38,047 nucleotides of DNA from Candidatus Eiseniibacteriota bacterium (GTDB lineage: Bacteria; Eisenbacteria; RBG-16-71-46), in NCBI GenBank assembly GCA_016215625.1, contig JACRIW010000068.1, positions 1 through 38,047 of the forward strand, in the 5' to 3' direction. Of this stretch, positions 1-38,047 are shown piece after piece. How positions within the stretch are numbered: the first letter of the stretch is position 1; each line of letters starts with the position of its first letter. The notes beneath the pieces were generated by a model, which saw only the letters and a list, made by a program, of their open reading frames with translations, searched no databases and had not been told where the DNA came from. A program made the position numbers and the translations under genes.

Positions 1-32
1 CGCGGGCGCGGCTCTCCGGCGCCGCGCCCGCG
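1..32. terminator. Perfect hairpin after IS1-like gene
   Basis: A perfect 12-bp stem (1-12 with 21-32) encloses an 8-nt loop. It lies 6 nt beyond the stop codon of the minus-strand transposase-family gene. A homologous hairpin stands at 37670-37695 behind the second copy of the gene, so the hairpin seems to travel with the gene. There is no T-run, so a role as intrinsic terminator is only possible; it could also be an end structure of the element. Confidence 0.5.
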
Positions 33-38
33 GTGCAG

Positions 39-1136
39 TCAGGTGGCCAGCTTGAGCGTGTGTCGCTTGGGGTGCTCGATCTCGGCCGTGTCCACGAGGC
101 CGAAGTAGCACCGCCGCCACTCCTCCGTGATCGTCGTGCGTGTCACGAAATGTCGCTTGCCGAGCAGCGCTTCCGGACTCATCGGCGTCTTGAACAGCCC
201 AAGCTTCATCGCAGGAGTACTTCGGTCGTGGTTCACCGAGCTCGGCGCCCAGTAGTTTGCGAGCATCAGGTGGATTGCTGCCCGGTCCACAACGCCCTGG
301 TCGCGCTTCGAGAACGCGATCGTTTCGCGCCGGTGGTTCGCGCCGTTGTGCCGAAGCATCATGTCGCGCCGGTTCACGAAGAACAGGTCGTTGTCCGGCG
401 TGCGCGGGTCGGTCGAGGCCGTCGCCTTGTGATGAATCGTGTAGCCCGCCAGGCGCCGAAACGAGCGCTCGTACGCCGGGTGGCCGTCCGAGCGGATGTC
501 GAGTGCCTGCGGCACCGGCGCCGACATGCGGATCACCTCCGCCATACCCTTCTCGATCGCTTTGGGATCCGGCCGTCCGAGAGTCGATTCGATCGTGTCG
601 CGATGCATCTGCTGATCAGGGCGCATGTAGCCCTTGCGACGCAGCGGTGAGTGGGTGAGACCGTAGTGGAAGCCCGTGTCCCCACCGATGCCGAGGTTCA
701 GGTGCAGCGGGTGGTACTGGCTGTACGCGAAGCTCTCGAACCCATCGACCACCAGCCGCTCCTGGAGTGGGCCGGCTGGCCGGTGCCTGCTCATGAACAA
801 CAGCGCGTGGCGCCCGAGCCGTGAAGCCTGATGGACGAGCGTGCTGTGGGAGCACCTCATCTCGCGCGCCATCTGGCGGAATCCCGAGCCGGCGTCAATG
901 CGATAGAGGAGCGGAACCTGCAGCTCAGGACGTTTGAGGTAGTAGGTCGTGTGGAAGGTCTGGGAGGAGAAAGTCGCGCCGCAGTGACAACAGCGGTAGC
1001 GAGGTATCTCCGTCGGTGACGCCTGCCGGGTGTAGGAGCCGTGGTGCTTCCAGCGCCAGCCCTCGGCGTTCAAGTGGTAGCGGCAATGACTTCGCGGGCA
1101 ATGCGGGGGCACGAAGGTGCAGACCGTGCTGTACAT
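39..1136 (-). CDS. IS1-like transposase family protein (possibly inactive)
   Basis: Protein of 365 aa related to IS1/InsAB-type transposases. The N-terminus has a zinc-ribbon-like Cys pattern (CPRSHC, then YRCCHCGATFS followed by the typical TF..TYYLKRP). A DDE-like core follows: first Asp in VDGFESF, second in SDGHPAYE, and the family signature ETIAFSK. Aligned by eye with IS1 InsB (IERHNLNLR...SLSFSK), the position of the catalytic Glu is Asn here (VNRRDMMLR). A second copy at the right window edge has the same Asn and about 86% identity over its last 107 residues. The start is the first ATG; the ribosome binding site is poor. No terminal inverted repeats could be defined because only one full copy is visible. 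Seen: the motifs. Inferred: either a subgroup with another acidic residue or a domesticated, non-transposing family. Confidence 0.75.
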   Translation of the reverse strand: MYSTVCTFVPPHCPRSHCRYHLNAEGWRWKHHGSYTRQASPTEIPRYRCCHCGATFSSQTFHTTYYLKRPELQVPLLYRIDAGSGFRQMAREMRCSHSTLVHQASRLGRHALLFMSRHRPAGPLQERLVVDGFESFAYSQYHPLHLNLGIGGDTGFHYGLTHSPLRRKGYMRPDQQMHRDTIESTLGRPDPKAIEKGMAEVIRMSAPVPQALDIRSDGHPAYERSFRRLAGYTIHHKATASTDPRTPDNDLFFVNRRDMMLRHNGANHRRETIAFSKRDQGVVDRAAIHLMLANYWAPSSVNHDRSTPAMKLGLFKTPMSPEALLGKRHFVTRTTITEEWRRCYFGLVDTAEIEHPKRHTLKLAT

Positions 1137-1267
1137 GCTCCCGGGCTACTGCATGCATTGGGCCGCCACATTCTGCGAACCACAACCTTCGTTGACCGCG
1201 GGGCTTCTCTCGCGGACAGTGCGCGCTCCCGACGACGGTCGCCTTCCTCCATCCCCGAGGCCCCCGC

Positions 1268-3718
1268 ATGGATCGCCGCGACGACGACACCCCCACGATC
1301 GGTTCGCAGCCGGACGCCGGCGCGCCGCACGCCGACGACGACACCCTGGCCCTCGGTCCCGCGCCCGAGTCGCACAGGAGCGCGGCGAGACCGGACTCGA
1401 TCGGCAACTACCGGATCCTCGGCACGCTCGGCCAGGGCGGCATGGGGATCGTGTACGAGGCCGAGCAGGACAGCCCGAGGCGTCGCGTCGCGCTCAAGGT
1501 CATTCGCGGCGGAACGTTCGTGGACGACAACGCCGTGCGGCTATTCAAGCGCGAGGCGGACACGCTCGCGCGGCTCAAGCACCCCAACATCGCAGGCATC
1601 TACGAAGCCGGGCGCACCGAGGCGGGGCAGCACTTCTTCGCGATGGAGCTGGTCGTCGGGCGCAACCTGAGCCAGTACCTGGAATCGCGCCCGCAGGTGA
1701 TCGAGGGCGCGGAACTGCGCTTCCGGTTGCGGCTCTTCCAGGCGATCTGCGAGGCGGTGAACTACGCGCACCAGCGCGGCGTGATCCATCGCGACCTGAA
1801 GCCCACGAACCTCGTGGTCGGCGAGGGGGAGCAGAGCGGCTCGGGCGGGCTGCCCGAGATCAAGGTGCTCGACTTCGGTCTCGCACGCATCACGGGCAGC
1901 GACGTGGACGCGATGACGCAGGTGTCCGAGGTCGGCATCATCAAGGGCACGCTGCCCTACATGAGCCCGGAGCAGGCGCGCGGCAACTCCGACGAGATCG
2001 ACCTGCGCTCCGACGTGTATGCGCTCGGCGTGATCCTGTACGAAATGCTCACGGGCACGCGTCCGTACGACCTCGAGCGCGTCTCGATCATGGAGTCCGC
2101 GCGCGTGATCTGCGAGCAGCCGCCGCTGTCGCTCAAGCGTTCGTGGAAGCACGGCCGTGCGCCGGACGTGGACTTGGAGACGATCACGGGCAAGGCGCTC
2201 GAGAAGGAGCCCGACCGCCGCTACGCGAGCGCCGCGGCCCTGAGCGACGACATCGGGCGCTATCTCGATTCGCGCCCGATCCTCGCGCGCGCGCCCAGCG
2301 CGATCTACCAGCTGCAGAAGTTCGCGAAGCGCAACCGAGGGCTCGTCGTGGGCGCGGCGGCGACCGCGATCGCGCTGGTCGCCGGCATCGTCGTGTCCAC
2401 GACGTTCGGCATCCGCGAAGCGAACCAGCGCCGCGCGGCCGAGCAGGCGCAGAAGGACACGCAGGCGGTCGTCGAGTTCCAGGAGAGCATGCTCGGCGAG
2501 ATCGACGTCGCGCGCATGGGGCGAAGCCTGGTGGACGATCTCGCTTCGCGGCTCGGCGCCACGCTCGCCGAGCGCGGCGAGGGCCCCGCGCAGGTGCAGG
2601 CGCAGGTCGCGGCGTTCCGCAGGCAGCTCGCGCAGATCAACTCGACCGACGCGGCCCTGCAGGTGCTGGACACGAACATCTTGTCGCGCGCGATCGAGGC
2701 GTCGGCGACGCAGTTCGCGACGCGGCCGCTCGTGCGGGCGCAGCTGCTGCGTGCGATCGGCGACACGTATTTCAAGATCGGGCTCTACGACAAGGCCGAG
2801 CCGCCGCTGCTCGCCTCGCGTGTGCTGTACGACAGCCTGCTCGGGCCCGACGCCGATCCGACGCTCGCGAGCATGCGCTCGCTCGGCGGGCTGTACATGA
2901 ACATGAGCCGCGTGGAGGAGGCCGAGTCGCTGCTCACGCACGTGCTGCGCGAGCGGCTGAAGCGTCACGGCCTGAAGAACCACGACGCGCTCGGCTCGAT
3001 GGACGACCTCGTCGTGCTCTACACCGACATGCAGCGCTTCGCCGAGGCCGAGAGCCTCGGCGCGATCGCGCTGCGCGAGTGCCGCGCGCTGAAGGGCGAG
3101 GACGACAAGTTCACGCTGACCGTGATGGCGAACTACGCGTGGGCGCTGACGCAGGACGGCAAGTTCGGCGAGGCCGAGTCGCTCGCGGTGAAGGCGCTCG
3201 CGGGCCGGCGCAAGGTGCTCGGCAACGAGAACGCCGAGACCATGACTTCGGCCAACAACCTCGGCGTGCTGTACCGGCAGATGGGGCGCGACGACGCGGC
3301 GGAGCCGTTGTTCCGCGAGGACTACGAAATGTCGCGGCGGCTGTTGGGCGACGACCATCCCGACCTGCTCGTCACGATGACGAACCTCGGCCGGCTCTAC
3401 AGCGCGCGCGGCAAGTTCGCGGAGGCCGAGTCGCTGCTCGCGAAGACCGTGGCGACGTCGAAGCGCGTGATGCCGCCGGGCTTCTTCGGCACCGGCATCA
3501 CGTTGCTCAGCTACGCCGACGCGCTCATGGGGCTCGGCCGCTGGCGCGACGCCGAGGCGCCGATGCGCGAGGGCCACGACATCGTGCTCGCGCTGACCGA
3601 CCCGCACGACCGCGGCGTACAGCACGCGACGCGGGCGCTCGTGGAGATCTACGAAAAGACCGGCCGCCCCGCGGACGCCGCGAAGTGGCGCGCGAAGGTG
3701 GATCCCAAGGAGGAGTGA
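1268..3718 (+). CDS. Membrane Ser/Thr protein kinase with TPR sensor region
   Basis: Protein of 816 aa of the bacterial PknB/Hanks type. A Pro/Asp-rich leader of about 45 aa precedes the kinase domain (about 47-335), which has the glycine loop LGQGGMGIVYEAE, lysine in VALKVI, catalytic HRDLKPTN near residue 175, DFG near 202 and SPEQARG in the activation segment. All catalytic residues are present, so it should be active. One membrane segment (about 355-377) is followed by about 440 aa of TPR units of the kinesin-light-chain style (repeated A-E-SL and LG-LY). Cytoplasmic kinase with the TPR region on the other side of the membrane is the expected topology. The gene stands alone and converges on the glutamine synthetase-like gene with a 9-nt gap. 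No clear Shine-Dalgarno precedes the ATG. Substrates cannot be read from the sequence. Confidence 0.93.
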   Translation: MDRRDDDTPTIGSQPDAGAPHADDDTLALGPAPESHRSAARPDSIGNYRILGTLGQGGMGIVYEAEQDSPRRRVALKVIRGGTFVDDNAVRLFKREADTLARLKHPNIAGIYEAGRTEAGQHFFAMELVVGRNLSQYLESRPQVIEGAELRFRLRLFQAICEAVNYAHQRGVIHRDLKPTNLVVGEGEQSGSGGLPEIKVLDFGLARITGSDVDAMTQVSEVGIIKGTLPYMSPEQARGNSDEIDLRSDVYALGVILYEMLTGTRPYDLERVSIMESARVICEQPPLSLKRSWKHGRAPDVDLETITGKALEKEPDRRYASAAALSDDIGRYLDSRPILARAPSAIYQLQKFAKRNRGLVVGAAATAIALVAGIVVSTTFGIREANQRRAAEQAQKDTQAVVEFQESMLGEIDVARMGRSLVDDLASRLGATLAERGEGPAQVQAQVAAFRRQLAQINSTDAALQVLDTNILSRAIEASATQFATRPLVRAQLLRAIGDTYFKIGLYDKAEPPLLASRVLYDSLLGPDADPTLASMRSLGGLYMNMSRVEEAESLLTHVLRERLKRHGLKNHDALGSMDDLVVLYTDMQRFAEAESLGAIALRECRALKGEDDKFTLTVMANYAWALTQDGKFGEAESLAVKALAGRRKVLGNENAETMTSANNLGVLYRQMGRDDAAEPLFREDYEMSRRLLGDDHPDLLVTMTNLGRLYSARGKFAEAESLLAKTVATSKRVMPPGFFGTGITLLSYADALMGLGRWRDAEAPMREGHDIVLALTDPHDRGVQHATRALVEIYEKTGRPADAAKWRAKVDPKEE

Positions 3719-3727
3719 GGGCGGGGC

Positions 3728-5143
3728 TCAGCCCTTCAGCCCCTCCGCCAGCAGTTCGAGCATGCTCGGCGGGAACACGCCGCCGGCTTCGAGCGTCGCG
3801 CGTGAGTCGGCGAGCAGCGTCGCGATCTCGGCGCGCGCCTTCGGTAACCGCGGTGCGCCTTCGGGCGAGCGGCGCACGCGCGCCGACGCCGTGCGCTCGA
3901 GCAGCGCGTCGAGCTCGGCGCCCGCGCGCGTCGAGAGCATCGCCTGCGTGACTCCGGCGAGCAGCAGGTGCGGATGCGCGGAGCCGTCGGGCAGGCGGAA
4001 CTCGATCGTCGGCGCGCTCACCTGGCGGCCGTCGGGTGTGGCGGCCACGATCGGCAGGCGCACGAGCGCGTGACGGTCGAACTCGCCCCACGCCATGGAC
4101 GTCGGCGCTTCCTTGCCCTGCGTGAGCCGCACGAACGAGCCCTCGACGCGATTACCGAACGCCATGAGCGCGCCGCCGTGCCGCACGAGACCGCCGATCA
4201 GCCGGCGCGCGACCTCGGGCAGTGCGCCGCTGGCGTCGCGGCCCGCGCAGTGCCGGCCGTTCACGACCGGCGAAAAATGAAAGTGCAGCCCCGAGCCCGC
4301 GTGACCCTTGCGCAGGATGGGATCGAAGCTCGCGCGCATGCCGGACTGGTGCGCGAGATTGCGCAGCACCCACTGCGTGAGCACGACGCCCTCGGCCGCG
4401 TCGGGCAGCGGCGCGAGTCCCATTTCGATCTCGTGCTGTTCCCAGATCGAGTCGTCGCTCTCGGACGCGGGGATGTAGCCGACTTCGCTGTGCCCGTACT
4501 TGATCGGCACGCCGATCTCGGCGAGCACGGTGAGCGCGGTGCGGCGCAGCTTCTCGCCGAACACGAACGGCGAGCTCGCGTGATAGCCGCGATCGTCGGC
4601 GCCGTAGAAATCCTCCGGGCTCGTGCGCTTGGCGAGGAAGTACTCGACCTCGCCGAGCGCGTGCAGTTCGACGCCGAGTTCGGTGCGCGCGCGATCGAAC
4701 GCCGCGCGCACGATCGTGTCGGGCGACTCGGGCAGCGGGCGGCCGTCGCGGCCCGCGTGCGAGCACAGCAGTACGAGCGCCGGCACCTTGCTGAACGGAT
4801 CGAGGAACGCCGACGACACCCGCGGCCGCAACAGGATGTCGGACGCGCCCGCGCGGATGCCCGTGCCCGCGAAGATGGACGAGCCGTCGGCGCGCTCTCC
4901 GCCTTCGAGCACGTCGCGCAGGTGCGATTCGGACAGCGGCACGAAGTCGAGCGTCTTGAGCCAGCCGTCCGAGCCCACGTGCATGAGCGACACGATGCGA
5001 ATGGAGTGGTCCTTGACCAGCGCGACCAGGTCGTCCACCGACCATTCGCGCGCGAGCTTGCCGAACGTGCGTTCGAGCCGCCGCGCCGGCAGCACGGGCT
5101 CCGCGGCGTCTTCCGCGCGGCGGGCGTAGAGCGTCGATTCCAT
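3728..5143 (-). CDS. Glutamine synthetase family protein
   Basis: The chosen start (ATG, 5143) follows AAAGGAGAA at good spacing and gives 471 aa; an upstream in-frame ATG adds 18 residues but lacks a binding site. The N-terminal beta-grasp part is followed by the catalytic part with EVEYF (metal-binding Glu, about 165-169), HSEVGY...EQHEIEMG (about 218-242), GSGLHFHFS (about 284-292), FVRLTQGKEAPTS (ATP/glutamate region) and IEFRLPDGSAHPH near 380. These are the classical glutamine synthetase landmarks in order. The stretch between HSEV and QHEIE carries an insertion compared with GlnA, so it is a divergent member. Glutamate-ammonia ligation is the default expectation; a gamma-glutamyl amine ligase is possible. 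It is monocistronic and convergent with the kinase. Confidence 0.85.
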   Translation of the reverse strand: MESTLYARRAEDAAEPVLPARRLERTFGKLAREWSVDDLVALVKDHSIRIVSLMHVGSDGWLKTLDFVPLSESHLRDVLEGGERADGSSIFAGTGIRAGASDILLRPRVSSAFLDPFSKVPALVLLCSHAGRDGRPLPESPDTIVRAAFDRARTELGVELHALGEVEYFLAKRTSPEDFYGADDRGYHASSPFVFGEKLRRTALTVLAEIGVPIKYGHSEVGYIPASESDDSIWEQHEIEMGLAPLPDAAEGVVLTQWVLRNLAHQSGMRASFDPILRKGHAGSGLHFHFSPVVNGRHCAGRDASGALPEVARRLIGGLVRHGGALMAFGNRVEGSFVRLTQGKEAPTSMAWGEFDRHALVRLPIVAATPDGRQVSAPTIEFRLPDGSAHPHLLLAGVTQAMLSTRAGAELDALLERTASARVRRSPEGAPRLPKARAEIATLLADSRATLEAGGVFPPSMLELLAEGLKG

Positions 5144-5407
5144 GACGGGGTTCTCCTTTGCGGGCGAGCCTAGGCGAGCGGCGCGCCCGTCGGGCATGGG
5201 CCGAAAGGAGGGGGGCGGCGGACCGGAAGAATGTGCATTTCAGGATGAGAATCGAGCCGCGGCTCGGGTATTCTGGACACCGTCTTCGTTGATATTCGCC
5301 GTCACGTGCGAACGGCCTGAGCCCCCGCCAGCGACGCCCGCAGGAACGACGAGCCGCGATACCGGGTCGGTCACGACGCAGTCGGCGTCTTCCCTTCGAG
5401 GTCGCAG
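5144..5407. promoter_or_regulatory. Divergent intergenic region with 14-bp palindrome
   Basis: This region separates the glutamine synthetase-family gene (minus) from the kelch gene (plus). It holds a perfect 14-bp palindrome CGAGCCGCGGCTCG at 5253-5266, immediately followed by TATTCTGG, which resembles the ATTC-type box seen before other genes here. On the minus strand CACATTCTTCC (about 5239-5229) is a similar candidate. A palindrome between two divergent genes is a plausible operator, but no regulator is encoded nearby. Confidence 0.35.
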
Positions 5408-7732
5408 ATGCTCATCCGCAACGCCCTGATGCGATACACGCGTGCCATCGTGTGCCTGCTGGTGCCCGCGGCCCTCGGCGCCGCCGCCCTGACCACCACC
5501 GCTGCCGCGATCGACGTTCCCGACGGCTACTGGACCGAACTCGCGTTCGCTCCGCGCCAGGGACAGACCGCCGTGTTCGATCCGGCGCGCAATCGCGTGA
5601 TCGTGTTCGGCGGCGAGGACGTGAGCGGGTTCCACAACGACGTCTGGGCGTTCACGCTCGACGGCACGCCGCACTGGACGCAGCTCGTGCCGCAGGGCAC
5701 CCCGCCCGAGCCGCGCACGCAGCACTGCGCCGTGTTCGATCCCCTCGGCAACCGCCTGATCGTCTTCGGCGGCCGCAGTGGGGTGGGTTACCTCTCGGAC
5801 ACGTGGGAGCTGTCGCTGAACGGCCAGCCCGTCTGGTCGCAGATGGCGCCCGCGGGCGCGCCGCCGGGCGCGCGCCACAGCGCGAGCGCCGCCTACGACT
5901 CGCGCCGTCACGCGATGATCGTGTCGGGAGGAGTCGACGGTTTCTCGACGCGCAACGAGATCTACATCCTGTCGCTCGAGGGCGTGCTGCGCTGGACGCT
6001 CAAGCCGCAGTCGGCCGGTGGCCCCGCGGCGCGCCGCAATCACGTCTCGGTCTACGACAACGTCGCGGACCGGCTCGTGATTTCGGGCGGCTACGCCGGC
6101 GGCGACAGTGCCGACACGTGGGCGCTGCCGATCGAGGGGCAGCCCGTGTGGAAGCGTCTCGCGACGAGCGGTCCGTGGCCCGTGGGGCGCGAACGCCACA
6201 CCGGCGTCTACGACGCGCTGACGCGCCGGCTCGTCATCTTCGGGGGGCGTTCCGTTGCGACGACGCTCAACGACGCGTGGGCCCTGCCGCTCACCGACGG
6301 CGCCACGTGGGAGCCGATCGCCGTGAGCGGGAATGCGGGCGTGCCGCGGCACACGCACTCCGGTGTGCTCGACGCGGCGAACAACCAGCTGGTCGTGCTC
6401 GCCGGCGTGAACGGCACCACCGTGCGCAACGACGTGCAGGCGCTCTCGCTCGGTGCCTCGCACGAGTGGACCACACTCGCTCCCGACGACTCGCTGCCGC
6501 CGCCGCGCTCGGGCGCCGCCATGGCGTTCGACGGGGCGGCGCAGCGATTGTTCGTGACCGGTGGCGCCGACGCCGTGACGACCACGCTCGACGACCTGTG
6601 GCGGTGGGGCGAGAGTCCGCGTGCCGACTGGCAGCCGCTCGTGCCCGCCGTGACGCCGGGCGCGAGGCGTCACGCCGCCTCCGTGTGGGATGCCGCGCGA
6701 GGGCGCATGCTGCTGATGGGTGGCGACGAGCCGCAGGGGCCGGTGCCCGCCGACCTGTGGGCGCTTTCGGGCGTCGCGCCGTTCGAGTGGACGCAGCTGC
6801 CCACGATCGGCCCCGGGCCGTCCGAGCGCTCGGGCCACGCGCTCGTGTGGGACACGACGCGCGACCGGCTGCTGTTGTTCGGAGGGCGCGACGGGAGCGG
6901 GCTGGCGCTCGCGGACCTGTGGGAGCTGCCGCTGGCCGGCGCGTTGCAGTGGGCGCCGATCGCGACGAGCGGCGCCGTTCCCGCGGCGCGCGACCTCGCG
7001 GCGGCCGCTTACGACGCGGAGCGCGACCAGCTCGTGCTGTTCGGCGGGCGTGGCGCCGCGGGCCAGGCGCTCGCCGACGCGTGGGTGCTGCCGCTCGGCG
7101 GTGCGATGGAGTGGAGCGCGTTGAACCCGACGGGCGCGGCGCCCGCGGCGCGCTACGGTCCCGCCTACGCGTTCGATGCTTCGCGCGACCGGCTCGTGAT
7201 CTTCGGTGGCGGCGAGACGGCCGCGTGGCTCGCGGACGGCTGGGAGCTGACGCTGTCGGGCGCGCCCGCATGGCGCGCGCTGGCGTCCCTCGGTGTGACG
7301 CCGGCGGCGCGGCGCGAGGCCAGCGCCGTGTTCGACGTGGCCGGCGACCGCCTGTTGTTGTTCGGCGGTTCGTCGTACGCGACGCGGCTCGGCGATCTGT
7401 GGCAGCTGGAGTTCTCGCGCGTGCTCGATGCGGATGGCGGGCCTGCTGTCGCTCGCGTGAGTGCGCTGCGTGCACCGGCGCCGAACCCCGCGCGTGGCAT
7501 GACCACGCTTCGGTGGTCGCTCGCTCGCGCCGGACACGTGCGCCTGGGCGTGTACGACCTGAGCGGCCGACTCGTGCGCACGCTGGCCGACGGCGAGCGC
7601 GCCGCGGGCGAGCACGCGATCGAGTGGGACGGGCGCGATGATTCGCGAGCGATGCGCGAGGCGGGCGTCTACTTCGTGCGGCTGGAAGCGGAAGGCGTGC
7701 GGGAGACGCGGAAGATCGTGAGGGTGAGGTGA
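5408..7732 (+). CDS. Secreted kelch-repeat protein with FlgD-Ig-like tail
   Basis: Protein of 774 aa with an N-terminal signal peptide (hydrophobic stretch ending TTTAAA-ID). About twelve kelch-type units follow, each with a R/H-x-A-x-V-x-D core and RLVIFGG or close variant, and a W-x-L between units; they would fold as one or two beta-propellers. The last 85 residues are a FlgD-Ig-like module (APNPARG, YDLSGRLVRTL, EWDGRDDS, GVYFVRLEA, ending KIVRVR), shared with four other secreted proteins here. It is probably exported and surface-anchored or released; the tail may be a sorting or stalk domain. The start at 5408 is preceded by GAGGT; an ATG at 5429 would also leave a signal peptide. Ligand unknown. 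Confidence 0.88.
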   Translation: MLIRNALMRYTRAIVCLLVPAALGAAALTTTAAAIDVPDGYWTELAFAPRQGQTAVFDPARNRVIVFGGEDVSGFHNDVWAFTLDGTPHWTQLVPQGTPPEPRTQHCAVFDPLGNRLIVFGGRSGVGYLSDTWELSLNGQPVWSQMAPAGAPPGARHSASAAYDSRRHAMIVSGGVDGFSTRNEIYILSLEGVLRWTLKPQSAGGPAARRNHVSVYDNVADRLVISGGYAGGDSADTWALPIEGQPVWKRLATSGPWPVGRERHTGVYDALTRRLVIFGGRSVATTLNDAWALPLTDGATWEPIAVSGNAGVPRHTHSGVLDAANNQLVVLAGVNGTTVRNDVQALSLGASHEWTTLAPDDSLPPPRSGAAMAFDGAAQRLFVTGGADAVTTTLDDLWRWGESPRADWQPLVPAVTPGARRHAASVWDAARGRMLLMGGDEPQGPVPADLWALSGVAPFEWTQLPTIGPGPSERSGHALVWDTTRDRLLLFGGRDGSGLALADLWELPLAGALQWAPIATSGAVPAARDLAAAAYDAERDQLVLFGGRGAAGQALADAWVLPLGGAMEWSALNPTGAAPAARYGPAYAFDASRDRLVIFGGGETAAWLADGWELTLSGAPAWRALASLGVTPAARREASAVFDVAGDRLLLFGGSSYATRLGDLWQLEFSRVLDADGGPAVARVSALRAPAPNPARGMTTLRWSLARAGHVRLGVYDLSGRLVRTLADGERAAGEHAIEWDGRDDSRAMREAGVYFVRLEAEGVRETRKIVRVR

Positions 7733-7743
7733 GGAGGGCTTCG

Positions 7744-8091
7744 ATGAACCGTTGGACGTGGTCGCCGAAGGCGTCGGAGTGGTCCGAACAGTGGCTCTTC
7801 GGAATTGCTTTCTCGGCGTGGCTGATTGGTCCGCACTACTTCAGTGATCTGGTCCGTGGCATTTGTGTGGGGCTCTCGATCAGTGCGTTCGCGCTGATGC
7901 TGGCGCGACGGCGCGCGTTCTGGTCAGTGATCTGCGCCGCACTGGTCTGGTCGTCGTACACAATGGTTCCCAGTGGTCAGGACCGGGCGTCGAAGGGTGT
8001 CGCGCTTTGGCTGGTCGTGCTTTTCGTGCTGATGCCACCGATCGCGGCTTGGGTGCGAGTGGCACGGGGCGAGGAGAGGAAGCAGGCATAG
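7744..8091 (+). CDS. Small integral membrane protein, unknown function
   Basis: Protein of 115 aa with about three hydrophobic segments (around residues 17-35, 38-53 and 58-70, plus 86-103) and a basic C-terminus (RVARGEERKQA). The start ATG is preceded by GGAGGG at 7-nt spacing, 11 nt after the kelch gene, so it may be read from the same transcript. An in-frame GTG at 7729 overlaps the kelch stop but has no advantage. I do not recognise a family. It is the first gene of the less GC-rich accessory stretch. Confidence 0.6.
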   Translation: MNRWTWSPKASEWSEQWLFGIAFSAWLIGPHYFSDLVRGICVGLSISAFALMLARRRAFWSVICAALVWSSYTMVPSGQDRASKGVALWLVVLFVLMPPIAAWVRVARGEERKQA

Positions 8092-8497
8092 TGGGCATTC
8101 CGTGCCGCAACGTGATCCGGTGATGGACCGCGAAGCCGTTGCTTGTACTCGGCACTTTCGCAGCCTTCGAGGAGTCCGGCCGTGTCTCGAGGCTGCGGCG
8201 AGCGGGCGAGATTGTCGCGACACGAGAGCGCACAGCATCGGTTTCCCAACCGGGAAATCCTAGCAACAACTGTCTACCGGGAGGGGAAGCTTACGAATCG
8301 GGCCGGGCCGAAATCACGACAATCAGAGCCGAGCGAGTCAACGGACGTCGCGAGAAGACAATAGGAAGCGCCTCAACGGGATGCTGACGTCGAGGCACTT
8401 CTTGTCTATGGTCCACTGTGGACGGCGTTGGACGTGAATGGACGCCGAGACCGTAGCCAACCGTAGCCAGAGCACGCAGGTGCGGTAGGAGGCTCAC
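8092..8497. other. 406-bp gap; coding nothing convincing
   Basis: No reading frame with a binding site and codon use like the neighbours is visible. The last 90 bp hold the phased repeats described separately. The rest appears to be unstructured intergenic DNA of lower GC content than the surrounding genes. Confidence 0.4.
8411..8470. promoter_or_regulatory. Two sets of 10-bp-phased repeats upstream of HEPN gene
   Basis: GTCCAC-T-GTGGAC (8411-8423) is an inverted repeat. Overlapping it, TGGACG occurs at 8419, 8429 and 8439, exactly 10 bp apart, and CCGTAGCCA occurs at 8451 and 8461, again 10 bp apart. Helical phasing of this kind is typical of operators or recombinase/initiator binding arrays. 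The HEPN start codon is 28 nt downstream. Confidence 0.4.
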
Positions 8498-9436
8498 ATG
8501 CGCAAAGACAAAGCTCTGGATCAGCACAGGGAAGTGGTGACGGCGCTTCGCCGCTACAACGCCGCGCTTGCGACCGCGCTGGGCGAGCACCCTCAGCGGG
8601 TCGAGGCCCTCGATCTCGACGGTACGAGAGAGAATCAGCTGCGCGGGCTAGCTGACTCGTTGGCCGATAAACTCGGCCTCGGTGACCGTTTCCGAGGACT
8701 TTGGCCAGAGGAGGGGGCGAAGTCGCTCCAGGACACGCTACCTGTTGACATCCTGAATGAATTCTTTCGGGCTAGGCATTCGGCCGTCGGTTTCACTCTT
8801 GATGCGGTAGCTCTCGGTGAAGTTATGCTCGCGATCGACAAGCGTATGCGTGAGATTTTCGCGACCGATCTAGTTAATGCGGACCGCGCTGGCCTGGAGG
8901 AAGAGTGGACTTCGCTTTGGGTCGATTTCCGACTTGTGTCTGCAAAGTTCTGGGAATCTGTAGCCACGGCCTCTCTGCGTCTATGCGCGGCGTACGATCG
9001 CACGGCGCAGCTTCTCGCGTTCATCTTCTTCAATGTCCGGAAGTTCGATAGAGATACGTATTCCGGCGTGATCGGTCAGCTGACAACGAACTACGCGCAA
9101 GAAGAACAGTTGTTCCGCGAGCAGCACGGTTGGCGTCAGATTCGCGCAACCATGGCGGAGGTAGAAGCTCTTCACTCGAGGCGCAATGCACTTACGCATA
9201 GCTCGACCCTAAGAGCGGGAGTCTGGCACCCTTCAGCGACGGCGGCCCCGGTTGCAAGTACTGCCCTCGAACGGATGCGCAGCAAGGCAGTCCAGCAGCG
9301 TGCACCGGACGAGGAGATGACTCGGCTTGTTAAGCACTGCGACACTCTTTCAGTTGTGCAGTTGGCCGCCCTCGATTTGTGCCATTTCGGGCTCGGGACA
9401 CTTAAGCTGTCTCCACTTCTGTTTCCGCCCCGGTAG
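8498..9436 (+). CDS. HEPN-type protein, predicted RNase-like
   Basis: Protein of 312 aa, alpha-helical, no signal peptide. Near the C-terminus it has SRRNALTH (R229-N-A-L-T-H234), matching the R-x4-6-H motif of HEPN ribonucleases with the polar residue after Arg. The preceding segment YDRTAQLLAFIFFNVRKFDRDTYSG also resembles stand-alone HEPN families such as the Cthe_2314 group. Start ATG follows TAGGAGG at ideal spacing. No nucleotidyltransferase (MNT) antitoxin gene is adjacent, so it is not a standard HEPN-MNT pair. The gene is clearly less GC-rich than the flanking core genes, which suggests acquisition. HEPN genes of this kind are common in defence and toxin loci, but function here is inference from one motif and overall helicity. 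Confidence 0.6.
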   Translation: MRKDKALDQHREVVTALRRYNAALATALGEHPQRVEALDLDGTRENQLRGLADSLADKLGLGDRFRGLWPEEGAKSLQDTLPVDILNEFFRARHSAVGFTLDAVALGEVMLAIDKRMREIFATDLVNADRAGLEEEWTSLWVDFRLVSAKFWESVATASLRLCAAYDRTAQLLAFIFFNVRKFDRDTYSGVIGQLTTNYAQEEQLFREQHGWRQIRATMAEVEALHSRRNALTHSSTLRAGVWHPSATAAPVASTALERMRSKAVQQRAPDEEMTRLVKHCDTLSVVQLAALDLCHFGLGTLKLSPLLFPPR

Positions 9437-9651
9437 GCAGCGGGCATGCGTCAGCTCAGCCGCACACGATTGGGCTGGTGGGACAAATGTGGAGGGGGCA
9501 CGCCGGGGTGCCGTTTCAGGCTTGCGGCATGTGTTCCGCGGGCGGCGCGCTTGGCTCAATACGCTCTGTGAATGTGGAACGCCGAGGTTGCTACCGACAC
9601 CGATCCGTCCGAGCAATGGAAGCCTGAAGCGATAATAGTAAGGAGACGCGT

Positions 9652-10350
9652 GTGATCAGATCATTTGCAGGGATCGTTACGCTCACCGTTGCATTGCTAT
9701 TCGCAGCCGGGTGCGCTGCTTCGCGGCCGGTCTTGACGGTAAGCGTGGTGGCCTATGCCGATCCAGACAAGCCGCAGCCACCACCACGTCGATTTGTAAC
9801 TGTCCCGATCGGGCTAACGGATGGGGGGGGGCTGCTTGAGAAGAACCTGTTGGCGCTGCTGCGTTCACGATTGGTCGCCTCAGGCTACCTGTACGATCCT
9901 GAGCATGCCGAGCTAGTCGTGACCGTCGTTGGCAGGACGATAGACTTCTCGCGCTATGTCCCACCTTCAACTCTTGACGTCGCTGTGCCTTCGACCCAGA
10001 CGACGATTACCAGTGGGACCGCTACGACATCTGATGGTGTGACTGTGCGCGGGGAGGCGACATCCTACACGACCGGTACCAGTGTTGTGCCCATCCGCAT
10101 ACCGGGACAGGTCGTAAATCAATGGTGGCGCTCAATCGCGGTCATGATTACCCCTGTAGCGATCGTAGATGGCAAGTACCAGATGGATGGAGAGCCTGTG
10201 TGGAATGGCTCAGCCCAGAGTTATGGCAAGAACCCCGACCTGTTAAGTGTGGCCCCGCAGCTCATTGATGAACTCATGGGGGAGTTCCCCGCCCGAAGCG
10301 GCAAGCCGAGAGATCGTCAGCTGATTCCGCCGGCTGGTATGGTGCCCTAG
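9652..10350 (+). CDS. Predicted lipoprotein, unknown function
   Basis: Protein of 232 aa starting at GTG, which has AAGGAG six bases upstream. The signal peptide ends in the lipobox LFAAGC, so it should be lipidated and periplasmic or outer-membrane attached. The mature part has a LLRSRLVASGYLYDPEHAELVVTVV stretch reminiscent of DUF4136-type lipoproteins (a RL...G..YD..ADLLV pattern), followed by a Ser/Thr-rich section and QWWRSIAVMITP. The resemblance is weak and not enough to name it. It is the second gene of the accessory stretch, 215 bp after the HEPN gene and probably separately expressed. Base use is lower in GC than in the core genes. Confidence 0.6.
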   Translation: MIRSFAGIVTLTVALLFAAGCAASRPVLTVSVVAYADPDKPQPPPRRFVTVPIGLTDGGGLLEKNLLALLRSRLVASGYLYDPEHAELVVTVVGRTIDFSRYVPPSTLDVAVPSTQTTITSGTATTSDGVTVRGEATSYTTGTSVVPIRIPGQVVNQWWRSIAVMITPVAIVDGKYQMDGEPVWNGSAQSYGKNPDLLSVAPQLIDELMGEFPARSGKPRDRQLIPPAGMVP

Positions 10351-10818
10351 AAACTGATCAGGGCCGCGAAGGTAGCCGGTGGTTGATACGCGCACGCGCA
10401 TGGCTGGTGGGAGCAACGACCGCGCGGTTGTGCAGGTCGCCACAATAGCCAACCGAATGCCCGACTGTTGGGCCTCCTATGATTCACGGCGGTGAACCGC
10501 CCGGACACCCTTGGTTAGATAACGGATAACTCAAAGACACTGGCCAGCAGTGGTCAGGAGTGGACAGCCGGGGGTTTTCTTGCGAGCCAGCGAGAAAACC
10601 CCTTGCGGCTTTCCAGGGCGCGGGCATAGCTTGCGCGCGTGAAGTTTGAATCACCCGTAGTTGAATGGGTGAGGCGACGGGCAGATTCGGCAGCTGGGCT
10701 GCGAGTCTGAACGCCGCGTGGGCGGCGGTAGCAGCACCTTGGAGGGGGCCGCCAACTTCCCCGCCGCACGTCGACCACTAACCGTGGCGCAAGCATTGCG
10801 CGAGATTAGGACACAAGA
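10351..10818. other. 468-bp gap rich in stem-loops
   Basis: No gene is recognised. Hairpins by eye: 10458-10472 (GCCCGA/TTGGGC), 10571-10602 (10-bp stem GGGGTTTTCT/AGAAAACCCC, 12-nt loop), 10618-10638 (GCGCG/CGCGC), 10651-10672 (TCACCC/GGGTGA), 10682-10709 (CAGATTC-G-GCAGC with GCTGC-GAGTCTG, 12 pairs including one U-G, 3-nt loop) and 10721-10753 (GGCGGC/GCCGCC). The density suggests a structured RNA or a regulatory leader of the next lipoprotein gene. I could not match it to any riboswitch or tRNA. Confidence 0.35.
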
Positions 10819-11256
10819 ATGCCATTCCAGCTGCGCGCCGTGTTGGCAATAACCGCCACGCTCGTGGCCCTGCTAGCAGTGGGGTGCGAGCAGCCCACTG
10901 CGCCGAAGCCGCAGAACCATCCTCCAGTTGTTCATTCAATCGTTGGGTTCCCTCCGGTTCTTGTTCCGGGCGACTCCGCCATCGTTGTGTGCAGCGTCAC
11001 CGATGCGGATGGTGATACCTTGATTTACGACTGGTATTCCAACGCACAAATCAAAGTGCCAGGGGAAGTCGACAATCTCTTGGAAAATACCAGAACGAAC
11101 GTTATGAAGGTCTTCACCGGAACACGCTTCGGCGATCCGGACACCGGAGTGGTTACATGTGTAATCTATGACCGCAAGGGTGGAGCGGCGATGGGGAGGG
11201 TGTTCTTCCTGCTCACCAACTCGCCCGCGACTCGTATGCACCCGTACTTGCCTTAG
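10819..11256 (+). CDS. Predicted lipoprotein with PKD/Ig-like domain
   Basis: Protein of 145 aa with a signal peptide ending LLAVGC (lipobox). After a Pro-rich linker (NHPPVV) comes one Ig/PKD-like beta-sandwich: VPGDSAIVVCSVTDADGDTLIYDWYSN, the usual signature of such domains in surface proteins. No enzyme motif. Weak binding site (AGGA) before the ATG. It is followed 20 nt later by a small reading frame that an insertion sequence has interrupted, so the two may have formed an operon. Ligand or partner unknown. Confidence 0.6.
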   Translation: MPFQLRAVLAITATLVALLAVGCEQPTAPKPQNHPPVVHSIVGFPPVLVPGDSAIVVCSVTDADGDTLIYDWYSNAQIKVPGEVDNLLENTRTNVMKVFTGTRFGDPDTGVVTCVIYDRKGGAAMGRVFFLLTNSPATRMHPYLP

Positions 11257-11275
11257 CCCCAGTAGGGGGCCGCGC

Positions 11276-11376
11276 ATGAAGCGTGCGCCTATGGTTGTGC
11301 GACTCGCAAAGCTAGGCGCTGGCCTCATTGGTGTCGCGGCAGTGTTGGCCTTCGTTAGAGAGCGGATAACTGAGTT
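11276..11376 (+). pseudogene. 5' remnant of a small membrane-protein gene cut by IS3-type element
   Basis: An ATG behind a G-rich binding site opens a frame reading MKRAPMVVRLAKLGAGLIGV, then AAVLAFVRERITEF, a typical basic start plus one hydrophobic helix. The frame runs straight into the left terminal repeat of the insertion sequence at 11377, so the gene is broken. Its 3' part is not identifiable with confidence on the other side of the element. Confidence 0.45.
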
Positions 11377-11401
11377 TGGAGTTCCCAGGATTCAGTGGAC
11401 A
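11377..11401. repeat. Left terminal inverted repeat of IS3-type element
   Basis: This 25-bp end pairs with 12344-12368 with four mismatches, all in the central six bases. It overlaps the stop codon of the transposase gene. Confidence 0.8.
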
Positions 11402-12315
11402 CCCTGGGGCCGCACCTTATGGGCATCTTCGAACTGCTCGGGGCTCACACCCCCAAGATGCCCGTGGCGGCGTGAGCGATTGTAGAACGCCACGATGTAG
11501 TCGGCCACGTCAGCTCTAGCCAGTTCGCGATTCTTGTAGATCTGCTTCTTGATCCGCTCCTTCTTCAGGCTGCCGAAGAAGGACTCCACAACCGCGTTGT
11601 CCCAGCAGTTGCCCTTGCGGCTCATGCTCGGCTCGAGATGGTTCGAGAGGCAAAAGCGCCGCCATGCATCACTGCCGAACTGCGTGCCCTGATCCGAGTG
11701 CATGATCGTGCCGCGGGGCCGCCGACGCCGCACTGCCATTAGGACGGCGTCGAGCACGAGCTCGCGGTGAATCGTAGGGCGCGTGGACCAGCCGACGATC
11801 TTGCGCGAGAACAGATCCATGACGACGGCGAGAAACAGCCAGCCCTGCCAGGTCCGGATGTAGGTGATGTCGGTCACCCACGCCTTGTTCGGACGCGTCA
11901 CAGTAAACTGCCGCTTGAGCAGGTTCGGCACGAGGACGGCCGGCTTGCCGACAGACCAGCGCCGGGTACGGTAGCCATGCAAGGCGCGCATCCTGTTCTC
12001 GCGCATGAGCCGCGCGACGCGATGCTTGCTGCACGTCTCCCCGGCCTCGCGGAGGTCGAGGAATACGCGCGGCGCGCCGTAGACGCCTTGGCTCGCTTCG
12101 AACGAAGCGCGGATCAGGCGAAGAAGTCGGGCGTCTTCTTGGGCCCGGTTCGATACCGGCTGCTTCAGCCACTCGTAATAGCCGCTCGAAGCAACACCGA
12201 GCAGGCGGCACATCCTCTGGACGCTGTGCACTTCGCTATTGGCCTTGATGAACTCGTACGTCTGGCGAACTCGACCGGCAATCGGCTGCGTGGACACATG
12301 CGTGGACATGGGCAT
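11392..12315 (-). CDS. IS3 family OrfB-type transposase
   Basis: Protein of 307 aa with the HTH_21 segment near the N-terminus (MCRLLGVASSGYYEWLKQP) and an rve integrase core. The DDE triad is visible: Asp in AWVTDITYIRT, Asp in MHSDQGTQFGS and Glu in NAVVESFFGSLKKE. The C-terminal YIVAFYNRSRRHGHLGGVSPEQFE is typical of the family. It starts at ATG behind GGGAGG, and a TAG lies in frame six codons upstream, so it cannot be made as an OrfAB frameshift product from this copy. Intact catalytic residues, but without OrfA transposition activity is doubtful unless helped in trans. Confidence 0.9.
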   Translation of the reverse strand: MPMSTHVSTQPIAGRVRQTYEFIKANSEVHSVQRMCRLLGVASSGYYEWLKQPVSNRAQEDARLLRLIRASFEASQGVYGAPRVFLDLREAGETCSKHRVARLMRENRMRALHGYRTRRWSVGKPAVLVPNLLKRQFTVTRPNKAWVTDITYIRTWQGWLFLAVVMDLFSRKIVGWSTRPTIHRELVLDAVLMAVRRRRPRGTIMHSDQGTQFGSDAWRRFCLSNHLEPSMSRKGNCWDNAVVESFFGSLKKERIKKQIYKNRELARADVADYIVAFYNRSRRHGHLGGVSPEQFEDAHKVRPQGVH

Positions 12316-12343
12316 AGCCCTCCCTGGTTGCTAGGATGCCAGC

Positions 12344-12368
12344 TGTCCACAAAACACTGGGAACTCCA
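12344..12368. repeat. Right terminal inverted repeat of IS3-type element
   Basis: This 25-bp end is the inverted partner of 11377-11401. The outer twelve bases and inner seven bases are identical in both ends. Confidence 0.8.
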
Positions 12369-12463
12369 TCACGCCAACCCGCCTGACACCCGCTTAACCG
12401 AAACCGCGCCAGCGCGGGTGAACTCGCACGTCGCCACCGCGCTCGCCTTCACACCCGAACGAA

Positions 12464-12502
12464 AGAAGCGCCCCGACGTTCTACCGACGTCGGGGCGCTT
12501 CT
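12464..12502 (-). terminator. Strong intrinsic terminator of FG-GAP gene
   Basis: A perfect 16-bp stem (12464-12479 with 12487-12502) encloses a 7-nt loop and is followed on the minus strand by TTTCGTTCG. It lies 24 nt after the stop codon of the FG-GAP gene. Confidence 0.85.
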
Positions 12503-12525
12503 CTCATCGTCACCAGCGCGCCACC

Positions 12526-14622
12526 TCAGTTCCCGATGTGCACCATCTTCCGCGTCTGCTTCACGCCGTCGGCGCGCACTTCGTAGAACATCACGCCGTT
12601 CGGTGCGGCGTGGCCCTGCGCGTCGCGGCCGTCCCACTTCACGGCGTGGCTGCCCGCGGGCAGGCGTTGGTCGAGTCGGCGCACCAAGCGGCCGCTCGCG
12701 TCGTAGATCGCGATGCCCACCACACCCTCACTTCGCGTCGAGAACTGCAGCGACGTCGTCGAGCGGAACGGGTTCGGCGAACTGGTCAGCACGACAGGCG
12801 CGGGCAGGTCGCGCCCGTACTCGACGCCCACCACGCCCGTCCACCCCACGAGCCGCGTGCCGCCGGCGTCTGCGGCGACGAACTCGTCAACGCCGTCGTG
12901 GTCCACGTCGAGCACAGCGGAAGTCGTGCCGACCCCGGTCCACTGGGGCACGTCGGTCGAGGCGACGAAGAGCAACGAACCGTTCGAGCTGCGCAGGCGC
13001 AGGTTGTCCTGCGTCATCTCGAGCAGCTCGCTCGCGCCGGGCGTCCGGAAGGGGCCGTCCGCGTAACTGGCCGGCTCATCCTGGTGCGAGTACAGCTGCG
13101 CGTAGCTCGAGCCGTTCCAGCGATAGCAGGTCGACAGCCGCGTCGGACCGAAGAAGCGCGTGAACAGCAGCTCGTACCGTCCGTCGTGATCGAAGTCGAT
13201 CGGGGCGAGTCCCGCGTTGGGTTCGCTGAAGAGCGGGAACTCCGCGCGCACCGCGCCGGTCAGCGGGTCCAACAGTGCGTAGTGATTGTCGCTGTTGCTG
13301 AGGACGATCAGGGCCTCGTTCGCATTGCCGTCGGTCCTGGGCGCCATTCCCACATGACGCCACGCGGCCGAGGACCACGTCTGCACGTAACTGCCGGCCA
13401 CGTGGCGCACGACCCGCAGGGTGTTGTCGTCCTGGATCACCAGATCGAAGACGCTGTCGTGATTCAGGTCGACTTGAGCGACTCTCGGCGCCACGCCCGA
13501 CCAGCCGGGAATGGCGGTGGCCGCGCGGAACAGCAGGTTGCCGTTCATGTCACGCAGCAGGAGGTCGTGCTGTTTCTGCACGAAGTACTCCCACTGGTTC
13601 GGGAGCCGCGTCTGCAGGGGATACGCCGTCTCGGCACTGTCAGCGACCGAGAACATCGTCGCGTAGCTCCCGGTCGACCACTGGAACGCATGCAGCAACG
13701 GCGTCACGCCCGGAGCGGCCGGGCGGACCCCGAAGACTTCCCTGCGACCGTCACCGTCGATGTCGAACGCATTCACCTGGGCGTTCTCGGTGAACTTGAA
13801 CTCGGGAAGCGACAGATCCGTCGCGCCGGTCTGCCCGTCGAACAGCGCGTAGTGCCCGTCGAGCGTGTTCCAGCCGAACATCTCGATCTGCGGATCGCCG
13901 TCGGTGTTCTCGCCACCGTTCAGGAACCAGCTCGTCGTGGACCACGTCGGCACGAAGGCGCCGTTCCAGTTGAAGAACTGCGTTCGGATGTCGCTCGAGA
14001 ACATGTGCTGGACCACGCCCAGCTCGTCGATCCCGTCGGCGTCGATGTCCAGGCTGAACGCCGAGACTTCCACGCCCGTCCACGCGCCGATCGCGGTCGA
14101 AGCGCGCAACAGCACGTTGCCGGCCATGTCGCGCACGCGCACGTCGGTGTCCGACATCTCGAGCAGCTCGACCTGCGAAGGACTGCGCAGGCTGCAGAAG
14201 CCGACCACGCTCATGGGATCGCTGTGCGCGAAGAGTTGCGTCCAGCCGCCCGGCGTCCACTTGATGACGCGCATCAGCGGAACCACCGGACCGCCGCCGC
14301 GCCGGTAGAGAACCAGCTCGAGGCGAGCGTCGTTGTCGATGTCCCGGGCGAGCACGTCGGCGTCACCGTGCAGGAACTCCGGAAAGCCGATCTCGACCGC
14401 ACCCGTGAGCCCGTCCAGCAGGAGCATCGTGTTGTCGCGCACGTCGTGGAACAGCAGCTCGTCCTGCGGATCGGTGTCGGTATTGCCCACGATGCGGTCG
14501 AAGGCCAGGTAGGGCTGATGCCACTTCGGCGCGAACTCGCCGGCGTGAGCGGAGAGTGGCGACGTCAGGAATGTGGCGTGCAACAGGGCGAGCAGGGCGC
14601 GGCCCTGAAGGGTCCGAGGCAT
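12526..14622 (-). CDS. Secreted FG-GAP/VCBS-repeat protein with FlgD-Ig-like tail
   Basis: The chosen start (14622) has GGAG nine bases upstream and opens directly on a signal peptide (RALLALLHATFLTSPLSAHA); a longer frame to 14808 lacks both. The 698-aa protein consists of repeated units with Asp-rich loops such as DTDPQDELLFHD, DIDNDARLELVLY, DIDADGIDELGVV, DIDGDGRREVFGV and DFDHDGRYELLF. These are calcium-binding FG-GAP/VCBS blades of a beta-propeller like those in integrin alpha chains. The last 85 residues are the FlgD-Ig-like module (SSPNPFRS, YDASGRLVRRL, KWDGRDAQ, MFYEVRADG). Likely secreted or cell-surface protein. Transcribed alone, with a strong terminator, and divergent from the aldo-keto reductase. 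Confidence 0.88.
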   Translation of the reverse strand: MPRTLQGRALLALLHATFLTSPLSAHAGEFAPKWHQPYLAFDRIVGNTDTDPQDELLFHDVRDNTMLLLDGLTGAVEIGFPEFLHGDADVLARDIDNDARLELVLYRRGGGPVVPLMRVIKWTPGGWTQLFAHSDPMSVVGFCSLRSPSQVELLEMSDTDVRVRDMAGNVLLRASTAIGAWTGVEVSAFSLDIDADGIDELGVVQHMFSSDIRTQFFNWNGAFVPTWSTTSWFLNGGENTDGDPQIEMFGWNTLDGHYALFDGQTGATDLSLPEFKFTENAQVNAFDIDGDGRREVFGVRPAAPGVTPLLHAFQWSTGSYATMFSVADSAETAYPLQTRLPNQWEYFVQKQHDLLLRDMNGNLLFRAATAIPGWSGVAPRVAQVDLNHDSVFDLVIQDDNTLRVVRHVAGSYVQTWSSAAWRHVGMAPRTDGNANEALIVLSNSDNHYALLDPLTGAVRAEFPLFSEPNAGLAPIDFDHDGRYELLFTRFFGPTRLSTCYRWNGSSYAQLYSHQDEPASYADGPFRTPGASELLEMTQDNLRLRSSNGSLLFVASTDVPQWTGVGTTSAVLDVDHDGVDEFVAADAGGTRLVGWTGVVGVEYGRDLPAPVVLTSSPNPFRSTTSLQFSTRSEGVVGIAIYDASGRLVRRLDQRLPAGSHAVKWDGRDAQGHAAPNGVMFYEVRADGVKQTRKMVHIGN

Positions 14623-14766
14623 GGAAGTTCTCCGGCGAGCAGGGTGGCGGCGAACCCGCGGTACGCCTCGGGATCGGATGGAGCGGAAAGGTTCACACGC
14701 GGCCATGCGTGTGTCACGACATTTCCGCCGGGGCCCGGCGTTGCAAGAGTGTTTTCGCGCCGCGGT

Positions 14767-14776
14767 GCTAGATTCC
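14767..14776 (+). promoter_or_regulatory. Candidate -10 box of the aldo-keto reductase gene
   Basis: GCTAGATTCC lies 49 nt before the start codon. The same box with one change (GCTACATTCC) precedes the formate dehydrogenase operon by 39 nt, and GATATTCC forms the -10 of two of the three small RNA units. A -35 at normal spacing is not obvious here. Confidence 0.4.
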
Positions 14777-14825
14777 GGGCGACTCGTGCTCCTGTTCGAC
14801 GTTCGCACTCTTCCGGAGCTCCCCC

Positions 14826-15770
14826 GTGAAATTACAGTCCATCGGTACGTCCTCGCTCACCACGACGCGCCTCGCGTACGGATGCATGCGCGTCACCGCG
14901 TTCACGCCGCGCGATCGCTTCACGCCCGAGCTCGAGGCCGCGGGGCGGCGCGCGATCGTCACCGCGTACGAAGCCGGTTACACGCACTTCGATCACGCCG
15001 ACATCTACGGCAACGGGCTGTGCGAGGAAGTGTTCGGCCGCGTGCTGCGCGACGTGAGCGGCATGCGCGAGCGCATCGTGATCGGCAGCAAGTGCGGCAT
15101 CCGCTGGCAGGGCGATCCCACGCCGAGCGCGCCGCACCGCTGGGACTTCTCGCGCGAGCACATCGTCTGGTCGTGCGAGCAGTCGCTCAAGCGCCTCGGC
15201 ATCGAGCAGCTCGATCTGTACATGCTGCACCGGCCCGACTTTCTCGCGGATCCGGACGAGATCGCCGCAGCGTTCACGCAGCTGAAGGCGCAGGGCAAGG
15301 TGCGCGAGTTCGGCGTCAGCAACTTCCGGCCGTCGCTGCTCGCGGCCGTGCAGCACGCGTGCCCGATGCCGCTCGTGTGCAACCAGGTCGAGATCCATTT
15401 GGGGCGGCTCGACTGCTTCGAGGACGGCACGCTCGATCAGTGCCTGCAGCAGCGCGTGACGCCCGTGTCGTGGAGCCCGCTCGCCGGCGGCATGCTGGGC
15501 GACGGCGGCTGGCCGGACGATTCGCATCCGCGCGCGCACACGCTGCGCGAGCTGATCGGCACGCTCGACCACTTCGCGCGCGAGTACGGCGTGAGCCGCA
15601 CGGTGGTCACGCTCGCGTGGCTGCTCAAGCACCCCGCCGGCATCGTCCCGCTCGTCGGGAGCGCGAACCCCGACCGCATCCGCGACGCCGTCCGCGCCGA
15701 CTCCCTCGAGATGTCCCGCGAGGACTGGTACACGATCCTCCGCGCGGCAAGGGGCGCGGGGTTGCCGTAG
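14826..15770 (+). CDS. Aldo/keto reductase (YdhF-like)
   Basis: Protein of 314 aa, a complete TIM-barrel aldo/keto reductase. The catalytic tetrad is present: Asp56 in HFDHADIYG, Tyr61, Lys89 in IGSKCG and His135 in YMLHRPD. The NADPH-binding end is visible as VSWSPLAGG and PLVGSANPDRIRDA. The spacing and the YGCMRV start resemble the E. coli YdhF-type oxidoreductases. It starts at GTG with GGAG seven bases upstream. The expected reaction is NADPH-dependent reduction of a carbonyl; the substrate cannot be told. It is convergent with the first NYN gene, with only 3 nt between the stop codons, so the transcripts overlap unless one ends inside the other gene. Confidence 0.93.
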   Translation: MKLQSIGTSSLTTTRLAYGCMRVTAFTPRDRFTPELEAAGRRAIVTAYEAGYTHFDHADIYGNGLCEEVFGRVLRDVSGMRERIVIGSKCGIRWQGDPTPSAPHRWDFSREHIVWSCEQSLKRLGIEQLDLYMLHRPDFLADPDEIAAAFTQLKAQGKVREFGVSNFRPSLLAAVQHACPMPLVCNQVEIHLGRLDCFEDGTLDQCLQQRVTPVSWSPLAGGMLGDGGWPDDSHPRAHTLRELIGTLDHFAREYGVSRTVVTLAWLLKHPAGIVPLVGSANPDRIRDAVRADSLEMSREDWYTILRAARGAGLP

Positions 15771-15773
15771 GGG

Positions 15774-16415
15774 CTACCAGCCGGCGGGTTTGTGGATGAG
15801 GCGGCCTGATTGGGTCATGAGCGGCGTCGGGAGTTGGCAGCGGCCGTAGTGCTCGGCTGTGAGTTTGAAGTGGGCGGATGCCGCGAGCTTCAATTCGTCG
15901 CTGTGCCTTGCGTAGGGGAATCCGGCAATGACCCGTCTCGATGGGAACAGCCGTCGCGCCGTGCGCACGGCAGGTGCGAGGTCAGAGTCGCCGCTCACGA
16001 GCACAACCGCTTCGCACCGGTCCTCGAAGAAGCACTCGAGCATCGTGGTCGCGATCGCGACGTCCGTCTCCTTCTCTTCGTACTGAACGGTTCGTGCAAA
16101 GCACTTTGAGCAGTGGTGTGGGCGGCGCTTGAAGTGTCCAAGCTCGACCTCGACTCCGAGCGCGAGCATGGCATCGAGGTATCGTGAGTGGCGTTCAATG
16201 GTGCCCGGGCTGGTGCCTTCGCGATGTCGCGCCAACGCGCTGAAGAGAACCACTCGACTCAGTTCTGCCTGTCCACCGACGATGCTGAGCAGACCTTGGC
16301 AGAGGCGAGGAAGGTCGAGCCACTTCGTGCTCGATCCGCCCGTGCGCAAGCGAGCAGCGCAAAGTGAGTGGTAGAGGTTGAAGCCATCCACGAGGAAGAC
16401 CGTTCGTGTGCTCAT
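15774..16415 (-). CDS. NYN-domain (LabA/PIN-like) ribonuclease, copy 1
   Basis: Protein of 213 aa filling one NYN domain. The acidic residues of the PIN-like active site are all present: Asp in FLVDGFNLYHSL (start), Asp in YEEKETDVAIA and Asp-x-Asp in VLVSGDSDLAPA. A CSKC pair precedes the ETDV motif, as in many NYN proteins. The protein ends in KPAGW; the paralogue at 35662 ends in RPPGW. I chose the ATG at 16415 because the NYN fold begins eight residues later; upstream sequence is occupied by a terminator hairpin. NYN proteins are predicted metal-dependent endoribonucleases. Two small RNA units in tandem stand directly upstream and their last terminator ends 22 nt before the start codon, so the gene depends on read-through or on an unseen start site. 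Confidence 0.88.
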   Translation of the reverse strand: MSTRTVFLVDGFNLYHSLCAARLRTGGSSTKWLDLPRLCQGLLSIVGGQAELSRVVLFSALARHREGTSPGTIERHSRYLDAMLALGVEVELGHFKRRPHHCSKCFARTVQYEEKETDVAIATTMLECFFEDRCEAVVLVSGDSDLAPAVRTARRLFPSRRVIAGFPYARHSDELKLAASAHFKLTAEHYGRCQLPTPLMTQSGRLIHKPAGW

Positions 16416-16437
16416 CTGCCTGCAGGCGGGGGCAGGC

Positions 16438-16501
16438 AAGAAAAATCCCCCGGGCCGCAACCACGGGGGGGGCCGGGGAGCTGTCGCTCCATCGGCGGGG
16501 T
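16438..16501 (-). ncRNA. Candidate small RNA unit A (proximal to NYN copy 1)
   Basis: About 64 nt from a predicted start at 16501 to the T-run at 16445-16438. Hairpin 1 (16495-16473) is a three-pair base CCG/CGG, a bulged A, a mismatch, five pairs and a GACA tetraloop. Hairpin 2 (16469-16447) is CCCCCG/CGGGGG followed by ATTTTTCTT, an intrinsic terminator. Same plan as units C and B, with different stem sequences. The terminator ends 22 nt before the NYN start codon. Confidence 0.65.
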
Positions 16502-16507
16502 ACGGGG

Positions 16508-16536
16508 AATATCGGCGGCGGCATTTGCGATCGCAA
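16508..16536 (-). promoter_or_regulatory. Promoter of small RNA unit A
   Basis: TTGCGA (16536-16531), 17 nt, then GATATT (16513-16508). Spacing is ideal for a housekeeping sigma factor, and the same -10 and the same 17-nt spacing occur in unit B. Confidence 0.6.
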
Positions 16537-16581
16537 GTCAAGAATCGCGCATGAACTCGAGAAGGCCATGACGGCGAGGCA

Positions 16582-16644
16582 AAGAAAAACCCCCGGATCG
16601 CAACCCGGGGGGGCCGTGGAGCCGAAGCCCCAACGGGGATGATT
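16582..16644 (-). ncRNA. Candidate small RNA unit C (distal to NYN copy 1)
   Basis: About 63 nt. Hairpin 1 (16636-16614) has base CCG/CGG, a bulged U, then six pairs closed by a cUUCGg tetraloop. Hairpin 2 (16611-16590) is CCCCCGG/CCGGGGG followed by TTTTTCTTT, an intrinsic terminator. Tandem with unit A, 143 bp apart start to start, in the same direction. Confidence 0.65.
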
Positions 16645-16650
16645 GCGGAC

Positions 16651-16680
16651 AATATCGGCCGAGCTCGGCTGACGAGTAAA
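16651..16680 (-). promoter_or_regulatory. Promoter of small RNA unit C
   Basis: TTTACT (16680-16675), 18 nt, then GATATT (16656-16651), the -10 shared by all three units. Confidence 0.5.
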
Positions 16681-16693
16681 CGCTGAAAATGCG

Positions 16694-16729
16694 TCGGCCC
16701 CGCGCGGATCACCGTCCGCACGGGGCCGA
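16694..16729 (-). terminator. Terminator of the transporter-TPM-DUF2911 operon
   Basis: Stem TCGGCCCCG/CGGGGCCGA continued, after one mismatch, by GCGGA/TCCGC around a 6-nt loop; TTTT follows three bases later on the minus strand. It separates this operon from the small RNA units. Confidence 0.75.
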
Positions 16730-16732
16730 TTT

Positions 16733-16775
16733 GCGCATCGCGCGCATCGCGCGCGTCGCGCGCGTCGCGCGCGTC
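16733..16775. repeat. 9-bp tandem repeat in 3' flank of DUF2911 gene
   Basis: Five consecutive copies (the first incomplete) of GCGCGCRTC, the last three identical. They lie between the stop codon of the DUF2911 gene and its terminator. Probably slippage-prone simple sequence. Confidence 0.75.
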
Positions 16776-16784
16776 GCCGCCGCT

Positions 16785-17990
16785 CTACTTCACCGCAAAG
16801 CCCACCGACGCGCGCGTCTGGTCCCAGTCCAGCTGCAGCACGCCGCCGCCGTCGCGCGGGAGCACGTTGATCGTGAAGCGCTCGACCACGTCGGGCAGCG
16901 GCTCCACGGTGAGCCCGATCTTGTACAGGTCCTTGCTCGCGTCGTGCTCGGTGCCCCACTGGCCGGTCTGGCTGTTCAGGATCAGCGTCCAGCCGCTCTT
17001 GGCCGGCAGCGTCCACACGCTGTACTTGCCCGCGGGCACCACGGTGCCGCCGAAGTCGAGCGCCTTGTCGGTCGCCAGCACCGTCGCTGCGTTCGCGCCC
17101 GTGCGCCAGACCTCGCCGTAGGGCACGACCTCGCCGAACACGACGCGGCCACGCTTGGCGGGACGGCTGTAGTCCACGCGCAGGTTCGCGCCACCGGCCT
17201 CGACCTTCACGCTGTCGGCGACCGACAGCGTGCCCACCGCGCCGCTCGCCTTCTCGGCGGCGACCCACTGCGCGGACACCGCGGCCAGATCCGGCAGCGC
17301 GCGGTCCACGGTCACCTTGCCGGTGCCGCTCACGGGACGTGCGTGCAGCACGCGGCCGGCGCGGTCCACCTTGAGGTGGAACACGTCGGCGTGGTCGTTC
17401 TCGATCCGAACGGAGTCGCGGCCGAGCCGCTGCGCGCGCTGCCAGCCGGTGCTCGGTGCGCCCACGAACCACACGCCCGCGCGCACGGTGTCGGCCTTGC
17501 CGGGCCCGAGCCGCTGCACGAGCCGCTCGTACTGCGTCCACGGGCTGCTGCTGAACAGCAAGACCGAGCCCGCGGGCAGCGCCACGCGCGACTGCGTCGC
17601 ACGCCCGGGCGTGCGGATGTCCGCGATCACGGAATCGGCGGTGCACGTGCCGAAGATCTCCTGCGTCGGCGGCGCGTCGGCGGCCGCGGCGCCGGCGTTC
17701 ACGCGCAGCGTGAACTTGGTGAGCGCGCCCTTGGCGTCGTACTCGTACTCGAAGTGCCGCTTCATCACGCGCGGCGCGCGCCCGACCTGGTCCACGACCA
17801 GCCTGTTGCCGGTGCGCGTCCAGCGCTCGACGCTCACGGTGTCGGCGCCCAGGCGCACCACGAAACCGCCGCTCTGCGCCGCGGACTTGCCCTTGGCCGC
17901 AGCGGCCGCGGCCGCCGAGGCGCCGCTCGCGCCGGCGCAGGCGATCGCCAGCGCGCACGCGCCGGCCACGACGAAACGATCGAAACGCAT
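16785..17990 (-). CDS. Secreted DUF2911 family protein
   Basis: Start chosen at ATG 17990, seven bases after AAGGAG and at the head of a signal peptide (FVVAGACALAIACAGASGASA); 401 aa. The C-terminal 150 residues carry the DUF2911 features: SRPAKRGRVVFGEVVPYGEVWRTGAN, ATVLATDKALDFGG, VPAGKYSVWTLP, W-LILN and a closing FTIN and LQLDWD. The first 250 residues, with repeated Asp-Ser-Val turns, are a less defined beta-rich region. DUF2911 proteins are common, exported and without assigned function. It is the last gene of a three-gene run after the transporter and the TPM protein (53-nt gap) and is followed by a clear terminator. Confidence 0.85.
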   Translation of the reverse strand: MRFDRFVVAGACALAIACAGASGASAAAAAAAKGKSAAQSGGFVVRLGADTVSVERWTRTGNRLVVDQVGRAPRVMKRHFEYEYDAKGALTKFTLRVNAGAAAADAPPTQEIFGTCTADSVIADIRTPGRATQSRVALPAGSVLLFSSSPWTQYERLVQRLGPGKADTVRAGVWFVGAPSTGWQRAQRLGRDSVRIENDHADVFHLKVDRAGRVLHARPVSGTGKVTVDRALPDLAAVSAQWVAAEKASGAVGTLSVADSVKVEAGGANLRVDYSRPAKRGRVVFGEVVPYGEVWRTGANAATVLATDKALDFGGTVVPAGKYSVWTLPAKSGWTLILNSQTGQWGTEHDASKDLYKIGLTVEPLPDVVERFTINVLPRDGGGVLQLDWDQTRASVGFAVK

Positions 17991-18043
17991 CGGACTGCTC
18001 CTTCGAAGGATGGGGAGAAGGGAGTGGGGCGTCGCGCGGCAAA

Positions 18044-19111
18044 CTACCAGCTTCGGCCCGCGCCGCCACCGCCGGAACTGCCGCCGCCGAACGAGCTGCC
18101 GCCACCGCCCGAATGGCCGCCGCCCGACGAGCTGCTCGAACTGGTCTCGATGCGCGGGATGATCTCGGTCGAAACTTTCGAGTACCCGCAGCCGGGCCTC
18201 ACGCACTCACGCGTGACGCGCTGCGTGCCGGTCGAGTGCGTCGTCGCGGCGACCAGCGTCACCGAGCGCGTGCCGAGCGTGCGGCGCTCGCACTTGGGGC
18301 ACTTCGCGAAGCGGCTGAAGAAGCGGTTCGCGTGCTCGACGTGCGTCACGTCGCAGTCGTCGCAGCGCCACACGCGGTGGTCCACGCTCGAGAGCTTCTC
18401 CTCGAGCGCCTCGTCGTCGGTCAGGAACGGAAGCTCGACCTTGTCCGGCACCCAGCGCATGCGCTTCTTGCACTGCGGGCAGAACCGCCGCCGTCCCCAC
18501 CAGCGCAGGCCGCCCACGAGCGAGGCGATCGAAGTCGCGATCCCCACGAGCCACGCGCCGAGCGGGAAGTTCGAGCGGGCCGCGCCGCCGCCGGACGCTC
18601 CACCCGAAACCGGCGTGCGCTCGAGCGCCTCCGCGAACGCGTTCACGCCCGCGACCAGCGCCGGGCCGTACTCGCCCGCGCGCAGCTTCGGCATCACGTC
18701 GCGATCGAGGATGCGGCCCACGCGGCCGTCGGGCAGCACGCCCTCGGCGCCGTAGCCGGTCTCGACCTCGATGCGGCGCGGCACCAGCGTGACCAGCACG
18801 AGCACGCCGTCGTCCTTGCCGCGCTTGCCGATGCCCCACTCGGCGAAGAGCGCGGTCGCGAACGGCTTCGGTTCGTACCCGGTCAGCGTGTCGATCGTCA
18901 CGACCGCGATCTGGGACCCCGTCGCCACCTCGAGCGCGTGCACGCGCGCGTCGATCTGCGCGATGGAGCCTTCGTCGAGCAGCTGCGCCTGATCGGCCAC
19001 GAACGAGTTCCGTGCCTGCAGCGGATTGGGAATATCGCCCGGCTCCGTCGCGCGCGCGGCGACCGCCACGCACGACAGCGCCAGGCACAGCAGCCACGCA
19101 CGAGCCTTCAC
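18044..19111 (-). CDS. TPM-domain membrane protein with inserted zinc ribbons
   Basis: Protein of 355 aa. Signal peptide, then a TPM (YgcG/TPM_phosphatase) domain, about residues 35-165: SFVADQAQLLDEG, GSQIAVVTIDTLTG, DDGVLVLV, RRIEVETGYGAEGVLPDGRVGRILD. One membrane helix (about 183-206). Instead of ending there, it continues with two or more zinc-ribbon-like Cys pairs (CPQC, CDDC, CPKC, CVRPGC). It closes with the glycine/serine tail SFGGGSSGGGGAGRSW common in TPM proteins. GTG start four bases after a perfect AAGGAGG that overlaps the stop region of the transporter gene, so translation is probably coupled. TPM proteins act in membrane protein quality control or photosystem repair; the role here is not known. 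Confidence 0.88.
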   Translation of the reverse strand: MKARAWLLCLALSCVAVAARATEPGDIPNPLQARNSFVADQAQLLDEGSIAQIDARVHALEVATGSQIAVVTIDTLTGYEPKPFATALFAEWGIGKRGKDDGVLVLVTLVPRRIEVETGYGAEGVLPDGRVGRILDRDVMPKLRAGEYGPALVAGVNAFAEALERTPVSGGASGGGAARSNFPLGAWLVGIATSIASLVGGLRWWGRRRFCPQCKKRMRWVPDKVELPFLTDDEALEEKLSSVDHRVWRCDDCDVTHVEHANRFFSRFAKCPKCERRTLGTRSVTLVAATTHSTGTQRVTRECVRPGCGYSKVSTEIIPRIETSSSSSSGGGHSGGGGSSFGGGSSGGGGAGRSW

Positions 19112-19121
19112 GAAACCTCCT

Positions 19122-20444
19122 TCACGCCGCGCCGCCGGCCTCGCGCTTGCCGCGGGCGAGGTCCACGCGCGAGAGCATCCACGCGCCGCCGAGGACGAGG
19201 GGCAGCAGCGTGAGCGTGGCGAGCCGTCCGCCCCCCGAGAGCTGCGTGACGACGCCGAACAGGATGGGGCCGACCACGCCCGCGAGCTTCTCGCTCACCG
19301 AGTAGAACCCGAACAGCTCGCCCGTCTGCTCGCGCGGCACGAGCGAGGCGAACATCGAACGCGACAGCGCCTGCGTGCCGCCCTGGAACATCGCGACCAT
19401 GGCGGCGAGGATCCAGAAGTGCAGCGGCGTCGCGAGGAAGTAGGCGAACACGCTGATGCCCGTGTAGCCCGCGATGCCGATCATCACCGCGCGCTTCGGG
19501 CCGAGCGGCTTCGCGAGCCGGCCGAACAGCAGCGCCGCGGGCGCCGCGAGGATCTGCACCATGAGCAGCGCGCCGATCAGGTCCTTCTGCCCGATGCCGA
19601 CCTCGGCGCCGTAGATCGTCGCCATCTTGATGATCGTGCCGATGCCGTCGGAGTAGAGCCAGAACGCGACGAGGAACGTGAACAGGTCGCGCCGCTCGCG
19701 CAGGTGCGCGGTCGTGCGCAGCAGCTGCGCGATCGTGTTGCGCAGCAGCGCGCCCACCGGCACGCGCTCGGCCGCGGCCTGCGGCTCGGGCACGTCGCGG
19801 AACAGCGGCAGCGAGAACGCGAGCCACCAGACCGCCACGCTCGCGAACGCGACGCGCGTGGCGGCGCCGGCGTCCGGCAGGCCGAACTTCTTCGGCATGA
19901 GCACGAGCGCGAGGTGTACGGCCAGCAGGAGCCCGCCGCCCAGATAGCCCCACGCGAAGCCGCGCGAGGAGATCGCGTCCATCTCGTGCTCGCCGGCGAC
20001 CGCGGGCAGCAGCGAATCGTAGAGCACGTTGCCGGTCGCGAACGCCACGAACGCCACGCCGAACGCCGCGAGCAGGCTCCACCACGCGTCGGTCGGCGCG
20101 GCCGCGAGCGTGAGCGTGCCCGCGACGCCCGCGAGCACGCACGCGAGCAGGATCGGCTTGCGCCGCCGCGTCTGGTCCGCGAGCGCGCCGGCGATGGGCG
20201 AGAGCACCGCGGTCAGCGCCAGCGCCGCGGCGCTCGCGTAGCCCCAGAGCGCGGTCGCCTCGTGCTTCGCCATGGACTTCGACGCCACGCTCGCGAAGTA
20301 CACGGGCAGGATCGCGGACACGACGCTCGTGGCGAACGCCGAGTTGGCCCAGTCGTACAGGCACCACGCGTTCTGCGCGCGGCGGCGGGCGGGCGTCGCC
20401 GCGTGCGGCGCGTCGTGCGTCATGTCGGAAGTGGTCGGAGGCAT
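19122..20444 (-). CDS. MFS transporter, UMF1/Atg22-like family
   Basis: Protein of about 440 aa with twelve predicted membrane helices. NAWCLYDWANSAFATSVVSAILPVYF at the start is the hallmark of the UMF1 (Atg22-like) family. GALADQTRRRKP corresponds to the loop 2-3 motif of MFS carriers, and GGTQALSRSMFASLVPREQTGELFGFYSV lies in the second half. The upstream open frame extends to 20951 but has no membrane or signal character. ATG 20444 is chosen; ATG 20423 would also be possible; neither has a good binding site. First gene of the operon with the TPM and DUF2911 genes. Substrate unknown; eukaryotic relatives export amino acids from the vacuole. Confidence 0.88.
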   Translation of the reverse strand: MPPTTSDMTHDAPHAATPARRRAQNAWCLYDWANSAFATSVVSAILPVYFASVASKSMAKHEATALWGYASAAALALTAVLSPIAGALADQTRRRKPILLACVLAGVAGTLTLAAAPTDAWWSLLAAFGVAFVAFATGNVLYDSLLPAVAGEHEMDAISSRGFAWGYLGGGLLLAVHLALVLMPKKFGLPDAGAATRVAFASVAVWWLAFSLPLFRDVPEPQAAAERVPVGALLRNTIAQLLRTTAHLRERRDLFTFLVAFWLYSDGIGTIIKMATIYGAEVGIGQKDLIGALLMVQILAAPAALLFGRLAKPLGPKRAVMIGIAGYTGISVFAYFLATPLHFWILAAMVAMFQGGTQALSRSMFASLVPREQTGELFGFYSVSEKLAGVVGPILFGVVTQLSGGGRLATLTLLPLVLGGAWMLSRVDLARGKREAGGAA

Positions 20445-20564
20445 GGCGGGGGAGATGTACCAGAGGGCGCGACGGCCCGCCCTGTGATTTCTCCGGGCGC
20501 GGGTCGTCCCATGACGGAGGCCGCGTGTCCGCGCGGCGATTCGACGTCCCTTCGCGAGGTTCCG

Positions 20565-20927
20565 ATGCCCCTCCGTCGCCCGATTCGTTGCGTCATCCAC
20601 GTCGCGTGCCTGACGTCCTGGGTCACGCTGCAGGCGAGCGTCGCGCTCGCCGGCGTGTCCACGCCGCATTCCAGCGCCTTCGTGCTGCGCCACGCGCTGC
20701 TCGCGACCGCCGAAGGCACGCCGCAGCCGACGAGCGCCGCGGCGATGGGCGCGGCCCCGAAGCAGTCGAAGCGCACGTGGCTCTATGTGGGACTCGCCGC
20801 GCTCGCCGTGGGCAGCGCGATCGCCCTCGCCGGCGGCGGTGGCGACTCCGCGCCCGCCGCGCAGGCGCCGCCCATCGATCCGCCGCCACCGCCGCCGCCC
20901 GCGGGCGCGCAGGGAGGTGCGCGATGA
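20565..20927 (+). CDS. Small exported protein with Pro-rich tail
   Basis: Protein of 120 aa: basic start, hydrophobic segment acting as signal or anchor (residues 12-32), a second hydrophobic helix (TWLYVGLAALAVGSAIALAGG, about 77-97), then a low-complexity tail of alternating Ala and eight prolines. ATG preceded by GAGGT at six bases. Its stop codon overlaps the next start (ATGA), so it is translationally coupled to the DGAGG-repeat protein and they probably act together, perhaps the small one as a membrane tether. No known family. Confidence 0.65.
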   Translation: MPLRRPIRCVIHVACLTSWVTLQASVALAGVSTPHSSAFVLRHALLATAEGTPQPTSAAAMGAAPKQSKRTWLYVGLAALAVGSAIALAGGGGDSAPAAQAPPIDPPPPPPPAGAQGGAR

Positions 20928-23893
20928 AGCGCCTGCTCGCGAGTTTCGCACTCCTGTGCGCGCTGGTTCCGGACGCCCACGCCCAGTGGATGCCGACCGG
21001 TGCGCCCGTCGCGACGCTGGCCGCGACCCAGCAGTACCCCGCCGTCACGCCCGACGGCGCCGGCGGCTGCTACCTCGCGTGGACGGACTTCCGCACGGCG
21101 GCCGGCGATTTGTACGCGCAGCACCTGCTCGCCGACGGACGGCGCGATCCCGCGTGGCCCGTGGACGGCGTCGCGGTCGCCGCGCAGGCCGACGTCCAGT
21201 CGCGGCCGTGCCTGATCCCCGACGGGGCGGGCGGGGCCTACGTGTCCTGGATCGACCGGCGCAACGGCACGTTCTACCAGTCCTACCTGCACCGGCTGCG
21301 TCCCGCGGGACTCGATCCCGCGTGGCCCGCGGCGGGCCGGCTGCTCTCGAGCGCGTTCCCCGCGCTCGACAAGGAAGTGCAGCTCGCGCCCGACGGCTCG
21401 GGCGGCGTGTACGCGCTCTGCCCGCAGTCGCATGCGAGCACCGACTACCGCGTGCAGCGCGTGAGCTCGGGCGGCGTGCTGGACGCGAACTTCGGCACCG
21501 GCGTGCTCGTGGGCACCGCCAACTTCACCGGCGGGCGCTACGAGAGCATCGCGGCCGACGGCGCGGGCGGCGCCTTCGTCGCGTTCGGCGGGCAGAACTT
21601 CGGCGTGTTCGTGCATCGCGTGCTCGCGACGGGCGTCGTGGATCCCGCGTGGCCCGTGGGCGGGCGCGCGCTCACGCCGACTTCGAGCGGCGGCTTTCCC
21701 AACGTCGTCTCGGACGGCGCCGGTGGCGCGATCGTGGTCTGGAATCACGTCGTGGGCGGCGACGTCGACATTCGCGCGCAGCGCGTGACCAGCTCCGGCG
21801 CGATCGCCGCTTCGTGGCCGGACACCGGGCTCGCGGTGTCCGCGGCGCCGAACTCGCAGCAGACGCCCTTCCTCGCTCCGGACGGCGCGGGCGGCGCATT
21901 CGTCACGTGGAGCGACCTGCGATCGGGCAGCCAGTTCGACGTGTACGCGCATCACGTGCTGGGCACGGGCACGATGGACTCGCGCTGGGCCGTGAACGGC
22001 AGGGCCATGACGAGCACGATCGCGAGCGACCTCGCACGCCAGGTGTTCGCCGACGGCGCGGGCGGAGCCATCGTGCTCTGGGAGAGCGCGGGCTCCGGCG
22101 ACAACGGCCTGTTCGCGCAGCGGCTCGACGCGAACGGTTCCGTGCACACCGGCTGGCCGGCTCCGAGCATGTGGATCACGGGGCTCTTCCGCGGCGTGAC
22201 CAGCTACGGCTGGGCGAGCGATCCCGCCACGCACGACGTGTTCGTCGGATGGGACGAGGCTCGCCTCGGCAACTCGCACGCACGCGAGCGCGACATCTAC
22301 GCGCGGCGCATTCCGCCGGCAGGATCGCATCGCATCACGACGACGCAGACGGCGCCGAACAGCGGCTACGTGCTCGTGCCCGACAGCCTCAGCATCTACT
22401 GGACGCCGAACAACTACCTCTCGACGCTCGACATGACGCCGTTCGATCACATCGAGTTCCGGTTCCCCTCGTACGCCGGGCAGTCGGTCACGGACGTGAC
22501 CGCGAACGGCGTGTCGCTGGGGCCCGCGCCGAACCACGTGCTGCGCGACGTCGCGCAGGACGTCGCGCTGAACGCGACGTGGACGAACAGCCTCGTGACG
22601 GTCTCGACCGACCTCGCGGCGGGCGCCTATGCCTCGCTCGCCTGGCCGATGACGTACGCCCAAGACAGCGTGAGCACGCTGCTCGACGAAGTCTGGCCGG
22701 GCGACGATCGCCGTTGGCGCTTCGCGCACTGGGATCCCGCGGCCGGCGCGTACGCGTACGCGACGGACACGCTGACGCGCATTCGGCCCGGCGTGGGCTA
22801 CTGGCTCGCGAGCAAGGGCGCGCGCACGGTGGCCGTGCCGGGGCGTCCCGTGTGGCAGGCGTCCACGAGCGTCGCGCTCGCGGGCGACGCGGCGAGCGGC
22901 TGGAACCAGATCGCGAATCCGTACCGGTTCCCGATCGCGGACACCGCGCTGCGCGTCGTTTCGGGCGCGACGACGGCCGGACTGATCGAGCCCGCGAACA
23001 CGTTCGTGGACTCGACGGTCTGGGAGTGGACCGGCGGCTCGAGCTACGCGCCCGTGCACACGCTGCAGCCGTACCGGGCCTACTGGGTGCGCAAGCGGAC
23101 GGGGGGTGCGGTCGCGATCGTGTTCCCCGGGCTCGCGAGCACGCGCGTCGTCGTGCCGCCGCCCGCGCGTCCCGCCGACGCCGAGTGGGCGGTCGCGATC
23201 ACCGCATCACAAGGCGGCGCGCGCACGTCTCCCGTCACGCTCGGTGAGTGGCGCGGCGCGGCCGCGAGCACACCGCTGCGCCGCGAGTCGCCGCCGGACT
23301 CGCCCGAGGGCGGGCTGCGGCTGAGCGTCGCGGACGCCGCGGCCACTCGCGTGCGCGGGCAGGATGCGTTCGTCGGCGCGGGCGCCCCGCGCATCTGGAC
23401 GCTCGAACTCGCGGGAGCCGAGGCGCCCGGCGAGGTCGTGCTCGAGCTGCAGGCGTTCGACCCGCCGTCCGGCATCACGCTCGAACTGCGCGATCCCGCG
23501 CTCGGCTGGGCGCGCACCGTGCGCCCGGGCGAGCGCGTCACGGTCGCGGCCACGCCCGGCGCGCGACGCCTCTCGCTCGAGGCGATCGAGGGCTCGCTCC
23601 CCTCGGCGGGCGAAACCGGCCCGCGCGTGCTCGCGGCGTGGCCCAACCCCTTCCACGGCTCGCTCGGGTTCGCGGCGCAACTCGCCGCGGGCGGTGACGT
23701 GCGCGTGAGCATCCACGACGTGCAGGGCCGCGTGGTGCGCGTGCTCGAGCGGCGCGCGCTGCCGGCCGGCGAGAGCGTGCTCGTGTGGGACGGCCGCGGC
23801 GCCGACGGCGCTCCGGCGCGCCCGGGCGTGTACCTCGCGCGCTGGAGCGCGGGCGCGCACGCGGGCACCTCGCGGATCGTCAAGCTCGACTGA
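20924..23893 (+). CDS. Secreted DGAGG-repeat protein with FlgD-Ig-like tail
   Basis: Protein of 989 aa with a signal peptide (LLASFALLCALVPDAHAQ). About eight repeats of roughly 50 aa contain PDGAGGAYVSW-D-R followed by YAQ(R/H), which suggests a beta-propeller. Middle part (about residues 480-700) has WPMTY and GWNQIANPYRFPI, seen in many large secreted proteins of FCB-type bacteria. The last 90 residues form the FlgD-Ig-like module (AWPNPFHG, HDVQGRVVRVLE, VWDGRGADG, GVYLARWSAG). It is coupled to the small Pro-rich protein by an ATGA overlap. Likely a surface or released protein. Another protein with the same repeats is encoded at 28777-31206. Confidence 0.85.
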   Translation: MKRLLASFALLCALVPDAHAQWMPTGAPVATLAATQQYPAVTPDGAGGCYLAWTDFRTAAGDLYAQHLLADGRRDPAWPVDGVAVAAQADVQSRPCLIPDGAGGAYVSWIDRRNGTFYQSYLHRLRPAGLDPAWPAAGRLLSSAFPALDKEVQLAPDGSGGVYALCPQSHASTDYRVQRVSSGGVLDANFGTGVLVGTANFTGGRYESIAADGAGGAFVAFGGQNFGVFVHRVLATGVVDPAWPVGGRALTPTSSGGFPNVVSDGAGGAIVVWNHVVGGDVDIRAQRVTSSGAIAASWPDTGLAVSAAPNSQQTPFLAPDGAGGAFVTWSDLRSGSQFDVYAHHVLGTGTMDSRWAVNGRAMTSTIASDLARQVFADGAGGAIVLWESAGSGDNGLFAQRLDANGSVHTGWPAPSMWITGLFRGVTSYGWASDPATHDVFVGWDEARLGNSHARERDIYARRIPPAGSHRITTTQTAPNSGYVLVPDSLSIYWTPNNYLSTLDMTPFDHIEFRFPSYAGQSVTDVTANGVSLGPAPNHVLRDVAQDVALNATWTNSLVTVSTDLAAGAYASLAWPMTYAQDSVSTLLDEVWPGDDRRWRFAHWDPAAGAYAYATDTLTRIRPGVGYWLASKGARTVAVPGRPVWQASTSVALAGDAASGWNQIANPYRFPIADTALRVVSGATTAGLIEPANTFVDSTVWEWTGGSSYAPVHTLQPYRAYWVRKRTGGAVAIVFPGLASTRVVVPPPARPADAEWAVAITASQGGARTSPVTLGEWRGAAASTPLRRESPPDSPEGGLRLSVADAAATRVRGQDAFVGAGAPRIWTLELAGAEAPGEVVLELQAFDPPSGITLELRDPALGWARTVRPGERVTVAATPGARRLSLEAIEGSLPSAGETGPRVLAAWPNPFHGSLGFAAQLAAGGDVRVSIHDVQGRVVRVLERRALPAGESVLVWDGRGADGAPARPGVYLARWSAGAHAGTSRIVKLD

Positions 23894-23901
23894 CGCGCGA
23901 T

Positions 23902-23940
23902 CGGCGTGTGGCCGGCTTGCTTCCCGCTGGCCACACGCCG
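23902..23940. terminator. Hairpin between secreted-protein pair and formate dehydrogenase operon
   Basis: A perfect 12-bp stem (23902-23913 with 23929-23940) with a 15-nt loop lies 9 nt after the DGAGG gene. No T-run follows, so termination strength is uncertain. Confidence 0.55.
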
Positions 23941-23949
23941 AACCCGCAC

Positions 23950-23959
23950 GCTACATTCC
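23950..23959 (+). promoter_or_regulatory. Candidate -10 box of formate dehydrogenase operon
   Basis: GCTACATTCC lies 39 nt before the start codon and matches the box before the aldo-keto reductase gene in nine of ten bases. No -35 at standard spacing is clear. Confidence 0.4.
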
Positions 23960-23998
23960 CTCCCGCGACAACCACCACACGGAAGGGAGGTGATCGGG

Positions 23999-25912
23999 AT
24001 GCGTCACGCACGTCTCACCACGCCGTACGTGCGCGAGAAGGGGCAGCTGCGCCCCGCGAGCTGGGAAGAAGCGCTCGAGCGGGCCGCCGCCGGTTTTCGC
24101 GCCGCGCGCGAGAGCGGGCCGGACGCCTTCGGGGTGTTCAGCTGCTCCAAGGCGACCAACGAGATGAACTACGCCGCGCAGAAGTTCGCGCGGCAGGTGA
24201 TGGGCACGAACCACATCGATTCGTGCAACCGGACCTGACACGCGCCAAGCGTCGTCGGTCTGGCGACGGTGTTCGGTGCGGGCGGGGGCACCAGCTCGTA
24301 CCGTGAAGTCGAAAATGCGGACGTCATCCTGTTGTGGGGTTCCAACGCGCGTGAGGCGCACCCCATCTTCTTTCACCATGTCCTGAAGGGCATTCGCAAC
24401 GGCGCGAAGCTCTACGTGGTGGACCCCCGGCGCACGACGTCGGCCCAGTGGGCCGACCTGTGGGTCGGCCTCGACGTGGGCACCGACATCGCGCTGTCGA
24501 ACACGATCGCGCGCGAGATGATCGCCTCGGGGCTCGTGCACCGCGAGTTCATCGCGAAGGGCACGAGCGGCTTCGACGCGTACCGCGAGTCGGTCGAGCC
24601 TTGGACGCTCGAGCGCGGCGAGAAGGTTACCGGCGTGCCGGCGGCCACGATCCGCGAGCTCGCGCACGCGTGGGGAAATGCGAAGCACGGCCAGATGTGC
24701 TGGACGCTGGGCATCACCGAGCACCACAACGCCGTGGACAACGTGCTCTCGCTCATCAATCTCGCGCTGCTCGGCGGGCACGTGGGCCGTCCCGACGCCG
24801 GCATCCAGCCGCTGCGCGGACAGAACAACGTGCAGGGCGGCGGCGACATGGGCGCGATCCCGAACAAGCTGACGGGATTCCAGGACATCGAGAAGGACGC
24901 GGCCGCGCGCGCGAAGTTCGAAGCCGTGTACGGCGTGCCGATCCGGCCGCAGTACGGCTTCACGCTCACTCAGATGTTCGAGGCGATGGAGCACGGCACG
25001 ATGAAGTGCGTGTGGGTGATCGGCGAGAACCCTGCGCAGTCCGAAGCCGACGGCCAGCGCTGCCGCAAGCTGCTCTCGGGCCTCGACACGCTGGTGGTCT
25101 CCGACGTCGTGATGACGGCGACGGCGGAGCTCGCGGACGTGGTGTTCCCCGCGAGCGCGGCATGGTGCGAGACCGAAGGCACGGTCACCTCGAGCGAGCG
25201 GCGCGTGCAGCGCGTCCGCAAGGCGCTGGACGCGCCCGCGGGAGCGCGCGACGACGTCGCGATCATCGCCGACCTCGCGCGGCGCCTCGGGTTCGACTGG
25301 GGCGACGTGACGCCCGAGCAGTTGTGGGAGGAACTCCGCACGCTGTCGCCCATGCACGCGGGCATGAGCTGGAAGCGCCTCGAGGCACTCGGCGGCATCC
25401 AGTGGCCGTGCCCGGACGAGACGAGTGCCGGCAGCAGCTACCTGCACGCGCGGCTGTGGGACGACGATCCCGCGAAGCGCGGCGTGCTCGCGCCGTTCAG
25501 CGTGCTGGAGCACGCCGGGCCGGTGGACGAGATCACGCCCGAGTACCCGCTGCTGCTCACGACCGGGCGGCGGCTCGATTCGTACAACACCGGCGTCTCG
25601 ACGCGCGCGTACGCGTCGCCGATCCGCCGCGACCATCCGCTCTACCTGTCGCCCGAGGACGCGGCGGCGCTTTCGCTCGCCGAGGGCGAACACGTGCGCG
25701 TCACGAGCCGTCGCGGCTCGATCGTGACCGAGGTCGCCGTGGATCACGGCCTGCGCCCCGGGCTCGCGTTCATGACGCTGCACGCTCCCGACAAGGCCGA
25801 CGCCAACGTGCTCACCATCGACGCCACCGATCCCAAGGCCGGAACCGCCGAGTTCAAGGCGTCGGCGATCCGGGTCGAGAAATGCTCGCCCGTCGCGGCG
25901 GGAGGAATCTGA
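23999..25912 (+). CDS. fdhA: Formate dehydrogenase catalytic subunit, selenocysteine-containing, lacking its N-terminal 4Fe-4S domain
   Basis: Protein of 637 aa if UGA at 24236-24238 is read as selenocysteine 80. Around it stands SCNRT-U-HAPSVVGL, the active-site motif of formate dehydrogenases (Sec ligates Mo/W, followed by the essential His). The frame continues unbroken with VFGAGGGTSSYREVENADVILLWG and ends with the molybdopterin-binding domain (TTGRRLDSYNTGVSTR, LRPGLAFMTLHAPDKADANVLT). A SECIS-like hairpin follows the UGA. The start lies eight bases after GGGAGGTGATC, a nearly full anti-16S match. The protein begins at LTTPYVREKGQLRPASWEEAL, which in usual enzymes follows the N-terminal CxxCxxxC 4Fe-4S domain; that domain is encoded at the end of the third gene. 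The complex should oxidise formate to CO2, or run in reverse, with electrons passed to NAD. Cytoplasmic; no Tat signal. Confidence 0.93.
24239..24276 (+). promoter_or_regulatory. Bacterial SECIS-like element
   Basis: Directly after the UGA, GTCGTC (24251-24256) pairs with GGCGAC (24262-24267) around a GGTCT loop (24257-24261). In E. coli fdhF the SECIS loop GGUCU begins 18 nt after the UGA; here it begins 19 nt after. This supports SelB-dependent selenocysteine insertion. Confidence 0.85.
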
Positions 25913-25915
25913 CGC

Positions 25916-27786
<1,871 letters not shown>

Positions 27787-27790
<4 letters not shown>

Positions 27791-28749
27791 GCGCGGCGAA
27801 AATGGTGTCGATCACGGTCGACGGCGCGAACGTGCAGGTGCGCGAAGGCGCGACGCTGCTCGACGCGCTGCGCGCGCACGGCGTGGACACGCCGACGCTG
27901 TGCTTCCTCGAGAACCTCACGCCCGTCAACGCCTGCCGCGTGTGCGTGGTCGAACTGCAGGGCGCGCGCACGCTCGTCCCGTCGTGTTCGCGCAAGGCGG
28001 AAGAAGGCATGGTGGTGCACACGGACTCCGAGCGCGTGCGTCACGCGCGCAAGACGGTGTTCGAGCTGCTCGGCTCGTCCGTGGACCTGTCGAACTGCGG
28101 TCCGGACGTGAAGCGCTGGTCGGAGCGTTACGGCGCCGAGCCCGCGCGTTTCGGGCCGCCGGCCGCGCCCGCGCCCGAGGGCGCGCGCGACCACGCGCAT
28201 CCCGGCCACCATCACGCGCCCGCCGGCGACGTCGCGCAGAACGTCGCGCAGCCGGTGAAGGTGGACAACGACCTCTTCGTCCGCGACTACTCGCGCTGCA
28301 TCCTCTGCTACAAGTGCGTCGAGGCGTGCGGCGAGGACGCGCAGAACACGTTCGCGATCGCCGTCGCCGGGCGCGGCTTCGACGCGCGCATCTCGACCGA
28401 GTTCGCCGCGCCGCTCACGGACTCCGCATGTGTCTTCTGCGGCAACTGCATCGGCGTGTGCCCGACCGGCGCGCTCGTGCCCAAGCGCGAGTTCGACCTG
28501 CGCGAGGCCGGTACGTACGACGAGAGCAGGCAGACCGTCACGACCACGATCTGCACGTACTGCGGTGTCGGCTGCAACCTCGAGCTGCACGTGCAGGACA
28601 ACACGATCTTCAAGGTCACGAGCCCGCTCGATCACGACGTGACGAACGGCCACCTGTGCATCAAGGGCCGCTTCGGGTTCGAGTTCGTGCAGGTGCGCGA
28701 AGGCGCGCGCGACAGCGCGCGCGAAAAGAGCGGCGGCCGGAAGGACTGA
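27787..28749 (+). CDS. NuoG-like Fe-S subunit fused to the missing 4Fe-4S domain of formate dehydrogenase
   Basis: Protein of 320 aa, GTG start overlapping the preceding stop (GTGA). Domains in order: 2Fe-2S ferredoxin (Cys39, 50, 53, 67); a linker where NuoG proteins carry a His-Cys3 cluster but where only Cys104 remains; a His-rich stretch (HAHPGHHHAP); a two-cluster ferredoxin (Cys171, 174, 177, 181 and Cys215, 218, 221, 225); and finally CTYCGVGC...GHLCIKGRFGFEFV (Cys256, 259, 263, 291), the N-terminal 4Fe-4S domain of molybdopterin oxidoreductases. Lys293 corresponds to the conserved Lys44 of E. coli FdhF, which links the cluster to the cofactor. This protein therefore completes the catalytic subunit encoded two genes upstream. 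The usual fused order (as in FdsA) has been cut at this point. Confidence 0.92.
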
Positions 28750-28764
28750 TCCGGCCGCCGCTCT
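28727..28764. terminator. Bidirectional terminator between formate dehydrogenase operon and DGAGG/FN3 gene
   Basis: A perfect 14-bp stem (28727-28740 with 28751-28764) has the stop codon of the Fe-S subunit gene in its 10-nt loop. On the minus strand TTTTCGC follows, so it should end the convergent gene. Confidence 0.8.
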
Positions 28765-28776
28765 CGTCGTTCGGTC

Positions 28777-31206
28777 CTACTGCGTGACGACGATGCGCCG
28801 CACCATCGCTGGCGCGCCCGCGGTCTCGAGGCGCGCGAGGTAAAGTCCCGGCGCCACGTCGCGGCCGTGCTCGCCGCGAGCGTCCCAGCGCATCGCGTGC
28901 TCGCCCGCGGCGAGCGTGCCCGCGTACACCGTGCGCACGAGCCGTCCGGCGGCATCGTAGATCGCGAGCTTCGCCTGTCCTGCGCGCGCGAGCCCGAACC
29001 GCAGCGTCGTGCCGCCGCGCGCCGGGTTGGGAGAGGGCGCGGCGAAGAACGCCTGCGTCACCGCGGCGCCCGGCGCGTCGAGCGTGCCGGTGGGTGCAAG
29101 CGTCGCGACCGGCGAACGGTTGCCGTGCACGTCCACCGCGACGAGCTTGTAGAAGTAGGGCGCGCCGGCGGCGTCCACGAGTCCCGTGTCGGGCTTGCTC
29201 GTCACGAACGTGGCGGGCGAAGGCGTGAACGACGCGCTCGAGCCGCGATGCACCTCGTAGCCCAGCAGGTCGGCTTCGTGGTTCGGCAGCCAGCCGAGCC
29301 GCGTGGTGCCGCCCGAGTAGATCGCGTACTGCGGCGCGGGCGCCGCGGGCCCGAGGTTGTCCACGCTGTAGCCCGAGTCCGGCGCGCTCGCCCAGAAGTA
29401 CTCGGTCGAGAACTGGTGCGCCTCGACCTGGAAGCGCGTACGCGGGTTCGAGCCCGCGATCGAGTCGCTCGTCGTGGCCGCGACCACGCTGTAGCCCGCG
29501 AGATCCGTCGCCGGCACGACCGCGATACGTTCCCAATAGATCACGCCGGCCGCGGAAGGCACGGCGCGCCGCATGAGGCCGTCGCGGCCGGAGGCCGCGC
29601 CCCCGGCATACGAAGCCGCCGCGAACACCGGCGCCTCGCGCCACACCCAGTACTCGTCCACCCTGTTGTTCGGCATCGCATCCAGGTACGACGCGTTCCA
29701 GCTCACGCGCACGAAGCCACCCTGGTCGTTCGGCACGTCCTTCACCTTCGCGATCGTGGGTTCGGGCGAGCCGATCACGCCGAAGCGGTCCACCCGCTGG
29801 CCGTAGAGCCGGTACGCGGTGTTGCCGTTGATCGCTTCGCTGTTGCTGCCGAACGTCATCAGCGCGCCGTTGGCGCCGTCCGGGATCAGCAGCGGGGTGC
29901 CGTCCCACCAGCCGCCGGTGGCGATCGGGGTGCCGTTCGACGTCCACGTCGCCAGGCCGGTCGAGAGAATGCGGCGCGCGTACACGTCCGAGAACCCGCT
30001 GCGCATGTCGCACCACGCGACGATTGCGCCGCCCGCGCCATCGCTGCAGATGCGCGGCTGTCCCTGCGGTTCGGCGGCGTTGCAGACGACGACGCCGTTC
30101 GCCGACCACTGCGCGACTCCGCCGGAGCCCATCCGCTGCACGTACACGTCCAGCAGCGTGCTCGCGCTGCTGCGTGCGTCGTCCCAAGACACGATCACGC
30201 CGCCGCTGCCGTCACCCGTCGCGACGGGGTGGCGCTGGTCACCCGTCGCGTTGCAGACGGCCGCGCCGGTGCCGAGATACGTGCCACCGCCGTAGTTCGT
30301 CATCTTCTGCGCGTAGATGTCGTACCCGGTGCCCGCGCCGCGGTCTTCGTCCCACACGACGTAGAAGAGCACCCCGTACAGGCTGATCTGCGGCCGCCCG
30401 GCGTTGCCCGCGGCGTTGCTCACGAGGGCGCCCGTCGGGTACCACGTCCAGTAAAGCGAGCCACTGGAAGTCAGGCGCTGCGCGTACAGATCCACGCCCG
30501 TCGATACCGAGTTGCGGCTGTCCTGCCAGACGAAGGTCGCACCGTTCAGGTCGTCGGGGACGAGCGCGACGGAATCCTGCGCACTGCCGGCGAGCGCGAG
30601 CACGGGCTGGCCGGTCGTGCCCCAGAGCGGCGAACCGTCCGCGTAGTTCACGAGCTGCGCGTACACGTCCGCGTCGCCGCCGCGCATGTCGGTCCAGCCG
30701 ACCATCAGGTAGTTCCCCGACGTCTTGGCCGCCGCGGGATTCGACTGCGCGCTCGCGTTGTTGCACACGACGCTCCCGCCGAAAGCCCAGAGCCGGGTGC
30801 CGGCGGAGTTGTAGCGTGTCGCATAGATGTCGCCGCCGCCGCGCGTGTCTCGCCACACGACGAACACGCCTCCCACGCCGTCCGGTGCCAGCACCAGGGA
30901 CGTCTTCGACTGGCCCGACACGACGTCCGAGTAGACGTATGCGAGGGTCGCGCCGGTCGAGGAGACGTGCACTGCCTCGTATTCGTTCGAGAACCCGCTC
31001 TGGTAGAGCGTGCCGAGCCAGTATCCGCCCGCGCCGTCCGCGACCATGCACGGATCACCGCCCGAGAAGTTGAACCAGGGGAGCGAGAGGTACGTCCCGA
31101 GTACGGGATCGTTCGACCACGCCGCCCTCGCGGGCGACGGTACGAGGAGCAGGAGTGCGGCACCCAGCGCGAGCAGGGCGAGGCGAACGGGGCCGGGAAC
31201 GTGCAT
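28777..31206 (-). CDS. Secreted DGAGG-repeat/FN3 protein with FlgD-Ig-like tail
   Basis: Protein of 809 aa with a signal peptide (LALLALGAALLLLVPSPARA). Eight or so repeats contain (A/P)DG-GG--V-W-D-R followed by DIYA(Q/T), the same unit as in the protein at 20924. A fibronectin type III domain follows near residues 640-715 (TTRLGWLPNHEADLLGYEVHRG and YFYKLVAVDVHGN). The C-terminal 85 residues are the FlgD-Ig-like module (PSPNPARGG, YDAAGRLVRTV, RWDARGEHG, GLYLARLETAG, ending RRIVVTQ). Start ATG follows GAGGA at eight bases. Transcribed alone and converging on the formate dehydrogenase operon. Likely cell-surface or released; ligand unknown. Confidence 0.87.
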   Translation of the reverse strand: MHVPGPVRLALLALGAALLLLVPSPARAAWSNDPVLGTYLSLPWFNFSGGDPCMVADGAGGYWLGTLYQSGFSNEYEAVHVSSTGATLAYVYSDVVSGQSKTSLVLAPDGVGGVFVVWRDTRGGGDIYATRYNSAGTRLWAFGGSVVCNNASAQSNPAAAKTSGNYLMVGWTDMRGGDADVYAQLVNYADGSPLWGTTGQPVLALAGSAQDSVALVPDDLNGATFVWQDSRNSVSTGVDLYAQRLTSSGSLYWTWYPTGALVSNAAGNAGRPQISLYGVLFYVVWDEDRGAGTGYDIYAQKMTNYGGGTYLGTGAAVCNATGDQRHPVATGDGSGGVIVSWDDARSSASTLLDVYVQRMGSGGVAQWSANGVVVCNAAEPQGQPRICSDGAGGAIVAWCDMRSGFSDVYARRILSTGLATWTSNGTPIATGGWWDGTPLLIPDGANGALMTFGSNSEAINGNTAYRLYGQRVDRFGVIGSPEPTIAKVKDVPNDQGGFVRVSWNASYLDAMPNNRVDEYWVWREAPVFAAASYAGGAASGRDGLMRRAVPSAAGVIYWERIAVVPATDLAGYSVVAATTSDSIAGSNPRTRFQVEAHQFSTEYFWASAPDSGYSVDNLGPAAPAPQYAIYSGGTTRLGWLPNHEADLLGYEVHRGSSASFTPSPATFVTSKPDTGLVDAAGAPYFYKLVAVDVHGNRSPVATLAPTGTLDAPGAAVTQAFFAAPSPNPARGGTTLRFGLARAGQAKLAIYDAAGRLVRTVYAGTLAAGEHAMRWDARGEHGRDVAPGLYLARLETAGAPAMVRRIVVTQ

Positions 31207-31317
31207 GACGGGATCCTCTCGGGTGTACGGGGCGGGCGCGCGAGGGCGAGCGCCCTCCGGGGAGAGGGAGTCCGTCAGGGGCCGGGAATCACACGACCGG
31301 AATCGGAATGACGCGAA

Positions 31318-31346
31318 AAGACCGCCCGGGGGCCCAGGGCGGTCTT
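31318..31346 (-). terminator. Intrinsic terminator of the secreted-protein gene at 31390
   Basis: A perfect 10-bp stem AAGACCGCCC/GGGCGGTCTT with a 9-nt loop is followed on the minus strand by TTCGCG; the stem end itself supplies further T residues. It lies 43 nt after the stop codon. Confidence 0.75.
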
Positions 31347-31389
31347 CGCTGCCGCGAACGGCTGCGGCGGGTGGTGCTCTACTGCTTCG

Positions 31390-32301
31390 CTACCAGCGCG
31401 GGGGCTGGGCGAAACCCATCTCGCCACGGTCCCGTTCGCGGACCCGGTTGCGACGGACTTCGATGCCGAGGGCGCGCAGGCCCGAGGCGTACTCGTAGCG
31501 GACGATCAGGTGATCCGTGGCGTTGCGTTCGGCGCGGAACTCGGTGGTGCCGACCTGGTCGCGGCTGCGCTCACCCCAGCCCGTGCCCGGGACGCTTTCG
31601 TTCGACATCTGCGGCGCGACACCCTTGGCCATGGGGCCGGCCTCACCGCGGGTGGGAGCCGGAGCCGCCTGCGGCGCGGAGCCGTCGGCACGCTCGCCCA
31701 ACCGGTCCATCGCTTCGGGAGCCTGGCTGCGGAGTTCCTCTTCCTTGTAGCGCGTGTCGCGGCGGACGCGGGGGTTGGTGTTCCACCAGGCGCGCTGCTC
31801 GCGGAAGCTCAGCACCCGGATCCAGCCCATGTCGCCGTTCGCCTGGCCCGTGCGCTCGGCGTAGGAGCGCTCCTCGTCCACGAAGACGAACCGGCGCACT
31901 TCGTCGAGGCTCGTCCGCCAGCCGCGGATCGTCGCGGTCTCGAACGGGCTCAGCACGTACATCTGTTCGTTGCTCGAGAGCCGGCTGCGATCGCCGCTCA
32001 CGACGTTCAGTCCGTCGACGGCGATCAGCACCGCGACGCGTTCGTTCGAGTTGTTGCGCACGACGAGCGAGTAGTTGCGGCCGGCGAACGCCTGCACGTA
32101 GCGGCGGTCGTCGCCACTGGGCGAGAAGTACAACGGCGCCGCGGATCCTTCGACGCGCACCTGCACGTCGACGAGGCGGCCGTCGGCCCACGTGTCGGTG
32201 GCGTAGTGGCGGGCTTCGGCGTTGGCGGCGGCGAGGGCGCCGGCGGCGGCCAGCGCGAGGGCGGCGTGCAGCGAGCGGAACTTCTTCATCGTGGGCTTCA
32301 T
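31390..32301 (-). CDS. Conserved secreted protein, unknown function
   Basis: Protein of 303 aa with a signal peptide (LHAALALAAAGALAAANAEA). The central domain (about 45-175) reads LVVRNNSNERVAVLIAVDGLNVVSGDRS, YVLSPFETATIRGWRTSLDEVRRFVFVDEERSYAERTG, GWIRVLSFRE. I have seen this VDGLNV-G...L-P-E---I-GWR-S pattern in uncharacterised exported proteins of proteobacteria but know no function. A Pro/Ala/Gly-rich linker and an Arg-rich end (EVRRNRVRERDRGEMG) follow, ending QPPRW. Start ATG is preceded by AAAGGAG. It stands alone between a terminator and a divergent operon. Confidence 0.75.
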   Translation of the reverse strand: MKPTMKKFRSLHAALALAAAGALAAANAEARHYATDTWADGRLVDVQVRVEGSAAPLYFSPSGDDRRYVQAFAGRNYSLVVRNNSNERVAVLIAVDGLNVVSGDRSRLSSNEQMYVLSPFETATIRGWRTSLDEVRRFVFVDEERSYAERTGQANGDMGWIRVLSFREQRAWWNTNPRVRRDTRYKEEELRSQAPEAMDRLGERADGSAPQAAPAPTRGEAGPMAKGVAPQMSNESVPGTGWGERSRDQVGTTEFRAERNATDHLIVRYEYASGLRALGIEVRRNRVRERDRGEMGFAQPPRW

Positions 32302-32522
32302 GGCGCTCTCCTTTCGATCCTGGAGTCTGGACCCATCGTGCGACCGGGTTCGAAAGGGGGTACGCCGGGTCTCCGAAGGCTATTCCCGGGGATTTTCGCT
32401 GTGGTATTTGCCCGCGCCGGGCTGGCAAAATGCAGGGGTCCATTCTCCCCGGCGACGCACTTCCCCCGCTCGCATGCGTGCGAGGCGCCGCCTCGACAGC
32501 CGTTCCCACGTTCGAGGCCGCG
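32302..32522. other. 221-bp divergent intergenic region
   Basis: It must carry the promoters of the secreted-protein gene (minus) and of the thioredoxin-barrel operon (plus). The AT-rich patch GATTTTCGCTGTGGTATTTG (32391-32410) with GGCAAAATGC 15 nt further is the only candidate seen for the plus side. No hairpin or operator is evident. Confidence 0.3.
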
Positions 32523-33383
32523 ATGACTCTCGCACGATCGATCCGCCGTGTTCTCGCCTGCGCGCTGCTCGCCGGCGCGCTCGTCCGCCCCGCGCACGCC
32601 GTGGTCAACCCCGGCCAGGCCGCGCCGGCGTTCACCAAGAACGTCCTGAACTCGAACCCGTGGCCGACGGCGACGCTGTCCCAGTTCGCGGGCAAGGTGC
32701 TCGTGCTCGAGATCCTCGGCTACGACTGCGTCTTCTGCATGACCGCGGCGCCCTCGATCGAGACCAACATCTGGCGGCACTACCAGACCGTCGCGCCGGG
32801 GCAGGTGCAGGTGCTCGGCTGCGACGTGCGTGACGGCACGATCGCGCAGCTGAACGGCTTCCGCACGACCACCGGCGTCACCTACCCGCTGCTGCGCGAC
32901 TGCTGGGGTGGCGCCCTGAACCCCCAGAACTTCGTGAACTGGTACGGCGAGCGCGACAATTACGTCGTGATCAACAAGCAGGGCGTCGTGCGCTACCGCG
33001 CCGCGCAGGTCTGGCCGTACGGCAACGGCTACCACCTGAACGAACTGCTCGGCTGCATCGATTCGCTCGTGACGCTCGGGCTCGACGCGGAGCCGGGCGC
33101 GCGCGCATCGGTCGAGTTCGCCGCCGCCCCGAACCCCGCGCGCGAAGGTGCGACGCTCTCGCTCGCGCTGCCGCACGCCGAAGCGCGCCTGCGCGTGAGC
33201 GTGCTCGACCTTTCGGGCCGCCGCGTCGCGACGCTCGCCGACGGCGAGGCGGGCGCCGGCGCGCACGAGTACGCGTGGGACCTGCGCGACGGCGCGGGAG
33301 GCCGCGCGGCGCCCGGCGTCTATCTCGCGGAAGTCTCGGCAGGATCGTGGCGGCGCACCGTGCGCCTCGTGGTGGTGCGATGA
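32523..33383 (+). CDS. Secreted thioredoxin-fold protein with FlgD-Ig-like tail
   Basis: Protein of 286 aa. Signal peptide (RVLACALLAGALVRPAHA), then a TlpA/AhpC-like thioredoxin fold: QAAPAFTKNVLNSN, ILGYDCVFCMTAAPSIE with redox pair C-V-F-C, and a later NYVVINKQGVVRYRA strand. A cis-Pro equivalent is not obvious. The last 90 residues are the FlgD-Ig-like module (AAPNPAREGA, LDLSGRRVATL, AWDLRDGAGG, GVYLAEVSAG, ending RLVVVR). It is the only one of the five tailed proteins here with a predicted enzyme. First of three genes coupled by ATGA overlaps with TlpA and a barrel protein, which suggests thiol exchange at the cell surface. Confidence 0.82.
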   Translation: MTLARSIRRVLACALLAGALVRPAHAVVNPGQAAPAFTKNVLNSNPWPTATLSQFAGKVLVLEILGYDCVFCMTAAPSIETNIWRHYQTVAPGQVQVLGCDVRDGTIAQLNGFRTTTGVTYPLLRDCWGGALNPQNFVNWYGERDNYVVINKQGVVRYRAAQVWPYGNGYHLNELLGCIDSLVTLGLDAEPGARASVEFAAAPNPAREGATLSLALPHAEARLRVSVLDLSGRRVATLADGEAGAGAHEYAWDLRDGAGGRAAPGVYLAEVSAGSWRRTVRLVVVR

Positions 33384-33919
33384 AGCGTTCGCATGCGGCC
33401 GTGGCGATCGCGTGGCTCGCGTTGCTCGCGGCCCCCGCGGCTCCCGCGCACGCGCGCCTGGCCTCGCACGCGACCGCACCGGCGTTCCGGGCCGCCACGG
33501 TGGACGGCGCGACGGTGGACCTGCGTGCGCTGCTCGCGCGCGGCCCCGTGGTGCTCGACTTCTGGGCGACGTGGTGCCACCCGTGCGCGCAGGCGATGCC
33601 GTCGCTCGAGCGCATGCACGAGCGGCTCGGCGCGCGCGGACTGACGATCGTCGGCGTGAGCGTCGACGGCCCGAGGAACTTCGCGCGCGTGCAGCCGTTC
33701 GCGCGCCGCATGGGGCTGAAGTTCCCGATCGTGCGCGACGAGGACGGCGCGCTGCAGGGGCTCTACCAGGTGGTCGAAGTGCCGACCACGCTCGTGATCG
33801 CACCCGACGGCAAGGTCGCCGCCGTGTTCACGGGTTTCCGCCCGGGACAGGACGCCGAGATCGAGGCGGCGGTCGAGGGGCTGCTCGGGACGGCCGCGGT
33901 CGCGGATTCCGCGCGATGA
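33380..33919 (+). CDS. TlpA-type periplasmic thioredoxin
   Basis: Protein of 179 aa with a signal peptide (VAIAWLALLAAPAAPAHA). Complete TlpA/ResA-like fold: APAFRAATVDGATVDLRALLARGPVVLDFWATWCHPCAQAMPSLE with the redox motif C-H-P-C, IVGVSVDGPRN, and cis-Pro in EVPTTLVIAPDGKV. Probably reduces or isomerises disulfides of exported proteins or cytochromes. Its start overlaps the stop of the previous gene and its stop overlaps the next start, both as ATGA. With the preceding protein it makes two different thioredoxin-fold proteins in one operon, one free and one carrying a surface-type tail. Confidence 0.92.
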   Translation: MKRSHAAVAIAWLALLAAPAAPAHARLASHATAPAFRAATVDGATVDLRALLARGPVVLDFWATWCHPCAQAMPSLERMHERLGARGLTIVGVSVDGPRNFARVQPFARRMGLKFPIVRDEDGALQGLYQVVEVPTTLVIAPDGKVAAVFTGFRPGQDAEIEAAVEGLLGTAAVADSAR

Positions 33920-35499
33920 CGGTTCACGCCGTTCGCGCGCGCGCCGCCGTATTCGCGGCCTGTGCCGTGCTGTCGATCGCCCTGCCGGCGCACGCGCAGC
34001 TCTCCGCGAGCAACCTCGCGATCGTGCAGGCGGGCCGGGCGCTGCACGCGGAAGGCCCGCCGCGCACGGACTTCTACGACCGCGTGGACGTCGCATGGCG
34101 GGGCGAGGGCTTCGCCGCGGGCGGGCGCTTCGAGCAGGATCGCAGCAGCGACGACAGTCCCTCGTTCGGGCGGCTCGCCGCGTATTCGGAGGTCACGCAG
34201 CGCTGGGCCGAGTGGCGCGGTCCGCATGCGAGCCTCCGCGTGGGGAACTTCCACACCCTGCTCGGCCGCGGCCTGCTGCACCGCTCGTGGGAACTGCCGG
34301 GCGTCGTGTACGACGAGTCGGGCTCGCTCACGCGCTTCGCCGCCTCGCGCGACCTGGACGGCGTGATCGCGCACGGCAGCGCGGGGCCGTTCACCGCGCA
34401 GGCGTTCGGCGGGCGCCCCAACGAGGCGGTCGTCTCGCCCGCGCTCGAGAACATCGGGCTCGAGCGCTACCGCGGCATGCTGCAGGGCGCGCAGCTCGAG
34501 TCGGCGCTGCCGTACGGCGCGAGCGCCGGCGCGGCGTGGACGCGCTACACCTACGGCGACGCGCCCGCGCACGAGGGCGCGTCGGGCTTCGCGAGCGCCG
34601 ACCTGCTGCGCGCGTTCGCCACCCGCGGCTGGTCGGCGCCCGCGTACTTCGAGTACGCGCAGGCGGACGAGCGCGCCTCGCGGTGGTGGCAACTGCGCCG
34701 CGGGCCCGAGAGCGCGCATGCGATGTACGGCTCGCTCGGTGTGCTGTGGGGGGCATGGACGCTCAACGCGGAGTGGAAGGACTACGATCACTTCCGCTTC
34801 GGCGTGAACGATCCGCCCTCACTCGTGCGCGAGCATTCGGCGCCGCTGCTGAACCGTCGCACGCACGTGCTCGACGCCGAGGGCGAAGCGGGATTCCAGA
34901 TCGAGGCGTCCGCGCCGCTCGGCGCGTGGGGCGCGCTGACCGCGAACCTCAGCCGCTCCGACGCGCCGCCGGGCTTGCGGCCCGTGCGGTTCGAGGAGCG
35001 TTTCGTCGAGGCGCGCATCGCCCCGCCCGGATCGGGTGCGTGGGACGCGACCGTGTTCGTCAGCCGCGGCTTCGACGGCTTCGACTTCGTCGGCGACCGC
35101 ACGACGCGTGGGATCGGGCTTCGCCGCGCATGGCACGGCTGGGAGGGAAGCGCGGACGTCGAGTGGCAGCACAGCGTGTCGGCGCCGTTCGCCGGGGCCG
35201 GAGTGCCCAGCACCGACCGCCTGATCGTGCTCGGGCTCGGGCGCGCGAAGCTCGGCACCGCGTCGGTGAGCGTGACGCGCACCGACGATCCGCTCGATCT
35301 TCCGTACGACGAGTTCGGCGTCGCGACCGCCTCGCACGTGACGCTCGTCGGCGTGCAGTGCGCCGCACAGCTCGACGACCGGCACTCGCTCGACCTGTTC
35401 CTCGGCCGCCGCCGTGGCGGCCGCGCGTGCACGAGCGGCACGTGCTACGAGGTGCCGTCGCTCGACGGCGCGGAACTGCGGTGGGTGGCGAGGTACTGA
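33916..35499 (+). CDS. Predicted outer-membrane beta-barrel protein, DUF6029-like
   Basis: Protein of 527 aa; the start ATG overlaps the TlpA stop. Signal peptide (RARAAVFAACAVLSIALPAHAQ). The rest alternates short amphipathic strands with turns, and ends in an aromatic C-terminus (ELRWVARY), as expected for an outer-membrane barrel. RVGNFHTLLGRGLLHRSWELPGVVYDESGSL resembles the GNF---GRGL--R-YE region of DUF6029 proteins known from Bacteroidetes. That assignment is from memory of the family pattern and is moderate. One CTSGTC cysteine pair near the C-terminus could be a substrate of the thioredoxins encoded just upstream. No ligand or transport substrate can be told. Confidence 0.7.
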   Translation: MTVHAVRARAAVFAACAVLSIALPAHAQLSASNLAIVQAGRALHAEGPPRTDFYDRVDVAWRGEGFAAGGRFEQDRSSDDSPSFGRLAAYSEVTQRWAEWRGPHASLRVGNFHTLLGRGLLHRSWELPGVVYDESGSLTRFAASRDLDGVIAHGSAGPFTAQAFGGRPNEAVVSPALENIGLERYRGMLQGAQLESALPYGASAGAAWTRYTYGDAPAHEGASGFASADLLRAFATRGWSAPAYFEYAQADERASRWWQLRRGPESAHAMYGSLGVLWGAWTLNAEWKDYDHFRFGVNDPPSLVREHSAPLLNRRTHVLDAEGEAGFQIEASAPLGAWGALTANLSRSDAPPGLRPVRFEERFVEARIAPPGSGAWDATVFVSRGFDGFDFVGDRTTRGIGLRRAWHGWEGSADVEWQHSVSAPFAGAGVPSTDRLIVLGLGRAKLGTASVSVTRTDDPLDLPYDEFGVATASHVTLVGVQCAAQLDDRHSLDLFLGRRRGGRACTSGTCYEVPSLDGAELRWVARY

Positions 35500-35530
35500 A
35501 CGACGCAGCCACCGGTGACGAAATCTTGTC

Positions 35531-35559
35531 TTGCACAGGATCGGAGCGGCGCCGATATT
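35531..35559 (+). promoter_or_regulatory. Promoter of small RNA unit B
   Basis: TTGCAC (35531-35536), exactly 17 nt, then GATATT (35554-35559). Same -10 and spacing as unit A, on the opposite side of the window. Confidence 0.6.
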
Positions 35560-35565
35560 CCCAGC

Positions 35566-35637
35566 ACCACGCCATCCGGTCCCGTCAGGGCTCGGTGGCT
35601 CCCCCCGAGGTTACCGACCTCGGGGGATCTTTTTTTT
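35566..35637 (+). ncRNA. Candidate small RNA unit B (upstream of NYN copy 2)
   Basis: About 72 nt. Hairpin 1 (35572-35598) has base CCA/TGG, a bulged U, four pairs (one G-U), a mismatch, three pairs and a GTCA tetraloop. Hairpin 2 (35602-35626) is a perfect 10-bp stem CCCCCGAGGT/ACCTCGGGGG with loop TACCG, then ATCTTTTTTTT: an excellent intrinsic terminator. It ends 24 nt before the NYN start codon. Confidence 0.7.
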
Positions 35638-35661
35638 GCGCCCCCGGGGAGCGACCGCGCA

Positions 35662-36291
35662 TTGCGCGTCTCATTCCTCGTCGATGGCTTCAACCTCTAC
35701 CACTCGCTTTCGAGAGCGAGTGACGAAGGGGTGCGCTGTAAGTGGCTCGATGTCGGCGCCCTCTGTCGTTCCCTGCTACCCGACCTCGGCCGAGCGGCAC
35801 GGCTGCGCTCCGTCACCTTCTTCACGGCTTCCCCGAATCACGTCGAGGTACGGAGCCCCGGGGCGGTGGTCCGGCACCGGGAGTACGTTTCCGCTCTGGC
35901 CGCGTACGGTGTCGTGGCGGAACTCGGTCGCTTCAAGGCGCGCGTGCGACGATGCTCTTGCTGCGGAGAGGCATTCGAGTCGCACGAAGAGAAGGAGACG
36001 GACGTCGCGATCGCGGTGCGCATGATGTCGCTGCTCTGGCATCACGACTGCGACGCAATCGTTCTCGTCAGCGCTGACGGGGATCTTGTTCCTGCCATCC
36101 GCGAGGCGCGGCAGTGCTTTCCCAGGGTGCCGATCTACTGCGCCTTCCCTTTCGGGCGTGGCAGTCACGATCTTCGGGCCATCGCCTCGGGCGTCATCCG
36201 GCTGCGCCGCGATCGCTACGCCGCGCATCAGTTGCCGGACCTGGTCGTTCTCCCCGACGGCTCCACAGCCCGCCGCCCGCCCGGCTGGTGA
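35662..36291 (+). CDS. NYN-domain (LabA/PIN-like) ribonuclease, copy 2
   Basis: I place the start at TTG 35662, ten bases after GGGGAG, because the fold begins at once with RVSFLVDGFNLYHSL and everything upstream is the terminator of small RNA unit B. This gives 209 aa, close to the 213 of copy 1. Active-site acids: Asp in LVDGFN, in HEEKETDVAIA and in VLVSADGDLVPA (SGDSDL in copy 1). A CSCC cluster precedes ETDV, and the protein ends RPPGW. By eye the two paralogues share somewhat under half their residues, so they are old duplicates or separate acquisitions, yet both keep the same RNA unit in front. Predicted metal-dependent endoribonuclease. No terminator with a T-run follows. Confidence 0.85.
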   Translation: MRVSFLVDGFNLYHSLSRASDEGVRCKWLDVGALCRSLLPDLGRAARLRSVTFFTASPNHVEVRSPGAVVRHREYVSALAAYGVVAELGRFKARVRRCSCCGEAFESHEEKETDVAIAVRMMSLLWHHDCDAIVLVSADGDLVPAIREARQCFPRVPIYCAFPFGRGSHDLRAIASGVIRLRRDRYAAHQLPDLVVLPDGSTARRPPGW

Positions 36292-36468
36292 CGCCACGGC
36301 CCCGGCAGGTCCGGGTATCCCGCCGCACCATTTCCCGGCGGGGGCCTGCTGTGTTACCCATTCCGTGCTCGCAGGGATGGTTGCCCGACCGTGACCGGGT
36401 CCGCAACGCGGACCCGCCGTACCGCGCGGAACACTTCCGGCCGTCCATTCCCGTCGAAGGGGTCCACG
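36292..36468. other. Gap with two hairpins between NYN copy 2 and acyl-CoA dehydrogenase
   Basis: A 7-bp stem CCCGCCG/CGGCGGG lies at about 36320-36343, reinforced outside by GCAGG/CCTGC. A perfect 8-bp stem GGGTCCGC/GCGGACCC with a 3-nt loop lies at 36397-36415, 54 nt before the next start codon. They could end NYN transcription or form a leader of the dehydrogenase gene. No gene seen. Confidence 0.45.
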
Positions 36469-37641
36469 ATGGATCACCATCTGACTGAAGAGCAGAGAAC
36501 CATTCGCGATCTTGCCCGCCGGATCGCCGAAGAGAAGGTCAAGCCCGTCCGCGCGAAGTACGACGCCGAGGGCACGTTCCCCTGGGACATCGTCCAGGAA
36601 CTCGCCAAGGCGGATCTGTTCCGCACGCTCGTGCCCGTCGAGTACGACGGCCTGCTCGAGAGCGGCTACGGCATCACGAACATGTGCATCGTGACCGAGG
36701 AACTCTCGAAGGCGTGCGCCGGGATCGCGCTCGCGTTCGCGGGCACGGCCCTCGGCACGTTCCCGATCCTCCTGTACGGGACGGACGAGCAGAAGAAGCG
36801 CTTCCTGCCGGACATCGCCTCGGGCAAGCGCCTCGCCGCGTTCGGCCTCACCGAGCCCAACGCCGGCTCCGACGCGAGCGCGCAGCGCACCACCGCGCGC
36901 AAGGACGGCGACGACTACGTCCTCAACGGCACGAAGGTCTTCATCACCAACGGTGGCGAAGCCGAGATCTACACGACCGTCGCGCTGACCAATCCGTCGA
37001 AGGGCGCGCGTGGCGCCTCGTGCTTCATCATCGAAAAGGGCACGCCCGGTTTCTCGTTCGGCAAGCGCGAGCACAAGATGGGCATCAAGGCGTCGGTCAC
37101 GAGCGAACTCATCTTCGAGGACGCGCGCGTGCCGGCCGCCAACATGCTCGGCAAGGAAGGCCAGGGCTTCCTCGTCGCGATGAAGACGTTCGACATCTCG
37201 CGCCCCGGCGTGGGCGCGCAGGCGTTGGGCATCGCCGAGGGCGCGCTCGAGGAGACGCTCAAGTACGCGCACACGCGGCACCAGTTCGGGCAGAGCATCC
37301 TCGCGTTCCAGGGGCTGCAGTGGATGCTCGCGGACATGGCCATGGAGACCGAGGCCGCCAAGGCGCTCATCTATTCGCTCGCCGCGCGCATCGACTCGGG
37401 TGACGTGAAGGACATCGGTCACCTGTCGGCCATGTGCAAGGTGAAGGCCTCGGACGTCGCCATGATGGTGACGACGAACGCCGTGCAGATCTTCGGCGGC
37501 TACGGGTACATGAACGAGTACCCGGTCGAGAAGATGATGCGCGACGCGAAGATCACGCAGATCTACGAAGGCACGAACCAGATCCAGCGGAACGTGATCG
37601 GCTCGTGGTGCATGAAGGAAGGCGCGCGGTTGAACGACTAG
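36469..37641 (+). CDS. Acyl-CoA dehydrogenase (short/medium-chain type)
   Basis: Protein of 390 aa, full length for the family. N-terminal helical domain from HLTEEQRTIRDLARRIAEE; FAD/substrate signatures AFGLTEPNAGSDAS and VFITNGGEA; C-terminal QIFGGYGYMNEYPVEKMMRDAKITQIYEGTNQIQRNVI with the catalytic base Glu367. These are diagnostic for acyl-CoA dehydrogenases acting in fatty-acid or amino-acid oxidation, close to butyryl-CoA type enzymes. Start ATG follows GAAGGGG at seven bases. No partner genes (ETF, enoyl-CoA hydratase) are in view. It is followed by the hairpin and the IS1-like gene at the window edge. Confidence 0.94.
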   Translation: MDHHLTEEQRTIRDLARRIAEEKVKPVRAKYDAEGTFPWDIVQELAKADLFRTLVPVEYDGLLESGYGITNMCIVTEELSKACAGIALAFAGTALGTFPILLYGTDEQKKRFLPDIASGKRLAAFGLTEPNAGSDASAQRTTARKDGDDYVLNGTKVFITNGGEAEIYTTVALTNPSKGARGASCFIIEKGTPGFSFGKREHKMGIKASVTSELIFEDARVPAANMLGKEGQGFLVAMKTFDISRPGVGAQALGIAEGALEETLKYAHTRHQFGQSILAFQGLQWMLADMAMETEAAKALIYSLAARIDSGDVKDIGHLSAMCKVKASDVAMMVTTNAVQIFGGYGYMNEYPVEKMMRDAKITQIYEGTNQIQRNVIGSWCMKEGARLND

Positions 37642-37669
37642 TTGTGGTTCGCAGATTGTTGCTCGTCAC

Positions 37670-37695
37670 GGGCGCGGCTCCCAAGAGCCGCGCCC
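37670..37695. terminator. Hairpin between acyl-CoA dehydrogenase and second IS1-like gene
   Basis: Perfect 11-bp stem GGGCGCGGCTC/GAGCCGCGCCC with loop CCAA. It lies 28 nt after the dehydrogenase stop and 9 nt after the transposase-family stop on the other strand, and is related to the hairpin at 1-32. No T-run on either side. Confidence 0.6.
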
Positions 37696-37704
37696 GCGGT
37701 GTTC

Positions 37705-38047
37705 TCAGACGGCGAGCCTGAGCGTGTGCCGTCTTGGGTTCTGGATCTCGGCAGTGTCCACCAGACCGAAGTAGTACCGCCGCCATTCCTCCGTGATCAT
37801 CGTTTGGGTCACGAACTGGCGCTTGCCCAACAGCACTTCTGGACTCCTCGGTGTCTCGAACAGCCCCAGCTTCATCGCGGGAGTACTTCGGTCGTGGTTC
37901 ACCGAACTCGGGGCCCAGTAGTTCGCCAGCATCAGGTGGATCGCCGCCCGCTCGATCACGCCCTGGTCGCGCTTCGAGAACGCGATCGTCTCGCGCCGGT
38001 GGTTCGCACCGTTGTGCCGCAGCAGCATGTCGCGCCGGTTCGCGAAG
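37705..38047 (-). CDS. IS1-like transposase family protein, second copy (partial)
   Basis: Only the C-terminal 113 or so codons are in the window; the frame runs out through the right edge, so the 5' end is missing because of the window, not by mutation. It reads FANRRDMLLRHNGANHRR, then ETIAFSK, and matches the copy at 39-1136 with about 15 differences in 107 residues. The residue at the catalytic-Glu position is again Asn. Both copies lie in the same orientation and carry a GC-rich hairpin behind the stop codon. The divergence argues against recent transposition. Confidence 0.75.
   Translation of the reverse strand, partial: FANRRDMLLRHNGANHRRETIAFSKRDQGVIERAAIHLMLANYWAPSSVNHDRSTPAMKLGLFETPRSPEVLLGKRQFVTQTMITEEWRRYYFGLVDTAEIQNPRRHTLRLAV

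Follow-up and report, generated by a model that had tools for sequence, protein, structure and literature searches.

A covarying two-hairpin RNA element upstream of NYN/HEC-09 ribonuclease genes: a candidate partner of type III-like antitoxin character

Introduction

A contig of Candidatus Eiseniibacteriota (JACRIW010000068.1, positions 1 to 38,047; this whole stretch of 38,047 nt is called the window below) carries two short tandem units directly upstream of a gene for a predicted NYN-domain ribonuclease. The question raised by this locus is whether the units are small RNA genes in their own right and, if so, what they have to do with the ribonuclease. An earlier note, written from the sequence alone, had described them as small-RNA units tied to the NYN gene; a covariance search and the association with NYN genes now support that description, the transcripts themselves being predicted. 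Numbers beginning with G, C and L are our own labels for genomes, contigs and loci, respectively.

The units of the window

The two minus-strand units contain everything that had been claimed for them, i.e. promoter-like boxes, a bulged hairpin, a terminator hairpin and a T-run. The distal unit, U2 (16581..16644, minus), follows the predicted promoter TTTACT-18-GATATT (16651..16680, minus; TTTACT at 16680-16675, GATATT at 16656-16651, spacer 18 nt) and consists of a bulged 23-nt hairpin 1 (16636-16614) with a UUCG loop and a G/C terminator hairpin (16611-16590) with a UUGCGA loop and a T-run behind it. In U1 (16438..16501, minus), which lies nearer to the ribonuclease gene, the predicted promoter is TTGCGA-17-GATATT (16508..16536, minus; TTGCGA at 16536-16531, GATATT at 16513-16508, spacer 17 nt), hairpin 1 (16496-16472) has a GACA loop, so the difference between the two loops is as described, and the terminator hairpin (16469-16447) again ends in a T-run. 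Both promoters were read from the sequence and entered the promoter scan described below, and folding supports the hairpins of both units. A third unit, U3 (35566..35637, plus), has the predicted promoter TTGCAC-17-GATATT (35531..35559, plus), read from the sequence, a folded hairpin 1 (35571-35599) and a terminator hairpin (35602-35626) followed by a T-run. The predicted RNA start was taken as the A located 7 nt past the -10 box in all three units; counted from there, U1 and U2 would each give an RNA of about 62-64 nt, in line with the 64 nt first suggested, and U3 one of about 70 nt.

U2 and U1 lie between the NYN start codon (16415) and a hairpin with a short T-run that stands 3' of the upstream, DUF2911-like gene. 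This hairpin is formed by the inverted repeat at 16694-16729, and the placement between the terminator of the upstream operon and the NYN start codon is thereby confirmed. Just 3' of the same gene, at 16733-16777, there are four overlapping 18-nt copies with a spacing of 9.

We built a covariance model, R1, on 35 units aligned by sequence, none of them from Eisenbacteria. R1 matches all three window units over their full length (U2: 16650-16581, 65.9 bits, E 6.4e-15; U1: 16509-16438, 36.4 bits, E 2.2e-7; U3: 35558-35635, 27.4 bits, E 4.5e-5), which puts them beyond chance, and the sole other match in the window is partial (E 0.31). The whole genome (4.23 Mb) contains only four matches at E <= 1, namely U2 and U1 before NYN1, U3, and a fourth unit, U4, in front of a third NYN gene (L003, contig C19). 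The scores of U3 and U4 are low (27-30 bits), and the UCAUC tract discussed below is absent from the units nearest to NYN in this genome (U1, U3 and U4). Searched for by sequence pattern only, the terminator core gives 3 matches in the window against 1.4 expected, which is insignificant; the significance of the units thus comes from sequence and structure jointly, and from the relatives, rather than from the terminator core.

Transposase-like ORFs, recognised by eye and much alike, are found at both contig ends (39-1136 and 37705-38028, both minus), so that the contig was probably cut short at a copy of an insertion sequence. A further transposase-like ORF (by eye) is at 11392-12315 (minus).

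Conservation and structure of the RNA

The layout of the unit in the relatives is as follows: promoter-like boxes, (A)AUCAUCCC, hairpin 1, 2-3 nt, a second, G/C-rich hairpin whose loop is UURCGA, a T-run and the NYN start. RNAalifold predicts 17 base pairs for the 35 units, 12 of which are changed on both sides. The earlier note had left it to a covariance search in relatives whether hairpin 1 is conserved; it is kept, both sides being changed in all 8 of its pairs, as compared to 4 of 9 in hairpin 2, and three pairs are invariant. In the alignment 94.9% of the cells are paired, both-side changes occur in 79 cells as opposed to 20.0 in shuffled alignments (0 of 500 as high), and the covariation score is 0.485 versus 0.214 for the shuffles and at most 0.158 for slid partners. 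Measured against these controls, both helices are supported.

Conservation extends to the unpaired 5' tract. Its UCAUC is kept at 81-99% per position in the 86 of 90 units that were picked for having at least 4 of the 6 tract letters. In U2 and in consensus-like relatives, an RNA beginning at the predicted start would open at or just before UCAUCC. A guide RNA was considered and rejected, as this unpaired tract is conserved. A mimic of the tRNA T-arm, suggested by the likeness of the UURCGAY loop to a T-loop, was dropped, since a UNCG-type tetraloop closed by a U-A pair fits better.

The architecture had been thought to be absent from described RNA families, and the Rfam searches agree: at the gathering score no family covers the units in the window or in 18 other loci. 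A permissive search of two unit regions gave hits far below the cut-offs, the abiF RNA family (RF03085) not being among them.

The NYN proteins

NYN1 (15774..16415, minus) is a predicted NYN-domain ribonuclease of 213 aa (Pfam NYN E 5e-10; PADLOC HEC-09 E 9.9e-49). NYN2 (35662..36291, plus; TTG start codon assumed) is another (Pfam NYN E 2e-10; HEC-09 E 3e-44), 44% identical to NYN1 in the alignment, and PF01936 (NYN) is the only Pfam match of either protein at E <= 0.001, above the cut-off. The genome contains three close NYN genes and one weak partial match (E 4.8e-4). Among solved structures the NYN profile finds a single, weak match, the NYN protein 2QIP (E 2.6e-4). Residues D10, N13, E114, D118, D143 and D145 are invariant across 83 aligned NYN sequences, L071 and L084 being set aside for their in-frame stops, and these invariant acidic residues together with N13 fit a prediction that the protein is an active NYN ribonuclease. 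In the accessible part of a study on a CRISPR-associated NYN protein, RNA cleavage requires the first aspartate (PMC11346440).

All 83 NYN proteins scanned match the PADLOC model of the candidate defence gene HEC-09 (PDLC04163). HEC stands for Hma-embedded candidate for defence (PMC12988326, accessible text), and in the one paper that we found naming HEC-09, as far as its accessible text goes, the gene correlates with phage susceptibility and not with resistance (PMC12447246). This link counts against reading the RNA-NYN pair as antiphage. The neighbouring ORFs (83 of 172 scanned) include matches to PDC-S01 in three cases and, once each, to models of PglZ, AbiEi, PtuA and methylases, among 25 of 169 PADLOC families listed, and PemK toxins in two, among 25 of 87 Pfam families listed; having no control set, these counts give presence and not enrichment.

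Association with NYN genes across lineages

Relatives were collected with an alignment of the genome's three NYN proteins, which gave the best 80 of 427 reference-genome relatives listed, plus 44 viral-contig loci. Of the 80 best reference loci, 79 carry an R1 unit no further than 200 nt upstream of NYN, and so do 44 of the 45 that were not in the seed, so the association with NYN genes that was to be looked for in relatives is indeed found. The exception is L066 (Truepera), in which the unit is about 850 nt away and on the opposite strand. Going by the record titles of these 80 loci, NYN genes with the element in front are spread over about twenty phylum-level groups or more: Eisenbacteria, Gemmatimonadota, Omnitrophota, Chloroflexota, Cyanobacteria, Acidobacteria, Delta-/Desulfobacteria, Nitrospiraceae, Chlorobiaceae, Bacteroidetes, Kryptoniota, Verrucomicrobia, Lentisphaerae, Planctomycetota, Armatimonadetes, Actinomycetota, Spirochaetia, Fibrobacter, Elusimicrobiota, KSB1, Neomarinimicrobiota and others. 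Note that the records are mostly metagenome bins, and single lineage assignments may be wrong. R1 also matches at E < 0.01 in 20 of the 44 viral-contig loci, several of which are near-copies (L110-L118 and L121 are near-copies of one another).

The converse question is whether the element occurs apart from NYN. In 47 genomes of the phylum R1 has 18 matches in 10 genomes (with stricter filters, which missed U4), and none of the 18 stands away from NYN: 14 adjoin an NYN match, some of these genes being damaged, and four adjoin NYN remnants (G021:C397, G028:C26, G023:C749 and G001:C90). In 30 genomes of other lineages, picked for carrying NYN, 31 of 37 R1 matches are located at most 200 nt upstream of NYN; the six others are four in G069 (one at a contig end), L066 and a solo unit near L024. 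Seen from the protein side, 29 of 37 long NYN matches in these 30 genomes have an R1 unit, and the remaining eight are three weak or displaced cases (L066, L080, L099) and five distant paralogues, four of which carry another hairpin-plus-T structure, as judged by eye.

A few single loci are worth recording. G069, a Thermoleophilia bin and the genome of L079, has 8 R1 units and 13 NYN matches, several of them broken. In L086, at 2353-2937, a HicB-like ORF (by eye) separates two units upstream of NYN. An Acido-Lenti-1 RNA (RF01687) is found close to the NYN locus of a Bacteroidetes bin (L026, 4826-4870, minus). In L259 and L261 the NYN paralogue is preceded by a branched terminator-like hairpin (CCCCG..GCCGCAAGGC..CGGGG), not by two separate hairpins.

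Promoter-like and terminator sequences

A fixed distance between -10 box and UCAUC gave a smeared profile, and a scan with variable spacing was therefore used; it set aside one short row and eight rows of seven loci (six second copies and one C508 locus, L018). TTGAC occurs in 65 of 90 upstream regions, as opposed to 3.7 in shuffled ones, and a two-box promoter score of at least 9.5 is reached by 38 of 90 units versus a mean of 0.9 after shuffling. The window units score only 8, a level that 15 of 90 shuffled regions reach on average.

A terminator scan that is separate from R1 finds a terminator before NYN in 77 of 80 reference loci, compared to 40 of 242 control genes. There is one unit per terminator, and tandem units (in the window, G021:C42 and L091) each have a terminator hairpin of their own. 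With start codons set by rule, the distance from the terminator stem to the NYN start codon has a median of 22 nt and is 14 nt or less in 19 of 80 pairs, in which the 3' strand of the terminator would be the nearest possible ribosome-binding site.

Presence, absence and decay at fixed sites

The site next to the DUF2911-like gene can be followed through related genomes. The order in the window, U2-U1-NYN1, is kept in G021:C42, in which the neighbour is 70% identical and the units score 53.3 and 49.3 bits. In G021:C397 the neighbour is 71% identical, and there is a single unit (71.8 bits) and only the start of an NYN gene. The neighbour is present in G020 and G022 too (50-53%), with no unit at this site and no NYN match in either genome. 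U2 and the C397 unit are 90% identical and the preceding 60 nt, including the promoter, 68%, whereas the 60 nt on the 3' side are 49% identical, i.e. at the shuffled level (46%). The NYN remnant of C397, which is the start of the gene, is recognised by 56 nt of DNA that match the corresponding position in G021:C42 (86%, E 8e-16); its protein match is at E 0.008, there being too few codons for a strong one. Remnants downstream of the units at G028:C26, G023:C749 and G001:C90 were found by tblastn at E 4e-17, 5e-13 and 1e-9, respectively.

A second site lies next to an acyl-CoA dehydrogenase-like gene. In G021:C508 the neighbouring region is 92% identical over 1293 nt, but a 276-nt match over the unit and the NYN start is only 73% identical, and the NYN gene is without the middle segment that bears the EKxxD motif, while the unit still folds. 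In G023 the neighbour is present (88%) with no unit within 1.5 kb. The RNA is thus kept while NYN has decayed in G021:C397, G021:C508, G028, G023 and G001, and the NYN genes of L071 and L084 have one in-frame stop each next to a good unit. A single stop in a metagenome bin may reflect an error in the sequence, and the solo RNAs could be recent leftovers. Taken together, these comparisons and the in-frame stops suggest that the module comes and goes at fixed sites, and that the protein often fails first.

Comparison with known systems

It is instructive to compare the RNA-NYN pair to AbiF and its RNA. According to the accessible text of PMC12373285, the prophage-borne AbiF/RCd22 system of C. 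difficile places a structured RNA directly before a ribonuclease gene; the RNA has a promoter and a Rho-independent terminator of its own, read-through yields the toxin mRNA, and the RNA was shown to inhibit the protein. The pair described here shares, on sequence grounds, the structured RNA, the promoter-like boxes and the terminator directly before a predicted ribonuclease gene. There are differences as well: AbiF is a HEPN-type Abi_2 ribonuclease (PMC12373285), whereas Pfam gives only NYN in NYN1 and NYN2, with no HEPN Abi_2 domain; and the RCd22 motif, as described in the accessible text, sits upstream of the terminator hairpin, whereas here the terminator is the second conserved hairpin. 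RF03085, the abiF RNA, has no match at the gathering score in the window and 18 other loci.

The type III toxin-antitoxin systems (ToxIN, AbiQ, TenpIN, CptIN) likewise have the order RNA gene, terminator, toxin gene (PMC12373285, accessible text), which is also the order seen here. In the same source their toxins are related and a single transcript carries short repeats in tandem, while here each unit has promoter-like and terminator sequences of its own and the protein is NYN; Pfam gives PF01936 only for NYN1 and NYN2, and no kin of ToxN, AbiQ, TenpN or CptN. The toxin family is not fixed in type III systems, since AvcID, called a type III system in the accessible literature, departs from the classical families with a deaminase toxin. 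By analogy, the RNA-NYN pair may work like a type III system, although we do not count it a member, as a tandem-repeat transcript and a classical toxin family are absent.

HECs are described as single-gene candidates, with no RNA partner named in the accessible parts of PMC12988326 and PMC12447246. The CRISPR-associated NYN of B. fragilis, a demonstrated ribonuclease, shares the NYN domain with conserved aspartates; it differs in being CRISPR-associated and in having no upstream RNA unit described in the accessible text (PMC11346440). Our literature search found no description of a type III or RNA-antitoxin system based on an NYN or PIN-like enzyme. In layout, in pattern of decay and in mobility the pair resembles RNA antitoxin systems, most of all AbiF with abiF RNA.

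Function of the RNA

We think it likely, with a probability of about 0.6, that the conserved two-hairpin RNA of some 62-70 nt predicted here binds and inhibits the downstream NYN ribonuclease, as part of a type III-like antitoxin-toxin (antiphage) pair. The support in hand is the covarying structure, the site upstream of NYN/HEC-09, the promoter- and terminator-like sequences, the decay of NYN with the RNA kept, the presence or absence at a fixed chromosomal site, and the carriage by viral contigs (and, for distant NYN kin, by small plasmids). On the best reading, a new RNA family and an NYN effector work together like AbiF and abiF RNA. One promoter would give mostly the short RNA, as the second hairpin is presumably an intrinsic terminator, and occasional read-through would produce the NYN mRNA. 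The excess RNA would hold NYN inactive; should transcription fail, as on phage infection or plasmid loss, the RNA would decay first and the ribonuclease would be freed. In the tandem arrangement, U2 could be a second copy of the RNA that acts in trans.

The position and the terminator of the unit could also be explained if it were a cis-acting leader and had no separate RNA function, i.e. an attenuator whose terminator, perhaps with a sequestered ribosome-binding site, limits or autoregulates NYN. The median of 22 nt before the start codon and the 19 of 80 pairs with gaps of 14 nt or less, in which the hairpin strand is the nearest possible ribosome-binding site, speak for such a leader, and termination with read-through is a part of the antitoxin reading as well. 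However, hairpin 1 and the 5' tract are conserved past the needs of termination, U2 has promoter-like and terminator sequences of its own before U1 in a two-unit layout that is kept in G021:C42, and units are kept at C397 and other sites where NYN no longer works, and we therefore regard a mere leader as unlikely. Still less probable, in our opinion, is an RNA that activates or directs the ribonuclease as its substrate, scaffold or cofactor, even though the close pairing of RNA and predicted ribonuclease would suit it and a CRISPR-associated NYN has been proposed to trim crRNA (PMC11346440, accessible text): we see no variable guide segment, the unpaired 5' tract being conserved among the 86 units picked for it, and an RNA retained beside a broken NYN fits an antitoxin better.

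Finally, the units might be mobile or repeated elements that merely travel with NYN, or what looks like an RNA family might be a set of ordinary terminators. Presence and absence at the same site within a genus, several units per genome (8 in G069) and the 6 of 37 cross-lineage matches away from NYN point in this direction, but hairpin 1 covaries, orientation and place are constant in 79 of 80 loci, and 18 of 18 matches in the phylum are beside NYN or its remnants, which makes this explanation very improbable.

Further RNA classes on viral contigs and plasmids

The combination of NYN and an upstream terminator extends beyond the reach of R1. A terminator precedes the NYN relatives of viral contigs in 40 of 41 cases, versus 26 of 138 control genes (L104, L132 and L142, with too little upstream sequence, are not counted), and in 20 of the 21 viral loci that have no R1 unit. 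By tblastn, 355 plasmid records contain distant NYN genes; some of these plasmids, from E. coli and Klebsiella, have only 3.5-5.7 kb. In regions from 14 of these records R1 gives no match that convinces, yet a terminator precedes NYN in 11 of the 14, compared to 6 of 26 control genes. A second RNA class, with a loop AUUCAGUU or AUUAAGUU and a strong terminator, precedes the distant NYN of proteobacterial plasmids and viral contigs. Its alignment contains 11 sequences from upstream of NYN, to which plasmids contribute five and viral contigs six, including two from a further scan (L163, L167, L171, L174, L175, L135, L136, L139, L141, L178, L179). UCAUCC occurs near the 5' end of two of them as well, L167 and L175, and no Rfam family covers the unit in any of the five that were scanned.

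We tentatively extend the antitoxin reading, at somewhat less than even odds, to a superfamily of RNA-leashed toxins, in which the NYN/HEC-09 ribonucleases would have a co-diversified small RNA in each clade, and orphan units such as U2 would be trans antitoxins that outlive or pre-empt a toxin. Class A (UCAUCC, UURCGA loop) would then span the bacterial phyla, class B (AUUCAGUU loop) would belong to proteobacterial phages and plasmids, and further hairpin types would complete the set. Within class A the distances between the RNAs are correlated with those between the NYN proteins (Mantel r 0.43, a value reached in 0 of 2000 permutations; 4 of 79 loci, having no 180-aa open frame, were set aside), which is also expected from simple linkage.

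If the antitoxin reading is true, genes that are labelled only 'NYN domain-containing' or 'LabA/DUF88' would gain a partner and a mechanism; a protein search gives 1771 related protein clusters as the scale of such genes, next to the 355 plasmid records. A new enzyme type would be added to the ribonucleases held by RNA antitoxins, HEC-09 would gain a missing component, tests of the protein alone having perhaps lacked the RNA, and an RNA family of about 65 nt would be available whose structure and specificity are open to direct testing in E. coli. On four small E. coli plasmids (L162, L168, L169, L170) NYN is close to a match to RNAI of ColE1-type replicons, a setting suited to plasmid maintenance.
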